This document shows positions 1 through 64,000 of a stretch of DNA of 64,000 bases, piece by piece. Made by a program: the position numbers and the translations under genes. Origin of the DNA: Gemmatimonas phototrophica (lineage in GTDB: Bacteria; Gemmatimonadota; Gemmatimonadetes; Gemmatimonadales; Gemmatimonadaceae). Numbering within the stretch: the first letter of the stretch is position 1; each line of letters opens with the position of its first letter. The stretch covers positions 2,542,001 through 2,606,000 of the forward strand of contig NZ_CP011454.1 of assembly GCF_000695095.2 (NCBI RefSeq), in the 5' to 3' direction. The notes under the pieces were generated by a model, which ran no database searches, was not told the origin of the DNA, and worked only from the letters and a program-made list of their open reading frames with translations.

Positions 1-3000
1 CGCGTGCATTGGACACCGTGAGAGAAGACCCCAGGCGAGACAACGACTGCGCCGCACTTTCAGCCACCGGCACCTCGTCGGCGCCCAGCAGCGCGCGGGC
101 GGCGCTGCTGGAGAGATCAAGCGCGGCGCGGGCACCCAGCGGATCCACCACGAGATTGGCGCGCGGCACAACCAGTGTACCGCTGACGACCGGCCGCGAT
201 ACGGGCCCGTTCACCCGCACGTTGCCGCTCAGATCGAGGTCGGTGCCGTCGCGTTGGCGCGAGACAATGAAATCCCGCGCGGTGAGTTGCAGATCAACGG
301 ACGCCGGCGTGTCACCGGAGGCAAAGCGCAGCACGCCCGTCGCCCCCACCGTGTCGCCAACGCCACCGCTGCGCAAGCGGAACGACTGCATGACCAGAGA
401 ATCGGCATCGGCGCGGAGCTCAACTTGGCCACCCGTGGGTTCGATGCCAAGTCCGGCCACGCGGGCCCCGGCGTCGGTCAACACCACGGTCCCCTGAGCG
501 GTTGGTCGTTCGAAGGTGCCGCCAATAGCCAGCCGGCCCGTTAGCAAACCATGGAGCCGCGTGACGCCGTCAATGAACAGCGGCAAGGCCGACAATCGCA
601 GCGAGTCAGCAAGCACCTCCCCTTCCACGCCATCAGACAGCATCCGCTTCTTCACGGTGCCAATCGTAAGGTCGATGGGGAGTCGCCCCTCAGCGCGCAG
701 GGTGCCCCCGGTCGTGTCACTGATGGACGCCCTCCCGGTGAGGCGCTTCTCGGCATAGCTACCCGTACTGGCAATCTGCGGGGCCTGCAGTCCCTCAATG
801 CCGACGGAATCGGCGACCACATCCCACGCCATCACGGGCGCCGCGCGCGAACCGGCAAGTGTGGCGTGTCCACTGATGGTACCGGCGACCGGTCGGGTGC
901 CGGCCAGCAGCGCGCTCACCTCGCCAAACGGGAATCGCTCCACACGAAGATCACCACGGACCGGCCCGCGCGACGGCACCTCCGCGCTGACGGCCAGTAC
1001 ACCACCCACCGATGAACGCAGTTCGGAAGGCCGCACCACCAGCCCGGCGCTATCGGTGACCACGGCAATGGGCTGGGCCGACCGCCACGACACGCTGTCG
1101 TAGCTCAAGCGCAATGAGTCCACCAGGACCGTGGTCCGACTGCCTTGGGCCGCATACGCCCCCCGCGCCACCAGGTGCGCGTCGTCATCGGTGCTCACAT
1201 CGAGGACAAGCCGACCGCTGTCGGGGTTGGCATCGGCCACCCGGAAGTTGGCCGACTGAATGCGCACCGCACCAAGACCAGTGATGCCGTCCGCGTTGGC
1301 CGCCCCTTCAAAGGCCGGCCGGCGGAACAGGTCAGTCGCGCGCGCCGATCCAAAAACCCGACCCACATGAATGGCGCCAACCTGCACCTCGCGGGCCCCG
1401 AGGGCGATGGTCGCATCGGCCTTGGTCAGACTGCCATACAGAAAGCCGGACAGCGACGCGTCACCGCGCAACGTATCGGCCGCCGTGGTGCGCATGGATT
1501 CGGCCAGCGCCGAATCAACCGGCTGCATCATGTCGGCAAGGCGCTGCAACTGACCGCGCACGGCTTCGAGAGAGTCCGCACGAATGGAGACCTGCAGCGT
1601 GTCAACGGCCATGGTGTCGTGCGCCAGCGCCCCGCGGGCTTCCATGAGCAGCCCTCCCAACCGCCCGAGGGCCGAATCCACAACGAGACGCCTGGCCCCC
1701 AGCGCAGCACTGGCCACGAGATCAAAGGCTGGCCGATCGTTGGATTCCTGTTGGGTGATGGCGATCTCGCCGCCCCCTTCAACGGACCTCGCCGACAGCG
1801 TGTCTCCGCGTGCCACTGCGGTGCTATCCAATGGCCCGCGACCAAAGAGTCGCACCGTGCCGTTCAGCGACGTGGACGGCATGGATGCCGTGCCGAACCA
1901 GGCACGCACGTCGAAGTCGCTGATCTGGCCGGCTGCCGTGCCGCGCCACTCACGCGCCGTGAGTGCGGCCATGCCATCAAGGGAGAGCGATGTGCCAAGG
2001 GGGACGCCTGCCGAGTCGAAGGCCAGCGCCTGTCCGGCGGCCATCGGCAGCACGCGGCCGCGCCAGAGCAGACTATCGAGCGCCCCGTCCAGCACCACGG
2101 TCCCCGCCAGGCGCGACCGCAGCGCGAGCGTGGTATCCACGCGCGCCAGCGCCGACATGGAAAGCGGATCGAACGTCAACGCCGCACGCACGACGGGTGT
2201 CTTTCCCGCATAGCGTACTCGGGCACCGCCGCGGACGGTGGACACATTGCCCACGACATCCGTCCAGGTAAGGCCTATCGCGTTGAGATCCGCGGCCGAC
2301 AAATCGGCTCGACGGACCGTCAGGCCACCGGTGACCAGGCCGTCCACCGCCGGCATGGTGGGGGCCAGCACACGGGCGGAGCGCAAATCCGCGCGCAGGT
2401 CGCGCACGGTGAGATCCCACGCCTCGGGCTCCAGCCCAAAGGCAAAGTTGCCCGTCAGCTTCACACTGGAAATGGCCGTGCCGCCGCCCACACGATCATC
2501 TATGAACGTCGCGTCCAGCAGATCCACCTTCATGGCCGTGAGCGGACCACCTTCGGCGGCCAACAGTTGACCACTGAACGCCCCCTGCACCTCCGGGGGA
2601 ACCGCGTCGTAGCTGAGGCGACGCAGCAGCTCACTGCGCAATGGCGTAAAGGCGAGATTCACCTGGTGCAACAGCAGGTCGGCCGGACGCACGGTCACGG
2701 CAATCGCGCCTTGAATGCGCGAGTCTCCACTCTGCACCTTCAGCGACTGCAGCGCGTACTCCGCATCGTAGGGATCATCGAGCGTCCGCATGCGCACGGT
2801 GGCGGTGCCGCGCCCTTCGGCCGGCAGCACATCCCAGATCCACGACAGATCCGACAGCGCGGCGTCGGCGGTGACGAGCACGTCGTAGCGTACCGGGCCA
2901 GGACGATCCCAAGCCACCATCCCAACCGCCGTGCCTTGCGATGCGGGGAGGATCACCTTGCGCAAATCGAGCTGGAACGAATCGGAGGTCCAGCGGATGG

Positions 3001-3769
3001 TGCCGCGCGCCTGTCGAATGGGCACCGGCGGATCTGACAATACGCCGTGCAGGGAATCGAGTTGCAGCGACGATGGCCGCTTCTGTCGATCAATCACGAT
3101 CAGGTTATGCGCCCGAACCGTATTGAGCGTGATACGCCGACGCTCGAAATAGCGTCCATCACTGACGCGCTCAAGATCATGCAGACTGTCGCGCACCGCG
3201 GTCACGCTGTCGCGGGCGCTGCCGGTGAACACGGGGTGCGGTGCCCACGGGGCGCGCGTGGTGATCACCCCCGCATCAAGGAGGAGCGAATCGATCCGCA
3301 CGTCGTCCCCGAACTGCACCGACGTGTGCGGCACACCAACCGTGGTATCTCCGGAAATGATGTACGCAATGTTCCACGGACGCCCGGTCTGCTCCTGCCG
3401 AAGGGTCATGAGCACCCCACGAAGCGCCAGGTGACGAATGTGGATAGCGCGACTGAACAGCCCGCGCACATTGAGGGTCCCTACGACACGCTCGGCCGTG
3501 ACCACGGCCACTCCCGCCGTGTCCACCAACGTGACGTCCTCCGCGATCACGTGCCCCGGACTGATCTCCAGCAGGCGCCCAATGCGCAACGAGCCACGGC
3601 CCCCGAAGACGCCATTCACACGGCTGATCAACGCGGAACGGAGCCAGTCGCGACCAGCATCGGTGCGGGTGGCAATGAGATAGCCAAGTCCCATTCCACC
3701 AGTCGCGCCGACGAGGATCGCCACCGCCCACCAGAAGCGTCGCTGACGCGGGGACATGGGGGACAGCAT
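1..3769 (-). CDS. tamB: TamB-like translocation/assembly protein (partial, C-terminus outside window)
   Basis: About 1256 codons are open on the minus strand from an ATG at 3769 to the window edge. The N-terminus has one membrane anchor (about residues 12-30, FWWAVAILVGATGG...), followed by an AsmA-like start and then more than 1000 residues of alternating beta-strand sequence with little predicted helix, as in the TamB/AsmA bridge family. These inner-membrane-anchored periplasmic proteins work with an Omp85 partner in outer-membrane assembly or lipid transport. The ATG overlaps the TGA of the upstream Omp85 gene by one base, so the two are translationally coupled, supporting a TamA-TamB unit. 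The conserved TamB C-terminal domain would lie beyond position 1. Long open frames on the opposite strand here are shadows. A more general AsmA-like/YhdP role is the alternative. Confidence 0.85.
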   Translation of the reverse strand, partial: MLSPMSPRQRRFWWAVAILVGATGGMGLGYLIATRTDAGRDWLRSALISRVNGVFGGRGSLRIGRLLEISPGHVIAEDVTLVDTAGVAVVTAERVVGTLNVRGLFSRAIHIRHLALRGVLMTLRQEQTGRPWNIAYIISGDTTVGVPHTSVQFGDDVRIDSLLLDAGVITTRAPWAPHPVFTGSARDSVTAVRDSLHDLERVSDGRYFERRRITLNTVRAHNLIVIDRQKRPSSLQLDSLHGVLSDPPVPIRQARGTIRWTSDSFQLDLRKVILPASQGTAVGMVAWDRPGPVRYDVLVTADAALSDLSWIWDVLPAEGRGTATVRMRTLDDPYDAEYALQSLKVQSGDSRIQGAIAVTVRPADLLLHQVNLAFTPLRSELLRRLSYDAVPPEVQGAFSGQLLAAEGGPLTAMKVDLLDATFIDDRVGGGTAISSVKLTGNFAFGLEPEAWDLTVRDLRADLRSARVLAPTMPAVDGLVTGGLTVRRADLSAADLNAIGLTWTDVVGNVSTVRGGARVRYAGKTPVVRAALTFDPLSMSALARVDTTLALRSRLAGTVVLDGALDSLLWRGRVLPMAAGQALAFDSAGVPLGTSLSLDGMAALTAREWRGTAAGQISDFDVRAWFGTASMPSTSLNGTVRLFGRGPLDSTAVARGDTLSARSVEGGGEIAITQQESNDRPAFDLVASAALGARRLVVDSALGRLGGLLMEARGALAHDTMAVDTLQVSIRADSLEAVRGQLQRLADMMQPVDSALAESMRTTAADTLRGDASLSGFLYGSLTKADATIALGAREVQVGAIHVGRVFGSARATDLFRRPAFEGAANADGITGLGAVRIQSANFRVADANPDSGRLVLDVSTDDDAHLVARGAYAAQGSRTTVLVDSLRLSYDSVSWRSAQPIAVVTDSAGLVVRPSELRSSVGGVLAVSAEVPSRGPVRGDLRVERFPFGEVSALLAGTRPVAGTISGHATLAGSRAAPVMAWDVVADSVGIEGLQAPQIASTGSYAEKRLTGRASISDTTGGTLRAEGRLPIDLTIGTVKKRMLSDGVEGEVLADSLRLSALPLFIDGVTRLHGLLTGRLAIGGTFERPTAQGTVVLTDAGARVAGLGIEPTGGQVELRADADSLVMQSFRLRSGGVGDTVGATGVLRFASGDTPASVDLQLTARDFIVSRQRDGTDLDLSGNVRVNGPVSRPVVSGTLVVPRANLVVDPLGARAALDLSSSAARALLGADEVPVAESAAQSLSRLGSSLTVSNAR

Positions 3770-5979
3770 CAGAAGGCCTGCCCCAAGCCAAAGTGGAACA
3801 CCAGGCGCGAGAGAATGCTCTTGGAGGCGGTGGGGGTGAAGCTGGCCGGGCACGAAAACACACTGGAGTAATCACCCGGCACGTCGGCCACCCGTGGGCT
3901 CGCGCAGTAAATCCCGGCGCCGTCGTTACTGGCGGGAGCAAAGTACAGCGCCCGACCGGCGCGTTCTCCGTAGGGCCGATAGCCAACATCCACCCGGAAC
4001 GGGCCAAGCGCGGTCACGAGCCGAAGCCCAAGCCCCGGGGTGTAGCGCACATTGTTCCAGGCGAATCGATCGGAGCGTGTTTCCCAGAGCGTCCCCGCAT
4101 CGAGAAACGCCGCGAGCTGCACCTGCTCCGCAATGAAGCGGAAGCCGCGGCGCCACTCGAGATTCCCCACCAGCATGGCCGTACCACCACGCGGGACGGC
4201 CCGCCCGCCCGCCGTGGGGACGACTTCAAACTCATCGGCATTCGGCACCGCCTGAACGGCTGTCACCACGTAGTCCACCGCACCCAGCAGATTCTGCTGG
4301 TATCCGCGCACCGAATTCTGACCGCCCACAAACAGGCGTTCCTGCTGCGGAATGAGTGGCGTGCCATCGACCAGCTCGGCACCGGGGGCAAAGGCGCCGG
4401 CCGCCTGAATCCGGGCGCCAACAATGCCCCCGAGAAAACGGGCGAAACCGGCGAATTCCCCGGTGGTGCGCTGGAAGCGTACCGTGGAGACGAGCTCGGA
4501 GACCGTTTCTCCGACCCGCACTTCCCCGCGCATGCGCCAGCCACGAGACGGATTGGTGAGGTCGTTGGTGCGGTCATGCGAAACCGATGTGCTGATGATG
4601 CCCACCCCGCGTCCGAAGGCCGACAGCACCAGCTCTTCCGGACGGCACAACCCGAAACGGGTGCAGGACACCACAGGGTCCGTGGTGGTCTTGCCGTTTT
4701 CGTACTGGAATCCGGCCGTGCCCGCGGTACGCGTGGAGAATTGGCGCGAGACTTCGGCCAGTGCGCCAATGGACGTTTCCCGCAGAAAGGCGTACGGCTC
4801 CCCGCGGCGTTCGCTGTACACCGAGACGAGCGGCACCACCGGCAATCCGAACAACCGGGTGTTGGTCAGCGTGGTCCCAACGTAGTAGTTCACCCGCTGA
4901 CTGAACGGGTCGTCGCGGAGTGCCTGGGAACAGAGTGCGGGGGCAAAGTCGATCGGCGCGCCGAGACCGAGCTTGGACGCGCGCATGGAGAGCTCTACCC
5001 GACGGCCGACCCCCAGGAAGCCGCGATCGTTGATGCGTCCTTGCGCACGAATGCAATCCTGCGTGGCCCACCCCAGCCCCACCCGCGCCGCGCGCGTGCG
5101 CGCTTCGGCCACGCCGATGCGCAAGTCGATGACGCTGTCGGCGAACGCAGCCGCCGTAACGGTGTCCATGAGGACCAGCCGAAAGGCCTCGGAGCGATAG
5201 AGCGCCCGCTGCGCATCCAGCAACGCCGACGCACTGAACCGGTCTCCCGGGTCAATGGCCACCAGGCGGGCGACGTCCGAGGAATCCACGCGTGGGCGAC
5301 CGACGGTGACGGGTCGCACATCGACATGCACCTGGCCAATGCGCAACGCCGGTCCGGTGGCGAAATCGAGCGTCAGCCGGACGCGGGCGCTGGCACTATC
5401 GATCTCAATGTGGCTCTTGGGCATTCCGGCCCGGGCAAATCCGGCATTGCGCAGGCGCGTCACCACCGCCGCCACCGTGGTGTCCACGTGGGTGCGATCG
5501 AACCGTTTGCCAACCAGGGCGCGCAGGCTGGTCTCGTAGGGACGGCGACCTTCCGGCAGCAGCGGCAACCCCTTCACCATCACGCTGTCCACCATGGCTT
5601 CACGGCCGGGCGTGGTGACAAACCGGACCTTTACGCCATCCTTGCTGCGCGTGATCAGCGGCAACACTGAGGCCTGGAACCACCCCGCCTGACGATGCAG
5701 GATGGCAATGCGCAGCGCGTCCCGGCGTACTTCGAGGGTGTCCACGCACGGGGGAGTGCCAATCTTGAAGACGCGGGTGACGAAGCCCGGTTCGTGCGTG
5801 ACGATGCTGGTGGCCAGCGTCAGGACATCGAAGTTCGGACTGCCGTCGAAACTGACGCCGCGGATCCGCTCATCCGGGTTGCACCGTGTAGTGCGTTGCG
5901 CCACCGCTGCCGGCGCGACCACCGTCAGCAACGTGAGCCCCATCACCAAGTGCCACACCGTGCGTACAACACTCACCAC
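3769..5979 (-). CDS. tamA: Omp85 (BamA/TamA) family outer-membrane protein
   Basis: The protein starts with a signal peptide (VWHLVMGLTLLTVVAPAAVAQ), continues with POTRA-like repeats over about residues 40-300, and ends as a membrane beta-barrel finishing in Phe (FHFGLGQAF). The barrel carries the Omp85 signature VRGY within GGQNSVRGYQ and a typical last-strand segment LGPFRVDVGYRPYG. I chose the GTG at 5979, directly before the signal peptide and preceded by AGGA nine bases upstream. The frame is open further to an ATG at 6105, but those 42 extra residues are not signal-like. The gene overlaps the downstream TamB-like gene by one base. Family members insert or assemble outer-membrane proteins; the partner suggests the TamA branch rather than essential BamA. 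Confidence 0.9.
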   Translation of the reverse strand: MVSVVRTVWHLVMGLTLLTVVAPAAVAQRTTRCNPDERIRGVSFDGSPNFDVLTLATSIVTHEPGFVTRVFKIGTPPCVDTLEVRRDALRIAILHRQAGWFQASVLPLITRSKDGVKVRFVTTPGREAMVDSVMVKGLPLLPEGRRPYETSLRALVGKRFDRTHVDTTVAAVVTRLRNAGFARAGMPKSHIEIDSASARVRLTLDFATGPALRIGQVHVDVRPVTVGRPRVDSSDVARLVAIDPGDRFSASALLDAQRALYRSEAFRLVLMDTVTAAAFADSVIDLRIGVAEARTRAARVGLGWATQDCIRAQGRINDRGFLGVGRRVELSMRASKLGLGAPIDFAPALCSQALRDDPFSQRVNYYVGTTLTNTRLFGLPVVPLVSVYSERRGEPYAFLRETSIGALAEVSRQFSTRTAGTAGFQYENGKTTTDPVVSCTRFGLCRPEELVLSAFGRGVGIISTSVSHDRTNDLTNPSRGWRMRGEVRVGETVSELVSTVRFQRTTGEFAGFARFLGGIVGARIQAAGAFAPGAELVDGTPLIPQQERLFVGGQNSVRGYQQNLLGAVDYVVTAVQAVPNADEFEVVPTAGGRAVPRGGTAMLVGNLEWRRGFRFIAEQVQLAAFLDAGTLWETRSDRFAWNNVRYTPGLGLRLVTALGPFRVDVGYRPYGERAGRALYFAPASNDGAGIYCASPRVADVPGDYSSVFSCPASFTPTASKSILSRLVFHFGLGQAF

Positions 5980-6284
5980 GGTGCCGCGTCCTGGAACGGG
6001 GCGGCACGACGTATACGCGTCGGCAGACGAAATGAGTGTTGCATGCATGCTTCTCGAATGTAACGCCGCCACTGGGGAATCGGAGGAGCGACGACGGTGA
6101 GCCAAGACATCTTCCCCATAGGGTCACGAACAGCGGAAGTGTTCCGGGGAGCGTGAGCGGAGTCATCCGCTGTTCATGACGCTGGCGTAGATTGCGACCG
6201 GGAACGGGAAGAAAATGTGGGTTCATCCCGTCTGCTTGCTGGTACGACCGGGCTCTCGCCCTCCTAACACTAGAGGACACCTGT
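5980..6284. promoter_or_regulatory. Divergent intergenic region with inverted repeat GAACAGCGGA/TCCGCTGTTC
   Basis: This 305-bp gap separates the leftward Omp85/TamB pair from the rightward membrane/Rieske genes. It holds a perfect 10-bp inverted repeat, GAACAGCGGA at 6128-6137 and TCCGCTGTTC at 6166-6175, with 28 bases between the arms. It could be an operator or a hairpin. I see no convincing sigma-70 boxes. A ribosome-binding site AGAGGA lies just upstream of the ATG at 6285. Confidence 0.4.
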
Positions 6285-6869
6285 ATGCTGTTTCTAAAGG
6301 CCATGCTGTCAGCGACGCTGCTGTCGGTCCCCCATGCGGATAGTGTGCCACGAGCCGTGACGGCGGGTCCCGTCATCACTCCCGTGGCCCTCTCGGCGCC
6401 CTTTCGCGCCAACGCCGACACCACGCAGCGCCGCCGGAAGGCCGTGACCTACAGCGATGGGTACTACAAGCGGGTGGCGGTCCACAAAGCGCTCAGCTGG
6501 GCCATGCTGCCGCTCTTTGCCGCGTCCTACTTTTCCGGCGACCAGTTGCTGGAGAAAGGCGACGGTGCGCCGGACTGGGCGGAAACCGTGCATCCGATTG
6601 CGGCTACGAGTACGGCGGTGCTCTTCGGCGCCAACATGGTGACCGGCAGCTGGAATCTGTGGGAGGGGCGTAACGATCCGAATGGCCGGAAGCGGCGCCT
6701 TGTCCACAGCCTGCTCTTTTTTGCCGCCAGCGGGGGCTTTGCCTACGCGGGGTCCATTGCCGACGAAGCCGAAGAGAACGGGGACAAGCGGCGGCAGCAT
6801 CGCAACGTGGCCATTGCATCCATGAGTGCCTCCACGGCCAGTTGGTTGCTCATGCTGGTGGGGAACTAG
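6285..6869 (+). CDS. Four-helix membrane protein of unknown function
   Basis: 194 residues; the ATG at 6285 is preceded by AGAGGA, and the frame upstream has no better start. After a short N-terminal hydrophobic/signal-like stretch there are four hydrophobic segments (near residues 60-80, 92-112, 130-150 and 168-190). A histidine sits at the start of each: VHKALSW, VHPIAATS, VHSLLFF and QHRNVAIAS. Repeated His at equivalent helix ends is what heme-b four-helix proteins use, but I do not recognise the family, so heme binding is only inferred. It is followed after six bases by another small membrane protein and then two Rieske genes, suggesting a shared electron-transfer role. Confidence 0.7.
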   Translation: MLFLKAMLSATLLSVPHADSVPRAVTAGPVITPVALSAPFRANADTTQRRRKAVTYSDGYYKRVAVHKALSWAMLPLFAASYFSGDQLLEKGDGAPDWAETVHPIAATSTAVLFGANMVTGSWNLWEGRNDPNGRKRRLVHSLLFFAASGGFAYAGSIADEAEENGDKRRQHRNVAIASMSASTASWLLMLVGN

Positions 6870-6875
6870 CCCCTC

Positions 6876-7397
6876 ATGCTCGATACGCTGACCACGCTCT
6901 TCCAACCCTGGGCCGACCTGTACTCGGCGAGTAGTTGGCTCCCGACGGTCGTGATTGCCGTGCACGTGCTGACGCTCTTTGGGGGCGGGGGGATTGCCAT
7001 TGCCGCCGACCGCCGAGTGCTGCGCGCCACCCCGGGGAGCAGCGAAGCGTTTCTGGCCATGGCGGAAGATCTGCACAGCACCCATGGCGTAGTGATCGGA
7101 TCGCTGGTGGGGATGGTGGTGAGCGGCGTCGCGATGGCCACGGCCGACCTTGGCACCTTTGCCACCTCTCTGGTGTTCTGGGGCAAGATGGCCTGTTTTG
7201 CCGCGCTGATTGTAAACGGCATCCTGATGAACCGAACGGAGACCGTGTTGCTCACCAACGCCCGCAACACCATCGAAATGTCTGTGGCGGGGCCTGAAGT
7301 CACGGGACCGTGGGCGGCGCTACGCCGGCATACCTGGGTCAGTCTCGTCTTCTGGTTTGCCGTGGTGCTGCTGGGCGTTGTGGTTGCCAACATCTGA
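6876..7397 (+). CDS. Small four-helix membrane protein, possibly cytochrome b-like
   Basis: 173 residues with four clear transmembrane helices: about 22-42 (VVIAVHVLTLFGGGG), 70-92, 99-122 and 150-172. Histidines fall in or next to three of them (IAVHVLTL, DLHSTHGVV, RRHTWVSL). This resembles small DUF6644-type membrane proteins, but the assignment is from memory and not certain. The start codon lies six bases after the previous stop, and the Rieske gene begins 22 bases after its own stop, so an operon is likely. A quinol- or heme-binding subunit is an inference from the His pattern and neighbours; no ligand is established. Confidence 0.7.
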   Translation: MLDTLTTLFQPWADLYSASSWLPTVVIAVHVLTLFGGGGIAIAADRRVLRATPGSSEAFLAMAEDLHSTHGVVIGSLVGMVVSGVAMATADLGTFATSLVFWGKMACFAALIVNGILMNRTETVLLTNARNTIEMSVAGPEVTGPWAALRRHTWVSLVFWFAVVLLGVVVANI

Positions 7398-7419
7398 TTC
7401 CCCCGCGAATACCCTTGCG

Positions 7420-7914
7420 ATGAACCACGACTCCTCAGCGTCGCCCTGCGACGGGTGTAGTGCCCGCCGCACATTCCTCCGTCAAGCCGTTACCGCTACC
7501 GCAGCACTGGCTGGATTGTCGCTGCTCGGCCCCGTACAGAGCGTTGCGGCGCTCGAGCCACGGAAGGGGCGCGGCGCCGTCAAGTACGCGCTCCCCGCGA
7601 CCGATGGCGTGTCCATTGACGCCGCCAACGAAGTCATCCTGTGCCGGAACGCGGGAGAGGTGTACGCCTTTGCCCTGTCGTGCCCGCACCAGAATACGGC
7701 GCTCAAGGTGATGTCCAAGAATGCGGGCTTTCAGTGCCCGCGCCACAAGTCGAAGTACCTACCCAACGGGACGTTCGTGAGTGGACGTGCGACGAGAAAC
7801 ATGGATCGTCTGCAGATCACACGGGACGGCGCAACCATTACAGTAGATCCCGACATTGCCTTTGAAAGTGACACCGATCCCGCCAAGTGGGGCGCGGCGG
7901 TTGTGAAAGTCTAA
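7420..7914 (+). CDS. Tat-exported Rieske [2Fe-2S] protein
   Basis: 164 residues from the ATG at 7420. The N-terminus has a twin-arginine signal (RRTFLRQAVTATAALAGL). The mature part has the two Rieske cluster boxes, CPHQNT and CPRHKS, giving the Cys-x-His plus Cys-x2-His ligands for a 2Fe-2S centre. The protein is small, as in QcrA/arsenite-oxidase small-subunit-like and soluble Rieske ferredoxin families. It should be folded with its cluster in the cytoplasm and exported by Tat, then act on the periplasmic side. A second Rieske gene follows after 18 bases. No cytochrome bc1 b subunit is adjacent; the two small membrane proteins upstream are the candidate partners. Confidence 0.92.
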   Translation: MNHDSSASPCDGCSARRTFLRQAVTATAALAGLSLLGPVQSVAALEPRKGRGAVKYALPATDGVSIDAANEVILCRNAGEVYAFALSCPHQNTALKVMSKNAGFQCPRHKSKYLPNGTFVSGRATRNMDRLQITRDGATITVDPDIAFESDTDPAKWGAAVVKV

Positions 7915-7932
7915 CCCAATCCGGAGCCGTGC

Positions 7933-8364
7933 ATGTCCACCTGTTCGTCGTGTAGCCGTCGGGATTTTCTGGCCGCAGGTTCTCTGGCCGCCGTGGGAGC
8001 CTTCCTCGCCGCCTGTGGGGGCGAGAGTGGCACCGCTGCTACCGGCCCGGTGAACTTGAACCTGACGGTGACCCTCGCCAATTTTGCGGCGCTGGGCGCC
8101 GTGGGGGGCATCGCGCAGGTCACCACTTCGGGGACCCCGGTGGCCGTGGTGCGCAGCGGCACCAGCAGCTATCGCGCGTTCTCCATGGTATGCCCCCACC
8201 AGGGGACGACCATCGGAATTAATGCCACGGGCTTCCGTTGTCCCAATCATGGCGCGACGTTCAATAGCAACGGCGCCTGGACCGGGGGTGAGCGTACCTC
8301 CGGCCTGTTTGAGTTCACCGTGACCTCCAACACGACCGCCGGCACCATCACGATCACGAGTTGA
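7933..8364 (+). CDS. Tat-exported lipoprotein-like Rieske [2Fe-2S] protein
   Basis: 143 residues. The N-terminus combines a twin-arginine motif (SRRDFLAAGSLAAVG) with a lipobox-like LAAC, so the protein is probably exported folded and then lipid-anchored. Rieske boxes are CPHQGT and CPNHGA, about 16 residues apart, shorter than in bc1 Rieske proteins. It resembles the ubiquinol-cytochrome c reductase iron-sulfur family in length and motif. It differs in sequence from the Rieske gene just upstream, so this is a heterologous pair, not a recent tandem duplication. The downstream M20 gene begins within six bases of its stop. Confidence 0.9.
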   Translation: MSTCSSCSRRDFLAAGSLAAVGAFLAACGGESGTAATGPVNLNLTVTLANFAALGAVGGIAQVTTSGTPVAVVRSGTSSYRAFSMVCPHQGTTIGINATGFRCPNHGATFNSNGAWTGGERTSGLFEFTVTSNTTAGTITITS

Positions 8365-8369
8365 CCGTC

Positions 8370-9689
8370 ATGCGCTCCATCCGCTTTGTCACCAACGCCG
8401 GGGCCGTTTTCCCGGCGTTGTGCGTTTCGCTCCTGGCTGCTGCGCCAGTGGCGCTGACTGCACAGGCCAAGCCACAGTCCAAGGCCTCGCCCCTTGAGGC
8501 GACCATGGACAAGCTGGCCACGCACCCCACCGTTGCGGCCGCCTTCAAGTCGATCCAGAGCGACAACGCATGGACGCTCGACCAGCAGGCCTCCATCTGT
8601 CAGATCCCGGCCCCGCCGTTCAAGGAACAGGCACGCGCCGCCGAGTATGCCAAGCGGTTCCGCGAGCTTGGCGTGCAGAATGTGCGCATCGACAAGGAAG
8701 GGAACGTCATCGGCGAAATTCGCGGCGTCCGCCCAGGCCCGACGTTGCTGCTGGCGGGGCACCTGGACACGGTCTTCCCGGAAGGCACCGATGTGCGGGT
8801 CAAGCGCGAGGGGACCAAGATGACCGCGCCGGGCATCGGCGATGATTGCCGCGGGCTGGCCGTCGTGTTGACCGTGGCCCGTCAGGTCATCACGCAAAAG
8901 ATCCCCTTCAGCGGCAAGCTGATCGTGGTGGGCAACGTGGGTGAGGAAGGCCCCGGCAATCTGCGTGGCACGCGCGCGATCTTCTCCAGCCCCATGCGCG
9001 ATTCCATCAACATGTACATCTCGATTGATGGTACCGGGTTTGGGGTCACCAACGGCGGTGTGGGCAGCAACCGGTACCGGGTGCACTACAAGGGCCCCGG
9101 TGGGCACAGCTACGGGGCGTTTGGCATGCCCAACCCCATGCACGCCATGGGTCGCGCCATCGCCAAGATCGCCGATCTCGAAGCCAGCACCACGCCCAAG
9201 GTCACCTTCAACGTGGGCATTGTGACCGGCGGTACGTCAGTGAATTCCATCCCGTTCGAAGCGAGCATGGACGTGGACCTGCGCAGCGAGACGGCCGCGG
9301 CACTGGCGGAGATTGATGCGCGCCTGCAGAAGGCGCTGCGGGAAGCGGTGGTCGAGGAGAAGGCGCGCTGGCCCAAGAGCAACGCCGCGCTGTCGCTGGT
9401 GATTGACACCATTGGGTTGCGTCCTGCGGGAAGCACGCCGGACAGTGCGTTCATTGTGCGTGCGTCGCTGGCGGCAGCTCGTACTATGAATGTGTACGCC
9501 CCACTCACGATCTCCAGCACCGACGCCAACGTGCCGATGAATCTCCGGATTCCGGCGGTGACACTGGATGGCGGTGGCGTTGGCCGCGGCGCGCACTCGC
9601 TTGACGAGTCGTACGATGATCGCAACGACGGCTACAAGGGTCCGCAGTGGGTGCTGCTGGTGGTCATGGGACTGCTGGGCGCCAAATAG
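8370..9689 (+). CDS. Secreted M20-family metallopeptidase
   Basis: 439 residues from the ATG at 8370; a TTG at 8361 overlapping the previous TGA is an alternative. A signal peptide (VFPALCVSLLAAAPVALTAQ) precedes a co-catalytic zinc hydrolase of the M20/ArgE/carboxypeptidase G2 type. Visible metal and catalytic motifs are LLLAGHLDTVFPEG, GIGDDCRGL, NVGEEGPGN and a late His in GRGAHSLDE. A dimerisation-domain segment around GPGGHSYGAFG is present. It probably hydrolyses peptides or N-acyl amino acids in the periplasm. Its closeness to the Rieske genes may be only transcriptional. Confidence 0.92.
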   Translation: MRSIRFVTNAGAVFPALCVSLLAAAPVALTAQAKPQSKASPLEATMDKLATHPTVAAAFKSIQSDNAWTLDQQASICQIPAPPFKEQARAAEYAKRFRELGVQNVRIDKEGNVIGEIRGVRPGPTLLLAGHLDTVFPEGTDVRVKREGTKMTAPGIGDDCRGLAVVLTVARQVITQKIPFSGKLIVVGNVGEEGPGNLRGTRAIFSSPMRDSINMYISIDGTGFGVTNGGVGSNRYRVHYKGPGGHSYGAFGMPNPMHAMGRAIAKIADLEASTTPKVTFNVGIVTGGTSVNSIPFEASMDVDLRSETAAALAEIDARLQKALREAVVEEKARWPKSNAALSLVIDTIGLRPAGSTPDSAFIVRASLAAARTMNVYAPLTISSTDANVPMNLRIPAVTLDGGGVGRGAHSLDESYDDRNDGYKGPQWVLLVVMGLLGAK

Positions 9690-9698
9690 CGTACTGCG

Positions 9699-10637
9699 CT
9701 AGACGAACAGCTGAGGGAGGTCGTCCACCGCCAACGTCGAGGCGGTGGTCAGACCGGCACGGCGGGCCGCCAATCCCAGGAGTTCTCCGGGACGCGCGCC
9801 CGCCGTTCGCATGTCCCGGAGGGCGGTATCGTGCGTGGCCTTACTCAGCTTGCTGCCGTCGGCGTGCAGCAGCAGCGTGTGATGCAGCAAGGACACGGGG
9901 GCGGTGCGCCCCAAATGCGCGGCGAGCTGCAGCTGACGCCCCGTACTCGCCAGCAGGTCTTCGCCACGAATGATCACATCAATGGCGTGCGCCATGTCAT
10001 CCGCGACCACGGAAAACTGGTAGGTCCACTGCGAGTGCCGATCGCGAATCAGCAGGTCACCGCACTGCTGTGCCGGCACCTGAGTCAGGGGACCCAATCG
10101 GATATCGTGAAAGGTGACGGGATCCAGCGGTAGACGCAGTCGCCTGGCAAAGGACTCGTTGGGGGGGACCCGCGCCTCGCGGCAGGTGCCGGGATAGCAC
10201 GGTTCTTCCCCCGGGGCGTGCGGGGCGCGACGCGCAACGTCCTTGCGCGTGCACCGGCAGGGATAGACCAGCCCCCGCGCCTCCAGCGAACGCATCGCCG
10301 CATCGTAGCGGTCCAACTGGTTCGACTGTCGGGCCGGATGCTGCGCGGTGTCGCGTGCAAACGACGTCGTGGGAAACAGGTCCGGCGCCAGCCCAAGCCA
10401 GTCGAGGTCGTCGAGCAGGGCCTGCTCATATTCGGGGCGACAGCGGGTCTGATCGTGGTCTTCTAGACGCAGTACAACCTGCCCGCCATAGGCGCGCGCA
10501 ATACCCCACACGTGCATCGCATTGACAAGATGCCCAAGGTGGAGAAATCCGGTGGGGGCCGGCGCAAACCGCGTGCGCCACCCTGCCGAGGGCAACGCAC
10601 GCGGCAACGCCGCTCGCCAGTCAGCCAGCGTGTGCAT
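9699..10637 (-). CDS. gluQ: Glutamyl-Q tRNA(Asp) synthetase
   Basis: 312 residues, the size of GluQRS, which is a glutamyl-tRNA synthetase catalytic core without the anticodon-binding domain. The class I signatures are HLGH (residues 33-36, the HIGH motif) after RFAPAPTG, and KLSKA (the KMSKS equivalent) near residue 265. Four cysteines at 127, 129, 147 and 152 form the zinc site seen in this family. The enzyme transfers glutamate to queuosine at position 34 of tRNA-Asp; the window also carries a tRNA-Asp(GTC) at 62743-62817, its expected substrate. It stands alone, convergent with the M20 gene and leaving only nine bases between. Confidence 0.93.
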   Translation of the reverse strand: MHTLADWRAALPRALPSAGWRTRFAPAPTGFLHLGHLVNAMHVWGIARAYGGQVVLRLEDHDQTRCRPEYEQALLDDLDWLGLAPDLFPTTSFARDTAQHPARQSNQLDRYDAAMRSLEARGLVYPCRCTRKDVARRAPHAPGEEPCYPGTCREARVPPNESFARRLRLPLDPVTFHDIRLGPLTQVPAQQCGDLLIRDRHSQWTYQFSVVADDMAHAIDVIIRGEDLLASTGRQLQLAAHLGRTAPVSLLHHTLLLHADGSKLSKATHDTALRDMRTAGARPGELLGLAARRAGLTTASTLAVDDLPQLFV

Positions 10638-10717
10638 GACACACGCTAGCCTCGCGGCGTCGCACCATCAATGCATGGGCATCATGGCGTGACGCGCGCG
10701 GGGCTACGGCTTACGGC

Positions 10718-11206
10718 CTACGACAGCTGTGCCGTGGAAAGTTTGGAGAGCGACGATCCAGCGTCCATCGTCAAGACCGATGACGGAACGTAGCTGCGGA
10801 CAGGACCGGCGGCCTGAAGGAGTTCGGCAATGGTCGTCTGTTCGAAACGCACGGCCGCATGCCCCACGATGGCGTTCCACCGTGTATGTACGGCACACGG
10901 ATTGAGCGGGTCGCACGCATGATTCCGCAACAGACAGGCCGGCGTCCGTGCGTGATCATCGAACGGCGCGATGATGCGGGCGAGCGTCAACGTCTCCGGG
11001 GGAATGGCCAAGGTGAACCCGCCGGCAGCACCGCGGGCGCTGTGCACGACCCCGGCCTTTGCGAGCGCGTTCAGAGTCTTGGCCAGATAGTTTCTGGGCG
11101 CTCCCAATTCGGCGGCTATGGCGTCGGCGGAAAGGGCTTTGGCGCCGTTGTGGCGCGCGAGAAGTAGCACGGCACGCACGGCATGTTCAGCAGTGGCTGA
11201 AAGCAT
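10718..11206 (-). CDS. Rrf2-family transcriptional regulator with Fe-S type cysteines
   Basis: 162 residues from the ATG at 11206, where homology starts (MLSATAEHAVRAVLLLARH). The first 60 residues are the winged helix (ADAIAAELGAPRNYLAKTL), followed by the G/A-rich wing ARGAAGGFTLA. Cysteines at 91, 98 and 104 match the three-cysteine spacing of IscR/NsrR-type Rrf2 proteins that bind an iron-sulfur cluster, so it probably senses Fe-S status, nitric oxide or redox state. No suf, isc or NO-detoxification gene is adjacent. A repeated CCGGAAAA(A)GAGAG box lies just upstream and may be its own operator. An in-frame start at 11335 would add an unconvincing N-terminus. Confidence 0.9.
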   Translation of the reverse strand: MLSATAEHAVRAVLLLARHNGAKALSADAIAAELGAPRNYLAKTLNALAKAGVVHSARGAAGGFTLAIPPETLTLARIIAPFDDHARTPACLLRNHACDPLNPCAVHTRWNAIVGHAAVRFEQTTIAELLQAAGPVRSYVPSSVLTMDAGSSLSKLSTAQLS

Positions 11207-11213
11207 GGCTAGT

Positions 11214-11278
11214 CCGGAAAAGAGAGAAAACAAACCGCATCGTACGCTGAGATTCGCCCTTTTCCCGGAAAAAGAGAG
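11214..11278. repeat. Two direct copies of CCGGAAAA(A)GAGAG upstream of the rrf2 gene
   Basis: CCGGAAAAGAGAG at 11214-11226 and CCGGAAAAAGAGAG at 11265-11278 are 51 bases apart start to start, immediately upstream of the leftward Rrf2 start. They could be autoregulatory operator half-sites. The first copy lies within the presumed leader next to the start codon. Confidence 0.35.
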
Positions 11279-11361
11279 TCGGGGAAGCCATGGTATTCTC
11301 CCACCAGCACCTGACAATTCCGTCCGATTTTCCACTACAGCTGTGCTTACGACGACAGGGA

Positions 11362-11796
11362 CTATTTCCAGCTCAGAATATCGGCGTTTTCCCCGTCACC
11401 ACCGGGTTGACCGTCAGCGCCATAGGAGGCGAGATCAAAGCCAGAGGGGTTGGCCTTCCCCGGGGCCAGGTACACGTAGGGGCGCCCCCACGGATCGTCA
11501 GGGATGGCTTTGCGCACGTACGGCTCGCGCCATGTGACGGGTGGGTCGATGGTCGGCTTCTGCCAGAGGGCGTTCAGCCCCTGCGCCGAAGTTGGGTATC
11601 GTCCGTTGTCGAGACGATAGGTATCCAGTGCCGTGGCCAGACTTTCCATTTGTGCCTTGGCGGTGGCCACCTTGGCATCGCCAACATTGCGAAAGATGTT
11701 GGGGGCCACCAGTGTGGCCAGCAAGGCAATGACCACAATGACGACCAGCACTTCCAACAGCGTAAACCCGCGGCGCGTCACCATCCTGCGCACCAC
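11362..11796 (-). CDS. gspG: Type II secretion major pseudopilin GspG
   Basis: 144 residues. The N-terminus is a type IV prepilin signal, TRRGFTLLEVLVVIVVIALL, with cleavage expected between Gly and Phe and the conserved Glu at +5. The globular part has the GspG features: the YRLDNGRYP segment, TSAQGLNAL, DPWGRPYVYLAPG and the acidic C-terminal calcium loop (SYGADGQPGGDGENADI). GspG is the main subunit of the T2SS pseudopilus. Possible starts are GTG 11796, GTG 11793 and ATG 11784; I keep 11796 because GGGGCGAG lies just upstream. No other gsp gene is nearby, so this copy is an orphan; the rest may be elsewhere in the genome. Confidence 0.95.
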   Translation of the reverse strand: MVRRMVTRRGFTLLEVLVVIVVIALLATLVAPNIFRNVGDAKVATAKAQMESLATALDTYRLDNGRYPTSAQGLNALWQKPTIDPPVTWREPYVRKAIPDDPWGRPYVYLAPGKANPSGFDLASYGADGQPGGDGENADILSWK

Positions 11797-12495
11797 TTAC
11801 TCGCCCCGGGTACGCAGACTATCGGCTTCGAAAAGACGCGGATCCACCCAGCCACTCACATCAGGTGAGCGCACCTGGCGCCAGCCGGCGCGGTCGGTGC
11901 CCAGCATGGCGCGAGACGATGGTTTGATCACCCCGACCACCTGCCCACCGCGGCTTGCATCAGAGCGCACGTTCACCCAGGTGCGCGCCACCGCCGGTGT
12001 CCAGGTGATGCTATCCGTCATGCCTTGCAAGCCGCTAGCGGAGGACACCGTGCCGGCCGCGCTGTCGCTGGCCATCACTGCGGACGTCTGAGCGCGCTGC
12101 ACTTGGGCAAGCGATGGCTCAACTCGACTGACCGCGGGTGTGGCGAAAGATGGCGTGATCTCCACGGGACCACCGACACGCGCCGTTGCGGCGAGATCAC
12201 GCCAGTGCGGCGCATACTGCCACACACCAGCGGCCGCGGTAATCATCAAGGCAACACCCGCCGCACTGCGCATGGCATTGGCGGAAATCGTCGGCCAGGT
12301 GAACACCGACTTCACCTCACCGCACCAGTGACAGGAAGCATCCACGCGATGCATGATGCCGCACGAACGACAGCGCTTGAGTTTGGCGCGCTGTCCGCGT
12401 GCATCAAGCAGGTTGAACGGATGCGCACACTTGGGGCACTGCGAGGCAGCGACCAAAGCTTTGGATCCACACTGGGTGCAGCGGAGGTAGGCCAT
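11797..12495 (-). CDS. Zinc-ribbon membrane protein with C-terminal SH3-like domain
   Basis: 232 residues from the ATG at 12495. The N-terminus has two zinc-ribbon knuckle pairs (LRCTQCGSK, SQCPKCAHP, then KRCRSCGIM and ASCHWCGE). A membrane segment follows near residues 78-98 (SAAGVALMITAAAGVWQ), then a Thr/Ser/Ala linker and a bacterial SH3-like domain at about 160-225 (TWVNVRSDASRGGQVVGV ... WVDPRLFEAD). The likely layout is cytoplasmic zinc ribbon and periplasmic SH3. The stop touches the GTG start of gspG, so the two are coupled. Function is unknown; SH3_3-type domains often bind cell wall or protein targets. Confidence 0.8.
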   Translation of the reverse strand: MAYLRCTQCGSKALVAASQCPKCAHPFNLLDARGQRAKLKRCRSCGIMHRVDASCHWCGEVKSVFTWPTISANAMRSAAGVALMITAAAGVWQYAPHWRDLAATARVGGPVEITPSFATPAVSRVEPSLAQVQRAQTSAVMASDSAAGTVSSASGLQGMTDSITWTPAVARTWVNVRSDASRGGQVVGVIKPSSRAMLGTDRAGWRQVRSPDVSGWVDPRLFEADSLRTRGE

Positions 12496-12698
12496 ACGGA
12501 GAACGGCCAGGATGCCGGAGGTGCGAGTACGGAATGCTGTACAGGAAGGACGGCCTGTACTGTATGACGTAACGATCAGGGATGGGCCCATTTCCCGCTA
12601 CGTGACAGCGAGCAAACCTTATCAGTACTTTACTTTCCAGTTTCCGGATATGGATGAGTCTGCCTAATTGCGGCCCGTCCGCCGCCCCCTGGCCGGAT

Positions 12699-12932
12699 CT
12701 ACTCCCGCTGCCAGGCCGTGCGGGCCCGCATCACCTCGGCGGTTCGATCGTCGTCAGCCGCATCGTCCCGTGGGAAGAGGGCGCCACGATCGTGACTGAA
12801 CAGCGGAAGGGGGGGCCCTGGTAGCTGGCGGCCATAGTGCACCGAACGCCTCACCCACCAGAACAGCCCGCCAACTCCGCCCAGCAGCACCACCAGCGCG
12901 AACAGCGCCCCGAGAATCAGTCCGTACGACAT
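12699..12932 (-). CDS. Small single-pass membrane protein
   Basis: 77 residues from the ATG at 12932: one N-terminal transmembrane helix (LILGALFALVVLLGGVGGLFWWV), then a Pro-rich and acidic/basic tail of about 50 residues ending in RTAWQRE. No family is recognised. It lies alone between the susD terminator and the zinc-ribbon gene, reading left. Confidence 0.5.
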   Translation of the reverse strand: MSYGLILGALFALVVLLGGVGGLFWWVRRSVHYGRQLPGPPLPLFSHDRGALFPRDDAADDDRTAEVMRARTAWQRE

Positions 12933-13007
12933 GTGCCTACATAGTGGCAACTTCCACGCCGAACGAACGGTGACGAAGGGCACACCGATACCGATTGATT
13001 ATCACGT

Positions 13008-13054
13008 GAAAAACAGAGTGGCCCCTGCACCCGCGAGGATGGAGGGGCCACTCT
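13008..13054 (-). terminator. Rho-independent terminator after susD
   Basis: A perfect 11-bp stem (AGAGTGGCCCC ... GGGGCCACTCT, 13015-13054) is followed on the minus strand by TTTTT (complement of 13009-13013), 37 bases after the susD stop. Confidence 0.9.
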
Positions 13055-13090
13055 GCCGTTCGACGAACCCTTCAGGCTTCAAACCGTTGC

Positions 13091-14482
13091 TTACGGATTG
13101 CGGTCCGTGCAGCCCTTGAAGTTGGGGTTGTTCTCTTCCGGCTGCGTTACGGGGAGATTCACATCGCCGCCGTAGTTACCGCCCTTGTAGTGAACCCCTT
13201 GCGGAAATACCGTGGCCTCCGTGCGTCCGTACTGACGGATAAGGCGGCGCATGTCGCCCAACCGCTGGCCGCGGCTGAAGGTCCAGAACGCCTTTTCACG
13301 GAAGTGGGCATTTACACGTCCGGCTTCGGTGCCCGGATCAGTCAGCGCTGCCATGGCCGCCGGCTGGATTTCCCCGAGCTTGGGCGGCGCATTCCGCAGC
13401 GTGTTGTGAATCGCCAGGAACTGCGTTGGGTTGTTGTTTCGCAGCGCCACTTCCGCTTCAATCATGCGGGCGTCCACGCCGTTCACCACGTCCACCGCAG
13501 TCAACTGCCCCCACATGCCGGTAGTACGAGCGTAGGTCTGACCGTCTTGTCCGTTGATCGATCCCGACGTGGGAATCGTCACGGGCAAACGCGGGTCCCG
13601 CGCCGAGGCGAACGGAATGGCATTCGTGACACGGATGTTTCGGGCGTTGCCTTCGACACTATCACCAACGCTATAGCGGCGCGCGCTCAGCCCCTGTCCC
13701 CAGAGGGTGTTGGAGCTGGTGGTGAGCGAGAAGGTGTGGACGTACGAAAAATTCGTGGGCACGCCCGTAACCAGTGTACCCGCCGTCGCAAAATCGCCGA
13801 GCGCCAGGGCCACACGAGCCCGCACGACACGGATTGACCTGTTCATCAGCACGCTCTGCGCATCCGTGCCATTGGCAAACGTCAAACCCGTATCGAGCGA
13901 TGCCGCGGCCAGTGCAAAGACCTGCGCCGTGCTCTTCTGGTCGCCGTTCTCCGGTGGATTGGCCAGCGGATTGTTGGGAATGGGAATTCCGTTGCAGAAA
14001 TCGAGCGCCAGCTGCATCTCGGCAAAGCCGCGCGCGAGATACATCTCGGCCATCAACGCCCGCGAGCTGGGGCTGAACTTCTTGATCGACTCGATGGCTT
14101 CGTACGCCCGCGTGCGCGTCCGATACAGGTTGCGCAACATGCCCGTGACGGACGAGTTGATGAGCTGAATCTGGCGCTGATCGGTCTCGTCGTTCTGGAT
14201 GAAGGTGGAGCTGGTGGACCATTCATCGGCCAGCAACCCACCAAACATCCATGTGCTTTCACCACCACCCGTGATGGTACGGAACGTACCAATGGTGCCG
14301 TTCGCCAGGGCGACTGCTCCATCGGCCCGCTCAAGGTCGCCGGGGAAAATGATGTCGGGGTCCGTTACCCCGAGCAATCGGTCGTTCGCTTCCTGACAGG
14401 CCGTCAGTGACAGGGCAAGCGCGGCGACCGCGCCTGCCGTACGCCCGAATGAGCGCCGGCCCAAAATGCGAGATGATGTCAT
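13091..14482 (-). CDS. SusD/RagB-family outer-membrane lipoprotein
   Basis: 463 residues. A signal peptide with lipobox LTAC (Cys at about residue 29) marks a lipoprotein. The body is helix-rich with the SusD/RagB arrangement of TPR-like repeats (ALMAEMYLARGFAEMQL, RVARVALALGDFATA-type segments) and the conserved C-terminal FREKAFWTFSRGQRLGDMRR region. SusD proteins sit on the outer face of the outer membrane and act as the lid and ligand-binding partner of a SusC TonB-dependent transporter. The susC gene lies 12 bases upstream in the same operon. The substrate cannot be read from sequence; no glycosidase is directly adjacent, so glycan, peptide or another ligand are all possible. Confidence 0.92.
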   Translation of the reverse strand: MTSSRILGRRSFGRTAGAVAALALSLTACQEANDRLLGVTDPDIIFPGDLERADGAVALANGTIGTFRTITGGGESTWMFGGLLADEWSTSSTFIQNDETDQRQIQLINSSVTGMLRNLYRTRTRAYEAIESIKKFSPSSRALMAEMYLARGFAEMQLALDFCNGIPIPNNPLANPPENGDQKSTAQVFALAAASLDTGLTFANGTDAQSVLMNRSIRVVRARVALALGDFATAGTLVTGVPTNFSYVHTFSLTTSSNTLWGQGLSARRYSVGDSVEGNARNIRVTNAIPFASARDPRLPVTIPTSGSINGQDGQTYARTTGMWGQLTAVDVVNGVDARMIEAEVALRNNNPTQFLAIHNTLRNAPPKLGEIQPAAMAALTDPGTEAGRVNAHFREKAFWTFSRGQRLGDMRRLIRQYGRTEATVFPQGVHYKGGNYGGDVNLPVTQPEENNPNFKGCTDRNP

Positions 14483-14494
14483 GGGTCGGTAGCC

Positions 14495-17400
14495 TCAGAA
14501 TCCGATGTTGATACGCGTGATGAAGTAGCTTGGCGGTCCAACAGTCTGGAACTCGCTTGGCGCGTCGGTACCATTGGTGGTGTTGAAGCCCGACTCCGGA
14601 TCAGTCCCGCGATAGTTGGTCCACAGCCTGAGGTTACGCGCCGTTACGACCAGCGACAGCGAGCGACCGCGCACGAGGCGCTTGGCGAGGCTGTTGGAGA
14701 GGGTCCACTGGGCCGACACTTCGCGCAGACGGACAAACGCTCCGCTCTGCAGGAAGCCGTCGAGCGTACGAGCCGGGTGTTCGTTGGCGGCAATGTTGGT
14801 GGCCTGATCGACGAATTCGGCGTTCAGGTTGTTGCGCCCCGAGCAGTTGGGTCGCGTGCAGCGAATCCGCTCGGTGTTGTTGTACCACAAACCACCACTG
14901 CGCCAATCCACCATGCCCTGCAAGCGCAGCTGCTTGTTGAACAGATCGAAGCCGTTCACCAGCGTGGTCATGTAGCGCGGCGTGGAGTAACCCCGGAAGA
15001 TGACCGAGTCGCCAACAAACACTTCGTTGCGGGCGGCATCGGCAAAGTACGTGAGCAGCCCGTCGCCGTTCTTGTCTTCCCAGCCGTTGATTGGCTGCGA
15101 CCAGTAGCCACCGATCGGATATCCGGCCACGGTACGGGTGGGCAAGCCAAGCTGCGCCGGCGTGTCACCCAGCGACACGACCTTGTTGTCGTTGGAGGAG
15201 AACGCAATGTTGGCGTCCCATCCGAACTTCTCACGCTGAATGAGCTGTGCGTTCAGTGCCACTTCAATCCCGGCATTCTTTACCGAACCGAGATTGCGCA
15301 ACTGTGACGCCACCGAGCCAAAGGAGGGCGGAAGCACGGCACTGATGAGCGCGTCTGTCGTGAGCTTGTTGTAGTACGTGAAGTCCAGGTTGATGCGCTG
15401 GCTGAACATCTGGGTTTCAAAACCCATTTCATGTTCGGCCGAGCGTTCCGGGCGCAGGTCCGCGTTTCCAAGCGCGCCCTGGGTTACCGTCGGCTGCTCT
15501 GCATTGGCGACGCTGGTGATACCGGCGTTGTAGAAGAACAGGGCGTCGTTGGGGCCAGGCTGCACGCCGGACTGGCCGTAGGCGTAGCGCAAGCGGAAGC
15601 TGTTCACGAACGCCGGTGCCTTCCACCAGTCTTCCTGGGAGATGAGGTACGACAGCGATGCCTTGGGATAGACGATGCTCTGGAAGTTGGTACCAAAGGC
15701 GGAGTTCTGGTCGCTCCGCACGGCGGCCGTGAGGAACAAGCGATCACGCCACGCCAGCGACTGCTCGATGAAAGAACCAAACGTCTTGGTTTCCGTGGTC
15801 CCTTCTCCAACACTGGGCTGCGTTCCGGAGCCTACGTTCTGCGAGCCGGGCGCCAATTGGTTGGAACCGGTCGATGCGGAAGAAAAACGGAAGCCGATAT
15901 ACTGCGCCCCCACCGTGGTCTTGTGCTGGAAGCCGAACTTTTCGTAGTTGGCCGTAGCACCCATGTCGACGGTGAAGTTGTTGATGTTCACACGGTTGAT
16001 GCCGCGCGAGCCCAAACGGGTGATCGCGGTGAGCGGCGGCCCTTCGCCGCGGAAGAGCAGGTTTTCGTCGTTGCGGCCAGTCCAGTCGTTACCGATAGCG
16101 GCCCGCGTGGACAGCCACGACGTGGGGCGGTAGTTCGCCTGACCGGACCAGATGAAGCGATTGACAGCCTGCTCGGTCTTTTCCGCCCACATGTAGCCAG
16201 GCGTCCAGGCGCGATAGCCGTTGAGCGGCGTGCCCAGCCCGGAAACGTTGCCGTTGTTGCGGGTGCCCGGGCCACCAAACAGGTGAGAGCCCAGACCGGC
16301 CGTGGCGTTTGATTCGAGCGAGTAGCGCTGCGCGATGTTGATGAAGTTGGTGGACATGCCCACGTCGAGCTTCGGATTGAGCTGGGCATTCACGTTGGAA
16401 CGCAGCGACCGACGCAGCATGGTGTTGGGACGCTCCGTCCACGGACGGATCGGGATTCCCGTGGAGTCCATACGCAGGCGCTCAAACTCCGGCAGTTCCA
16501 GGACGCCGATTTCGTTTTCGTCTTCGGCCGAGAGGAAGTACCGCACCGCTTCCGTGCCGCCGGACACCTGTGCACCCAACTGGCGCCGGTTGCCGGTGGA
16601 CACCGGTGTCAGATCTTTTTCGTCGAAAATATTCAGCGAACTCGTGGAGTCGGCGGCGCACAGCCCCTGTCCGACACGCTGCAGGTTACAGAAGGCACGT
16701 GACGACACCGTTTCGCCGGGACGCTTGCCCCAGAGAGAGTAGGCATCCGGATAGAAGTTGCGGTCGTAGACCGAACCGCCTTCGCCGTACACCGTCCACC
16801 GTGCCGCACCAGCGCGCCCCTTCTTGGTGGTCACGAGGATCACGCCGTTGGCGGCATCGGTACCGTACAGCGTGGCAGCCGACGGTCCCTTCACGATTTC
16901 GATATTCTCGATCTCTTCCGGGTTGAGGTCGCCCACGCGGCTTGGGGCGTTACCACCCGTACCACCACCACTACCGGTCGCGGTCGAGAAGCTGGCGTTG
17001 TTGCTCGTCATCCGGATGCCGTCGATGATCCAGATCGGCTCGTTGTTCAGGCTGACCGAGTTCATGCCACGGATACGGATACGCGCGCCCGTACCAGTTT
17101 GCGTGCCGCTGGTGACAGTCACACCGGGGGCGCGCGAATTGAGGAGGTCGTTCAAATTGCCCAGTGGCGCCGACTCCGTGAGCTTCGCGGCGTCAATATT
17201 GGCCGTGGCATTGCCGATTTCCACGCGGCGCTGCTCACCGGTCGCGGTGGTGACGACGGCGGCGAGGTTCACGGCCGCCGTAGCCAGCGCGATGTTCAGC
17301 GTGGCCGTCTGCCCGGCAGCGATCGTGATCGGCTTGGACTGCTCGGTGTAACCGACGCGCAAAATGCGCACCGTGTACTGCCCCGGGTTGATGGCGCGCA

Positions 17401-17599
17401 GCGTGAGGCGGCCTTCGGGGGTGGTTTGACCGGCGATTGTCGTACCCACCAGGAACACGCGAGCGGCTTCGACGGGGCGCTGATTGGCCGCATCGGTCAC
17501 GGTCACGGTCAGGGTACCGGGCTGCTGCGCACTAGCCGTTGGACCGGCGAGAGCGAGTAGCCCCGCCAGCGCCAGCAGGGGGCGCCACGAGTGGAGCAT
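14495..17599 (-). CDS. SusC/RagA-family TonB-linked outer-membrane transporter
   Basis: 1034 residues. Order of parts: signal peptide (residues 1-24, ending TASAQQ), a carboxypeptidase-regulatory-like beta domain (about 28-110), the SusC-type plug (about 115-240), including RIRIRGMNSVSLNNEPIWII and the end motif ATLYGTDAANGVILVTTKK, then a 22-strand barrel to the C-terminus, which ends in Phe (RINIGF). Transport is TonB-powered import of large ligands through the outer membrane with its SusD lid. A strong ribosome-binding site GAGGAGA lies seven bases before the ATG. The upstream region has repeated ACCGAT boxes that may be operators. Confidence 0.96.
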   Translation of the reverse strand: MLHSWRPLLALAGLLALAGPTASAQQPGTLTVTVTDAANQRPVEAARVFLVGTTIAGQTTPEGRLTLRAINPGQYTVRILRVGYTEQSKPITIAAGQTATLNIALATAAVNLAAVVTTATGEQRRVEIGNATANIDAAKLTESAPLGNLNDLLNSRAPGVTVTSGTQTGTGARIRIRGMNSVSLNNEPIWIIDGIRMTSNNASFSTATGSGGGTGGNAPSRVGDLNPEEIENIEIVKGPSAATLYGTDAANGVILVTTKKGRAGAARWTVYGEGGSVYDRNFYPDAYSLWGKRPGETVSSRAFCNLQRVGQGLCAADSTSSLNIFDEKDLTPVSTGNRRQLGAQVSGGTEAVRYFLSAEDENEIGVLELPEFERLRMDSTGIPIRPWTERPNTMLRRSLRSNVNAQLNPKLDVGMSTNFINIAQRYSLESNATAGLGSHLFGGPGTRNNGNVSGLGTPLNGYRAWTPGYMWAEKTEQAVNRFIWSGQANYRPTSWLSTRAAIGNDWTGRNDENLLFRGEGPPLTAITRLGSRGINRVNINNFTVDMGATANYEKFGFQHKTTVGAQYIGFRFSSASTGSNQLAPGSQNVGSGTQPSVGEGTTETKTFGSFIEQSLAWRDRLFLTAAVRSDQNSAFGTNFQSIVYPKASLSYLISQEDWWKAPAFVNSFRLRYAYGQSGVQPGPNDALFFYNAGITSVANAEQPTVTQGALGNADLRPERSAEHEMGFETQMFSQRINLDFTYYNKLTTDALISAVLPPSFGSVASQLRNLGSVKNAGIEVALNAQLIQREKFGWDANIAFSSNDNKVVSLGDTPAQLGLPTRTVAGYPIGGYWSQPINGWEDKNGDGLLTYFADAARNEVFVGDSVIFRGYSTPRYMTTLVNGFDLFNKQLRLQGMVDWRSGGLWYNNTERIRCTRPNCSGRNNLNAEFVDQATNIAANEHPARTLDGFLQSGAFVRLREVSAQWTLSNSLAKRLVRGRSLSLVVTARNLRLWTNYRGTDPESGFNTTNGTDAPSEFQTVGPPSYFITRINIGF

Positions 17600-17661
17600 G
17601 AGCGAGTCTCCTCAGGGGTAATGGAACCAGGTTCCGGATCAAACCGGAGTGGAGGCGGGGC

Positions 17662-17692
17662 ATCGGTCCGAACCGATACGACCGTAACCGAT
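17662..17692. promoter_or_regulatory. ATCGGT/ACCGAT palindrome plus second ACCGAT upstream of susC
   Basis: ATCGGT (17662-17667) and ACCGAT (17672-17677) form a perfect inverted repeat around CCGA. AACCGAT recurs 15 bases further on (17686-17692). The cluster lies about 65-95 bases upstream of the susC ATG, within the 254-bp gap to the divergent FMN-binding gene, and could bind a dimeric regulator of either side. No clear -35/-10 pair was seen. Confidence 0.35.
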
Positions 17693-17853
17693 GAGTAACG
17701 ACATCTACAGGTGCGGTTGTTTCCTCCGTCCCGCCTACGCGCAGATTGTCCCTGCCGTTGACGGTAAACTAGGGGAAAAACGACGACCTTCAACGTCCCG
17801 TACCGCTCGGGCGTGTACCTTGTGGCTGTCCAACTCCCCTCTGCCCCAGCAGT

Positions 17854-18675
17854 GTGACAACCGCCAAGGCGCCCGCTCCGTCACTACCGAGTCCCCCCGC
17901 GCGGAATCCGGCTCTTCCCACCTCACTGGTGGCGATGGGGGCGGTGGCCGTGATGGCCGTCTATGCCACCGGATACGCCCGGACCAGCGACGCGGCGGCG
18001 CAACTCGCCACTCGCAGTAGCGCCCGACGGGTTCCATCGGCTGGCCAACCGGACGGAACACCAGTGCCCGCCATGCGAGCTCAACCATTAGTGGCAGCCT
18101 CGGCCGTAGACCAGGGAACCACCTTACCGAATCAAACGGGGAGCGCCGATGGAGTGCCCACCAGCGAGCTGAACGCCGAACGGCTCCAGGCTGCCAGTCC
18201 GGTACAACCGGTTCCCGTCGCGACGACCAATGCACCGGCCCTCAACACCGCCACCTCGGCACCAACACCCCCAGCCGCGGCATCCCCTCAAATTTCGGCG
18301 CCAGCCGCGCCGGCACCCGTCCCGACACCCACCCCCGCCCCATTGGTGGTATCGTCTCCCGTGCCGCCACCAGCGGTTACGCCGGACAGCGCCGACAGCA
18401 GCAAACGCGTCAAATGGCGGGATGGCACCTTTAGCGGCTGGGGGACCTCCCGACATGGCGACGTGGAGGTCACCGTCATCATTGAAGGGGGCAAGATTAC
18501 CGCTGCCGCCATCAGTCGCTGCCTTACCCGCTACTCCTGTTCGTGGATTGCGCACCTGCAACCGCAGGTAGTCGAACGGCAAAGCCCCGAAGTGGACAAC
18601 GTCTCCGGTGCCACCGAAAGCGCCAACGCCTTTTACTACGCCGTGCTCGAAGCCTTGAAGCACGCGGCGCCGTGA
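17854..18675 (+). CDS. Membrane-anchored FMN-binding domain protein (RnfG/NqrC-like)
   Basis: 273 residues from a GTG at 17854. A transmembrane helix (about 24-43, TSLVAMGAVAVMAVYATGYA) is followed by a long Pro/Ala/Thr-rich linker (about 60-185) and a C-terminal FMN_bind domain (about 188-273). The flavinylation motif is SGAT within DNVSGATESA; Thr254 should carry covalent FMN. In this family FMN is linked by a phosphoester bond made by ApbE, and the next gene is apbE, overlapping by four bases. The linker would let a periplasmic flavin domain reach a partner away from the membrane. The role is one-electron transfer from a membrane donor, here most likely the RnfD-like protein two genes on. 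Confidence 0.92.
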   Translation: MTTAKAPAPSLPSPPARNPALPTSLVAMGAVAVMAVYATGYARTSDAAAQLATRSSARRVPSAGQPDGTPVPAMRAQPLVAASAVDQGTTLPNQTGSADGVPTSELNAERLQAASPVQPVPVATTNAPALNTATSAPTPPAAASPQISAPAAPAPVPTPTPAPLVVSSPVPPPAVTPDSADSSKRVKWRDGTFSGWGTSRHGDVEVTVIIEGGKITAAAISRCLTRYSCSWIAHLQPQVVERQSPEVDNVSGATESANAFYYAVLEALKHAAP

Positions 18676-19604
18676 GCCAGTCGGTGTTGCCGACCTACGA
18701 GTTGGTCACCACGGCCATGAGCACGACGGTCTCCGTCCAGATCATCGGCGAACACCCCAAGGCGTCGGCGCTCGCAGCGGAGTCCCTCGGGTGGTTCGCG
18801 CTTGTGGAGCAGACATGTACGCGCTTCGACGCACACTCCGAGTTGATGCAGCTCTGTGCGGCGGAACCGGTCCCCACGGTTGTGTCGCCGCTTCTCTTTG
18901 AATTGCTGCGGCTCGCCCGCTCGGTGGCCGACGCTAGTCACGGCGCCTTTGACCCCACCGTGGGCGCCCGGGTGCACCAGTTGGGATTTGACCGGCCATG
19001 GCGTGGCGGCCCGGCCCTGCCGGCGCCAATCGCCGAGCACGACATTTCGTGGCGTGATGTAGAACTCGAGGAGAGTACGTCGAGCGTGCTCCTGCGACGT
19101 CCGCTGCTCCTGGATCTGGGAGCGATAGCAAAAGGCTTTGCGATTGATCTGGCAGCCCGCACGTTGGCGTCGGTGGCTCACGCCTGCATAAACGCGGGCG
19201 GAGATTTGTGGTGCCGCGGGCTGAATGCCAAGGGGGAGCCGTGGCGCACAGGCATCGTCCATCCGCGAGACGAAAAAAACCGCCTCGCGACCCTACAAGT
19301 ACGGGCCAACGAATTCGCCATCTGCACCAGTGGTGACTACGCACGGCGCACAGCCCGTGGCCACCATCTGGTTGACCCGCGGGCGCACGGCGGATCGGCC
19401 GCACTGTGCCAGAGCGTTACCGTGGTGGCCCCGCAGGCCGCCATTGCCGATGCGTTGGCTACGGCGGCGTTTGTGCTGGGCCCGCGCGAGGGTGCCAACT
19501 TGCTCACGTCGCAGGGAGTAGATGGCTGCCTGGTGGATGCCCATGGGGACGTCCACCTGGTTCACGGGTGGGGCATGTCGGAGTGGGACCTTGCCGCGCG
19601 CTGA
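18672..19604 (+). CDS. apbE: FAD:protein FMN transferase (ApbE)
   Basis: 310 residues; the GTG at 18672 overlaps the upstream TGA (GTGA). ApbE motifs are all visible: FDAHSELMQ, FDPTVGARVHQLGF, LDLGAIAKGFAID, CINAGGDLWCRG and IADALATAAFVLG. The enzyme splits FAD and attaches FMN to a Ser/Thr of FMN_bind proteins using Mg2+; the obvious target is Thr254 of the preceding gene product. Oddly, no signal peptide or lipobox is seen at the N-terminus (it starts VSQSVLPTYELVTTAM), whereas Gram-negative ApbE is normally periplasmic, as its target domain should be here. Start 18672 is therefore supported by overlap only. Confidence 0.95.
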   Translation: MSQSVLPTYELVTTAMSTTVSVQIIGEHPKASALAAESLGWFALVEQTCTRFDAHSELMQLCAAEPVPTVVSPLLFELLRLARSVADASHGAFDPTVGARVHQLGFDRPWRGGPALPAPIAEHDISWRDVELEESTSSVLLRRPLLLDLGAIAKGFAIDLAARTLASVAHACINAGGDLWCRGLNAKGEPWRTGIVHPRDEKNRLATLQVRANEFAICTSGDYARRTARGHHLVDPRAHGGSAALCQSVTVVAPQAAIADALATAAFVLGPREGANLLTSQGVDGCLVDAHGDVHLVHGWGMSEWDLAAR

Positions 19605-20487
19605 GTTCTCTGAGGAGTCGTCTCCGTCGCCGAGCCTGTGGCCACGGCACGCGCGGCGCTGGCTGCGGTCGCCCAAGGGGTTGTTCACGTTACTGCTCGG
19701 CGCCCTCACCGTTCCCGCCGCAACTCACACCGGATGGGCCCTCGTCATGCCGGGGCTGCTGGCGGCCATCGCCACGGCCATGCTCATGGATGCCCCGGTT
19801 ATCAGATGGCGAGATGGTACGTGGAGCATTCCCGACGGTGCCATGCTGACGGGCTGGCTGGTGGGAATCATTCTGAGTCCGCACGTGCCGTGGCTCGTGG
19901 CTGCGGGATCGGCGGCGCTGGCGATTGCGGCCAAGCACGTGCTGCGCGTTAAGCGCGCGAACGTTCTCAATCCGGCGGCCGCCGGGTTGGTCGCGAGCTA
20001 CTACCTCTTTGACAGCGGACAGAACTGGTGGGGAGCGCTCCCCGAGCTGTCGCTCCCCTGGGTGCTGCTCCTGTTGGGCACCGCCGGTTTCATGGCGTGG
20101 CGCCTCAACAAACTGGTGCTGGTGCTGTCGTTCCTCGGCGTCCACTTCGCGCTTGGCACGATCGCCGCCTATTGGGGGAACCCGGCATTGGTGGCGGAAC
20201 TGTTTCGCGCGCCCGATGTGCACATGGCGCTCTTCTTTGCCGGCTTCATGGCTACCGATCCACCCACCTCGCCGCCGCGCGCGGCTGATCAGCTGGTCTA
20301 TGGCATTGTCGCGGCCATCGCGAGCTTTACGCTCTTCATGGCCGTGGGCGCGGTGTATTTCCTGCTTGGCGGACTGTTGGTGGCAAACCTTTGGGAAGGA
20401 TGGCGCAAATGGAAACGCGTGAACGCTATGCGCACACGATTGCCCTCGACACGCGATGGATGGACAACGACGGCTATGGGCACCTGA
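19591..20487 (+). CDS. RnfD/NqrB-like multi-pass membrane protein
   Basis: About 298 residues from a TTG at 19591 that overlaps the apbE stop; the exact start is uncertain. There are about eight to ten transmembrane segments. Family markers of RnfD/NqrB are RANVLNPAAAGLVASYY and FFAGFMATDPPTSPP. I do not see the SGAT-type flavinylation motif that RnfD and NqrB carry. Rnf and Na+-NQR complexes normally need six subunits, including a NADH or ferredoxin dehydrogenase; here only the D/B-like core and an FMN_bind protein are present. The operon may pass quinol or cytoplasmic electrons across the membrane to periplasmic flavin. The downstream thioesterase gene overlaps its 3' end by 79 bases. Confidence 0.85.
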   Translation: MPRAEFSEESSPSPSLWPRHARRWLRSPKGLFTLLLGALTVPAATHTGWALVMPGLLAAIATAMLMDAPVIRWRDGTWSIPDGAMLTGWLVGIILSPHVPWLVAAGSAALAIAAKHVLRVKRANVLNPAAAGLVASYYLFDSGQNWWGALPELSLPWVLLLLGTAGFMAWRLNKLVLVLSFLGVHFALGTIAAYWGNPALVAELFRAPDVHMALFFAGFMATDPPTSPPRAADQLVYGIVAAIASFTLFMAVGAVYFLLGGLLVANLWEGWRKWKRVNAMRTRLPSTRDGWTTTAMGT

Positions 20488-20840
20488 ACAACGTCGTCTA
20501 TTACAGCCTGTTTGACACCGCGGTCAATCGCTGGCTGGTAGACCGACAGCTGCTCAACATCACCGAGAGTCCGGCAATCGGGCTCGTCGTGGAAACAGGG
20601 TGCCGCTACCTCGCCCCCTTGTCCTTTCCCGACCGCGTGACCGTCGGGTTGCGGGTGGCCCACCTTGGCACGTCGAGCGTGCGCTACGAGCTCGCCATCT
20701 TTCGCAACGATGAACGGACAGCCAGCGCTGTTGGGCACTTCGTGCATGTGTACGTTGATCGCAGGTCCCGTCGCCCCACCCCCATTCCCGGCGACATCCG
20801 CTCCGCGCTGAGCACTCTGCAACTCACCGCGGAGCATTGA
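20409..20840 (+). CDS. Hotdog-fold acyl-CoA thioesterase (4HBT/YbgC-like)
   Basis: 143 residues from the ATG at 20409, which has GGAAGG nine bases upstream; TTG 20391 and ATG 20400 are in frame too. The family pattern TRWMDNDGYGHLNNVVYYSLFDTAVN has the catalytic Asp and the helix-start His/Asn. The C-terminal half contains SVRYELAIFRN. These cytoplasmic enzymes hydrolyse acyl-CoA thioesters. The gene starts inside the RnfD-like coding region, so it is probably translated from the same message, but a functional link is not evident. Confidence 0.88.
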   Translation: METRERYAHTIALDTRWMDNDGYGHLNNVVYYSLFDTAVNRWLVDRQLLNITESPAIGLVVETGCRYLAPLSFPDRVTVGLRVAHLGTSSVRYELAIFRNDERTASAVGHFVHVYVDRRSRRPTPIPGDIRSALSTLQLTAEH

Positions 20841-20873
20841 GGCGTCTGGCCTGACGGCCAGGAACCACTGCGC

Positions 20874-22334
20874 CTACTGCCGCACCGCGTTGGTCGCGAG
20901 CGCTTTCGTGAGACGGTACAGGAACTCCTGCCCTTCATAGAAGCTCTTCACGGCCATGCGCTCATCACGGCCGTGTGCACGGGCATCCACCGTGGGATCA
21001 CTGAACAGCCCGGAGACGCCGAAGGCCGGCACGCCGAGGGCCCGAAAGAAACGAGAGTCGGTGGCACCCGTGCTCATGGTGGGGATGATGGGCATCGCCC
21101 CCCACATATCGGCAGTGATGCGCGTGACGTTCTGCATGACTTCCGGCAGTAACGCAGATGCCGGCGTACTTGGGCGCTGCGACCGGATGATGACCTTGAC
21201 GTTGGTATCGCCAATGGCTTTCTCCAACTCGGCCTTCACCGTCTCCGCCGTTTCCGACGGATAGATGCGGCAGTTCACGTTGGCTTCGGCCAATTGCGGG
21301 AGCGCGTTGGTTGCGTGCCCACCTTTGAGCTCGGTCGCCACGCAGGTGGTGCGCAACATCGCATTGTACCGGGGATCCGCCGTGACCACCTTGACCGCAC
21401 TGGCATTGGCCGGATTCGCAACGAGCGCCAGCATGGCCCTGCCCATGGCCGGTTCCTCAAGCGGGCTCGTTTGCGAGAAGAAGGCCCGCGTGACCTCGTT
21501 GAGCTTTACGGTGAAAGAATAGCGCCCCACTTTCGCCAAGGCATCGGCTAATTGGGTGATCGCATTGTCATCGCGCGGCACCGACGAATGTCCGCCCTTG
21601 TTGGTGGCTCGCAGCGTGAAATTGGTGGTGATTTTTTCGGCCGCCTGCACACCGTTGAAGAGCGGCTTGCCATTGCGCAGCGTACCGCCGCCACCCTCGT
21701 TGATGACCAAGGCGGCGTCAACAAGTGCCCTGTGGTTCTTGACCAGCCAGTCGACGCCGTTCGCCGGACCACTTTCCTCGTCGGCCGTGAGCGCGATGAT
21801 GATATCGCGATCGGGCACGTACCCTTCCTGCTTCATGCGGAAGACATTGGCGACGAAGATGGACGCCATCGCCTTGTCATCTGCGGTGCCACGTCCGTAG
21901 TAGTAGCCGTCGCGCTCGGTGAAGACAAACGGATCGAGGTCCGGCGACCAATCCGCCTTGAGCGCCTCCACCACGTCAACGTGGGCCAACAGGAGCAAGG
22001 GTTTGAGCGCGCCAGGGCCGCCCTTGCCACGAATGCGGGCCACCACGTTGTGCTTCTCCGGTCGTGGTCCGCCCACAAAAATGTCGGCCTCGGGAATTCC
22101 TGCGGCCTTGAAACGCGCCGCCATCGCCTTTGCCGCCGTGGTGATGTTGCCGGTTTCCACACCGGTATTGATCTCCACCAGTTCCTTGTAGATGTCGCGC
22201 GTAAACTGCTGAAACGGGGTCAGTGCCCCCGGCTTGTACACGGCCGACGCCGGCTGGGCTCGGGCAACGGCCGGCGCAGTGACCAACGCGGTGGCTGCCA
22301 GAGTCATCGCAACTACGGGAAATACGCGACGCAT
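20874..22334 (-). CDS. Secreted M20/M25/M40-family metallohydrolase
   Basis: 486 residues from the ATG at 22334, which has GGAG six bases upstream; an ATG at 22346 is also in frame. The signal peptide ends TAPAVARAQ. Zinc-ligand motifs are LLLLAHVDVVEA, GRGTADDKAM, LTADEESGPANG and a C-terminal RAHGRDERM. A dimerisation domain lies between (NKGGHSSVPRDDNAI). Length and motif spacing suit the carboxypeptidase/dipeptidase group that handles peptides in the periplasm. It is the last gene of a leftward run with the polysaccharide deacetylase and a small unknown protein. Confidence 0.92.
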   Translation of the reverse strand: MRRVFPVVAMTLAATALVTAPAVARAQPASAVYKPGALTPFQQFTRDIYKELVEINTGVETGNITTAAKAMAARFKAAGIPEADIFVGGPRPEKHNVVARIRGKGGPGALKPLLLLAHVDVVEALKADWSPDLDPFVFTERDGYYYGRGTADDKAMASIFVANVFRMKQEGYVPDRDIIIALTADEESGPANGVDWLVKNHRALVDAALVINEGGGGTLRNGKPLFNGVQAAEKITTNFTLRATNKGGHSSVPRDDNAITQLADALAKVGRYSFTVKLNEVTRAFFSQTSPLEEPAMGRAMLALVANPANASAVKVVTADPRYNAMLRTTCVATELKGGHATNALPQLAEANVNCRIYPSETAETVKAELEKAIGDTNVKVIIRSQRPSTPASALLPEVMQNVTRITADMWGAMPIIPTMSTGATDSRFFRALGVPAFGVSGLFSDPTVDARAHGRDERMAVKSFYEGQEFLYRLTKALATNAVRQ

Positions 22335-22375
22335 CACCAACTCCATCGAAGGTAGGAAAGGAAACGTGCAGGTGA

Positions 22376-22738
22376 CTACAAAAAGGAAAGGGGCGGACTC
22401 TCGTGAGTGCTGTCGTCGCGAAGGTAGCGCAGTACCAACTCCTCGGCGGCCGGGAGATACGCTTCAACCGGCGGCAGCCCGCCATCAAGCAGAGGGCCCG
22501 TGTCCCGCAGAACCGTGGCCATACCGTCCATCAGCACCATGATATCCCGATGTTCGTGCACGCAGGCATCCACGAGCATGGCCAGATATCCGGCAAGTTC
22601 TTCTGGAGAGGGGTCGCGCACCGCGCGCCACCCGATGTGCTCGAGGGCTCGCGCAAGTGCGGGCGCAGAGCCACTCCCACCCATGCGGGTGTCCTCGAGA
22701 TAGCGCTCTCGCAATCTGGTGAACGACAAGGCCGTCAT
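22376..22738 (-). CDS. Small protein of unknown function
   Basis: 120 residues from the ATG at 22738, 13 bases after the stop of the deacetylase gene. The sequence is helical and acidic (SPEELAGYLAMLVDACVHEH, PAAEELVLRYLRDD), with no signal peptide, no membrane segment and no recognised domain. Position between a deacetylase and an M20 hydrolase suggests co-transcription; it is probably cytoplasmic, unlike both neighbours. Confidence 0.6.
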   Translation of the reverse strand: MTALSFTRLRERYLEDTRMGGSGSAPALARALEHIGWRAVRDPSPEELAGYLAMLVDACVHEHRDIMVLMDGMATVLRDTGPLLDGGLPPVEAYLPAAEELVLRYLRDDSTHESPPLSFL

Positions 22739-22751
22739 GTGGTGCCCCTGA

Positions 22752-23750
22752 TTACCGCGGCTTCGGCTCGCCCAGCCCGGCCTGCTTGCGCACATAGTCA
22801 GCAGCGTCGGCGTGGGTGGCCCACCACACCTTGCTGGCGCCCTTCGCCTGTACATGCGCAATGAACATCTCCAACGCCACGATGCGAGAGCGATGTCCGG
22901 AAACGTGCGGGTGCATGGTCAGCACCACCATGCCGCCTTCCTCAAACGCCTTGTCAAATTCATCCATCCACACGCGGGCGACATCACGGGGGTTCATGTA
23001 CCGCTCGCCGCGCGGATCAAAGAGCGGCGCATCGTCCAGAATCCACTGCACTGGTAGCTCTACCAATCCGGTGGCTTGCCCGCGGTGGAGCAGCTCATAC
23101 GGCGCGTCGTCAGCCATCAGCGAGCTCTCATACCGGAAGCCCATGTCACGCACGATATCGAGCGTATTCGGGCTGAAGTTCCAGCTGGGGGCGCGATACC
23201 CCACCGGTTTACGGCCGGTGAGTGCCGTCAGTTCTTCCACCGCCTTCTTGAGCAGCGCGCGCTCCGCGGAATCTGGCAGCGTGGTGTTCAGTTCATGAAT
23301 CCAGCCGTGGACGGCGAATTCATGGCGTCCGCTCGCATTGATATCACGCGCCATGGTAGGGGTGAGCGCAAGACTGACACTCGGAATGAAAAACGAGGCC
23401 GGCAGGCGGTGACGGTCGAGCAATCGCAAAATGCGTGGCAATCCCACCCGGGCGCCGTACTGCATTTCGGCCAACGACCCCACCGTTGGCTCACCATACC
23501 GAACGGCGATGGTTTCGTTGTCCACGTCGAAGGAGAGCAGGACCGCCGCACGGGCCCCACCGGGCCAGCTCTTGGGCTGCAGCGACCGCCCTGCTCGTAC
23601 TTCATTCACCACGGTCCGCACACTGTCCATCGTCCACTTCCAACCCGGCTTGGCCGACGTTTGGGGGACAGGCTGTGCCTGTGCGCCCAGCGCCGGGGGC
23701 GCGAGCAGCGTGAGTGCAGCAGCGAACAGCAGCAACGGGTGACGGTTCAT
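22752..23750 (-). CDS. Secreted polysaccharide deacetylase family protein (NodB homology)
   Basis: 332 residues from the ATG at 23750; a signal peptide (LLLFAAALTLLAPPALGAQ) follows. The NodB-fold motifs are LLSFDVDNET (Asp pair of motif 1), HEFAVHGWIHE (motif 2 His residues), GYRAPSWNFS (motif 3 Arg) and a C-terminal VVLTMHPHVSGH (motif 5 His). The FDVDNE and HGWIHE variants resemble the peptidoglycan-deacetylase/allantoinase-like branch rather than chitin deacetylase. It probably removes N-acetyl or similar amide groups in the periplasm using Zn2+ or another divalent metal. Substrate is unknown. Confidence 0.9.
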   Translation of the reverse strand: MNRHPLLLFAAALTLLAPPALGAQAQPVPQTSAKPGWKWTMDSVRTVVNEVRAGRSLQPKSWPGGARAAVLLSFDVDNETIAVRYGEPTVGSLAEMQYGARVGLPRILRLLDRHRLPASFFIPSVSLALTPTMARDINASGRHEFAVHGWIHELNTTLPDSAERALLKKAVEELTALTGRKPVGYRAPSWNFSPNTLDIVRDMGFRYESSLMADDAPYELLHRGQATGLVELPVQWILDDAPLFDPRGERYMNPRDVARVWMDEFDKAFEEGGMVVLTMHPHVSGHRSRIVALEMFIAHVQAKGASKVWWATHADAADYVRKQAGLGEPKPR

Positions 23751-23788
23751 CGCGGGCCCATGCAAAAGGTGAAGAGACATCGTACAAT

Positions 23789-25219
23789 ATGCCGATGAAC
23801 TCCCTTCTCCGTGCCTGGCGGCCCGCGGCCGTCGTTGCCGCGGTCGCCGCCCTTGCCAGCGTCTCGTTGGCCGCGACCAACTCCCGTGGGCCGGTGCCAC
23901 GCCGCCTGCACTCCCCTGTCGGGACCAGGACTCCCGCCCCACAGCGTGCGACTCTCGCCTTGGTGGGCGGCACGCTCATTGACGGTCATGGCGGGGCCCC
24001 CATACCGAACAGCGTGATCCTGGTGGATGGCACGCGCATTGTGGCGGTGGGGCGTGTGGGCACCCTCGCTGTCCCCGCTGGCGCGACGGTCATTTCAACG
24101 GAAGGGCAGTATATCCTGCCCGGCCTGTGGGACATGCACGTGCACGTCATGCTCGTGGGCCACGCCAACTATGCCCACTGGGATAGCGTGTCCCCACCGG
24201 AATGGGAGCGCAGTATCATTCCGGCCGCCGCGAAACAGAGTGTCATGGCCGGCGTGACAAGTATTCGTGATCTGGGCGGCCCGCTCGAACAGATTCTGGC
24301 CGTGCGCAACCGCATCGACCGCGGCGAACTGGTGGGCGCCACGATCTACACATCCGGTCCGTTCCTGCAACACGCACCGTATCCTGGCACCGAGCAGTTT
24401 CGCTGGGGCATCAGCGGCGTGGCTGATGCGCGCGCCAAGGTAAAAAAACTGGCCGACGCCGGAGTCAACGTCATCAAGCTCATCGATCAGGACCAGATGA
24501 CGAAGGACGAAATCCGTGCCGTGGTGGATGAAGCCCACGCCCGGAAGCTCCCCGTGGTGGCCCATGCCCACCGACCGGAAGAAGTGCGACTCGGCCTGGA
24601 AATGGGTGTGGACGACTTTGAGCACACCGGCATGCAGGCCGCGCCCATGTATCCGGAAGACGTCATGCGCGCCCTTGCGGAACGCACTGCACAGGGTGCC
24701 AAGGGGCCGCTGTGGTGGACACCCACCATCGACGTGCTGACCAACTACACGCGCCGACGCGATGACGATGAGTATCTCGACGACCCGCGGTGGTACCAAT
24801 ACCTCCCCGAGGGCATTGTACGCGACATTCGCGCCTCACTGCGTCGGATGGACACGTTGCAGTACTACCGGCTGGTTCCTGATCGCGGCCCTACGTTGCA
24901 AACCAAGTTCCGGCAACTTGCACGCAGCGGCGCTCGACTGCTCATAGGCACCGACGCTGGCGTGCCCGGCAACTTTCATGGCTACGCGACCGCCGAAGAA
25001 ATGATTACCTGGGTGCGACAGTACCAGATGGACCCTATGGAAACCATTCGCGCGGCGACATTCTGGCCAGCCATGTCGCTGGGATTGCAGGACAAGGTTG
25101 GCACGGTGTCCGTGGGCAAGACGGCGGACATCATAACTGTGCGCGAGAATCCGTTGACCACCATGGAAACGCTGCGTCACGTGCAGATGGTCATTAAGCA
25201 TGGGAAGCGCGTGAAGTGA
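23789..25219 (+). CDS. Secreted amidohydrolase
   Basis: 476 residues from the ATG at 23789 (an ATG at 23795 is equally possible). The N-terminal signal peptide ends near ASVSLAAT. The amidohydrolase barrel shows the metal-site motifs LPGLWDMHVHVML (HxH), VVAHAHRPEE (His), DDFEHTGM (His) and LLIGTDAGVPG (Asp), and the flanking beta-sandwich LVGGTLIDGHGG at the N-terminus. Such imidazolonepropionase/prolidase-like enzymes often cleave dipeptides or cyclic amides. The stop overlaps the start of the next gene (GTG inside AAGTGA), so the two are coupled. Confidence 0.9.
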   Translation: MPMNSLLRAWRPAAVVAAVAALASVSLAATNSRGPVPRRLHSPVGTRTPAPQRATLALVGGTLIDGHGGAPIPNSVILVDGTRIVAVGRVGTLAVPAGATVISTEGQYILPGLWDMHVHVMLVGHANYAHWDSVSPPEWERSIIPAAAKQSVMAGVTSIRDLGGPLEQILAVRNRIDRGELVGATIYTSGPFLQHAPYPGTEQFRWGISGVADARAKVKKLADAGVNVIKLIDQDQMTKDEIRAVVDEAHARKLPVVAHAHRPEEVRLGLEMGVDDFEHTGMQAAPMYPEDVMRALAERTAQGAKGPLWWTPTIDVLTNYTRRRDDDEYLDDPRWYQYLPEGIVRDIRASLRRMDTLQYYRLVPDRGPTLQTKFRQLARSGARLLIGTDAGVPGNFHGYATAEEMITWVRQYQMDPMETIRAATFWPAMSLGLQDKVGTVSVGKTADIITVRENPLTTMETLRHVQMVIKHGKRVK

Positions 25220-26307
25220 GCGACTCCGCTGTCGGACGGCCGGTGAACCTGCACAGCTACGAGGCAGCCGCCGCCGAGCACCTGCCGCGTATGGTGTACG
25301 ACTACTATGCAGGCGGCGCCAACGATGAGATCCTGCTCCGTGAATCGCGCTCCGCATGGGATGACGTCCGCATTCGCTATCGAGTGCTCCGCGATGTCTC
25401 TCAACGCGATCTGTCGGTGAACATCTCCGGCCACCAGTTGGACTGGCCGGTTATTGTGGCGCCCATGGCCTTTCAGCAGATGGCCACGCCGGAAGGAGAA
25501 GTCGCCACGGCTCGGGCCAGCGCGACCATGGGCAGCGGCATGATTCTCTCCACGTTGTCCAACCGCACCATCGAGGCGGTGCGCGCCGCATCCTACGGAC
25601 TCCTCTGGTTCCAGCTGTACATCTACCGCGATCGCGGGGTTACGGCGGAGTTGGTCCGTCGCGCCGAGCGGGCCGGGTGTACGGGACTGGTGCTGACGGT
25701 GGATACCCCACTGCTCGGGCGACGCGAGCGGGATCTGCTGAACGGCTTCCACGTGCCCGCCGAGTTTGATGCGCCCAATCTGGGCGTGGACATGCGAGGC
25801 ACCCTGGCAAGTCAACACCAGGCCGCTTCGGCACTGGCCACCTTCATCGCGGACTATTGGGACGCGGGCATCGCCTGGAAGGACCTGGCCTGGCTGCAAT
25901 CCATCACGTCACTCCCGATCTACGTGAAGGGCATTGTGCGAGGAGATGATGCACTGCTCGCACTGGAGTATGGCGCAGCGGGCGTGATTGTCTCAAACCA
26001 TGGCGGCCGTCAGCTCGATACGGCGCTGCCCACCGCGCGCGCACTGCCGGAGATCGCACAGGCCATGCAGGGGCGTGGACTGCTGCTGGTTGATGGCGGC
26101 ATTCGCCGCGGCACGGATGTGCTGAAGGCGCTGGCCATGGGCGCCAACGCCGTGTTGCTGGGGCGCCCGGTGCTGTGGGGCCTCTCGGTAAACGGAGAGG
26201 CCGGCGCACAACACGTCATGGAGCTGCTTCGCAGTGAAGTGGACCTGGCGTTCGCCTTGGCGGGGGTACGATCCCCCGCCGAAGCAACGCCCGATCTGAT
26301 TGCCTAG
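25216..26307 (+). CDS. FMN-dependent alpha-hydroxy-acid oxidising enzyme
   Basis: 363 residues; the GTG at 25216 overlaps the upstream TGA. It is the complete TIM-barrel family of glycolate oxidase, lactate oxidase and LldD. Markers: YDYYAGGANDEILLRE near the N-terminus, VIVAPMAFQQMA, the FMN-contacting LWFQLYIYRDRG and LVLTVDTPLLGRRERD, and the active-site His/Arg segment VSNHGGRQLD, followed by DGGIRRGTDVLKALAMGA and LLGRPVLWGL. It oxidises a 2-hydroxy acid to the 2-oxo acid; whether O2 or quinone is the acceptor cannot be told. No membrane segment is seen. Its last four bases are shared with the convergent amidohydrolase. Confidence 0.93.
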   Translation: MSDSAVGRPVNLHSYEAAAAEHLPRMVYDYYAGGANDEILLRESRSAWDDVRIRYRVLRDVSQRDLSVNISGHQLDWPVIVAPMAFQQMATPEGEVATARASATMGSGMILSTLSNRTIEAVRAASYGLLWFQLYIYRDRGVTAELVRRAERAGCTGLVLTVDTPLLGRRERDLLNGFHVPAEFDAPNLGVDMRGTLASQHQAASALATFIADYWDAGIAWKDLAWLQSITSLPIYVKGIVRGDDALLALEYGAAGVIVSNHGGRQLDTALPTARALPEIAQAMQGRGLLLVDGGIRRGTDVLKALAMGANAVLLGRPVLWGLSVNGEAGAQHVMELLRSEVDLAFALAGVRSPAEATPDLIA

Positions 26308-27953
26308 TTGCCGCCGGGCTTTCCCGACACCTTGAAGGGATCACGAACCGGGTCGGCGGCCGGTGCCAGTTTACGCGACGCTTGTACCATGCGCTCAACT
26401 TCCCGCATGAGATTGGCGTTCTCCAGGACCACACCGTCCTTGATGGTGTGCACAATGCCTTTCGTGCGGAACATCGCGCCGGACTTGTCGAGCGCGAGAT
26501 CGCCGAACGAGTACAGATACTTGAGATTGGCCGCCGGGTTGCCATCGACAATCAGCAGGTCCGCCTTGTAGCCGGGGCGGACCAAGCCGAGGGTGGGTTC
26601 ACCGAGCGTGCGCGCCGAGTTGTAGGTGGCCGACTTGAGGACTTCCAGCGTTTTCATCCCCGTTTCGCGGCCGAGCTGCAATTCGCGAACGGTGGAGAAG
26701 CCTGGCGTCGCCCAGATGTAGTTATCGTCGGTTCCGAAGGCCACGCGCCCACCGCGCTTGTTGAACTCGTAAATCAGGTCTCCCCAGAGACGATAGGCAT
26801 AGGTCCAGTTGTATTCGTCATCGCTGGTCCAGTCATAGTGGTACGCCCCGTGAAATGCGGGGTTGGGCATGTTCCAGTTCCAGAGCGCCTGGTGGGTGTA
26901 TTTCTCCGTCCAGGGGAGCGCTGTGGCGCGGATGACGTCGCGGTTGGCTTCATACACGACCCGTGTGGGCAGCATCGTTACGCCACACTTGAGCAGCGAA
27001 TCCACCACGGCCCCGAGCAGCCGCTCCTTGTTGGCGTAGGTCCACACGCGACCCGCCTCGCGGAAACGCTCGTTCTCGTTGCCGTATTCGTAGTTCCGCG
27101 GGAAGTCCTGCGTGTTGTTGTCGAGCGAGGATTCCGCGTACCCATAGTGGTGTTCGATCATGGTGACACCGGCACAGGCCGCGCGTACCGCCTGCGTGAC
27201 TGCGGTATTGGCCGGCTGCAAATGGAACGACGTAATCATGCCGTTCTCCTTGGCAGCCTTCGCGATGGCCGTCACCAATTCCAGTGACCAGCCCAGCGGA
27301 TCCATGGAAATGACCCGAATGCCATTGGCACCCATGGCCTTCACGACCTGCGGCGCCAGCGCCGGATTGTCGAGCTGCAGGCGCGTAAAGCTGGTACCTG
27401 CCCCGTAGCTCACCAGCGGATACATGCGTGGCGCAATCATCTCGTTGGCGTCGCTGCGTTTGGCCTCGCGCATCCCGTCGGCGTAGCCGCGATCGGCGGC
27501 GTTCACCATGGTGGTCACCCCCATGGCGAGCTTCAGATAATAGACATACTCGATTTCCTGCGGCAGCGTGCGAATGTGTGTATGCAGGTCAATCATCCCG
27601 GGCATGACATACTTGCCGCCGGCGTCAATGATACGATCCCCGGTCATGCGCGGCCGACCGCCGGCGCGCTCGGCGGTAACCGGATCAAAGGCCACCATCT
27701 CGGTGATCATGTTGCCTTCAATGCGGATGTCATAGGGACCCGCCGGCGGCCCGCCATGTCCGGGAATGACCATGGCATTGCGAATGACCAACGACTTGTA
27801 GGGCCCTTCGCCAAGGTCGCCGAACTTCTTCGTGACAATGGCGGGGGCACTCGCGGGCGCGGGCGGTGTGGGGCGCTGTGCTGACAGTGTGGTCGCATAG
27901 GCGGACGCGACCGCGGTATACGCCATGAGTGACGTGACTAACGTGCGAGGCAT
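26304..27953 (-). CDS. Secreted amidohydrolase family protein
   Basis: 549 residues with a signal peptide (ending TTLSAQ). Motifs: MPGMIDLHTHIRT (HxH), GVTMIEHHYGYAESS (His), RVAFGTDDNYIW (Asp) and a C-terminal TYNSARTLGEPTLGLVRPGYK typical of the family. The sequence differs strongly from the amidohydrolase at 23789-25219, so they are not a tandem duplication. The substrate is unknown. It lies 29 bases downstream of the PQQ-type dehydrogenase gene, in the same direction. Confidence 0.88.
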   Translation of the reverse strand: MPRTLVTSLMAYTAVASAYATTLSAQRPTPPAPASAPAIVTKKFGDLGEGPYKSLVIRNAMVIPGHGGPPAGPYDIRIEGNMITEMVAFDPVTAERAGGRPRMTGDRIIDAGGKYVMPGMIDLHTHIRTLPQEIEYVYYLKLAMGVTTMVNAADRGYADGMREAKRSDANEMIAPRMYPLVSYGAGTSFTRLQLDNPALAPQVVKAMGANGIRVISMDPLGWSLELVTAIAKAAKENGMITSFHLQPANTAVTQAVRAACAGVTMIEHHYGYAESSLDNNTQDFPRNYEYGNENERFREAGRVWTYANKERLLGAVVDSLLKCGVTMLPTRVVYEANRDVIRATALPWTEKYTHQALWNWNMPNPAFHGAYHYDWTSDDEYNWTYAYRLWGDLIYEFNKRGGRVAFGTDDNYIWATPGFSTVRELQLGRETGMKTLEVLKSATYNSARTLGEPTLGLVRPGYKADLLIVDGNPAANLKYLYSFGDLALDKSGAMFRTKGIVHTIKDGVVLENANLMREVERMVQASRKLAPAADPVRDPFKVSGKPGGN

Positions 27954-27982
27954 GAGGCGCGGCGATTGAGGGGAGAAGGAGA

Positions 27983-29932
27983 TCAGCGGGTTTTGGGTAA
28001 CGCAAATGCCACCAGTTCACATTCGTTGCCACCACCGGTGGCAATCACCACATACTGCACCCCATCAGCGCCGCGGTAGGTAATGGGGTTGGCGTAGCCG
28101 CGCCCGGCGGGAAGCGTATGCTGCCATAACACGCGTCCATCCCTCGTGTCCAAGGCATAGAGCACGTCGCCCCCGCCGGTCGCAAAGAGTACCCCACCAC
28201 GGGTCACGGTCCCGCCAACGGCTCCCGCGACGCCAAGCGGTGGCAACGGTACGCCTTTCAACAACGGGTGATTGCGAATGCCAGGGGTATCGCCCAACGG
28301 GATCTGCCACTTGCGCGCCCCCGTATTCAGATCGATGGCGGTCATGGTGCCATACGGGGGCTTGATCAACGGCAAGACGTCCGGCGGCGTGTGATCGGCC
28401 TTGCCGGAGTCGGGATCCGCCGTCACGCCCAGTGTACTTCTGGTGAGATCAACGGTGTACGCAAACCCAATGGTATCGTTGGGAACGCCCTTGCGAATGC
28501 GATACAGCGCCGGGTTTTCGGTGGCCTTGACGTACAACGTCTGCGTCTCCGGATCGTACGAGGTACTGCCCCACCCAGCGCCACCAATATTGCCGGGCAT
28601 GACAATGGTCCCCTGCTCCGATGGCGGTGTGAAGATGGGACCGTGCCGGTACTGCTGAAACAGTTGCAGCGCGAGGCGACGCAGCTCCGGCGTAAAGTCA
28701 ATCAGGTCGGCTTCGCTGATGGACTGCCGCGAGAATGGCGCGGGAAGTGTGGGCATGGGCTGCGTGGCCGCAGCGCGTTCGCCGGGCACGTCACTGGCCG
28801 GCACCGGTCGCTCCACAATGGGCCACAGGGGCTGTCCGGTTTCCCGGTCAAAGACATAGACCCACGCGGTTTTGCTTGGCACGGCCACCACGTCGCGGGA
28901 CTTCCCCTGCCACCGAATGGTGGCAAGCACCGGCGGTGCCGGAAGATCGTAGTCCCAGAGCCCGTGGTGCACGATCTGGTAGTGCCACACGCGCCGTCCG
29001 GTGCGCGCATCAAGGGCCACCACACTTTCGGCGAACAGGTTATCACCCTTCCGGTCACCACCGTACCAGTCATTGGTCGGCGTGGAAACCGGCAGGAACA
29101 CCAACCCCCGTTTTTCATCGAGGCTCATGGGCGCCCACACATTCGTGTGCCCCATCACCTTGTAGGCGCCGTCCTCCCACGTGTCCACGCCAAACTCGCC
29201 GGAGTCGGGAATGGTGTGAAAGGTCCACACGCGACGTCCCGTGCGCACATCAAACGCCTGTACGTCGCCGGGCGGATCGTAGGGATAGCGCAGTCGGTCC
29301 CCCACACCATTGCCAACGATGACCACATTGCCATAGACCACCGGTGGCGACGTATTGGTGTAGTGCAGCTGGTTCACCTTTCGACGCAGCGTGGCCGTGA
29401 GATCAATCTCCCCGTTCCTCCCAAACGACGGCACCGGTGTACCGGTGGCCGCGTCGAGCGCAATCAGTCGCCAGCGCGCGTTGATGAACACCACGCGCCG
29501 CTGTCCGGGGACACTCCATGTAGCCACTCCACGGTGTACAAAACCGGTGCCGTTGGATGGTTGACCGGCACGCCACACTTCGGGGTCATAGCGCCACAGC
29601 TCGCGCCCGCTGCGGGCATCCAACGCCGCCACCGCCGCATAGGGCGTAGAGACAAACATGGTGTCGTTGATGACCACCGGTGAATTCTGAAAGAGCCCGG
29701 GACGCGCAGACTTCTGCCCTGCCCCCTCCGCAATGCTTCGTTCACCCGTGCGCCAGCGCCACGCGATCTGCAGCTGCGCCACGTTGGTGCGCGAGATATC
29801 GCTCAGGGTCGAAAAGCGCATGGCGCCGGCGTCCCCACTGGGGTGTGGCCAATCGACGCCCTGGGCCACGGTTGCCCGCGTCGCCGTAGCACTGAGCAGC
29901 ACCACCACCGCACCCTTCCACAGCTGTTGCAT
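27983..29932 (-). CDS. PQQ-binding propeller dehydrogenase (quinoprotein, glucose dehydrogenase-like)
   Basis: 649 residues with a signal peptide (ATATRATVAQ). The rest is an eight-bladed propeller with repeated tryptophan-docking blades (RELWRYDPEV, GRRVWTFHTIPDSGEFGVD, GRRVWHYQIVHHGLWDYDLP, GRVLWQHTLPAGRGYANP). The segments PPGDVQAFDVRTG and HHGLWDYDLPAPP are characteristic of the soluble PQQ-dependent dehydrogenases related to membrane glucose dehydrogenase. It should oxidise a sugar or alcohol in the periplasm, with electrons going to a cytochrome c or quinone. No vicinal Cys pair or fused cytochrome domain was noticed. No pqq biosynthesis genes are in this window. Its start touches the stop of the upstream GH97 gene (29932). 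Confidence 0.88.
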   Translation of the reverse strand: MQQLWKGAVVVLLSATATRATVAQGVDWPHPSGDAGAMRFSTLSDISRTNVAQLQIAWRWRTGERSIAEGAGQKSARPGLFQNSPVVINDTMFVSTPYAAVAALDARSGRELWRYDPEVWRAGQPSNGTGFVHRGVATWSVPGQRRVVFINARWRLIALDAATGTPVPSFGRNGEIDLTATLRRKVNQLHYTNTSPPVVYGNVVIVGNGVGDRLRYPYDPPGDVQAFDVRTGRRVWTFHTIPDSGEFGVDTWEDGAYKVMGHTNVWAPMSLDEKRGLVFLPVSTPTNDWYGGDRKGDNLFAESVVALDARTGRRVWHYQIVHHGLWDYDLPAPPVLATIRWQGKSRDVVAVPSKTAWVYVFDRETGQPLWPIVERPVPASDVPGERAAATQPMPTLPAPFSRQSISEADLIDFTPELRRLALQLFQQYRHGPIFTPPSEQGTIVMPGNIGGAGWGSTSYDPETQTLYVKATENPALYRIRKGVPNDTIGFAYTVDLTRSTLGVTADPDSGKADHTPPDVLPLIKPPYGTMTAIDLNTGARKWQIPLGDTPGIRNHPLLKGVPLPPLGVAGAVGGTVTRGGVLFATGGGDVLYALDTRDGRVLWQHTLPAGRGYANPITYRGADGVQYVVIATGGGNECELVAFALPKTR

Positions 29933-31965
29933 CAGCGCTCCTTTCGAAGGCGAATGGCCTGGCCACCACCCGGTGCCATGGCAATTCGCAGCACGGTACC
30001 TGCCTGCACAAAACCCGACGAAATCGTCACCGGCTGCGGATTGTTCAACCAGTGTGCCCCCGGACCGTCAGCGTAGACCTCGGCCGTATAGCGTGCCCCA
30101 GCCGGCAGAAAGTCCAGCGGGACGTCAAAGGCCCGCGCTTCTTCGTCGGTGATGGCCCCAATGAACCAATCGCCGTTCGCGGCTTCACGCGCCACCGTCA
30201 CATAATCACCAATGCGGCCGTTCAGCACGCGCGTTTGTTCCCAATCCACGGCAACATCACGCACGAACTGCAACGCCGGCTGGTTGGTGTAACTCTCCAC
30301 GACGTCGGCCAGCATCTGTACCGGTGAATACAGCACCACATACAGCGCCAACTGCTTGGCCAGGGTGGTTCGCACCCGTGGCTGGTCAGGGCGGCGCTCG
30401 GCACCGGACGATCCCTTCAACCGCAGGTCGAACACGCCAGGCGTGTAATCCATTGGACCTGCCAGCAGTCGGGTGAAGAACAGGATGGTTTCGTGCTCAG
30501 GCGGGTTGCCACCATCGGGCCCCCCGGCGTTGTACTCGCCACCCCGAGCGCCCTCGCGACTGAGCATGTTGGGCCACGTGCGGCGTTCACCCGTATCCAT
30601 AATGGGCTCATGCGCATTGACCGAGAGACCGTACTTCGCCGCCGTCTCAATCACTTTGCGATGATGGCGCACCATGTATTGCCCGGTGTGGGCGTGTCCT
30701 TCGGCGGTACGATCGTTTACATAGCCGGTCTTGACCGATGTAACACCGAGTGACTTGTACAGGGCAAAGGCGCTGTCGAGTTGCCGCTCATAGTTGCCAA
30801 CGCCCATGGCCGTTTCGTTGTGCATGACGAGCGTCACACCACGTTCCTTGGCATAGCGGGCCACGGCTGTCAGATCATAGTCTGGATACGCCCGGGTAAA
30901 CGAGAACCCTTTTCCGTAACTGCCAATCCAGTCACCGTTCCACCCTACGTTCCACCCTTCCACGAGTGTGCCGCGCAGGCCGTTGGCGGCGGCAAAATCG
31001 ATGTAGCGCTTGGCGTTTTCCGTGGTGGCCCCGTGCTTCTGCCCCGATGGCCAGGTGTACATACCGGCGTGCATGCCCCACCAGATCCCATTGTACTTCA
31101 TGGGTTCAATCCAGCGGGTGTCGGCAACACGACTCGGCTCATTGAGATTGAGTCCGAGGACTGATGGCACCAGATCGGTCGCCGTTGCGGCAATCTGAAT
31201 GGTGCGCCATGGCGTGACGAATGGGGTGCGCCCACGCACCTTCACGCCATCGGCCCACGGCGACAACGCCGGCCGCAACGTGCGTTCACCGACCCGCGCG
31301 AGATCCATGGCCGCATAGTCCACCAAGGCCGCCTCATGGAGGACCACGACCGGCCCACCCTGCATTTCCAAGGTCAGCGGCGTGCGGACGGAATCAAGCA
31401 TGCTCAACGGCGATGAGGCATACAGAAACTCATACCGATCCATCGCCGGACGGTTCGCTGGAATCCACCACGTCTTCGGATTGTCGGCGAATACGAATTC
31501 GCTGAGTTCCTCGCTGATGGCAAACGCACCGAGATTCGGCTGGCACGGCAGTTCATAGCGAAAGGCCACCCCGTCATTGAACGCCCGGAAGATCACCACA
31601 AACTCACGGCGCAGTCCGTTCCGTTCACCAACTCTTACGCGCAACTCGCCATGCGCGTCGCGTACGGTTCGCACCTCGCCCCACGGTTGCCGCCAACTGG
31701 TATCGCGCTCGGCACGCGCACTATCCAGCAGGCGCAATCCGCGCTGCAAGCGCGGCGCGCCGCGAAACGCAAATCCCAGTGACGACGGTAGCAACACGGC
31801 CCGATCCCTGTGGCTGACGGCATATGTCAGTTGGCCGCCATCGAGGGCCACCGTTATGACATTGCGGCCATCGGGGGAGGCCAGGCGCATGGACTGCGCC
31901 GGCAGCGGGTGAACCGGGAGCACCGCCAGCAGCGCGGCACACAGAACGGAACCATGAAAATGCAT
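29932..31965 (-). CDS. Glycoside hydrolase family 97 (SusB-like)
   Basis: 677 residues from the ATG at 31965, just before the signal peptide (CAALLAVLPVHPLPAQ). The GH97 layout is present: an N-terminal beta-supersandwich (SPDGRNVITVALDGGQLTY ... FRAFNDGVAFRYEL), a TIM barrel with GTLVEGWNVGWNGDW and the HNETA active-site segment, and a C-terminal domain (AYADGPGAHW-like tail). GH97 enzymes cleave alpha-glucosides or alpha-galactosides with calcium. It is translationally coupled to the PQQ dehydrogenase (the stop and start meet at 29932), so released sugar could be the dehydrogenase substrate, which is inference. The in-frame extension to 32175 has no signal-like sequence. Confidence 0.92.
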   Translation of the reverse strand: MHFHGSVLCAALLAVLPVHPLPAQSMRLASPDGRNVITVALDGGQLTYAVSHRDRAVLLPSSLGFAFRGAPRLQRGLRLLDSARAERDTSWRQPWGEVRTVRDAHGELRVRVGERNGLRREFVVIFRAFNDGVAFRYELPCQPNLGAFAISEELSEFVFADNPKTWWIPANRPAMDRYEFLYASSPLSMLDSVRTPLTLEMQGGPVVVLHEAALVDYAAMDLARVGERTLRPALSPWADGVKVRGRTPFVTPWRTIQIAATATDLVPSVLGLNLNEPSRVADTRWIEPMKYNGIWWGMHAGMYTWPSGQKHGATTENAKRYIDFAAANGLRGTLVEGWNVGWNGDWIGSYGKGFSFTRAYPDYDLTAVARYAKERGVTLVMHNETAMGVGNYERQLDSAFALYKSLGVTSVKTGYVNDRTAEGHAHTGQYMVRHHRKVIETAAKYGLSVNAHEPIMDTGERRTWPNMLSREGARGGEYNAGGPDGGNPPEHETILFFTRLLAGPMDYTPGVFDLRLKGSSGAERRPDQPRVRTTLAKQLALYVVLYSPVQMLADVVESYTNQPALQFVRDVAVDWEQTRVLNGRIGDYVTVAREAANGDWFIGAITDEEARAFDVPLDFLPAGARYTAEVYADGPGAHWLNNPQPVTISSGFVQAGTVLRIAMAPGGGQAIRLRKER

Positions 31966-32086
31966 GAATGCAGCGGAGGAGATGCGGTGGCAGTTCGGCG
32001 TCCGTCCACAGTGCGGTTCAGCGACGCTCGTAGTAGCATACGGTGGAGTATCCTCGTCCGCTTGCCTTTGCCGAGTCTCCCCCATC

Positions 32087-33748
32087 ATGCCTGTGCAGTA
32101 CGACGCCGACATTATTGTAGCCGGAGCAGGACTGGCTGGCCTGGTTGCCGCAACGGAGGCGGCAGACGCCGGCAAACGTGTCCTGCTGCTGGATCAGGAA
32201 GGGGAGCAAAACCTTGGTGGTCAGGCGTTCTGGTCGCTGGGCGGCCTGTTCTTTATCGATTCGCCGGAACAGCGCCGCCTCGGGATTCGCGATTCTCACG
32301 CGCTGGCGACCCGCGACTGGATGACCACCGCCGGCTTCGACCGGTCAGAGGACCACTGGCCACGACAGTGGGCCGCCGCGTATCTCGAGTTTGCGGCAGG
32401 GGAGAAGCGTAGCTGGCTGCATGCCCAGGGGATGCGCTGGTTCCCCATTGTCGGATGGGCCGAGCGTGGCGGAGGTGGCGCCGGTGGTTCGGGAAACAGT
32501 GTGCCGCGCTTCCACCTTACGTGGGGCACCGGCCCAGGAGTGCTGGCTCCCTTTGAGCGCCGCCTGCGCGTGCATATCGCCAACGGGCGCATCACGGCCC
32601 TCTATCGGCATCGAATCACCGGCCTGCAGGTCACCAACGGGATTGTCCACGGCGTGGTCGGCGAGGTGCTTGAACCGACGGTCGTTGAACGGGGGCAGGA
32701 GAGCTCGCGCGTGATTGCGAACGCGTTCTCACTCCATGCGCAGGCGGTGGTGATCACGTCGGGCGGCATTGGCGGCAATCACGACCTGGTTCGGCGCTTC
32801 TGGCCCGTTGACCGACTGGGGACGCCACCGGCGTTCATGGTCTCCGGAGTCCCGCGTCACGTGGATGGCGCTCTGCAGCAGGTGGTGGCGCAAGCCGGGG
32901 CGCAGCTCATCAACCCCGACCGGATGTGGCACTACACGGAAGGACTGCGGAACTGGAATCCCATCTGGCCCAACCATGGGATTCGCATCCTCCCGGGCCC
33001 GAGCAGTCTGTGGCTTGCGCCCAATGGCGAACGGTTGCCCTTCCCCAATGTCCCAGGGGTGGACAGTCTCGGCACGCTGCAACACATCACGACCCATGGG
33101 TATCCCTACACCTGGTTTCTCCTCAACCGGGCCATCATCAAACGGGAGTTTGCGCTCTCGGGGAGCGAGCAGAATCCAGATCTGACCGGCAAGGATATCG
33201 GGCTGGTGCTGAAGCGGCTCGGAAAAGGAGTGCAAGCTCCGGTGCAGGCGTTCATGGAGCACGGGGAAGACTTTGTGGTACGCGACACCCTGCCCGCGCT
33301 GGTCGAGGCGATGAATGCGATGCCCGGCGTCCTACCAGTGGACGGTGCCATCGTGGAGCGCGAAGTGCGGGACCGCGATGCCCAACTCACGCAACAGGGC
33401 GGGAAAGATCCCCAGCTCGCGCTGATTCACAATGCCCGCCGCTACTTCAGCGAACGCGTCATGCGAATCGCCTCGCCAGCGCCGTTGCTGGCCGCAAGGA
33501 ACGGTCCGCTCATTGCCGTCAAGTTGAACATCCTGACGAGAAAATCGCTTGGCGGTCTGGCCACCGATCTGCATGCGCGCGTCCTCGGGGCCGGCGATAC
33601 GCCAATGCCGGGACTCTATGCGGCGGGAGAAGTGGCCGGCTTTGGAGGCGGCGGCGTGCATGGGTACCGCGCCCTGGAAGGGACGTTTCTGGGCGGCTGC
33701 CTGTTCAGTGGTCGCACCGCCGGGCGTGCGGCGGCTCGTGACTGCTGA
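32087..33748 (+). CDS. FAD-binding dehydrogenase (KstD/fumarate-reductase flavoprotein type)
   Basis: 553 residues from the ATG at 32087. The FAD Rossmann motif is ADIIVAGAGLAGLVAATEAA with LLLDQEGEQNLGGQAFWSLGG. A second FAD-contact region at the C-terminus, YAAGEVAGFGGGGVHGYRAL, gives the fold of the flavoprotein dehydrogenases related to 3-ketosteroid dehydrogenase and fumarate reductase. No signal peptide is seen, so a cytoplasmic enzyme is likely. The substrate is unknown. The gene ends at 33748, touching the stop of the convergent tspO gene. Confidence 0.9.
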   Translation: MPVQYDADIIVAGAGLAGLVAATEAADAGKRVLLLDQEGEQNLGGQAFWSLGGLFFIDSPEQRRLGIRDSHALATRDWMTTAGFDRSEDHWPRQWAAAYLEFAAGEKRSWLHAQGMRWFPIVGWAERGGGGAGGSGNSVPRFHLTWGTGPGVLAPFERRLRVHIANGRITALYRHRITGLQVTNGIVHGVVGEVLEPTVVERGQESSRVIANAFSLHAQAVVITSGGIGGNHDLVRRFWPVDRLGTPPAFMVSGVPRHVDGALQQVVAQAGAQLINPDRMWHYTEGLRNWNPIWPNHGIRILPGPSSLWLAPNGERLPFPNVPGVDSLGTLQHITTHGYPYTWFLLNRAIIKREFALSGSEQNPDLTGKDIGLVLKRLGKGVQAPVQAFMEHGEDFVVRDTLPALVEAMNAMPGVLPVDGAIVEREVRDRDAQLTQQGGKDPQLALIHNARRYFSERVMRIASPAPLLAARNGPLIAVKLNILTRKSLGGLATDLHARVLGAGDTPMPGLYAAGEVAGFGGGGVHGYRALEGTFLGGCLFSGRTAGRAAARDC

Positions 33749-34252
33749 CTAGAGCAGCGCGGGGTTGCGTTGCCACACGGAGATGGTCAACGCACTCGCA
33801 AATGAAACCCAGACCAAATAGGGGAGCAGGAGCCCGGCCGCAATCGTGTCACGGCGGCGGAAGAGCACGGCCGTGACCGCAATTGCCGCCCAGAGTACCA
33901 GCACTTCAACTGTCGCCCACGGACCATCACGCCACACGAAGAAGAGCCAGGTCCACAGCGCGTTCAACGCCAGCTGCACCACATACCACCCCAGCGGCGC
34001 ACGCGCCGCCCGCAACCCATTGGCGCGCCAGACGCGCCAGGCGGCAACGGCCATGAGCAGGTACAGGACACTCCAGACCGGCCCAAACAACCAGGCCGGC
34101 GGCGCCCAAGCGGGTTTATCAAGCAGTGCATAAAACTCTGCCGACGTACGCGAAGCGAACGCCGCACTGAACGCCGCCACCGTGGTGACCAGCAGACACA
34201 CCGCAAGAGCCAGCCAGCCGACGCGAGGACGTACAAGGGTGTGAGAAGCCAT
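33749..34252 (-). CDS. tspO: TspO/MBR-family membrane protein
   Basis: 167 residues with five transmembrane helices, the TspO fold. Signatures: DKPAWAPPAWLFGPVWSVLY (the family's WxPPxxxFxxVW type motif) and QLALNALWTWLFFVWR. TspO binds porphyrins, cholesterol-like ligands and, in bacteria, affects tetrapyrrole and stress metabolism. It stands alone, convergent with the FAD dehydrogenase and divergent from the large sensor kinase. No photosynthesis genes are in the window. Confidence 0.93.
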   Translation of the reverse strand: MASHTLVRPRVGWLALAVCLLVTTVAAFSAAFASRTSAEFYALLDKPAWAPPAWLFGPVWSVLYLLMAVAAWRVWRANGLRAARAPLGWYVVQLALNALWTWLFFVWRDGPWATVEVLVLWAAIAVTAVLFRRRDTIAAGLLLPYLVWVSFASALTISVWQRNPALL

Positions 34253-34317
34253 AGCGTAACCTTGCTGTGCATGGAGTGAAGAGGAAGGGCCACCGTCGTG
34301 TGGTGCGCAACTATTTG

Positions 34318-37300
34318 ATGTCTCGCACCTGCCGCGTTCATATTCCTACGGTGCGCCTCCTTCTGCAGCTCCTGAGCCGCTGTGCCCGTCGATTCGCTGG
34401 CGCGGCGCTGCCCATGTCCATGCTTGTGCCTGCAGCGAACCTGGCGCAGGCGCAGCCCGTGGCCGAAGCAATGGCGCGGGCGCCAGAGTATGTCCGCGAA
34501 GTCATTGACCCGGACCTCGGGCTCCCCGACACCTACATTGCCACTGTCGCGCAGACCCCCGATGGCTATCTGTGGCTGGGGACGCGGCGTGGTCTCGTGC
34601 GTTTTGATGGGTTGAACACCACGCTATTCGACCCGCGAAATACTCCTGCGTTACCCGCGTCCACCATCAATGCGCTCAGCGTCGACAGGACCGGGGCCCT
34701 CTGGATCTCCACCGACCGGGGGCTTGCCGTACGTGAGGGCTCGACCTTCCGACGCATTGCCGCCGACCAAATTCCTGCGGGCACCACCTGGGAGGTGGTG
34801 CGCGATCGGCGTGGGCGGGTATGGGTGTCCGGGAGTTTCGGGGTTCGCGTGGGGGATGGGACCCGCTTTACCGCGGTTCCAGGGTTCAACGAACACATTT
34901 ATTCGCTCATTGAAGACCAGCGTGGACGAATCTGGATGGGAGGCCGAAAGGTGCTCGCGTCCTATGTGGAAGGGGAGACGGAGCCCGTTCGGTGGGCGCC
35001 GTCCAATCAGCTTCGCGTGTACGATATGGCGCTGGCCCCGGACGGGTCACTCTGGGTGGGAGTCCGCGAAGGGGCGCAGCAGCTCGACATCAGCGACCCG
35101 GCGCGCATCACCCTGAAAACCACGGTCAGTACGGCCAACGCCGGAGCGCTCGCACAAGTCTGGTCGATGACCATCGGCCCGAATGGCGCGCTGTGGCTGG
35201 GCACCGATACACGAGGCGTTCTTCGTTGGGACGGTGAGCAACTGCGTCCCGTCGATGCGGGCGAACGTAAAACCATCGATCCCGTCTGGTGGCTCACCCG
35301 GGACCTTCGCGGGAACGTGTGGGCCGGAACCGCGGGGGGGCTGGCTCGCTACCGGAGCTCCGCGTTTCGAACGGTAACGGCGGGGCTTTCCGCTACGAGT
35401 ACATGGTCTGTTCGCGGCGATGTGAATGGCACGCCGTGGGCGTCTACGGAAGACGGGCAGGTCTCGTGGTTCGATGGGGCTCGCTGGCGACCCGTCTTCA
35501 GCGGCACCATCAATTTGGCCGCGCCCGTACTGTGGCCAACTCCCGACGGCGCCATGCTGGCCAGCGATTCGGAAGGACGCCTGCTGCGACTTACCAAGTC
35601 AGGGGTGACCGACATCAGTGCGCGCGTGGGCTTTCCGGAGGGGACCCTGCTCTCGGTGTTTCAGGACCGCGATGGGGCCATCATTGGCACGACCAGCGTG
35701 GGGCTGTTGCGGTCATCCGAAGGACGTGTCGATTCGCTCTATCGTCGCGCGGGATTGGCGGCCCGTGATGAGGCGCGGGTCATCATGCGTGACACGTCCG
35801 GACGACTGTTGATTGGCGGACGGGGACTCACCATCATCGATGATGTTGCTGTGCAGCGCATCGGGCACCGTGAAGGCCTCAGCGATACGGCCGTGTTGGC
35901 GCTACACAGCACGCCACACGCGTTGTGGATCGCCACCGCCGATTCCGGCCTGTTCGTCATGCGTGGGTCACGCGTGGTATCGCTGTCCCGTGCCAACGTA
36001 CGCCTGGGCCGCGGCATCAATGGCATCATGGACGATGCGTCTGGTTATCTCTGGCTCACCACCCGCAGTGGGCTCATGCGTGCGGCGGTCGCCGAGCTGT
36101 TGCGAGCCAGTGAGGATACCACCCGATCCGTGGCTGTGCGGCAGTTCGATCGCTCCGACGGATTGCCTACGACGGATTTCAACAGTGACTACCAGAACCA
36201 GCTGTTCCGCGACAACAGTGGGCGCATCTGGCTCCCCACGTACGCCGGTCCGGTGCTGCTCACCCCCACCGCCGTCGTCGCCGATACTGTACCGCCGCAG
36301 GCGCACATTGAATCGGTACAGGTTGATGGAGTCCTGCAGCCTTTGGGTGCAGCGATCCGTCTGTCCGGGCACCCGGATCGTGTCGAGGTCACCTTTTCGG
36401 CCACCAATGCGCTGGTGCCAAGGCGCGTGCGTGCCGAGTTCCGCATTCTCGGCGTGGACAGCAGCTGGGTTGATGCCGGGCGACGCCGCACGTTGTCTTT
36501 CGGTCCGCTGGCGGGTGGACGCTATCGCGTGGAGATCCGTGTGGCAGGGGAAGATGGCGAGTGGCATCCCCGTGTTGCCTCCATCGACATCGAGGTGCCG
36601 CGAACGCTCACCGAACACGGCTGGTTCTTTCCGGCACTGACGGCAGTCGCGGGACTGCTGGTGTTTCTCTTCACCCGCATACGCTTGGCCACGGCGCGTG
36701 CTCGCGAGCGTGAGCTTTCAAATCTCGTGGCGGAACGTACTGCCGACCTCGAAGCCTCCCGCGCTGGGCTGGAGGTCAGAGTTGCCGAGCGTACCGAAGC
36801 CCTCAGCCGTGAGCTCGCGGAACGCTACAAGCTGGAACAGCGTCTGGAGAGCTCACGGCGGATGGCCAGCCTGGGACGTCTGGCGGGTGGTGTCTCTCAC
36901 GAAATCAACAACGCGTTGGCCACGGTACTCGGATTTGCGCAACTCGCCCAGATGGCCTCGCGCAACGACGAGCGTGTGCACGCGGATCTCGGCGAAGTGG
37001 TCCGAGCCGGACGCCGCGCGGCCAACATCACCCATCAATTGCTGGCCTTCGCCCGTCAGCATCATTCGGCCTTGCTCCCCACGTCCCTCGAGACGGTCGT
37101 GCACGACAACCTGCGCAGCTTGCAGCAGTTGTGCGCACCCATTGCCGTAGATGTCACCGCGCAACCGTCGCTCCCGCTGGTGAACGCCGATGTGGGACAG
37201 ATAGAGCAACTGCTGGTCAATCTCGTCAAGAATGCGCGGGATGCCGGCACACGCGATGGGCACATTCGCGTGAGCCTCACACGTCACACGCTCGACACCG

Positions 37301-37992
37301 CCAATGCCGTGGGCGATCGTGTGCTGCCGGCCGGCGAGTATGTGGTGTTATCGGTGCGTGATACCGGAACGGGTATTTCCTCGGCCACCCTCGAGCAACT
37401 CTTCGAGCCCTTCTTCACCACCAAGGAGGTCAACGAAGGCAGTGGACTCGGCCTCGCCGTCGTGCAAGGCATCGTGGGACGCCACAACGGCGCCATTGCC
37501 GTGAGCAGCGTTGAAGGGGAAGGCACCACCTTCAGTGCCTGGTTCCCTGAGCATCGTGGCGACATGCCTCCTGCGATCACCGAAGCGGAGTTGCAGGGCG
37601 GCGGTGAAACCATTTTGCTCGCGGAAGACGACGCCAGTATTCGTCGTTTCGCCACGCGCATGCTGACCGATCACGGCTATCGGGTGCTCGACGCCGAAGA
37701 CGGCGCGGCGGCCATTGCGCTGGTCGGCAAGTCGATCGAAGCCATTGACCTGGTGCTCACCGACGTGTTAATGCCCAATGCCAACGGACTGGAACTCGCC
37801 CGACTCCTGCGTGCCGCTCGCCCCGATTTGCCGCTGGTGTTCATGACGGGCTACGCGGGGCTGGACGATCAAGCGCTCGCCGAACTGCGCGCCACTGGCC
37901 CAGTGCTGGCCAAGCCGTTTACACAGGAGACGCTGTTGCAGGTCGTCCAGCGCGCGCTGGAGGGACGCCGGTCTCGCGCGGGAATATCCTGA
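34318..37992 (+). CDS. Hybrid histidine kinase with periplasmic propeller, Y_Y_Y and receiver
   Basis: About 1224 residues from the ATG at 34318; in-frame GTGs at 34300 and 34267 are alternatives. After a signal/anchor the protein has a long two-component regulator-type propeller (about 70-700; repeated units such as GYLWLGTRRGLVRFDG and GALWISTDRGLAVREG), a Y_Y_Y domain (about 700-765), one transmembrane helix (about 770-790), a coiled coil, and a HisKA box GGVSHEINN with His near residue 860. HATPase_c follows (N box LVNLVKNARDAG, G boxes VRDTGTGI and EGSGLGLAVVQGI), then a receiver with phospho-acceptor Asp near 1147 (LVLTDVLMPNANG). The kinase senses a periplasmic ligand through the propeller. 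No DNA-binding output domain is fused, so a separate response regulator or histidine phosphotransfer protein is needed. Confidence 0.93.
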   Translation: MSRTCRVHIPTVRLLLQLLSRCARRFAGAALPMSMLVPAANLAQAQPVAEAMARAPEYVREVIDPDLGLPDTYIATVAQTPDGYLWLGTRRGLVRFDGLNTTLFDPRNTPALPASTINALSVDRTGALWISTDRGLAVREGSTFRRIAADQIPAGTTWEVVRDRRGRVWVSGSFGVRVGDGTRFTAVPGFNEHIYSLIEDQRGRIWMGGRKVLASYVEGETEPVRWAPSNQLRVYDMALAPDGSLWVGVREGAQQLDISDPARITLKTTVSTANAGALAQVWSMTIGPNGALWLGTDTRGVLRWDGEQLRPVDAGERKTIDPVWWLTRDLRGNVWAGTAGGLARYRSSAFRTVTAGLSATSTWSVRGDVNGTPWASTEDGQVSWFDGARWRPVFSGTINLAAPVLWPTPDGAMLASDSEGRLLRLTKSGVTDISARVGFPEGTLLSVFQDRDGAIIGTTSVGLLRSSEGRVDSLYRRAGLAARDEARVIMRDTSGRLLIGGRGLTIIDDVAVQRIGHREGLSDTAVLALHSTPHALWIATADSGLFVMRGSRVVSLSRANVRLGRGINGIMDDASGYLWLTTRSGLMRAAVAELLRASEDTTRSVAVRQFDRSDGLPTTDFNSDYQNQLFRDNSGRIWLPTYAGPVLLTPTAVVADTVPPQAHIESVQVDGVLQPLGAAIRLSGHPDRVEVTFSATNALVPRRVRAEFRILGVDSSWVDAGRRRTLSFGPLAGGRYRVEIRVAGEDGEWHPRVASIDIEVPRTLTEHGWFFPALTAVAGLLVFLFTRIRLATARARERELSNLVAERTADLEASRAGLEVRVAERTEALSRELAERYKLEQRLESSRRMASLGRLAGGVSHEINNALATVLGFAQLAQMASRNDERVHADLGEVVRAGRRAANITHQLLAFARQHHSALLPTSLETVVHDNLRSLQQLCAPIAVDVTAQPSLPLVNADVGQIEQLLVNLVKNARDAGTRDGHIRVSLTRHTLDTANAVGDRVLPAGEYVVLSVRDTGTGISSATLEQLFEPFFTTKEVNEGSGLGLAVVQGIVGRHNGAIAVSSVEGEGTTFSAWFPEHRGDMPPAITEAELQGGGETILLAEDDASIRRFATRMLTDHGYRVLDAEDGAAAIALVGKSIEAIDLVLTDVLMPNANGLELARLLRAARPDLPLVFMTGYAGLDDQALAELRATGPVLAKPFTQETLLQVVQRALEGRRSRAGIS

Positions 37993-38013
37993 CCGGTTGC
38001 TCCCTTCTGGTCT

Positions 38014-38688
38014 TCAGTTGAACTGTGCCTTGAACGCCGTCAGCTCAGCGCGCAATACGGCGACCTCCTGCTCAAGTGCTGTCACGCGCGACGCCAGGGA
38101 CTCGGCTTGCTCCCCTGTTGCTGGCGATGCGGGAGACGACACCAACGGCTCCCCCACCATTGTCTCACGCGACCCACTAGCCTCTGTCACCTCGCCAGCG
38201 AAGAGCTGGGCGTACCGCGCTTCCTTTTGTCCGGCCCGCCGCGGCAGGCGGGTCACTAGCGAGCCCGAATCTCTCGTCAGCAGCTGCTCGAGCAACTGCT
38301 CCACATCATCCAGTCCGGTAAAGGCCGCAAGGCGTGCGGTCCGTGTATGAAGCTCGCCCAAGGTTTGTGGGCCACGCAGCATGAGCACCCCCAGCAGCGC
38401 CAGTTCACGCGTATCGAGATCGATGGCTTCATCGAGCAAATGCAGGTATTTGGTGACGCGTGAGCCCGCCGGCTGAATGGCGCGCAATAGACTACGCCGA
38501 CGCAGCGTGACGATGGCGGTTCCCACCGCATCTTCGTCCAACTGCATGACCGGCTCGCGATTGGTCAGCTGATTGCAGGCCGCCACCAGCGCACTGAGCG
38601 TCAGCGGGTAGGTGTCCGGTGTCGTGGCCGCCTTTTCGATGAGCGCTCCGAGGACACGGACTTCGACGTGAGAAAGCGGAGGATGCAT
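38014..38688 (-). CDS. yceH: YceH/DUF480 family protein
   Basis: 224 residues from the ATG at 38688. It matches YceH: tandem winged-helix domains beginning HVEVRVLGALIEKAATTPDTYPLTLSALV and ending with a predicted coiled coil (ASRVTALEQEVAVLRAEL). The family is conserved, but its function is not established in general; nucleic-acid binding is suggested by the winged-helix fold. The upstream ATG at 38769 would add a Cys-rich stretch overlapping the tRNA-Pro terminator, so I did not use it. Confidence 0.92.
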   Translation of the reverse strand: MHPPLSHVEVRVLGALIEKAATTPDTYPLTLSALVAACNQLTNREPVMQLDEDAVGTAIVTLRRRSLLRAIQPAGSRVTKYLHLLDEAIDLDTRELALLGVLMLRGPQTLGELHTRTARLAAFTGLDDVEQLLEQLLTRDSGSLVTRLPRRAGQKEARYAQLFAGEVTEASGSRETMVGEPLVSSPASPATGEQAESLASRVTALEQEVAVLRAELTAFKAQFN

Positions 38689-38742
38689 ATAAGTGACCAC
38701 TCGTCGCGGGTATGCATAGCGGTGCCGGCACTTCGCCGGGCA

Positions 38743-38783
38743 CAAAAAACAAAACCCTCGCGACGACATAAGTCGTTGCGAGG
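38743..38783 (-). terminator. Terminator downstream of tRNA-Pro
   Basis: A 12-bp near-perfect stem (38756-38767 / 38772-38783, loop ATAA, one G-T pair) is followed on the minus strand by TTTTGTTTTTT. It sits 15 bases after the 3' end of the tRNA. Confidence 0.85.
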
Positions 38784-38798
38784 ATTTCGCTTACACAG

Positions 38799-38872
38799 TC
38801 GGGACGGCGGGATTCGAACCCGCGACCCCCTGAACCCCATTCAGGTGCGCTACCGGGCTGCGCTACGTCCCG
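38799..38872 (-). tRNA. tRNA-Pro (anticodon GGG)
   Basis: A full cloverleaf reads on the minus strand: acceptor CGGGACG/CGTCCCG with discriminator A, anticodon arm CCTGA-ATGGGGT-TCAGG (anticodon GGG, reads CCC/CCU), and T arm GCGGGTTCGAATCCCGC. The 3' CCA is not encoded. Confidence 0.96.
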
Positions 38873-39021
38873 TCGCGGCTGGACTACACCGCGAACAGAC
38901 TGAAGAACGTAACCCGAAGACCACTCCCTGACTAGCCCCCTCGACAATCCCATGCCGGCCTCCAAAGAGGGATACGCACCGGTTCGTTTGACTTCCGCAC
39001 CAGGTCTGGCAGCTTTCCCCT

Positions 39022-39801
39022 ATGCCCACCTTCCTGCTCCTCGTGCTCGCCGCCCTCGGGTTCGCCCCCACTGCCATGTCCTCGGCGGTGGCCCCGGTCC
39101 GGAAGAGTGTCGCCGTACTCAATTTCGACAACAATACCGGCAAGGCCGATTACGATCACCTTGGCCAGGGGCTGGCGGCCATGATGACCACCGATCTGGC
39201 GGCGGTTGATGACATCCAATTACTCGAGCGCCAGCGCCTGGCCGATGTCACCAAGGAAATTGACGCCCAGCGGTCAGGCTATTTCGACTCCACCACTGCC
39301 GTCAAAGTAGGGCGCCTTACCGGCGCCGAGTACATCGTGGTCGGCGCGTTGGCCGCTGTTGATCCGCAGCTGCGTATCGATACTCGCATTGTGCGCGTGC
39401 AGACCGGCGCCATTGTGAAGAGCGCACGGGTCACCGGCAAACAGGAAGAGTTCTTCGACCTGCAGCAGCGGTTGGTGAAGCAGCTGGTGAAGGACTTGGG
39501 CATTGCCCTCACCCCCGAGAGCGAGGCCAAGCTGGACGCGCGGCAAGCCTCCAATCGCATCGACGAACTGGATGCCATGGTGCGGCTGTCGAATGCCATG
39601 AGCCTGGCCGACGCCGGCGACTATGGCTCGGCCACCATGAAGATCGCGCCGGTGGTCGCCATGTATCCGAACAGCACCTTCGTGAAAATGACCGCGGACG
39701 AGATCAAGCGACGCGCCTCGCGGGCATCAGAGACCAAAGCGAAAACCAAGATCAACGAAGGCGTCAACAAACTGATCAAGAAGAAATGGCCGCCGGCGTA
39801 A
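39022..39801 (+). CDS. Secreted CsgG/HfaB-like protein
   Basis: 259 residues with a signal peptide (LLLVLAALGFAPTAMSS). The body fits the CsgG/FlgO-type alpha/beta domain: VAVLNFDNNTGKADYDHLGQGLAAMMTTDL, then LLERQRLADVTKEI and GAEYIVVGALAAVDPQLRIDTRIVRV. CsgG proteins form outer-membrane export channels for curli-like fibres. Family members without a lipobox, as here, may simply be periplasmic. The C-terminal 60 residues (after RLSNAMSLADAGDY) look like a TPR-like helical tail that ends in a lysine-rich stretch. No csgA/B homologues are near, so a curli role is not supported. Confidence 0.8.
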   Translation: MPTFLLLVLAALGFAPTAMSSAVAPVRKSVAVLNFDNNTGKADYDHLGQGLAAMMTTDLAAVDDIQLLERQRLADVTKEIDAQRSGYFDSTTAVKVGRLTGAEYIVVGALAAVDPQLRIDTRIVRVQTGAIVKSARVTGKQEEFFDLQQRLVKQLVKDLGIALTPESEAKLDARQASNRIDELDAMVRLSNAMSLADAGDYGSATMKIAPVVAMYPNSTFVKMTADEIKRRASRASETKAKTKINEGVNKLIKKKWPPA

Positions 39802-39833
39802 CGCGGAACGCGAAACGCGTAACGCGAAACGCG
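39799..39833. repeat. Five tandem NAACGCG heptamers
   Basis: TAACGCG, GAACGCG, AAACGCG, TAACGCG and AAACGCG follow without gaps. The first copy contains the stop codon of the CsgG-like gene. The array fills the left half of the convergent gap with the sensor kinase that ends at 39861. Confidence 0.9.
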
Positions 39834-39860
39834 CCGCACCCCGGGGACGACGCTCTCCAT

Positions 39861-42800
39861 TCAGCGCCGCAGCGTCATTGACAGGGCCTCGTCCACCCGC
39901 TTTTTCAGCATGGCCAGTTCCACGGGTTTGAGCATCACGGCGTGGGCGCGCGCCGCTGCAATCCGCTCAGGCGTCAGCCGGTGACTGAATCCCGTGAGAA
40001 TGAGCACGGGCAAGTCGCCACGCAGCGCATGAACCGCTTCGGCCAGCAGGTCCCCGGTCATCCCCGGCATCGTCTGGTCCGTGATGAGCAGATCAACCGA
40101 GGAGGGTTGCTGCTGAATGAAGTGCAGTGCCGCCTCCGGATTATTGAAGACGTGCACCAGATGGCCATAGTGCTGCAGCGCACGCTCCACCACGCTGGCC
40201 ACTGCCGGCTCGTCATCGACCACCACAATGGTGGTGCCAGCATACGGACTGTCCTCGAGCACGTCGAGCATCTCCCCTCCCTCTTCGCGAGGCTCCAGGA
40301 TTCCTGCGGGCTCCGGCTCGCTGGCTGACTCGTCGTCGAGCAGCGCCGTGGGGTCGAGATCCTCGTCCCAGAGCCCTTCTATGACCGCTTCCGGAAAGCG
40401 AATCTCGAAGGTAGTCCCCTGCCCCTCCTCACTGAAGACGTCGGCACGTCCCTCGTGCGACACCACAATGCCGTGCACCACGGCCATGCCCAGGCCGGTC
40501 CCTTCACCGGTAGGCTTGGTGGTGAAGAAGGGCTCGAAGATCCGGGAACGGACGTCCTCCGACATACCCTCTCCGGTATCCCGCACCTGCAACACGACCA
40601 CCCGCCCACTGGGGTGCGGTTGCCCGTCCGGCACGTCACGCGATGTCAGCGACAAGGTGAGAAGACCATTGGTCTTGCTGCGCATCGCGTATTCGGCATT
40701 GGACACCAGATTCAGCAACAGCTGCTGTAATTGGGTGGGATCACCCATCATGAGATGCTGTTCTTCGGCGCCCTCAATGACCAGCTGCACCGTGCGCGGA
40801 ATCATGCGCCGCAGCAAAGGCAGCAAATCGAGCAACAGGCGCGACAGATTCACATACTCACGCGTGGGTGTGGATCGCCGCGAGAACGTCAGGATCTGCC
40901 GCACGATATCGCGCGCACGATCGGAGGCGTCGAGAATGGCCCCCAGATTATCGTCGTTGCTCCGCCCGCGCTTCAGTGCGGTGCGGGCCAATTCGGCATT
41001 GCCACGAATGACGCCAAGCAGATTGTTGAAGTCGTGCGCAACGCCGCCGGCCAACGTGCCCAGCGATTCCAGCTTTTGCGCTTCCCGCACCTGTGCCTGA
41101 AACCAAGCACGCTCGGCTTCCGCCTTCCGCACTTCCGTCAGATCGCGCACCACCACGTGCTGCAACACACGATCGGCCGCTGGTACCTCCGTGATGGTGA
41201 AGTGCACGGGCACGGAAGCGTCACCCTGAGGGATGGCCCATTCCCCCGAGACGCGAACGCCCGGCGCAGTAGCCGCCTCGCCAAACAGGGATTGTACCGT
41301 CTTTCCCTCCAGACTCTCCGGAGATGTCGCTCCGAAAAGTCGTGCTGCCACCGCGTTGCCCGCCTGCACTTTGCCGTCTTCCAGCAGCAGGTGCCCATCA
41401 AGCGCCTGCTCAAAAATTGCGCGAAAGCGCCGCTCACTGTCACGCGCGCGCCGTTCACTGGCCAACAGTTGCCCGGCACTTTCGCGAATCGTGCGCACGC
41501 GCCAGCGATAGGCGATGGTGAGCAGTAACACTCCCCACAGCACATAAATGATGCGGGCGGGCCACGTCTGCCAATTGGGGGTGAGCACGGAGAAGCTGCG
41601 CTGTACCGGCCCGTACTCGCGACCGGCCCAATCGTATGCCCATACGGACAACTCGTACTTGCCGGGGGCGAGATCGTGGTAATACCGATTGGGAATATCG
41701 AGCCATTCCCCTTCCACCGGATCACTGATCACGTCGGCCGTGGGCGACGGCCACTCGGCCTTGCCGTTGAGCCGCACCCTGAATCGCGTCAGTTCTTCGC
41801 GATGAAAGGTGAGCAGCATGGGCTCAATGTGCACATCGTTTTCATCCGGCCCGAGCACATCATCCTGACCGATGGTTCTGCCGCGTGCTTCGGAGGAAAT
41901 CCGCAACGTCAACCGAGCGGGCGGCAGCATCGAGGCACGCGACAGGTCGACCAGACCGACACCAAACGTCGTGCCCACCCATACGACATTGGCAGCACTG
42001 CTGGTGGCCATACTGACCACACCATTGGCTGGCAACCCGTCGGCGTCGGACACCTGGGTCAAGACCCGCCACTTGTCCGGCGTGGGCGCCGCGATATCGA
42101 AAACGGCCAAACCAGTAAACGTGGACACCGCGATCCGTCCCTCGCTCAGGCACGCCATATCCGTCACGCCGAGATTGCTCAGCACGCGGGCGAGACTCCC
42201 GGGAAGAGGCTGCCATTCGGTGTTCGTCGCGGTACGCCACAGCACCCCATGGTCACTATCCAGGGCGAAAATCCGCGACTGGCCGGCAGAGGTGGTGGTG
42301 CAGATCCGTCGGACCGCACCAAGACCGACTCCGGCCATGTTCGCCAGCGGGAACGTCTCCACCCGCACGTCATTGCCGCGCACGACCTGCACGCGTTGCC
42401 GACCGCCGAGGTAGACCACAGCGGTCGCCCCCTCGCGGCCGTCGGCCACGGCGGTGAGGGTATCCGCGATGTGAGGCCACCACGCATCCCAGCGTTCACC
42501 GCTCCAGCGCCGCACACCCTTCGTGGTGGCGGCAAGGAGTGTATTCTGGCCGTCGGGCAGCGTGACCCGCGCCATCTGGTTTACGCGAGCGCCGTCGAGT
42601 CCCTGCTCCAACCGTTCGAACCGCCCCCCACGCAGTCGCATCGGTGTGCCGTCTGCCAGCACCACAACGGCCGAAGCCGCTGCCGCAGCGGCCCCCGTAG
42701 CGCCAGGTGCGGCCAACGAGATACGCTGAATCTGGGTAATGAGTCCCTCGCCGACCGCGCGGTCCAGCGGGAACTGTTGTGTCCGACCATCGGCGGCCAC

Positions 42801-44000
42801 ATACAACACGCCCCGATCCTGCGTTCCCACCCACAAGTCGTCGCGTCCGTTGGCTCCGCGTTCCGCAAACACCGCCGAGATAAAGGACGCCGCCTGATCG
42901 TTGGGAACGTCCAGCGTTCCGGCCACGCCGTGCGAGAGGCGTACAAGATACCCGCTGCGCGAAGACGCATAGACGGCCGTGCCACCACCATGCCCCTGCA
43001 CGGCCTTGAGCAACGTGATGGTTCCGTGTCGCTCCGAGATACTGGTGGGTAACGGGCGCCAGGACTCATTGCGCCAGCGTTGCACCTCGCCGTTCTTCAG
43101 CCCAACCCACAATTCATCGACGTCTCCCATGGTGGCGACCACGGCGAGCCGGTAGACATCGCGAGGCGAGTCGGGAATGCGAGAAAAGCGATCGCTCCCT
43201 GCGGCGCGGTCCAGCACAAATACGCCAGCCGAACCCGAGGCAAAGACACGACCACCGCTCGCTCCTGACTGCGGCAGAACAAACTGCACATCCGGCGACG
43301 TGAGCCCCTGTGCCGCGCCATACAAGGTCCATTGCCCCGCATGCAGTCGGGCCAGCCCGCCCAGCGAGCTGGCGGCCCACAGCTCCGGTGTGCCGTCAGC
43401 GGCAATGCCGGGCGACACCATCATGCCCAGCGGATTCATCGCGGCCGGCAACGACAGCGACACGAATCGCTCGCCGTTGTAATACGAAACGCCGCGTGAC
43501 GTTCCCGCGATGACGCGCGGCGTTCCATCGATAGCGCGTGACTCGGCAAGACTGAAGACCACATCCCCAGCCAACCCGTCTGCCTGACGAAAAATCTTCC
43601 AGGCGCCCCCGCGCGGACGATACGCGAGCCCACGGCGCGTCCCCACCCATCGTCCACCATCCCCCTGCAACAGGAGCGAGCGCACTTGCTGGTTCTCGAA
43701 CCCCTCGGGAAGGACTTCCCGCCGCCACTGGCCACCAACATAGGAATACACACCGTCGTCGGCGCCCAGCCAAGGCAGTCCGTTCCGGTCGAGTTCCATA
43801 GCAAACACCGTGGATGCCCTGAGCCCGGCCGCGGCGTCAATTCGCCGTTCAGCGTAGACCTGCAGTCGCTGCCCGGCGGGGATGACGTCCCACATGGATC
43901 GCCGGTCCGTGGCGGGCACTCCCTGCGCGTGGACCACCGACGGGCCACGAGCCAGCAGCGTGGCCGCAACGAGAGCACAACAGATGAACAGCGAGCGCAT
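39861..44000 (-). CDS. Hybrid histidine kinase with periplasmic propeller, PAS and receiver
   Basis: About 1379 residues from the ATG at 44000; GTG/ATG starts up to 44024 are in frame. Order: signal peptide (SLFICCALVAATLLARGPSV), a propeller region of about 650 residues, a Y_Y_Y domain (about 730-810), a transmembrane helix (near 820), a PAS domain (about 850-950), HisKA with GGVAHDFNN and His near 988, HATPase_c (LLNLVSNAEYAM, VRDTGEGMS, GTGLGMAVVHGI), then a receiver with Asp near 1307 (LLITDQTMPGMTG). It has the same overall plan as the kinase at 34318 plus a PAS domain, but is not a recent duplicate. It is the last gene after CDF, PNPOx-like and PPK2, 24 bases downstream of PPK2. Confidence 0.93.
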   Translation of the reverse strand: MRSLFICCALVAATLLARGPSVVHAQGVPATDRRSMWDVIPAGQRLQVYAERRIDAAAGLRASTVFAMELDRNGLPWLGADDGVYSYVGGQWRREVLPEGFENQQVRSLLLQGDGGRWVGTRRGLAYRPRGGAWKIFRQADGLAGDVVFSLAESRAIDGTPRVIAGTSRGVSYYNGERFVSLSLPAAMNPLGMMVSPGIAADGTPELWAASSLGGLARLHAGQWTLYGAAQGLTSPDVQFVLPQSGASGGRVFASGSAGVFVLDRAAGSDRFSRIPDSPRDVYRLAVVATMGDVDELWVGLKNGEVQRWRNESWRPLPTSISERHGTITLLKAVQGHGGGTAVYASSRSGYLVRLSHGVAGTLDVPNDQAASFISAVFAERGANGRDDLWVGTQDRGVLYVAADGRTQQFPLDRAVGEGLITQIQRISLAAPGATGAAAAAASAVVVLADGTPMRLRGGRFERLEQGLDGARVNQMARVTLPDGQNTLLAATTKGVRRWSGERWDAWWPHIADTLTAVADGREGATAVVYLGGRQRVQVVRGNDVRVETFPLANMAGVGLGAVRRICTTTSAGQSRIFALDSDHGVLWRTATNTEWQPLPGSLARVLSNLGVTDMACLSEGRIAVSTFTGLAVFDIAAPTPDKWRVLTQVSDADGLPANGVVSMATSSAANVVWVGTTFGVGLVDLSRASMLPPARLTLRISSEARGRTIGQDDVLGPDENDVHIEPMLLTFHREELTRFRVRLNGKAEWPSPTADVISDPVEGEWLDIPNRYYHDLAPGKYELSVWAYDWAGREYGPVQRSFSVLTPNWQTWPARIIYVLWGVLLLTIAYRWRVRTIRESAGQLLASERRARDSERRFRAIFEQALDGHLLLEDGKVQAGNAVAARLFGATSPESLEGKTVQSLFGEAATAPGVRVSGEWAIPQGDASVPVHFTITEVPAADRVLQHVVVRDLTEVRKAEAERAWFQAQVREAQKLESLGTLAGGVAHDFNNLLGVIRGNAELARTALKRGRSNDDNLGAILDASDRARDIVRQILTFSRRSTPTREYVNLSRLLLDLLPLLRRMIPRTVQLVIEGAEEQHLMMGDPTQLQQLLLNLVSNAEYAMRSKTNGLLTLSLTSRDVPDGQPHPSGRVVVLQVRDTGEGMSEDVRSRIFEPFFTTKPTGEGTGLGMAVVHGIVVSHEGRADVFSEEGQGTTFEIRFPEAVIEGLWDEDLDPTALLDDESASEPEPAGILEPREEGGEMLDVLEDSPYAGTTIVVVDDEPAVASVVERALQHYGHLVHVFNNPEAALHFIQQQPSSVDLLITDQTMPGMTGDLLAEAVHALRGDLPVLILTGFSHRLTPERIAAARAHAVMLKPVELAMLKKRVDEALSMTLRR

Positions 44001-44024
44001 GGTCACGATGGGCAATGCCAACAA

Positions 44025-44855
44025 CTATGTGAAGTTCCGCGCGGCGTCGCGCACCGCCGGCTGCATGGACGGATAGGTCGGGTGCAGCGCTTGCAGAGTG
44101 TCGACGAGCATTTGGGCCACGAGGTAATTGCGGACCGCCTTTTCATCGGACGGCACAACATACCACGGGGCGGACGGCGTGCTGCATTTGCTCAGCACAT
44201 CCCGGTACGCCTCGGTGTAATCGTCCCACAACGCACGGTCGTCCAGGTCCTCCACACGGAACTTCCAGTTCTTCCGCGGATCATCCAGGCGCGAGAGCAA
44301 CCGCTCGCGCTGTTCGTCCTGCGAGATGTGCAGAAAACACTTCCGGATGACCACCCCATTGGCGTGCAGCATGGACTCGAAATGATTGATCTGCTCGAAG
44401 CGCTCTTTCCAGATCGATTCCGGCGCCAGCTTGCGGACGCGCACCGCCAACACATCTTCATAGTGTGAGCGGTTGAAGACGCCGATCATGCCGCGCGGCG
44501 GCACGACCTGATGGACTCGCCAGAGAAAATCATGTCGGAGCTCCAGCGCAGTGGGCGGGCCAAACGCCGCAACACGTACGCCGGTAGGATTGAACGCCCC
44601 GTACACGCTCTTGATGACGCCATCTTTCCCCGACGCGTCACGCCCCTGCAGAATGAGCAGGAGGGAGTGACGGCCATCAGCGTGAAAGGCGTCCTGCAGA
44701 TCAGTCAGCTGCGTCAGCAGCTCACGCGTCAGCGCCTCGAGTTCCTTCTTGTCCGGTGCCCCGTCAACGCGCGCCGCCTTGTTCCCAAGAGGGACCCGCT
44801 CGGAGCCCTCCACGGCATGCAGTCGCAACTCATTGTGTGAACCGCCGTTCGCCAT
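44025..44855 (-). CDS. ppk2: PPK2-family polyphosphate kinase
   Basis: 276 residues. Walker A is GRDASGKDG (residues 71-79) after LLLILQ, and the lid/Walker B region is GVFNRSHYEDVL (126-137). The conserved VPPRGMIG, KCFLHISQDEQRERL and SAPWYVVPSDEK segments are all there. PPK2 enzymes use polyphosphate to phosphorylate nucleotides, or the reverse; the nucleotide preference of this one cannot be read with certainty. Its start shares base 44855 with the stop of the PNPOx-like gene, so the operon is CDF transporter, PNPOx-like, PPK2, then sensor kinase. Confidence 0.95.
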   Translation of the reverse strand: MANGGSHNELRLHAVEGSERVPLGNKAARVDGAPDKKELEALTRELLTQLTDLQDAFHADGRHSLLLILQGRDASGKDGVIKSVYGAFNPTGVRVAAFGPPTALELRHDFLWRVHQVVPPRGMIGVFNRSHYEDVLAVRVRKLAPESIWKERFEQINHFESMLHANGVVIRKCFLHISQDEQRERLLSRLDDPRKNWKFRVEDLDDRALWDDYTEAYRDVLSKCSTPSAPWYVVPSDEKAVRNYLVAQMLVDTLQALHPTYPSMQPAVRDAARNFT

Positions 44856-45307
44856 CAGCGCTTCCCGGAGTGTGCGGAGCGCCCCTGCATGTCTTCGGCA
44901 GGCAGCATGAACACGAGGTCACGATCTGGCGTGGGATCGTTGGGACCGAAAGCCTCGGGCACAAGGGATCGAACTACCTGCACCCCCAGTGCGAACCGCT
45001 CCTGATCCTGCACACTGCCGTCCGGATCAGGAAATTCCACGCGACCGTGCACCACCACGCTCTGCCAGGTGAACAACGCGTCGACTTTATCCACTTCAAA
45101 CGCGACCCAGGGATGGTGTGCGAGAATTTGCACTTTGGTGCCGTGCTGGGTACGCCCCCAGATGTAGCCTTCATGATACACGTAGTGCACGGGTTCAATA
45201 TCCACCCGGTCACGGAACGTAAAGGCGAGACGCCCAACGTTCTGTGAGGCGAGCAGCGCCTGGCACTCTGGCGTGGTCAGCACGGAAAATGTCGGCATGG
45301 ACATCAT
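44855..45307 (-). CDS. PNPOx-like flavin/split-barrel protein
   Basis: 150 residues with the pyridoxamine 5'-phosphate oxidase-like split barrel: VGRLAFTFRDRVDIEPVHYVY, YIWGRTQHGTKVQIL, HPWVAFEVDKV and VVVHGRVEFPDP. This pattern is typical of the NimA/PNPOx-like group that bind FMN or heme, rather than of PdxH itself. It overlaps the CDF stop by four bases (ATGA) and PPK2 by one base. Confidence 0.85.
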   Translation of the reverse strand: MMSMPTFSVLTTPECQALLASQNVGRLAFTFRDRVDIEPVHYVYHEGYIWGRTQHGTKVQILAHHPWVAFEVDKVDALFTWQSVVVHGRVEFPDPDGSVQDQERFALGVQVVRSLVPEAFGPNDPTPDRDLVFMLPAEDMQGRSAHSGKR

Positions 45308-46215
45308 GAGACCTCCCGGGGTTCGAACGGCTCCATGTGAATGAGTACACCGGCTGCCGCAGGTATTCGCTGGCGAATCGCCGACTTTACCCGTCCGGAC
45401 AGAATATGTGCATCGTGCAACGACATGGTGGGCTCTGCCTGCACGTGGATATCCACGTAGAAGGCCGTGCCGGTCTTGCGGATCTTGAGCTTTTCAATCG
45501 CCATGACACCGCTGGTAGCCAGCGCGGCCGACGAGATCTGATCATGGATCAGCGGTGCCGGTGCCCGATCCATAAGATCACTGAATGCGGTACGCAGCAA
45601 GAGCGTCCCATTGATGACGATGATGCCGGCGGCGACGAGCGCCGCCCAATCATCGGCGGGCTCCCATCCGGGGCCGCCCAGGATGGCAACGGTCACCCCG
45701 ATGAACGCCGCCGCCGATGTGATGGCATCGGCACGATGATGCCAGCCATCGGCCGCGACGGCCACACTGCCACTGGCCTCGCTGGCCCGGAGCACGCGCT
45801 TGGCCAGCACCTCTTTCACCACGATGACGCCGGCCAGAACCGCGAGGGTCCAGGGGGCTGGCGCATGGTGTGGAGTGCGAATTTCCTGAATGGCTTCAAT
45901 CGCGATGCCGACCGCCGCCCCGAGCATCAGCACCGCCACCACGGCGCCTGCCAACGCCTCCGCCCGGCCATAGCCAAAGGGATAACGCTCGTCGGGATCC
46001 CGACTGGCAATCCGCAGCCCGCTCCAGACCACCAGCGAACCAACCATATCCGTACCGCTTTCAATGGCATCGGCCACCAAAGCGTAGGCATTGCCCAACA
46101 ATCCAGCCACCAGTTTCACAATGGCCAGCAGGGCGTTGATGGCCAGACCGACCTGCGCGAGCCGTTGCGACGCCTGCGCGTCAACGACCACTGGAGTGGG
46201 CAAAGATGTCATCAC
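45304..46215 (-). CDS. Cation diffusion facilitator (CDF) family metal transporter
   Basis: 303 residues with about six transmembrane helices (residues 15-205) and a cytoplasmic C-terminal domain (about 210-300). Metal-site motifs are LVADAIESGTDMVGS and ADGWHHRADAITSAA, typical of CDF proteins that export Zn, Fe, Mn or Co. The C-terminal part shows the dimer domain (GTAFYVDIHVQAEPTMSLHDAH). Metal specificity is not clear. It leads an operon with PNPOx-like and PPK2 genes, a pairing suggestive of metal or phosphate stress. Confidence 0.92.
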   Translation of the reverse strand: MMTSLPTPVVVDAQASQRLAQVGLAINALLAIVKLVAGLLGNAYALVADAIESGTDMVGSLVVWSGLRIASRDPDERYPFGYGRAEALAGAVVAVLMLGAAVGIAIEAIQEIRTPHHAPAPWTLAVLAGVIVVKEVLAKRVLRASEASGSVAVAADGWHHRADAITSAAAFIGVTVAILGGPGWEPADDWAALVAAGIIVINGTLLLRTAFSDLMDRAPAPLIHDQISSAALATSGVMAIEKLKIRKTGTAFYVDIHVQAEPTMSLHDAHILSGRVKSAIRQRIPAAAGVLIHMEPFEPREVS

Positions 46216-46287
46216 CGGAAATATGGCCCCTCGCGCCCCCCATCGTGACAGGGAGAACGCGACGAAACCGGGTTAGATTCCCCGATC

Positions 46288-47238
46288 ATGAGCACGCCAG
46301 CCAGTGGCCCACCCGCGGCCCCCTCGCATACCCTGTCGCATCGGGCAGAGTATTTCGCGACTCGCCTCGCCGTTGGCGCCCTCAACCTGCTGGGCTGGCG
46401 AGGGGCCAGTTGGGTTGGCGCCCGCCTCGCGCGCCTGGCCTACCGCCCGTTTGGAATTCGCGCCGGCGTGGTGGAGCGGCAGATTGCCGCCGCCTTCCCG
46501 GACCTCTCGCGGGAGGCCGTGCTGGATCTCGCCGCTCGCTCGTACGAAAGCCTCGGGCGCACGTCCATCGAAACCGCCATTCTTCCCGGCACGTCACGCG
46601 AGGCCATTCTGGCGCGCGTGGAACGGGTGGAAGGATGGCACTACGTGGAGGAGGCGCTCGCCAAAGGGCGTGGCATCATTGCGGTAACCGGGCACCTCGG
46701 CAACTGGGAGTTTGCCGGCGCTTATGTGGCCGCCCGAGGCGTTCCCATTGATGCCGTGACTCGTGGCGCGGCCAACAAACTCTTCGAGGCATACGTCACG
46801 AAGACGCGGGAAGGCATTGGCATGTCGGTGATCCACGACAAGGACGCCGTGCGACGTGCCCCACGCGCACTGCGGGAGAATCACCTCGTCGCTCTGGTGG
46901 CCGACCATGATGCGCTGGGGTTGGCCAGTACCTTCGTCCCCTTCTTCGGGCGGCCGGCCAAAACCCCGCGCGGCCCTGCGGTCTTTGCGCTGCGCTTTGA
47001 TTCGCCCGTGCTCTTCATGACCGGCGTTCGCCAACCCAGCGGGCGGTACGCCTTCATTGTCAAACCCGTGGACGTCGCACTCACCGGCGACCGCGAGGTG
47101 GATGTCGAGGCCATCGTGCTGCGGTACACGCAGATGCTCGAAGAGATGGTCCGCGAGTATCCCGATCAGTATTTCTGGCAGCATCGACGGTGGCGCCGAC
47201 AGCCCCCTGACACCCCTCCGCACCTGCGCGAGCCCTGA
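46288..47238 (+). CDS. LpxL/HtrB-type lysophospholipid or lipid A acyltransferase
   Basis: 316 residues. The acyltransferase motif HLGNWE (H136-x4-E141) lies in GIIAVTGHLGNWEFAGAY. Further conserved parts are TRGAANKLFEAYVTKTREG, LVALVADHDALG and YFWQHRRWR near the C-terminus, all typical of the lipid A biosynthesis acyltransferase family. A weak hydrophobic stretch near 25-48 may anchor it in the inner membrane. Its stop TGA overlaps the ATG of mtgA by one base, so envelope lipid and peptidoglycan synthesis genes are coupled here. The exact acceptor (lipid A, ornithine lipid or other) is not known. Confidence 0.9.
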   Translation: MSTPASGPPAAPSHTLSHRAEYFATRLAVGALNLLGWRGASWVGARLARLAYRPFGIRAGVVERQIAAAFPDLSREAVLDLAARSYESLGRTSIETAILPGTSREAILARVERVEGWHYVEEALAKGRGIIAVTGHLGNWEFAGAYVAARGVPIDAVTRGAANKLFEAYVTKTREGIGMSVIHDKDAVRRAPRALRENHLVALVADHDALGLASTFVPFFGRPAKTPRGPAVFALRFDSPVLFMTGVRQPSGRYAFIVKPVDVALTGDREVDVEAIVLRYTQMLEEMVREYPDQYFWQHRRWRRQPPDTPPHLREP

Positions 47239-47957
47239 TGCGTCTCCCGTTTACCGCTCAGACCGATCGCCCGGTACGGTCCTGGCCTGTGCGCATCGCG
47301 CGTGCATTGCTGCTGCTTGCCGTTGCCCCTATCCCGCTCATCCTGCTGTTCGCCGTCATCAACCCGCCCGTCACCATGGTGATGCTGGGGCGCGTCGTGC
47401 AGCGGGTGGGCGCCGGTGAGCGCCCGTATTGGCCAGCGCACACTCCCATCGCCCGCAGCGACATGACGCCGTCCGTGCGTCGGGCGGTGTTGGCGTCGGA
47501 AGATGACCGGTTCTATCTGCACAACGGCATTGATTTTGTGGAACTCAACAATGCCCTCGATCGCCGCAAACGCGGGGGCAAGTTGCGCGGTGCCAGTACG
47601 CTCACCCAGCAGGTGGCCAAGAACATCTTCCTCTGGAACGGACGCTCCTTCATCCGCAAAGGCATGGAGGCCTATCTCACGGTCCTGCTGGAAATTTTCC
47701 TCACCAAAGAGCGTCTGCTCGACCTGTATCTCAATCTGGCCGAGTGGGGCCCCAATCAGTTTGGCATCGAGGCCGGTGCGCAGCACCATTTCCGCAAGAG
47801 CGCCTCGCGCCTGACGCGCGACGAGGCCGCCCGGATGGCCGCCATTCTGCCGTCCCCTCGCAAATGGTCGCCGCGTGGCCCCATTGCCAGTCGTCGCGTC
47901 GGCGCCATTCTGGGACGCATGCAATACGCCGCGCCGCGCACCGAAGAAGTGAAGTAG
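47238..47957 (+). CDS. mtgA: Monofunctional biosynthetic peptidoglycan transglycosylase
   Basis: 239 residues: an N-terminal membrane anchor (about 20-43) and a GT51 domain. The catalytic Glu is E88 in LASEDDRFY. Other family motifs are RGASTLTQQVAKN, NIFLWNGRSFIRKG and LDLYLNLAEWG, with the second Glu. It polymerises lipid II into glycan strands on the periplasmic face of the inner membrane. It has no transpeptidase domain, in keeping with the length of MtgA. Translation is coupled to the upstream acyltransferase. Confidence 0.95.
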   Translation: MRLPFTAQTDRPVRSWPVRIARALLLLAVAPIPLILLFAVINPPVTMVMLGRVVQRVGAGERPYWPAHTPIARSDMTPSVRRAVLASEDDRFYLHNGIDFVELNNALDRRKRGGKLRGASTLTQQVAKNIFLWNGRSFIRKGMEAYLTVLLEIFLTKERLLDLYLNLAEWGPNQFGIEAGAQHHFRKSASRLTRDEAARMAAILPSPRKWSPRGPIASRRVGAILGRMQYAAPRTEEVK

Positions 47958-47964
47958 CGCGACG

Positions 47965-48744
47965 TCAGGTTCCGATCACGAGGCCACCATCCACGGTCAA
48001 CACGGCCCCGTTGATGAACGCGGCCTGATCGGACACGAGGAAACAATAGGCATTCGCCACATCCTCCGGTGAACCGAGCCGACCGACCGGGGTATGCGCC
48101 TGCATCCCCTCGAGTGCGGCCGCGGGCATCTTGGCGGTCATTTCGGTAGCAATGAACCCAGGGGCCACGGCGTTCACGGTAATGCCGCGCTTTCCCAGCT
48201 CGCGTGCCCACACCTTGGTCATGCCAATGACGCCGGCTTTGGTCGCCACATAGTTGGTCTGTCCGAAGTTGCCGTTCAGGGCAACCACCGACGAGGCGTT
48301 CACGATACGGCCGCCGCCGCGCTGCACCAGATACGGCACCACGGCCTGCGTGCAGTTGAAGACCCCTTTGAGGTTCACGTCAATCACCGCGTCAAAGTCC
48401 GCCTCGCTCATGCCACCGCTCGCGGCGCCATCCTTGACCTTGACCAACTGTGCGTCCCTGGTAATGCCGGCGTTGTTGATGAGCACGTCAATCCCGCCAC
48501 ACGCCGCAACGGTCTGCGCGACCGCTGCTTCCACGCTGGCGCGGTTTGTGACATCAGTAGCAATAAACAGGGCCCGATGCCCGGCATCGGTGAGTTCGGC
48601 CACAACGCGTGCGCCAGCGTCAGGAACACGGTCCCAGATGACCACGTGAGCTCCGCTGGCGGCCAGACGCCGCGCGGTTGCCACGCCAATTCCGTTTGCG
48701 CCGCCCGTCACAATCGCGACGCGTGAGGTAAGTTCGATATGCAT
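47965..48744 (-). CDS. SDR-family oxidoreductase (FabG/acetoacetyl-CoA reductase-like)
   Basis: 259 residues from the ATG at 48744. It is a classical SDR: TGGANGIG (13-20) binds the cofactor, NNAGITRD (90-97), and the catalytic Ser151/Ser152 with Tyr165-x3-Lys169 (TNYVATKAG). Asp38 after the second strand suggests NAD rather than NADP. The C-terminal SPEDVANAYCFLVSDQAAFINGA is FabG-like. Likely it reduces a 3-oxoacyl or similar substrate. It ends seven bases from the convergent mtgA stop and starts head to head with the DUF4403 gene. Confidence 0.92.
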   Translation of the reverse strand: MHIELTSRVAIVTGGANGIGVATARRLAASGAHVVIWDRVPDAGARVVAELTDAGHRALFIATDVTNRASVEAAVAQTVAACGGIDVLINNAGITRDAQLVKVKDGAASGGMSEADFDAVIDVNLKGVFNCTQAVVPYLVQRGGGRIVNASSVVALNGNFGQTNYVATKAGVIGMTKVWARELGKRGITVNAVAPGFIATEMTAKMPAAALEGMQAHTPVGRLGSPEDVANAYCFLVSDQAAFINGAVLTVDGGLVIGT

Positions 48745-48784
48745 GCTGCGAAAACCTATGGACCGACCTGAGGCGTGCAATAGC

Positions 48785-50356
48785 ATGTCTGGTGTTCATC
48801 CGATATTGGCAGTATTGGCAGCCCCGCGTCGCGCCACGGCGCACCGCGGCTGTCATGACTCGCGTGACGTCCGTCGCCGCGGCCTGCGCTTGCTGAGGCA
48901 CATCAGCGCGCTGCTGCTGTTGCTCGGCTGCGGCAGTGACGCCACGGTTGCACCCGCCATTCCGCGCGCGCGCCCCGGCACCTGGACCGCCCCTGTGCTG
49001 CCGAGCATGCCACCGTCCGTGGTAGATGCTCCTGTCACGTATGCCATTGAACCGTTGCTCAAGGCTCTGGAGGCGGAGGTGCCTCGCACCTTCGGGAATC
49101 TTGAGAAGCGCCTTCCTATCGATGGCCGCAAGTCGGTGGCCTACACCGCGACGCGCACACCTTTTGCCGTGGGTTTTGAAGACGGTCGCCTCACCCTGGC
49201 CACCACGCTGTCGTACAAAGCGCGTGGCTACTTCCGCCCCCTGATTGGCCCTACGGTCTCGGCGGGCTGCGGCACCGATGATGCCACCCCTCCTCGCGTT
49301 CGACTCGTACTGAGGAGTGACCTGCGGATCGATTCGTCCTGGCAACTGGTGACACGCACGCGTGTGGCTTCCCTGACGCCTGCCACGACCACCGAACGTG
49401 ACGCCTGCAAGGTGACGTTTCTGCAGCTCGATGTCACCGATCAGGTCGTTCGGTCGGTGCGGCCACTGGTGGAGCGGCAGCTGCCGCGTGTGGATCGCCG
49501 GATGGCCCGGGTGGATGTCAGGCGACGGGTGGCACGCTGGTATGCCCAATTGCAGAAGAACTTCCGCATCACCGACAGCTTGTGGCTGCAGCTGATGCCC
49601 GGCAGTGTGGCGCTGGGCGATATCACGCTCGATGACAGCCAGCTGGTGGCCAATATTCGACTCCGTGCGACGCCTCGACTGGTGAGTGGCGAGAAGCCGG
49701 CGGAACTGCTCCGCCCGCTGCCATCGCTCAACCGTGCCGCGTCCGACGTTGGCGACAGCGTGCACCTCAACATCGAAGGGCTGCTGGATTATCAGGACGC
49801 GGGAGCCATCCTAACCAAGAAGCTGGCGGGGCGCCGTGTGCGGCGCATGGGCCGCACCGCAACGGTAGAGCACATCAACTTTACCCCTCTGGGTGACGGG
49901 CGGGTGGTGCTGACGGCGACGTTGGGTGGATCGTTACGGGGGAATCTCTATTTGGTAGGCACGCCGCAGCTCGACACGGTGGCGCGCGCCCTGGTGGTGC
50001 CCGACCTCGACTTTGACGTGGCGACCAGCGATGCCCTGGTTCGCGGTGTGACGTGGTTCAAACGCGACGATCTGGTGCAGTGGCTGCGGCAAGGGGCACG
50101 CTTTCCACTGGATAACATTCTTGAACGCACCCGGCTCAAAGTTGAAGAAGCCCTGAACCGTGACCTCACCGACGGGGTACGACTGTCCGGCGCCGTGCAA
50201 ACGGGCCGATTGGTTGATGTGCTGGTCCATCCGCGGTGGCTCGTGATTCGCGCCGTGGCGGCAGGTACGCTGGCGCTTGATGTCGATCGCCCAATCAAGC
50301 GCAGCCGCGGGGCCACCGTTCGCGCACGCACCGATAGCGTCAATGAACGCCGTTGA
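48785..50356 (+). CDS. DUF4403 family lipoprotein
   Basis: About 523 residues from the ATG at 48785; ATGs at 48743 and 48758 are in frame, and the long n-region before the hydrophobic core makes the start uncertain. A lipobox-like LLLLLGCGSD marks a probable lipoprotein. The rest matches DUF4403: VVDAPVTYAIEPLLKALEAEVP at the start, DSLWLQLMPGSVALGDITLDD in the middle, and FKRDDLVQWLRQGARFPLDNIL with LVDVLVHPRWLVIRAVAAG at the end. Sequences of this family look like lipid-binding TULIP/BPI-type folds, but this is not proven. Function is unknown. Confidence 0.8.
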   Translation: MSGVHPILAVLAAPRRATAHRGCHDSRDVRRRGLRLLRHISALLLLLGCGSDATVAPAIPRARPGTWTAPVLPSMPPSVVDAPVTYAIEPLLKALEAEVPRTFGNLEKRLPIDGRKSVAYTATRTPFAVGFEDGRLTLATTLSYKARGYFRPLIGPTVSAGCGTDDATPPRVRLVLRSDLRIDSSWQLVTRTRVASLTPATTTERDACKVTFLQLDVTDQVVRSVRPLVERQLPRVDRRMARVDVRRRVARWYAQLQKNFRITDSLWLQLMPGSVALGDITLDDSQLVANIRLRATPRLVSGEKPAELLRPLPSLNRAASDVGDSVHLNIEGLLDYQDAGAILTKKLAGRRVRRMGRTATVEHINFTPLGDGRVVLTATLGGSLRGNLYLVGTPQLDTVARALVVPDLDFDVATSDALVRGVTWFKRDDLVQWLRQGARFPLDNILERTRLKVEEALNRDLTDGVRLSGAVQTGRLVDVLVHPRWLVIRAVAAGTLALDVDRPIKRSRGATVRARTDSVNERR

Positions 50357-50435
50357 CCAATCCGCCACGGGTCCATGCGGTATAGCACGACTCGTCCCCT
50401 TTGATGCTCCCCTGCGCTCCGTTAATCTCCGCGCC

Positions 50436-51569
50436 ATGCATTCATTCGTTTCTCCCCGAATTGTGACCGCGCTCCGCGCCGCGCTGGCCGGATTCATCGT
50501 GCTGGGCACCGCCGCACTGTTCACAGGCAGTGCCATTGCGCCGTGGCCAGTGCTGGCGCAAGCGTCGCCGAACGCGACGTCGGCCGGCACAGGTAAGGCG
50601 AAGAAAGCCACCTCCGCCAAGAAAACGTCGTCGGCGAAAGCCAACGGCGCAGCGTCCCAAGACACCGGCACGGTTGTGAAGCGGCCGGTCGGCGCCCTCG
50701 GCCCGCAGTCCGGTGATCGGCACCTCGCCTACAAGGGAGCGGGCAGCGATCTCGATTCGCTCTGGCCGCCCAAAATTCCGGCACCGCTTCCCGGCTCCAT
50801 CCTTCCCGCCAAGCGCGTGATTGCGTTTTACGGGAATCCCCGGTCCACGCGCATGGGCATCCTCGGAGAGTTCGCCCCCGACGAGATGCTGCGAAAGCTC
50901 GACCGCGAAGTGGCGGAGTGGAATCGACTGGACCCGCAGCACCCGGTGCAGCCGGCCTTGCATCTGATTGCCGTGGTGGCGGCGGGTGACAAGGGGTTTG
51001 ACGGCAAATATCGCAACCGCATGGACAGCACCCTCATAGAGCAGGTGTATGGCTGGGCGAAAAGCCGCAACGCCATCATGTTCATCGATGTGCAAGTGGG
51101 GTTGAGCACGCTGCAGCAGGAACTGCCGTTGCTGGAGCGATTCCTCAAGCGGCCGGATGTGCATTTGGGCATCGATCCGGAGTTCTCCATGAAGGACGGA
51201 TCGCGCCCCGGCAAGAAGATCGGCACCTACGATGCCGCCGATGTGAACTACGCGTCGCGCTTTCTCGCGGAGTTGGTGGACAAGTACAAGTTGCCGCCCA
51301 AGATGCTCGTCATTCACCGGTTTACGCGCAAAGGCGTGACCAATGCCGACAAGATCCGCCTCGATCCCAAGGTGCAGATTGTCATGCATATGGATGGCTT
51401 TGGCGCCCCGTGGCTCAAGCGTGACTCCTTCTACAGCTACATCAAGAAGGAGCCCGTGCAGTTTGCCGGCTGGAAGCAGTTTACCAAGGCCAAGAATGAC
51501 AAGCCGACCACCCCGCGAGAGGAAATCTTGCGCTTGTGGCCGCAGCCGCTGTACATCCAGATCCAGTAG
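50436..51569 (+). CDS. Secreted protein with TIM-barrel-like domain, function unknown
   Basis: 377 residues from the ATG at 50436. A signal/anchor (AALAGFIVLGTAALFTGSAIA) is followed by a Lys/Ala/Ser/Thr-rich linker (about 45-75). The globular domain (about 120-375) has segments RVIAFYGNPRSTRMGILGE, ALHLIAVVAAGDKGFDGKY, NAIMFIDVQVGLSTLQQELP, VHLGIDPEFSMKDG, MLVIHRFTRKGVTN and VQIVMHMDGFGAPW. The succession of beta-strands ending in acidic or His residues suggests a TIM barrel of the glycosidase kind, but I recognise no family. It precedes a Tat-exported isomerase-like protein by 49 bases. Confidence 0.65.
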   Translation: MHSFVSPRIVTALRAALAGFIVLGTAALFTGSAIAPWPVLAQASPNATSAGTGKAKKATSAKKTSSAKANGAASQDTGTVVKRPVGALGPQSGDRHLAYKGAGSDLDSLWPPKIPAPLPGSILPAKRVIAFYGNPRSTRMGILGEFAPDEMLRKLDREVAEWNRLDPQHPVQPALHLIAVVAAGDKGFDGKYRNRMDSTLIEQVYGWAKSRNAIMFIDVQVGLSTLQQELPLLERFLKRPDVHLGIDPEFSMKDGSRPGKKIGTYDAADVNYASRFLAELVDKYKLPPKMLVIHRFTRKGVTNADKIRLDPKVQIVMHMDGFGAPWLKRDSFYSYIKKEPVQFAGWKQFTKAKNDKPTTPREEILRLWPQPLYIQIQ

Positions 51570-51618
51570 ACTCGGCGCCGACGCGTCGCAGGCCTCCCCC
51601 TTTCCCTGGAAGCGACGC

Positions 51619-52524
51619 ATGCTCCGTCGTGAAACCGATTCGAATGTCTCGCGCCGTGATGCGCTGACAACCTTGGGGGCTACGGCCATGGCCGGCGCGC
51701 TGCACGGGGTCATCCCTTCATCGACATCGGCCATGTCCGCGCCAATAATCGCCTCCCCTGCCCCGACGGCCGGCCGCCTCCGGCAATCGGTTGCGCGGTG
51801 GTGCTTTTCTCGCACGCCCATTGCGGAGCTGTGCACGACGGCCAAGCAGGTGGGACTGGTGGGCATCGATCTGCTGGGGCCGGAGGAGTGGAATGTTCCC
51901 AAGCAGTTCGGGCTGGAGTGCACCATGGGGAACAGCTTTGGCACCATTCCGGTGGGCTTCAATAGACCGGCCAATCACGACAAACTCGTGGCCGATGGCG
52001 AAGCCTACATTCCGAAGGCGGCAGCAGCCGGTGTGACCAAGGTGGTCGTCTTCAGCGGGAATCGTGACGGCATGAGTGATGGCGAAGGCATTGCCAACTG
52101 CATTGCCGGACTCAAGCGACTCATGCCCACCGCACAGCAGCACGGGGTGGTGTTGTGCATGGAAATGCTGAACAGCAAAGTGGACCACAAGGACTATCAC
52201 GCCGACCACACCGCGTGGGCCGTGGAAGTGGCCAAGGGCGTGAACAGCCCCAGCTTCCGATTGCTGTACGACATCTACCACATGCAGGTCATGGAAGGTG
52301 ATGTCATGGCGACCATCAAGGCCAACCTGCCATGGATTGCGCACTTCCACACGGCGGGCGTGCCTGGGCGCAACGAAATTGATGGCGCACAGGAGCTCAA
52401 CTACCGCGGCATTGCCCAGTACATCGCGGGCACGAGCTACACTGGTGTCTTCGCGCATGAGTTCATCCCCACGCGCGACGGTGTGGCGTCGCTGACTGAC
52501 GCGGTCGCCCTTTGCACCGTGTGA
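51619..52524 (+). CDS. Tat-exported hydroxypyruvate isomerase-like TIM-barrel protein
   Basis: 301 residues from the ATG at 51619. The N-terminus has a twin-arginine motif (SRRDALTTLGATAMAGALHG). The rest is the xylose-isomerase-like/AP endonuclease family 2 barrel. It includes VGLVGIDLLGPEEWNVP, KVVVFSGNRDGMSDGEGI, VVLCMEMLNSKVDHKDY with a likely metal Glu, LLYDIYHMQVMEGD (Asp/His ligands), HFHTAGVPGRNEID and VFAHEFIPTRDG. These match hydroxypyruvate isomerase-type sequences, which are usually cytoplasmic; export by Tat suggests a periplasmic sugar-epimerase role. The substrate is unknown. Confidence 0.85.
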   Translation: MLRRETDSNVSRRDALTTLGATAMAGALHGVIPSSTSAMSAPIIASPAPTAGRLRQSVARWCFSRTPIAELCTTAKQVGLVGIDLLGPEEWNVPKQFGLECTMGNSFGTIPVGFNRPANHDKLVADGEAYIPKAAAAGVTKVVVFSGNRDGMSDGEGIANCIAGLKRLMPTAQQHGVVLCMEMLNSKVDHKDYHADHTAWAVEVAKGVNSPSFRLLYDIYHMQVMEGDVMATIKANLPWIAHFHTAGVPGRNEIDGAQELNYRGIAQYIAGTSYTGVFAHEFIPTRDGVASLTDAVALCTV

Positions 52525-52548
52525 TGGAGCGTGCCCGGTGACCGGCCC

Positions 52549-52878
52549 ATGTCGGTAGACGTGCACGAAGTCACGGAGCTAGCGGGATACCAAACCGTAT
52601 TCCGTCAGCTCATCCAAAAATCCGTGGAAGAACGCCGCGGGAGCATGGACATGGGTTTCGATTTCCATCGCGGCTGGAACGGGGGCTGGCGGTGCCGCGT
52701 CACGGCCCCCAGCGGCGCGGCCCTCGACTTTGCCCTCTTGCTGCTGGAGGGCGTGACGCCGGTTGCGGTTCCGGTGCCCATGCCCCAGGGCTGGCGGTCA
52801 CGCGGCGTGGCCGCCGCCGACGGCCGTCGCCTCACCAGTACCTCCGACGGCGCACTGGAACTGATCAGCACGCCCTGA
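52549..52878 (+). CDS. Small unknown protein
   Basis: 109 residues from the ATG at 52549 (a GTG at 52531 is possible). No signal peptide or membrane helix is seen. Centre shows FDFHRGWNGGWRCRVTAPSG, then a hydrophobic strand region and a Pro-rich turn (VPVPMPQGW). No family is recognised. It begins 24 bases after the isomerase-like stop and ends 92 bases before the blaI gene. Confidence 0.55.
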   Translation: MSVDVHEVTELAGYQTVFRQLIQKSVEERRGSMDMGFDFHRGWNGGWRCRVTAPSGAALDFALLLLEGVTPVAVPVPMPQGWRSRGVAAADGRRLTSTSDGALELISTP

Positions 52879-52888
52879 TCTCCGGGAG

Positions 52889-52962
52889 CTACTGAAAAGA
52901 CAGTTGACAAAATCCTCGCCCTATCTCATACTACTGAAGAACCCGTACTTAACTCTCAGTAG
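52889..52962 (+). promoter_or_regulatory. Promoter with CTACTGA/TCAGTAG operator boxes for blaI
   Basis: A -35 box TTGACA (52904-52909) and -10 box CATACT (52927-52932) are 17 bases apart. CTACTGA occurs at 52889-52895 and 52931-52937, and its inverse TCAGTAG at 52956-52962. The second and third boxes face each other and cover the -10 and start point, as expected for BlaI-type repression. The BlaI consensus (TACA/TGTA) is only partly matched. Confidence 0.55.
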
Positions 52963-52970
52963 GCACGACG

Positions 52971-53345
52971 ATGAGCGATCTGCACTTCCCGCCCCGCGAA
53001 CTCGGGGTCATGTCTGTCCTCTGGAAACTCGGCTCGGCCACCGTGGCCGAAGTGCGCGACCATCTCGACGAAGAGTTGGCGTACACCTCGGTCCTTTCGG
53101 CGCTGCAGACGCTCGAGAAAAAGGGATATGTGCGCCCGGAGGCCGAAGGGCGGGCGTACCGCTACTTCCCCACCGTCGCGGCGGAAAACGCCGGACGCAG
53201 CGCCATCAGTCGGATCAAGGATTCCATCTTTCAGGGGTCGGCCGATCGCATGTTTGCGCAGCTCGTGTCCGACAAGAAAGTGAGTCGCGCCGAGCTTGAG
53301 CGCATGCGTGCCATGCTCCGCGAACGGCTGGAGGACGACGCATGA
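52971..53345 (+). CDS. BlaI/MecI/CopY-family repressor
   Basis: 124 residues with the winged-helix N-terminal half: LPPRELGVMSVLWKLGSATV-type segment, AEVRDHLDEELAYTSVLSALQTLEKKGYV, then the dimerisation tail. The protease site region VSRAELERMRAML is typical of BlaI-like proteins, which are cleaved after the partner M56 peptidase is activated. The gene overlaps the M56 gene by four bases (ATGA). The promoter region has inverted boxes. It most likely represses this pair. Confidence 0.93.
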   Translation: MSDLHFPPRELGVMSVLWKLGSATVAEVRDHLDEELAYTSVLSALQTLEKKGYVRPEAEGRAYRYFPTVAAENAGRSAISRIKDSIFQGSADRMFAQLVSDKKVSRAELERMRAMLRERLEDDA

Positions 53346-54982
53346 ACGCCGCCACATTCGCGCCGCAGGTAGCCGCCTGGATGACCGTCTCGGTGCTGCT
53401 CTCCGCAGTGCTGGCCGTCGCCGCAATCGTAATGCACCGCCTCGCTCGTGGGGCGTTTCCCACGCGTCTGGTGTGGAGCGTTGCGCTGGGCACCACCGTG
53501 GTACTGGTGGCCACACAGCCACTGCGACGCGCCGATCCCATAACAGTGCCGGTGGTGACCGCCCGCGACGTCGTGGTGCCATCGCTCACGGTGGAGCCCC
53601 GCAACGAGTGGCCCACGGTGAGCGAGCTGGCCACCGGCGCACTTCGCATCGCGCAACAACAGGTCACAACGCTCGCCACGACAACCGCCACCGTCGTGCG
53701 AACATGGCCCGTGCCGCGGCAATGGGGACTGCTCCTGCTTTGGCCGCTCACCAGCGTGAGTGTGCTGCTGATTGGCGCGTGGAGCTATCGTCGGCAGCGC
53801 CACACGGTACAGGGGGCCACGGTCACTTCCCTGGAAGGATACGCGGTCCATGTGACCCCCAACGTTGGCCCGGCCGTCTTTGGGACGCGGCGCCCCAGTG
53901 TGGTGGTCCCGGCGTGGCTGCTGTCCCGCCCGGCCGACGAACAGCGATTGGTGGTCCAGCATGAGCAGGCGCATATCGCCGCGCACGATCCGCTGCTGCT
54001 GCTGTCGGGGTGCGTTGCGGTGGCCTTTGTGCCCTGGAACCCGGTGGTGTGGTACCTGCTCTCGCGGTTGCGGCTGGCCATCGAGTTGGACTGCGATGCC
54101 CGTGTGCTCGCCGCCGGTGCGTCCACTCGTCGCTACGGCGAATTGCTCATTGATCTTTCCGCGGCCTCGGCGCCGCTCCAGATGTTCACCGGCGCTCCCG
54201 CCTTCTCACACCGCGCCACTCATCTTGAACGGAGAATCCGCAACATGACCGATCGCCCTGGCACCCTGCGCACCACCCGTCGTTTCATGGCGGTCGCCCT
54301 CACGTCGGGCGCGCTGCTCGCGGCCTGTGGCGCCGAGTTGCCCACGAGTGCGGAACTGGAAGGGATGGACGTGACGGCCGCCCAGCAGCGCGCGGAGAAA
54401 TTGTCTGCTCCGGCAGCGGTCACGGAGTATGTGATTGATGGCAAGGCGGCAACGGCGGTTGACGCGAAGGCCATTCTCGCCGAACGCATTGCGACCATCA
54501 ACATCCGCAAGAAGTCGCGCGATGCCAACGTCGTTTCCATAACGACACGCGATGCCTCCGGCAAGTTTGCAGCGACCGAAGTTAATGCCTCCAAGGCGAC
54601 GGGCACCGTTGAGGTTCCCGTGGAGGGTCTCGTGTTCCGGGCAACAGGAACGGGTCGCGAAGAAGTGCTGATTGGCACCAAGGTGTCTGGCACCGTTGAC
54701 GGCGTCGAATTCCGAGCCGACTCAGCCGTGCTTCTTCGCGCGGACGGAACGAAAGGCGACACGACGAGCGCGCTTCGCTTGGGCCGTGCCGTCAGCTTGA
54801 GCGGTTCCGTTCAGCCCTCTGACGTCCTGATCTTTGTTGACGGCGTGAAGGCGACCGAGGCGGCCATGAAGATGTCCCCCGATCGAATTCAAAGCATCGA
54901 AGTGATCAAGGGGGCCGCGGCCGAGAAACTCTATGGCCCCGAAGGAGCCAAGGGCGTGATCCGCATTACCACCAAGAAGTAA
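53342..54982 (+). CDS. BlaR1/M56-type membrane metallopeptidase with plug-like C-terminal tail
   Basis: 546 residues. Membrane helices are near 12-32, 42-60, 128-148, 218-240 and 314-330. The gluzincin site is HEQAH (207-211), with Glu of ELDCDA (248) as third ligand, so the peptidase is probably active on the cytoplasmic side as in BlaR1/MecR1. In place of a penicillin-binding sensor domain, the periplasmic part after the helix at about 314-330 (LLAACGAEL) is an unfamiliar region (about 335-485). It is followed by a tail with VLIFVDGVKATE and IQSIEVIKGAAAEKLYGPEG, ending GVIRITTKK. The tail closely resembles the end of the TonB plug of the SusC gene in this window (IENIEIVKG ... ATLYGTDAANGVILVTTKK). 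This suggests sensing through a plug-like domain, which is inference. Confidence 0.9.
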   Translation: MNAATFAPQVAAWMTVSVLLSAVLAVAAIVMHRLARGAFPTRLVWSVALGTTVVLVATQPLRRADPITVPVVTARDVVVPSLTVEPRNEWPTVSELATGALRIAQQQVTTLATTTATVVRTWPVPRQWGLLLLWPLTSVSVLLIGAWSYRRQRHTVQGATVTSLEGYAVHVTPNVGPAVFGTRRPSVVVPAWLLSRPADEQRLVVQHEQAHIAAHDPLLLLSGCVAVAFVPWNPVVWYLLSRLRLAIELDCDARVLAAGASTRRYGELLIDLSAASAPLQMFTGAPAFSHRATHLERRIRNMTDRPGTLRTTRRFMAVALTSGALLAACGAELPTSAELEGMDVTAAQQRAEKLSAPAAVTEYVIDGKAATAVDAKAILAERIATINIRKKSRDANVVSITTRDASGKFAATEVNASKATGTVEVPVEGLVFRATGTGREEVLIGTKVSGTVDGVEFRADSAVLLRADGTKGDTTSALRLGRAVSLSGSVQPSDVLIFVDGVKATEAAMKMSPDRIQSIEVIKGAAAEKLYGPEGAKGVIRITTKK

Positions 54983-54994
54983 GCGCGCTCGACG

Positions 54995-55390
54995 TCAGAA
55001 CGAGACGCGCTCGATGTCGGTGCGGGCGAGACCGTCGGTGCCAACGGCCAAGAGCGGCTCGCCCAGCTCCACCGCCAGCGCGTAGGCCAGACAATCGCCG
55101 AGCGTCAGCGATGCCACATGCCGCCCGGGCCCATAGGTTCGGGCGGCTTCGCGTGCCCGGTGAGACTGGGTCTCGCTCACGGGAACCACTACGGCATCGA
55201 GCTCACGCAGCAGGGCGTCGAGTTCGAGATCGGAGCCCCCCATGCGCTCGGCCAACAGGGCCATGGCGGCTTCAACGACCGTGGCCGAAGAGACCGCCCG
55301 CACCGGGCTGCGCATAATGGCGGTGTGCAAGCGTGAGGCATCCGGGCTGTTCTGCCACAGCGCCTGCAGGGCGGAGAGGGTGAGGATCAT
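54995..55390 (-). CDS. vapC: VapC-like PIN-domain toxin, possibly inactive
   Basis: 131 residues with the PIN fold of VapC-like toxins: VVEAAMALLAERM with the conserved Glu, ASLTLGDCLAYALAVELG with the central Asp, and LLAVGTDGLARTDI with the last Asp. PIN nucleases usually open with an Asp in a MIxDTSAL motif; here the N-terminus reads MILTLSAL, so the first acidic residue is missing. That could make it a dead or altered nuclease. The ATG overlaps the vapB stop by one base group (ATGA), the standard antitoxin-then-toxin layout. Confidence 0.88.
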   Translation of the reverse strand: MILTLSALQALWQNSPDASRLHTAIMRSPVRAVSSATVVEAAMALLAERMGGSDLELDALLRELDAVVVPVSETQSHRAREAARTYGPGRHVASLTLGDCLAYALAVELGEPLLAVGTDGLARTDIERVSF

Positions 55391-55617
55391 GGCGTCCCTC
55401 CGTTGGCGGCCGACGCTTCGGGAAAGCTGCGGATGCGCTCCTGGATGCGCTCAATGCGGGCCCAGGACCGTTCCACCGATCCCAGCTTACGCAGCTTTTC
55501 GCGGGTAAGCCGTTCGCGGACGGCGTGATGGATTGCGTCGGTGATGCTCTCGCCGGTCAGGTCGGCTAACTCACGTACCAGTCGCTCGGCGTCGGCACTT
55601 TTGATGTTGATGGCCAT
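55387..55617 (-). CDS. vapB: VapB-like (PSK-type) antitoxin
   Basis: 76 residues from the ATG at 55617. The N-terminal half is NIKSADAERLVRELADLTGE with SITDAIHHAVRERL, matching the PSK/VapB type of short antitoxin (ribbon-helix-helix-like) followed by a long basic/acidic helix (KLGSVERSWARIERIQERI) that would bind the toxin. The upstream ATG at 55746 gives an N-terminus unlike the family. It overlaps vapC by four bases. Confidence 0.88.
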   Translation of the reverse strand: MAINIKSADAERLVRELADLTGESITDAIHHAVRERLTREKLRKLGSVERSWARIERIQERIRSFPEASAANGGTP

Positions 55618-55763
55618 GTAAAGAAGTATCGACCGCATTCCACCGTTCCTTAACGGGCCCAATCGTTCCGCTTCCGGCACAAAACCGTCTCCCTGGGACA
55701 AACCCCGGTATTTGCGGGCCGAAACGCTTGACTTTTTTCGCGCCAACGCCGATCCTGCGTATC

Positions 55764-55892
55764 ATGACCGCGGCACATTTCTCGTCGGCGCGACTTCTTG
55801 GCCTTCTCCCCGTCGGCGTTACGATTCCCGTAACGGCGATTCTTGTAGTACTTAGCACTCGGGAGCTGGGCCGCACCGTCGTCAGCATGTGA
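55764..55892 (+). CDS. Candidate attenuator leader peptide rich in Leu/Ile/Val
   Basis: 42 codons (ATG 55764, TGA 55890-55892). The peptide has 16 Leu/Ile/Val residues, with the run AILVVLSTRELGR near the end. Such a pattern is typical of ilv/leu leader peptides that control attenuation by codon stalling. Downstream are mutually exclusive stems ending in a terminator. There is no good Shine-Dalgarno site before the ATG; a TTGACT box lies 31 bases upstream but without a clear -10, so translation start is uncertain. No branched-chain biosynthesis gene follows, so this may be a relic, or may control the small gene at 55997. Confidence 0.4.
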   Translation: MTAAHFSSARLLGLLPVGVTIPVTAILVVLSTRELGRTVVSM

Positions 55893-55933
55893 CGCACACC
55901 GCCGCCCCTCCCGAGATCACACGGGAGGCGGTG
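55858..55933 (+). promoter_or_regulatory. Alternative RNA stems of the putative attenuator
   Basis: CTCGGGAG (55858-55865) can pair with CTCCCGAG (55908-55915). The latter can instead pair, as CTCCCG, with CGGGAGGCGGTG (55922-55933), whose GGGAGG could alternatively pair with CCTCCC in the terminator's left arm. This is a chain of exclusive hairpins as in attenuators, but which state stalling selects cannot be settled from sequence alone. Confidence 0.35.
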
Positions 55934-55940
55934 ACCTGGT

Positions 55941-55976
55941 AAAAAAGCCAAGGCCCCTCCCACGGAGGGGCCTTCT
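55941..55976. terminator. Bidirectional terminator hairpin
   Basis: AAGGCCCCTCC (55950-55960), loop CAC, GGAGGGGCCTT (55964-55974) is a perfect 11-bp stem. On the minus strand it is followed by GGCTTTTTT, a good tail, so it can end transcription from the metallophosphoesterase. On the plus strand the tail CTTCTTCGT is weaker. Confidence 0.8.
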
Positions 55977-55996
55977 TCGTACCAGGAGCCTTTCTC

Positions 55997-56164
55997 ATGT
56001 TCATGCCTTTCGATCGTATGCAGCAGCCGTCTCGTCATTCGCATTACACGCCCATGCCCGATGCGACCGGGACCCCGTTCACCCAGCGTACCACGCCAGA
56101 CGGCGCCCGTCCCAATACGGCCGACAGCCGGGACTTCCGCGACCAGGCCGACGGTGCACCGTAA
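55997..56164 (+). CDS. Small hydrophilic protein, function unknown
   Basis: 55 codons from ATG 55997 to TAA at 56162-56164, with AGGAGCC eight bases upstream. The product is Pro/Asp/Thr-rich (MPDATGTPFTQRTTPDGARP) and has no hydrophobic segment. It lies directly after the candidate leader and its terminator-like hairpin, so its expression might depend on readthrough. The peptide is not recognised. Confidence 0.45.
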   Translation: MFMPFDRMQQPSRHSHYTPMPDATGTPFTQRTTPDGARPNTADSRDFRDQADGAP

Positions 56165-56212
56165 GGCGTCCGCCGGCCGGCCCCTCCGCCCTTGGGCGGC
56201 TCGTCGTGCGAG

Positions 56213-57394
56213 TCAGCGCGCAGGCACAGGGTCAATGAGGGAGATACGTGGGCGCTTGTAAGGCTGGTGTTTGGTCCCCCAGTCTACGCCCACGTACTCC
56301 ACGGACATCTCCGCCCCGTCTACGGTGATCACCAGGAAGTGATACGGATTGTCACGTTGCCGGGTACCGGGACGGACGAGCTGCTTGATCTTCACTCCAC
56401 GTCCACCTGACGTGGACCGGTACCGCCCCAGATCAGGCTGTCCGGCGTACGTGTAAATGGGCGCGCCACCGCCGCCACTGACAATCTGATCCATGCGCTG
56501 CCATTGACCCGACGCGTCGCGGTAGCGCTCAATCCAATGCTCAAACAGATGTTCGTGACCGGTGAGCAAAAGCCCGACGCGATATTGGCGGAAGAGGGGC
56601 AGATAGAACTGGCGCACCTGTTCCGTGGGACGCTCCACGATGGGACCGCCGTGGGGACCCGAGGAGAGTGGCGGATGGTGAAAGAACACCACCACATGCG
56701 GATACCGCGTACGATCGAGCTGGGCCAGCTGCGACTTCACCCACGCGTACTGTGTACTGTCGCTGGCAATGTTGGAATCGAAGGCGAGCACGAAGGTGTT
56801 GCCGTAGCCAAACGCGTAGGTGGGGTAGCCGCTCAATCGTCGGGTGGCATTGTCGGGCGGAATGAGCTGCCCCATGGCGCGCAGATAGTTTTGCAGCCCT
56901 TCCTGGCGTCCAGGTGATGACAGGGCCGCGGCCGTGGTGACGTCATGGTTTCCCGGCGCCAGAAAGTACGGAACGCCCCCAATGGTGGTGACGCGGTTGA
57001 TCAGCCCAATGAAGCTCACGTTCCACTGCGACGCCTCGCGGCCATCGACTACCGCGTCTCCGCTCTGCAACACGAAGCGAATGGCATCAGGGGTGCCTTC
57101 GCGCTCGCGAATGGCGCGGAGCATGGCATCCACGACAATGCTGTGCTCTTGCTGCTCGGCCACCCCATCGCGTCGGCCCCGTGTGTCGCCATACGCAATA
57201 AAGGAAAAGCGTGTCTGCCCGGCGCTTTGTGCCTCTGGGGGCAGCGGGTGGGTAGGCGCCGCGATCGCGCGGACGGTATCAGAGCGGCAGCAGGCCGGTG
57301 CACTCTGCGCGTGTGCTGGTGCCGAGAGTACGGCGAGTAACCCAAGCAGCGCGGCGGGCGCCGAGGCGACGCGAGAGTATAGATGAGCGATCAT
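56213..57394 (-). CDS. Secreted calcineurin-like metallophosphoesterase
   Basis: 393 residues with a signal peptide (LLGLLAVLSAPAHAQ). The metallophosphoesterase blocks are FIAYGDTRGRRDG (GD), LQSGDAVVDG (GDxx), FLAPGNHDVTT (GNHD), VVFFHHPPLS (HH) and LLLTGHEHLFEH (GHxH), so the two-metal site is complete. It probably hydrolyses a phosphoester in the periplasm. The C-terminus ends with a small beta domain (VITVDGAEMSVEYVGVDW). No clear neighbours of known pathway. Confidence 0.92.
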   Translation of the reverse strand: MIAHLYSRVASAPAALLGLLAVLSAPAHAQSAPACCRSDTVRAIAAPTHPLPPEAQSAGQTRFSFIAYGDTRGRRDGVAEQQEHSIVVDAMLRAIREREGTPDAIRFVLQSGDAVVDGREASQWNVSFIGLINRVTTIGGVPYFLAPGNHDVTTAAALSSPGRQEGLQNYLRAMGQLIPPDNATRRLSGYPTYAFGYGNTFVLAFDSNIASDSTQYAWVKSQLAQLDRTRYPHVVVFFHHPPLSSGPHGGPIVERPTEQVRQFYLPLFRQYRVGLLLTGHEHLFEHWIERYRDASGQWQRMDQIVSGGGGAPIYTYAGQPDLGRYRSTSGGRGVKIKQLVRPGTRQRDNPYHFLVITVDGAEMSVEYVGVDWGTKHQPYKRPRISLIDPVPAR

Positions 57395-57443
57395 GTCTCA
57401 AGTGGCATCCGACCGCAGAATGCCGCAAGTCGCGGAGGGCACG

Positions 57444-57482
57444 AGAAACGCCCCACAACGGAGAGGTTGCGGGGCGTTTCTT
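57444..57482 (-). terminator. Hairpin downstream of tRNA-Gly
   Basis: GAAACGCCCC ... GGGGCGTTTC, extended by further pairs near the loop, ends nine bases after the tRNA-Gly 3' end on the minus strand. The minus-strand tail is poor in T (TCGTG), while the plus side reads TTTATG, so factor-independent function is likely but not certain. Confidence 0.6.
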
Positions 57483-57490
57483 TATGTCAG

Positions 57491-57563
<73 letters not shown>

Positions 57564-57928
57564 GATGTGAAGGGAAGCTAGCTGGGGGCACCGGCCCTGA
57601 CAACAGGGACGGCCACCCGTGATCATATCCGGACCCAGGGACGGGGCTTTTCCGGCCGACACATCGTTACCAACCGCCGTGCCGTAACCATGGATAGCCC
57701 TCCACCAATGCACCGGACCGCTTGCTTCTACGTCATTTCGACCAGCGCTACGTCATTGTGTCACGGCAAACTACGTCAAGTGTCGCATAGGGCGTGTTCC
57801 TGGCTGGTGGCACCATGTCCGCGGGTTCGGACACCAACGCGTTGCGCGTGGGTGACCCGAACTCGCGGACCGTGCGAATGCACGGTCGGCTCCCGCCAAC
57901 ATGGGTTTGCCCCGAGGAAAAACGCTCT
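57564..57928 (+). promoter_or_regulatory. Lipase upstream region with three CTACGTCA boxes
   Basis: In this 365-bp gap CTACGTCA occurs at 57728-57735, 57748-57755 and 57771-57778, 20 and 23 bases apart, all on the same face of about two helical turns, as expected for cooperative activator or repressor sites. Nearer the gene is an 8-bp perfect inverted repeat GACCGTGC-GAAT-GCACGGTC (57868-57887) in the presumed leader. The ATG at 57929 has GAGG upstream. No clear -35/-10 pair was identified. Confidence 0.45.
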
Positions 57929-59203
57929 ATGTTCACCCCCTTGGCCCGCCGTCTGCGCTTCGGCGCCCTGGCTCTGACACTCGCCACGCTGTTGGGTGCC
58001 TGCGCCACCGACTCGCCGACCGAACCACGCAACGCGGGCAGAGCTCTGGCTCGTACGAACAGCACCACCGAAGAACCGGGGACTGGCCTGTGGTCCCGTA
58101 TTGTACGTGGCGAAACCGGTCCAGGTTCATTGTATGAGTTGTATGTCCCGACCAACTGGAACGGCGATGCGGTTGTTATTGCGCATGGCTACAAAGCCCC
58201 CACGCTTCCGGTTGCCATTACCGACGAGAGCAACATGTACGCCATGCGCGATTTGCTGGGGGCGCAAGGATTTGCCGTCGCGTATTCGAGCTACTCCATT
58301 AACGGCTTCGCGGTGAAGGACGGTGCCCAGCGCACGCATCAGCTGCGTGGGTTGCTGGCGTCGCACCTTGCCGGAGCACCAGCCCGCACGTATCTGCTGG
58401 GCTACTCGCTGGGCGGCGGCATTGTAGTATCCCTCGCCGAACAGTACCCCGCGCAATACGCCGGCGCGCTCAGCGTGTGTGGCATGAACGGCGGCTCGCG
58501 GGTCCAAACGCAGTACCTCGGCCACGTGCGTGCTCTGGCTGATGTGTTCTTCCCGGGGAAGCTGCCGGGCAACGTGGAAGGCGTACCGTCGGACTTTTCT
58601 TTCAACGACCCGGCGCAGATTGGTCCGGTCATTCAGAGCAACCCCGTTGGCCTGTTTGTTATTGCCAGCACGAAGGAAACACCGCTGCCCTGGATCAATA
58701 CCGGCGGAGACTTCACGAATCCTCAGTCCCTTGAATTCCGCACGCTTGCCGGGTCGCTCTTTGGTGCGCTCTCCTTTCATGCGCGCGGTATCAATGACAT
58801 TACGGATATTGTGAACAGCCCGAACATCTTCGACAACAGCGGCACCACGTATTCTCCGGGTACGCTCGTCAACCCACAGCTTGCCGGTGCCGTCTCGGCC
58901 TACCTCGGATTGGCCAACGCGACAGTGAAGCGCTACACGCTGGCGCCGCAGGCCGAGCAGTATCTGGCGCGGCACTTCACGCCGAGTGGTCGTTTGGATA
59001 TTCCGCTGCTCACCTTGCATAACCGCTGGGATCCAGCGGTCCCCAATTTCCACAACGACACGCTGGCGGCGCGCATACAGGCCGCCGGTTCAGCGGCGAA
59101 TCTCAAGCAGGAAGTGTTCGACAACTTCGGACACTGCGCCATTCCGCCTAGCCGCACCATGGCCAGCTTCAGCCGTCTCGTTGAGTGGGCACAAACGCGG
59201 TGA
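57929..59203 (+). CDS. Lipase-like alpha/beta-hydrolase lipoprotein
   Basis: 424 residues from the ATG at 57929. A lipobox (LLGAC, Cys about 25) marks a lipoprotein. The alpha/beta-hydrolase core has the nucleophile elbow GYSLGGG (TYLLGYSLGGGIV), an oxyanion region VVIAHGYKAP, an acid in HNRWDPAVP and the catalytic His in NFGHCAIPP. It likely hydrolyses lipids, esters or similar substrates at the outer membrane. The in-frame open region before the ATG (to 57794) is not signal-like. It ends exactly where a large palindrome begins. Confidence 0.88.
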   Translation: MFTPLARRLRFGALALTLATLLGACATDSPTEPRNAGRALARTNSTTEEPGTGLWSRIVRGETGPGSLYELYVPTNWNGDAVVIAHGYKAPTLPVAITDESNMYAMRDLLGAQGFAVAYSSYSINGFAVKDGAQRTHQLRGLLASHLAGAPARTYLLGYSLGGGIVVSLAEQYPAQYAGALSVCGMNGGSRVQTQYLGHVRALADVFFPGKLPGNVEGVPSDFSFNDPAQIGPVIQSNPVGLFVIASTKETPLPWINTGGDFTNPQSLEFRTLAGSLFGALSFHARGINDITDIVNSPNIFDNSGTTYSPGTLVNPQLAGAVSAYLGLANATVKRYTLAPQAEQYLARHFTPSGRLDIPLLTLHNRWDPAVPNFHNDTLAARIQAAGSAANLKQEVFDNFGHCAIPPSRTMASFSRLVEWAQTR

Positions 59204-59324
59204 ACTGCCGGTAACAGCGTTATGGATTATGGGTTAACGGGTGACCGGGTAACGGCAGGAGTCTCGTGCCGCAGTTACTCGGTAACCTGATGACCCATAA
59301 CTCATGACGCTTTAACAAGCAGTT
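59203..59324. repeat. 122-bp imperfect palindrome between convergent genes
   Basis: Left arm 59203-59253 and right arm 59274-59324 match over 51 gap-free positions at about 39 sites, mostly with transitions that still allow G-U pairs. A second small stem CGGCA/TGCCG (59253-59257/59267-59271) sits at the tip. It begins on the last base of the lipase stop codon and ends six bases before the MFS stop. Confidence 0.85.
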
Positions 59325-59330
59325 CCGCCG

Positions 59331-60587
59331 TTACGTCCAGTCTTTGTTGAGCCGCCTCGATGCCAGGTACAGCAGCGTCGCCGCCACCACGTAGAAGCTT
59401 GACCCGTAGTAGATGGCGTAGCGCATGCTCTCGGCGCCGTACGTGGGCGCCAGCAGATCGCTGAGATAGCCAAAGATCCAGAGCCCCACGGCAATACCGA
59501 ACAGGTTGTTGACCAGCAGAAACAGCGAGCTGGTGGTGCTGCGCATGTTGGCGGGCGCGAGGTGTTGCACGGCGGTCACCACGGGCCCGAGCCACGCCAG
59601 GTTGAGGCCGGTCGGGATGAGGAACAGCAGAAAGGCCGCCGCCAGACTCTGCGTATTCATGGCCAGCAGAAAGAGCGGCAGCCCCACCAGGAAGCACACG
59701 GCAGGGACCAGTGCGTATGCACTCTTGCTCTTGGCGCCCAGACGATCGGAGAGCGCTCCACCCAGCCAGATACCGGCGACCCCACCAAAGAGCTGGATGA
59801 GGCCGTAATACACGGACGTTTGCGCCAACGTGAGATTGAGGCTGCGCATGAAAAACGACGGCAGCCAGAAGGCCACGCCGTAGCCGCATACGCTGGAGCA
59901 GGCGGCGCCTACCGCCAGCAACCAGAACGTGCGCTTTGGCAGCACGGTGCGTACGACGTCCATGAATCCCGGGGCCACCGCGGGCGTCGCGGCGGTGGCG
60001 CCATCAAAAGCACCACGAACTGGATCATTCACGACCCACTTGAAGAACGGCGCCAGCAACACACCGGCGCCGCCCACCGCAAAAAAGGCAAACCGCCAGT
60101 CAACGTAGGCGGCCATGAGCCCACCGAAGAGCGTGCCCAGCGCCGACCCAACGGGGATGCCAAACGAATACGCGGCGAGTGCCCGTGCGCGCTGTTCCTT
60201 GGGGAAATAGTCGCTCACCAGCGAGTAGGCCGGGGCAACCCCGCCCGCCTCACCAAAACCCACGCCCACCCGCGCCAGAAAGAGCGACCAGAAGCCCGTG
60301 GCTGCCCCACAGGCCATCGTGAAGCCGCTCCAGAGGGTCAGTGCGCCCGTCATGATCCAGGTGCGGCTCATGCGGTCAGCCGCCCACGCAATGGGCACGG
60401 CGAGCGTGGAATAGAGCATGGCGAACGCCAGTCCGCCCATGAGGCCGAGCTGGGTATCGGTCAGTCCAAGATCGCGCTTGATGGGCTCCTTGAGGATGCC
60501 GAGAATCTGCCGATCGAGGAAGTTGAACGTGTACGCGAGAATGAGCATCGCGAGCACGACATACCGATACCCGCTCTTCTCTTTCAT
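59331..60587 (-). CDS. Major facilitator superfamily transporter
   Basis: 418 residues with 12 transmembrane helices. MFS markers: LDRQILGILKEPIKRDLGL after helix 1 (a Spinster-like start), the loop 2-3 motif WAADRMSRTW, SLVSDYFPKEQRARALAAY and the loop 8-9 LGGALSDRLGAKSKS. The sequence looks like the Spns/hexuronate-type group of MFS carriers, with an unknown substrate. Its start overlaps the nitroreductase stop by one base, so the two are co-translated. Confidence 0.92.
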   Translation of the reverse strand: MKEKSGYRYVVLAMLILAYTFNFLDRQILGILKEPIKRDLGLTDTQLGLMGGLAFAMLYSTLAVPIAWAADRMSRTWIMTGALTLWSGFTMACGAATGFWSLFLARVGVGFGEAGGVAPAYSLVSDYFPKEQRARALAAYSFGIPVGSALGTLFGGLMAAYVDWRFAFFAVGGAGVLLAPFFKWVVNDPVRGAFDGATAATPAVAPGFMDVVRTVLPKRTFWLLAVGAACSSVCGYGVAFWLPSFFMRSLNLTLAQTSVYYGLIQLFGGVAGIWLGGALSDRLGAKSKSAYALVPAVCFLVGLPLFLLAMNTQSLAAAFLLFLIPTGLNLAWLGPVVTAVQHLAPANMRSTTSSLFLLVNNLFGIAVGLWIFGYLSDLLAPTYGAESMRYAIYYGSSFYVVAATLLYLASRRLNKDWT

Positions 60588-61147
60588 CAGTCCACCCAGT
60601 GAGTCACTTCGGCGACGGCACGACGAGGCTTGGCGTCAGGGACTTCGAGCGGCGTGCCCACGCTGAGCACCGCGATGATGCGTTCCCCCTCGGGTACGCC
60701 AACCGCTGCCCGCGCCGCAGGATCATCCATGATGGCGCCGCTGCGAATGTACGTCCCAAGCCCGAGCGATACCGCCGTAAGGCAGATGTTCTGCGTGGCC
60801 ATCATCGTGGACGCGTAGTCTTCCTCGCGAATTTCCAAGTTCTCGTTGAGGACCATGGCCACGATCAGCATGCACGGCTGCGCGCGGTGCTCGTCGCTGG
60901 TGGCTTTCCGAATGGACTCGGCGTGCGCTTCATCGGTGGCCTTCTTGGCTTTGCGATTGCCAAGGGCGAGCCCGTAGCCGGCACGCGCCTCAGGGCCCAG
61001 AACGTAAAAGCGCCACGGGTTCGTCAGACGGTGATTGGGTACCAGCGTCGCGGCAGACAGCATCTGCTCGAGTTCTTCACGTGTGGGGGGGCGATCGGTG
61101 AACTTCCGAACCGAGCGACGGGCGGAGATGGCGTCAGTGAGATTCAT
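60587..61147 (-). CDS. Nitroreductase family protein
   Basis: 186 residues from the ATG at 61147. The FMN-binding nitroreductase fold shows DAISARRSVRKFTDRPP (Arg-Arg-Ser FMN contacts), LVPNHRLTNPWRFYVLG, EDYASTMMATQNICLTA, LGLGTYIRSGA and GVPEGERIIAVLSVGTPLE. The protein reduces nitro-aromatics or quinones with NAD(P)H and FMN. It is upstream of an MFS transporter with a one-base overlap, suggesting linked uptake or efflux of its substrate. Confidence 0.93.
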   Translation of the reverse strand: MNLTDAISARRSVRKFTDRPPTREELEQMLSAATLVPNHRLTNPWRFYVLGPEARAGYGLALGNRKAKKATDEAHAESIRKATSDEHRAQPCMLIVAMVLNENLEIREEDYASTMMATQNICLTAVSLGLGTYIRSGAIMDDPAARAAVGVPEGERIIAVLSVGTPLEVPDAKPRRAVAEVTHWVD

Positions 61148-61258
61148 ATCAGGCAGAAGCGCGAGAGCTACGGGATGACTGGCGGGTGTCGCCAATCGTA
61201 TGCGGGACAAGATACCTGAGATTGTTCAGCGCGCAGGGGAGACCAGTAGATTGTCGCC

Positions 61259-62176
61259 ATGACGCAGCCGCATCTTCTCGTGGTAGACGCACAGTCGCTG
61301 GCGGGCCGGGCCGCCCATGTGGCGGCGGGGGATATCGCCAACGGCGTACGCCTGTGGTGCCAGATGGCCCGCGGGGCAGCGCTTGATGTGGGCGCAACGC
61401 ACCTGGTCGCCGCCTGGGACCACGAAGGGCCAACGTTCCGCCACGCACTATTCCCCTCGTACAAACATCGTCGTACCGGCTCCATGCGGGCCCGCATTAC
61501 CCCCATTCGTGAGGGGGTGGAAGCGACCGGGGTCGTGAGCGTGAGTGTGGAACAGTTCGAAGGCGACGACAGCGTCGCGTCATTGATGGCGCGTTTCCAG
61601 CCGGAGGCGCGCATTACCCTGCTCTCCAACGATTCCGATCTGCTGCAGTTCGTGTCGGAGGGGGTGGCGGTGGCCACCTATGTCGGGGTGGGCAAAGGGC
61701 AGAATGGCGAACGAATCAAACGCTGGACCGCCGCCGACGTGCACACCCGCTTCGGGGTCCTCCCGCCACAGCTGCCGGCCTTCAAGGCCTTGTGCGGTGA
61801 AGAGGGTGACGACATTCCGGGGGTGAAGAACATCGGGAAGGGCACGGCAGTGAAGCTCCTGCGACGCTGGCAGAGCCTTGAGAAAGCGCTGGAAGCCAGT
61901 GAGTTCGTGAGTCATCGCGACGATACCGCCAAGCTGGCCGGGCAACATGACCATGTCCGGCTCATGTTGCAGCTCACCACCATTCGCACGGATGCCCCGG
62001 TGCCAATGCTGCCACTCTCAGACTGCAGCATCAGTACGGTGAGCTGGCCGTCCGGGTCCGCGGCCCGAATGGCGGCGAGTCCGGATGGGAGCGCGACTGG
62101 GAGTACGACGGACGGAATCACGCGGATGGCAGCAGGCCCCGGACTGGAAGCCGTGCCGTTCCCTGAAGAGTACTAG
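61259..62176 (+). CDS. 5'-3' exonuclease (PolA N-terminal/XNI-like)
   Basis: 305 residues; AGGGGAGACC precedes the ATG. It matches the stand-alone 5'-nuclease domain of DNA polymerase I. Metal-site motifs: LLVVDAQSLAGR at the N-terminus, AAWDHEGPTFRH, FEGDDSVASLM, LSNDSDLLQFV, LCGEEGDDIPGVKNIGKGTA (helix-3-turn-helix). It cleaves flaps and degrades RNA primers from the 5' end. The C-terminal 60 residues (Ser/Ala/Pro-rich) are not family-like. Confidence 0.93.
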   Translation: MTQPHLLVVDAQSLAGRAAHVAAGDIANGVRLWCQMARGAALDVGATHLVAAWDHEGPTFRHALFPSYKHRRTGSMRARITPIREGVEATGVVSVSVEQFEGDDSVASLMARFQPEARITLLSNDSDLLQFVSEGVAVATYVGVGKGQNGERIKRWTAADVHTRFGVLPPQLPAFKALCGEEGDDIPGVKNIGKGTAVKLLRRWQSLEKALEASEFVSHRDDTAKLAGQHDHVRLMLQLTTIRTDAPVPMLPLSDCSISTVSWPSGSAARMAASPDGSATGSTTDGITRMAAGPGLEAVPFPEEY

Positions 62177-62234
62177 CAGCGCCTCCAGGAGTGGCATGTC
62201 GCTATCTTCCGCACATCACACACGTGGAGCGACC

Positions 62235-62396
62235 ATGAAGAAGCGCAATGCAACCGCCGTCCCCGACTTTTCGCGCCGAAAGCCCGCCGCAGGCGGCCAG
62301 CCGGTAGCGTCTGGCGACAAGACGCGCATGCCGGATCCAAGACAGAAGCAGAGTGCCCCGACAAAGGCCAAGAACGGTGGCCGTCGCGGAACCTAA
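62235..62396 (+). CDS. Small basic protein, function unknown
   Basis: 53 codons from the ATG at 62235, with GGAG five bases before. The product is Lys/Arg/Gly-rich (NATAVPDFSRRKPAAGGQPV, PTKAKNGGRRGT), disordered-looking and with no hydrophobic stretch. It is followed after 12 bases by a clear terminator hairpin, which supports it as a real transcription unit. It may be nucleic-acid binding, which is speculation. Confidence 0.55.
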   Translation: MKKRNATAVPDFSRRKPAAGGQPVASGDKTRMPDPRQKQSAPTKAKNGGRRGT

Positions 62397-62408
62397 GGAC
62401 CACTGAAC

Positions 62409-62441
62409 GCAAAACGGCTCCCACAAGGGGAGCCGTTTTGC
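62409..62441. terminator. Bidirectional rho-independent terminator
   Basis: GCAAAACGGCTCCC ... GGGGAGCCGTTTTGC is a perfect stem with loop ACAA and T-tracts in both directions. On the plus strand it ends the small basic gene, and on the minus strand it lies 30 bases beyond tRNA-Thr, so it can close both units. Confidence 0.92.
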
Positions 62442-62471
62442 TGTGTCAAAGCCATCTGCTCTGAAAAACAG

Positions 62472-62543
62472 AGCCACAGATCGGGATTGAACCGATGACC
62501 GCCCGATTACGAATCGGGTGCTCTACCACTGAGCTACTGTGGC
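62472..62543 (-). tRNA. tRNA-Thr (anticodon CGT)
   Basis: Minus-strand cloverleaf: acceptor GCCACAG/CTGTGGC, anticodon arm CCCGA-TTCGTAA-TCGGG with anticodon CGT, T arm ATCGGTTCAATCCCGAT, discriminator T. It is the last gene of the seven-tRNA array. CCA is not encoded. Confidence 0.96.
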
Positions 62544-62592
62544 GGTTGATCTCACGGTGAGGTGCCGTGTCCTGCTATCCAACGGTAAACAG

Positions 62593-62674
62593 TGCCCTCG
62601 CACGGACTCGAACCGTGACGCCGTTAAGCACTACCACCTCAAAGTAGCGTGTCTACCAATTCCACCACGAGGGC
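62593..62674 (-). tRNA. tRNA-Leu (anticodon GAG)
   Basis: 82-nt cloverleaf with a long variable arm (GTGCTTAACGGC), the class II hallmark. Acceptor GCCCTCG/CGAGGGC, anticodon arm CTACT-TTGAGGT-GGTAG with anticodon GAG, discriminator A. Confidence 0.96.
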
Positions 62675-62742
62675 CTCCAACATCAACCAACAGTAGCGGA
62701 AACTCCACCAACAACTGCTTCACATGTTGTTCCGCCGAACAA

Positions 62743-62817
62743 CGGGAGCGACGGGGCTCGAACCCGCGACCTCTCGAGTGACAGTCGAGTGCTCTAACCA
62801 AACTGAGCTACGCCCCC
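62743..62817 (-). tRNA. tRNA-Asp (anticodon GTC)
   Basis: Minus-strand cloverleaf: acceptor GGGGGCG/CGCTCCC (one G-T pair), anticodon arm CTCGA-CTGTCAC-TCGAG with anticodon GTC, T arm GCGGGTTCGAGCCCCGT, discriminator G. As a tRNA-Asp with G34 it is a potential queuosine and glutamyl-queuosine substrate for the GluQRS of this window. Confidence 0.96.
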
Positions 62818-62842
62818 AACACCACCTGCACCTGCACCTGCA

Positions 62843-62914
62843 TAGCTCCAACGGGAATCGAACCCGTCTCTCAACCTTGAAAGGGTCGTGTCCTAACCGA
62901 TAGACGATGGAGCC
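62843..62914 (-). tRNA. tRNA-Glu (anticodon TTC)
   Basis: Minus-strand cloverleaf: acceptor GGCTCCA/TGGAGCT (G-T first pair), anticodon arm CGACC-CTTTCAA-GGTTG with anticodon TTC, T arm ACGGGTTCGATTCCCGT, discriminator A. Confidence 0.95.
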
Positions 62915-62946
62915 GTTGAAGCCACTGCCCTGCACCAGCACCCGCA

Positions 62947-63019
62947 TAGCGGTAACGGGATTCGAACCCGTGTTCCAGCCTTGAGAGGGCTGTGTCCTAG
63001 TCCCCTAGACGATACCGCC
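62947..63019 (-). tRNA. tRNA-Glu (anticodon CTC)
   Basis: Minus-strand cloverleaf: acceptor GGCGGTA/TACCGCT (G-T first pair), anticodon arm CAGCC-CTCTCAA-GGCTG with anticodon CTC, discriminator A. Its first five bases also form the end of an 18-bp hairpin lying just upstream (63015-63055). Confidence 0.95.
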
Positions 63020-63055
63020 GTCGGCATTTCGCCTTCAGCGAAATGCCGACGGCGG
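63015..63055. repeat. 18-bp perfect hairpin running into tRNA-Glu(CTC)
   Basis: CCGCCGTCGGCATTTCGC (63015-63032) and its exact complement (63038-63055) flank a CTTCA loop. On the minus strand the hairpin comes immediately before tRNA-Glu(CTC) and its 3' arm includes the first five tRNA bases, so tRNA folding and hairpin folding compete. Confidence 0.9.
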
Positions 63056-63177
63056 AACGCTACATCTGGTCACGATTGCTGCGCGCAATCACGCCCTTCT
63101 TACCGCACCCCGAGTTGGCGTGTCCGAGATCCAGTGACTGAAGACTCGACACCCACCACTCAAAACTGCAGTTGAGA

Positions 63178-63250
63178 CAGGCCCGGAGGGAATCGAACCC
63201 CCAACCGCCGGTTTTGGAGACCGGTGCTCTACCAATTGAGCTACGGACCT
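63178..63250 (-). tRNA. tRNA-Trp (anticodon CCA)
   Basis: Minus-strand cloverleaf: acceptor AGGTCCG/CGGGCCT (one G-T-like pair), anticodon arm CCGGT-CTCCAAA-ACCGG with anticodon CCA, discriminator G. Second tRNA of the array after His. Confidence 0.96.
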
Positions 63251-63293
63251 CCGGAGAGCGGCGACGGAATCGCTGCTCGCCAGTGTGACTCAG

Positions 63294-63368
63294 GGTGACC
63301 GACGGGGATCGAACCCGCAACCCCCGGAACCACAATCCGGTGCTCTGACCAATTGAGCTACGGCCACC
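63294..63368 (-). tRNA. tRNA-His (anticodon GTG)
   Basis: Minus-strand cloverleaf with the extra 5' G (position -1) opposite discriminator C, as in nearly all tRNA-His. Acceptor GTGGCCG/CGGTCAC, anticodon arm CCGGA-TTGTGGT-TCCGG with anticodon GTG. It is the first gene of the array, 139 bases after the efp stop; I saw no clear promoter in that gap. Confidence 0.96.
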
Positions 63369-63507
63369 ATGAACGAATGGGCGCTACGTAAGAAACCGCG
63401 TTCGTGACTCCCGACCGCTTGCCACCAAACTGCGTGGAGTTACTCGGGAGACGCCAAGGGTAACCGGTTAGCAGACCGAATTCAAGGGCTGAACCCGGTC
63501 TTTTTTC

Positions 63508-64000
63508 TCAATCCTTGGCGCGATCGAGGTACTCACCGGTGTTCGGATTCACACGCACCCGCGTACCCTGTTCCACAAACTCCGGCACGTTCACCACCAC
63601 CCCGTTCTCCAGCTTCGCCGGCTTCGACGACGCCGTCTTGGTGGCGCCGCGCACCACCGGAGCGGTATCCACAATCTCGAAGACCATCGAGTTCGGCAGC
63701 TGAATGCCGATGGGACGACCGTTGTAATACTCGGCCAGAATCTTCAGCCCCGACTGCATCCAGGGAGCCGAGTCGCCGAGCGATTCCTCGTCGAGCTCGA
63801 TCTGGTCGTAGTTCTCCGCGTTCATGAAGTGGTACGAATCGCCGCCCTGGTACATGAACTCGAGTTCGTGCGTTTCCATGTCCGCCTTTACGATCGTGTC
63901 AGCGGCGCGGAAACGATGCTCGAAGTTCGACCCGGTGCGCAGGTTTTTGAGCTTCGCCTGCACCATGGCGCGCAGGTTGCCCGGCGTATGGTGACGGAAC
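63508..64000 (-). CDS. efp: Translation elongation factor P (partial, N-terminus outside window)
   Basis: The minus-strand frame continues past the window edge, so only the last 163 residues are visible; the internal ATG at 63966 is not the start. EF-P domain I ends with the loop HHTPGNLRAMVQAKLKN, then domain II (FEHRFRAADTIVKADMETHELEFMY) and domain III (GLKILAEYYNGRPIGIQLP, ending TGEYLDRAKD). EF-P relieves ribosome stalling at polyproline. At the loop tip, where many EF-P proteins carry a modified Lys or Arg (PGKG, PGRN), this one has Asn (PGN). Downstream of it is the tRNA array. Confidence 0.96.
   Translation of the reverse strand, partial: FRHHTPGNLRAMVQAKLKNLRTGSNFEHRFRAADTIVKADMETHELEFMYQGGDSYHFMNAENYDQIELDEESLGDSAPWMQSGLKILAEYYNGRPIGIQLPNSMVFEIVDTAPVVRGATKTASSKPAKLENGVVVNVPEFVEQGTRVRVNPNTGEYLDRAKD

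Follow-up and report, generated by a model that had tools for sequence, protein, structure and literature searches.

Our analysis points to a minimal two-protein flavin relay across the cell membrane of Gemmatimonas phototrophica, encoded by a three-gene operon and best read as a variant of the NQR/RNF-like systems that lacks an NAD(P)H module. We put the probability of this reading, the best supported of those considered, at roughly 60%; the relay probably carries electrons across the membrane without the usual NADH or ferredoxin parts. The operon lies on the + strand of a 64,000-nucleotide stretch of the genome (hereafter the window; contig NZ_CP011454.1, positions 2,542,001 to 2,606,000, assembly GCF_000695095.2), where genes for an FMN_bind protein, an ApbE and an RnfD/NqrB-like membrane protein follow one another.

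If this reading is correct, an RnfD/NqrB subunit can serve as a transmembrane electron conduit with a single tethered flavin partner and no NADH/ferredoxin module. Such a relay would be among the smallest transmembrane flavin relays, providing a simple system for testing how NqrB/RnfD flavin sites act, and would likely give bacteria of soil and fresh water an unrecognised source of reducing power outside the cytosol.

A three-gene cassette conserved across phyla

The three-gene operon is real. The FMN_bind and ApbE genes overlap by 4 bases (GTGA) and the ApbE and RnfD/NqrB-like genes by 14, which agrees with the coupling by 4-14 base overlaps reported in a preliminary description of this DNA. 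Its features, in window coordinates, are as follows.

17854..18675, + strand: FMN_bind flavoprotein of 273 amino acids, with one N-terminal transmembrane (TM) segment, a long linker and a C-terminal FMN-binding domain (PF04205, 26.6 bits against a cut-off of 22; TM and linker composition; topology charges)
17983..18399, + strand: linker of 139 residues (44-182) rich in Pro, Ala, Thr, Ser and Val (72% P/A/T/S/V by composition)
18400..18672, + strand: FMN-binding domain (AlphaFold pLDDT 94 from 72 sequences; profile matches to the FMN-domain structures 8p2b and 8p2a)
18520..18540, + strand: conserved C-x-T-x-Y-x-C pair, Cys223 and Cys229 (72 of 74 relatives)
18604..18615, + strand: SGAT flavinylation motif, residues 251-254, with Thr254 (sequence motif)
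18672..19604, + strand: ApbE, FAD:protein FMN transferase, without a signal peptide (PF02424, 193.5 bits, above its curated cut-off)
19591..20487, + strand: RnfD/NqrB-like membrane protein of 298 amino acids, without an NAD-binding domain (PF03116, 50.6 bits against a curated cut-off of 27.7; model pLDDT 91.2)
19849..20259, + strand: span of the residues matched by alignments to NqrB riboflavin ligands, T87 (19849), N124 (19960), N127 (19969) and D223 (20257)
20026..20040, + strand: WWGAL at the place of the RnfD/NqrB covalent-FMN threonine motif (no such threonine in 63 of 63 sequences)

The RnfD-like gene starts with TTG at 19591, with GGAG 7 bases 5' of the start codon, and stops at 20487. 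The preliminary description had extended the operon to 20840, thereby taking in a fourth gene, a 4HBT/YbgC-type thioesterase that starts at 20400 or 20409 and shares about 80-90 bases with the RnfD-like gene. Of 25 relatives, only 5 have this gene next to the cassette, and its MenI match falls far under the cut-off; we rejected it as a component of the system and place it outside the module.

Conservation of the cassette extends well beyond close relatives. Among 25 relatives, nearly all from the same genus, the order FMN_bind-ApbE-RnfD was kept at every locus except one that is cut by a contig end. An RnfD-like profile run against a species-level genome collection yielded 143 confirmed loci, 80 of which were kept for analysis. 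Most of these bear the titles Gemmatimonadetes, Acidobacteria, Opitutae or Chloroflexi; where no contig end interrupts the locus, the three genes recur in unchanged order almost without exception. Several Chloroflexota members have no adjacent ApbE match, yet their FMN_bind and RnfD genes remain neighbours. The distribution of the cassette over Gemmatimonadota, Acidobacteriota, Opitutae and Chloroflexota is patchy: in a Gemmatimonadota sample, the high-scoring family (>270 bits, with other RnfD-like proteins at <65 bits) occurred in 30 of 298 genomes, nearly all from one taxonomic family.

Recurrent neighbours identified by Pfam scans (TonB-type and other outer-membrane barrels, sortilin-like BNR proteins, DUF5916, enolase-superfamily and short-chain dehydrogenase genes) have unrelated functions. 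All-against-all comparison and clustering of the neighbours at the 80 loci showed no further conserved gene beyond small groups of relatives, and an extra conserved partner was accordingly discarded as a candidate. The retention of the FMN_bind-ApbE-RnfD order, together with the lack of a further conserved partner, argues that the cassette is selected as one unit.

The source genome is complete (4,716,552 bases) and contains one PF03116 protein, one FMN_bind protein over the cut-off and one ApbE, all within the operon. PF02508 (RnfA/RnfE/NqrD/NqrE), PF00175 (NAD_binding_1) and PF00970 (FAD_binding_6) were each searched for in the complete genome and had no match there, with control genomes positive for all three; thus, the searches revealed no Rnf/Nqr complex and no FNR-type NAD(P)H module. 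PF02508 was also absent from 17 of 20 other cassette-carrying genomes, many of which are MAGs and perhaps incomplete. The preliminary description passes its own check on RnfA/E-type genes elsewhere in the same genome, and the three-gene order that it proposed to look for in other genomes does recur across phyla; overall, its interpretation is partly supported. We also considered whether the cassette replaces DsbD/CcdA thiol transport and rejected this, as DsbD_TM was matched in 24 of 24 genomes tested, leaving no vacancy.

Predicted flavin sites of the membrane protein and its tethered partner

The membrane protein has the fold of the RnfD family, as had been assumed from its sequence. A model built from 63 sequences (mean pLDDT 91.2) aligned with RnfD 8rbq_D at a VIA-align Z of 24.4 and with NqrB 8a1x_B at 22.8; the top Foldseek and VIA-align matches were RnfD and NqrB only (Z 21-24), with the next unrelated folds at about 12. 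There is a weaker fold likeness to Amt/Rh and urea channels (VIA-align Z ~11-12). Subfamily models fit poorly: TIGR01946 scored 34.3 bits against a cut-off of 207, and all NCBIfam RnfD/NqrB models were far under their cut-offs. The label of a "two-component Rnf" used previously is better understood as the pairing of an RnfD/NqrB-like protein with a domain in the RnfG/NqrC role.

Residues T87, N124, N127 and D223 correspond to the NqrB riboflavin ligands Thr162, Asn200, Asn203 and Asp346,(PMC9325719) a match made via RnfD alignments and similar spacing rather than by direct residue alignment. N124, N127 and D223 were invariant in all 63 sequences, and T87 was Thr in 61. The threonine that carries covalent FMN (in an xxAT motif between the membrane halves) has no equivalent in any of the 63, the region being compressed to WWGAL. 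Where RnfD has a glycine-rich loop, just before N124, the present family has a basic loop with invariant K115 and R119; a role for this loop in binding flavin phosphate is a guess. PF00175 was absent from the RnfD-like protein here and from ten divergent relatives scanned, C-terminally extended ones included. Two Chloroflexi RnfD-like proteins have long C-terminal extensions that might have concealed an NAD domain; this idea was dropped for want of a PF00175 match, and the extensions resemble one more TM segment followed by an extracytosolic tail.

The FMN_bind protein retains both features attributed to it in the preliminary description, namely an SGAT motif with Thr254 and a long Pro/Ala/Thr linker preceding the FMN domain. 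Motif and family suggest that FMN would be covalently attached at Thr254 by ApbE. The domain folds confidently when modelled alone, and its C-x-T-x-Y-x-C pair lies where other FMN_bind domains have an ETPNLG-type loop. This pair is missing from the FMN_bind proteins of clusters with a fused NAD domain and from deep-branching Chloroflexota members of the window's clade. In the latter, residue 124 of the RnfD-like protein is His, not Asn, and the correlation between loss of the Cys pair and His at residue 124 may reflect a single evolutionary event.

Proposed direction, topology and electron donors

We infer flavin binding, donor, acceptor and direction of the relay as follows. ApbE would place FMN on Thr254 of the FMN_bind protein, and the RnfD-like protein would bind a flavin non-covalently within the cytosolic membrane half, at the equivalent of the NqrB riboflavin site whose residues it conserves. 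Because the covalent FMN of the RnfD-like protein itself has been lost, its place at the outer face may be filled by that of the tethered domain, which would swing on the flexible linker and hand electrons to extracytosolic acceptors. This step is drawn by analogy from the scheme that Huang et al. 2024 put forward for NQR/RNF-like systems, in which the covalent-FMN site of the NqrB/RnfD-like protein is lost and its partner's flavin may sample its flavin site.(PMC10979944) Outward electron flow would be the favoured direction. The likeliest inner donor would be quinol at an NqrB-like rim site, or else a soluble carrier; an FNR-type NAD(P)H donor is unlikely because no such module was found in the genome. 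Quinol is a weakly supported donor, as the N-terminal region that helps close the quinone site in NqrB(PMC10643135) is shorter here.

Electrons might instead run inward, from an extracytosolic reductant through the FMN domain and the RnfD-like flavin to the quinone pool. Inward flow would match the Nqr order of FMN-NqrC to FMN-NqrB to riboflavin to quinone(PMC9325719, PMC10643135) and is consistent with a cassette that holds no cytosolic donor module and a genome in which none was found. For the NQR/RNF-like relatives already described, however, the proposed direction is outward from NAD(P)H, and the cassette is accompanied by no dehydrogenase or donor protein; we give inward flow a modest chance, well short of even. 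NAD(P)H could also be the donor if a reductase from a different family, encoded apart from the cassette, docked on the RnfD-like protein. A related clade in which an NAD-binding domain is fused on and the gene order is identical(PMC8238504) makes this conceivable, but with PF00175 and PF00970 unmatched in the complete genome and no reductase gene recurring beside the cassette, such a donor seems quite improbable.

Charges flanking the TM segment of the FMN_bind protein average net +2.1 before it and +0.5 after it, a difference clearest in Chloroflexota (4-6 K/R in the N-flank, 0-1 in the C-flank), and on this basis an extracytosolic FMN domain is predicted and favoured. ApbE aligns with solved ApbE enzymes (4xdt) and has the TSGDY, HHLVDP and ADALATA motifs. 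It has no hydrophobic N-terminus and starts directly at the domain, both here and in all ~75 relatives examined, and the ApbE of NAD-domain-fused clusters likewise carries no signal peptide. According to a recent review, most ApbEs are secreted and a few are cytosolic.(PMC12052999) An ApbE without a signal peptide, set against a predicted extracytosolic FMN domain, leaves the route of FMN to the domain unexplained and is the main weakness of the relay model. It also raises a question of cell biology: how does a signal-less ApbE flavinylate a domain that is apparently outside the cytosol?

A rival reading has a cytosol-facing FMN domain to which cytosolic ApbE attaches FMN, with the relay running from this FMN into the RnfD-like protein. 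The uniform lack of an ApbE signal peptide in the ~75 relatives agrees with such an arrangement, as do the case of Klebsiella, where an ApbE and its substrate are both cytosolic,(PMC12052999) and several Arg in the C-flank of the Gemmatimonas FMN_bind TM segment. We nevertheless consider it unlikely, given that the average charge difference favours an N-in/C-out orientation, strongly in Chloroflexota, and that the covalent FMN of NqrC sits at the outer face.(PMC9325719) Alternatively, the RnfD-like protein could be a flavin carrier that moves FAD or FMN to the site of flavinylation rather than a redox wire. ApbE needs FAD where it acts, and the channel likeness noted above would suit a carrier; against this, the flavin-site residues typical of the electron-transfer family are invariant, and a related solo RnfD-like protein adjoins a redoxin without FMN_bind or ApbE, making a carrier role very improbable.

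Within the two-protein relay that we prefer, a more specific function can be imagined. A self-sufficient wire, scattered across phyla, might join the tethered extracytosolic FMN to the quinone pool or to a different carrier on the inner side; with the CxTxYxC pair serving as a redox dithiol beside the flavin, it would constitute an extracytosolic flavin-to-thiol reductase, a proposal that we regard as a long shot.

Relation to known RnfD- and NqrB-type systems

The broad idea of a cluster of FMN_bind, ApbE and an RnfD-like protein is already published. Meheust et al. (2021, eLife) described NQR/RNF-like systems as flavinylation clusters in which the NqrB/RnfD-like protein bears a C-terminal PF00175 domain.(PMC8238504) Different here are the lack of an NAD-binding domain and the CxTxYxC pair, and none of the openly accessible papers that we found describes the NAD-domain-less form or mentions Gemmatimonas in that connection. 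The window's operon shares with the NQR/RNF-like systems its three components, with the same gene order in several Chloroflexota clusters that we fetched, as well as an RnfD-like subunit without the covalent-FMN Thr and an ApbE without a signal peptide. In several of the fused Chloroflexota clusters, the RnfD protein is about 500 amino acids long, and we read its C-terminal part by eye as an FNR module.

Whereas the RnfD-like subunit of those systems is fused to a C-terminal PF00175 domain, that of the window is not, and it keeps N124 and D223 at the riboflavin site where the fused proteins examined have H and E. The window's FMN_bind protein also differs in bearing the Cys pair. In our tree, the window's RnfD-like family formed one clade (100/99) and the NAD-domain-fused proteins another (100/100), but the long branch of E. 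coli RsxD leaves the order of deeper splits unsure.

The likeness to Rnf lies in the RnfD fold (Z 24) and in an FMN_bind domain with SGAT as in RnfG; unlike Rnf, the system occurs in a genome without RnfA/RnfE, its RnfD-like subunit has no covalent-FMN Thr, and TIGR01946 is under its cut-off. Similarly, it shares with Na+-NQR the NqrB fold (Z 22-23) and conserved riboflavin-ligand positions, but the genome has no NqrD/E or NqrF-type domains, the N-terminus of the RnfD-like protein is shorter and the covalent FMN threonine is again missing.

Solo proteins of the PF03116 type (~265-370 amino acids), with no other Rnf subunits adjacent, are found elsewhere. Enediyne clusters contain solo RnfD-like proteins annotated as UnbU beside CRTAC1/VCBS-repeat proteins, and on a Metabacillus plasmid an RnfD-like gene overlaps by 4 bases the gene for an AhpC/TSA redoxin that is anchored in the membrane and bears a CxxC motif. 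This Bacillus pair of a solo RnfD-like protein and a CxxC redoxin echoes the flavin-to-thiol reductase reading. These proteins fall in another clade and have a CRTAC1/VCBS-repeat protein or a redoxin as neighbour, in contrast to the FMN_bind and ApbE of the window; the enediyne and Metabacillus cases indicate that solo use of an RnfD-like protein is not unique to the window's operon.

Genes bordering the cassette

The FMN_bind, ApbE and RnfD/NqrB-like genes lie between the following features:

14495-17599, divergent: TonB-dependent receptor gene, upstream of the operon
17854-20487, + strand: FMN_bind-ApbE-RnfD/NqrB-like cassette
20400-20840: YbgC/4HBT-type thioesterase gene, sharing ~80-90 bases with the RnfD-like gene

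The thioesterase is retained next to the cassette in few Gemmatimonas relatives only. Similar TonB-dependent receptor genes adjoin the cassette in the close relatives L061, L062 and L064.

RnfD-like diversity in Gemmatimonadota and Chloroflexota

Further RnfD-like subfamilies are common in Gemmatimonadota, appearing as weak matches (about 20-65 bits) in a profile survey in which the window's own family scores > 270 bits; their open frames are mostly about 300-600 aa. Five genomes (G020, G241, G313, G321 and G225) each carry two family-level RnfD-like copies.

Two Chloroflexi RnfD-like proteins (L136:5646-7091 and L139:1287-2585) bear a C-terminal extension, which contains no Pfam domain and looks like an extra TM segment followed by an extracytosolic tail. 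Deep-branching Chloroflexota loci (L148-L154) differ from the rest in two coincident respects: the FMN_bind Cys pair (C-x-T-x-Y-x-C; Cys223 and Cys229) is lost, and His replaces the putative flavin-site Asn at RnfD-like residue 124.

Solo RnfD-like proteins

In loci L165 and L166 and in the plasmid matches H3-H41, the gene product labelled "enediyne biosynthesis protein" or UnbU is a solo RnfD/NqrB-like protein; CRTAC1/VCBS and DUF1702 genes adjoin it at the two loci read. On a plasmid of Metabacillus sp. B2-18 (L144:4309-5696), a solo RnfD-like gene overlaps by 4 bases an AhpC/TSA redoxin gene, the product of which is membrane-anchored and carries a CxxC motif. Judging by this pairing, one target of solo RnfD-like wires may be thiol chemistry.
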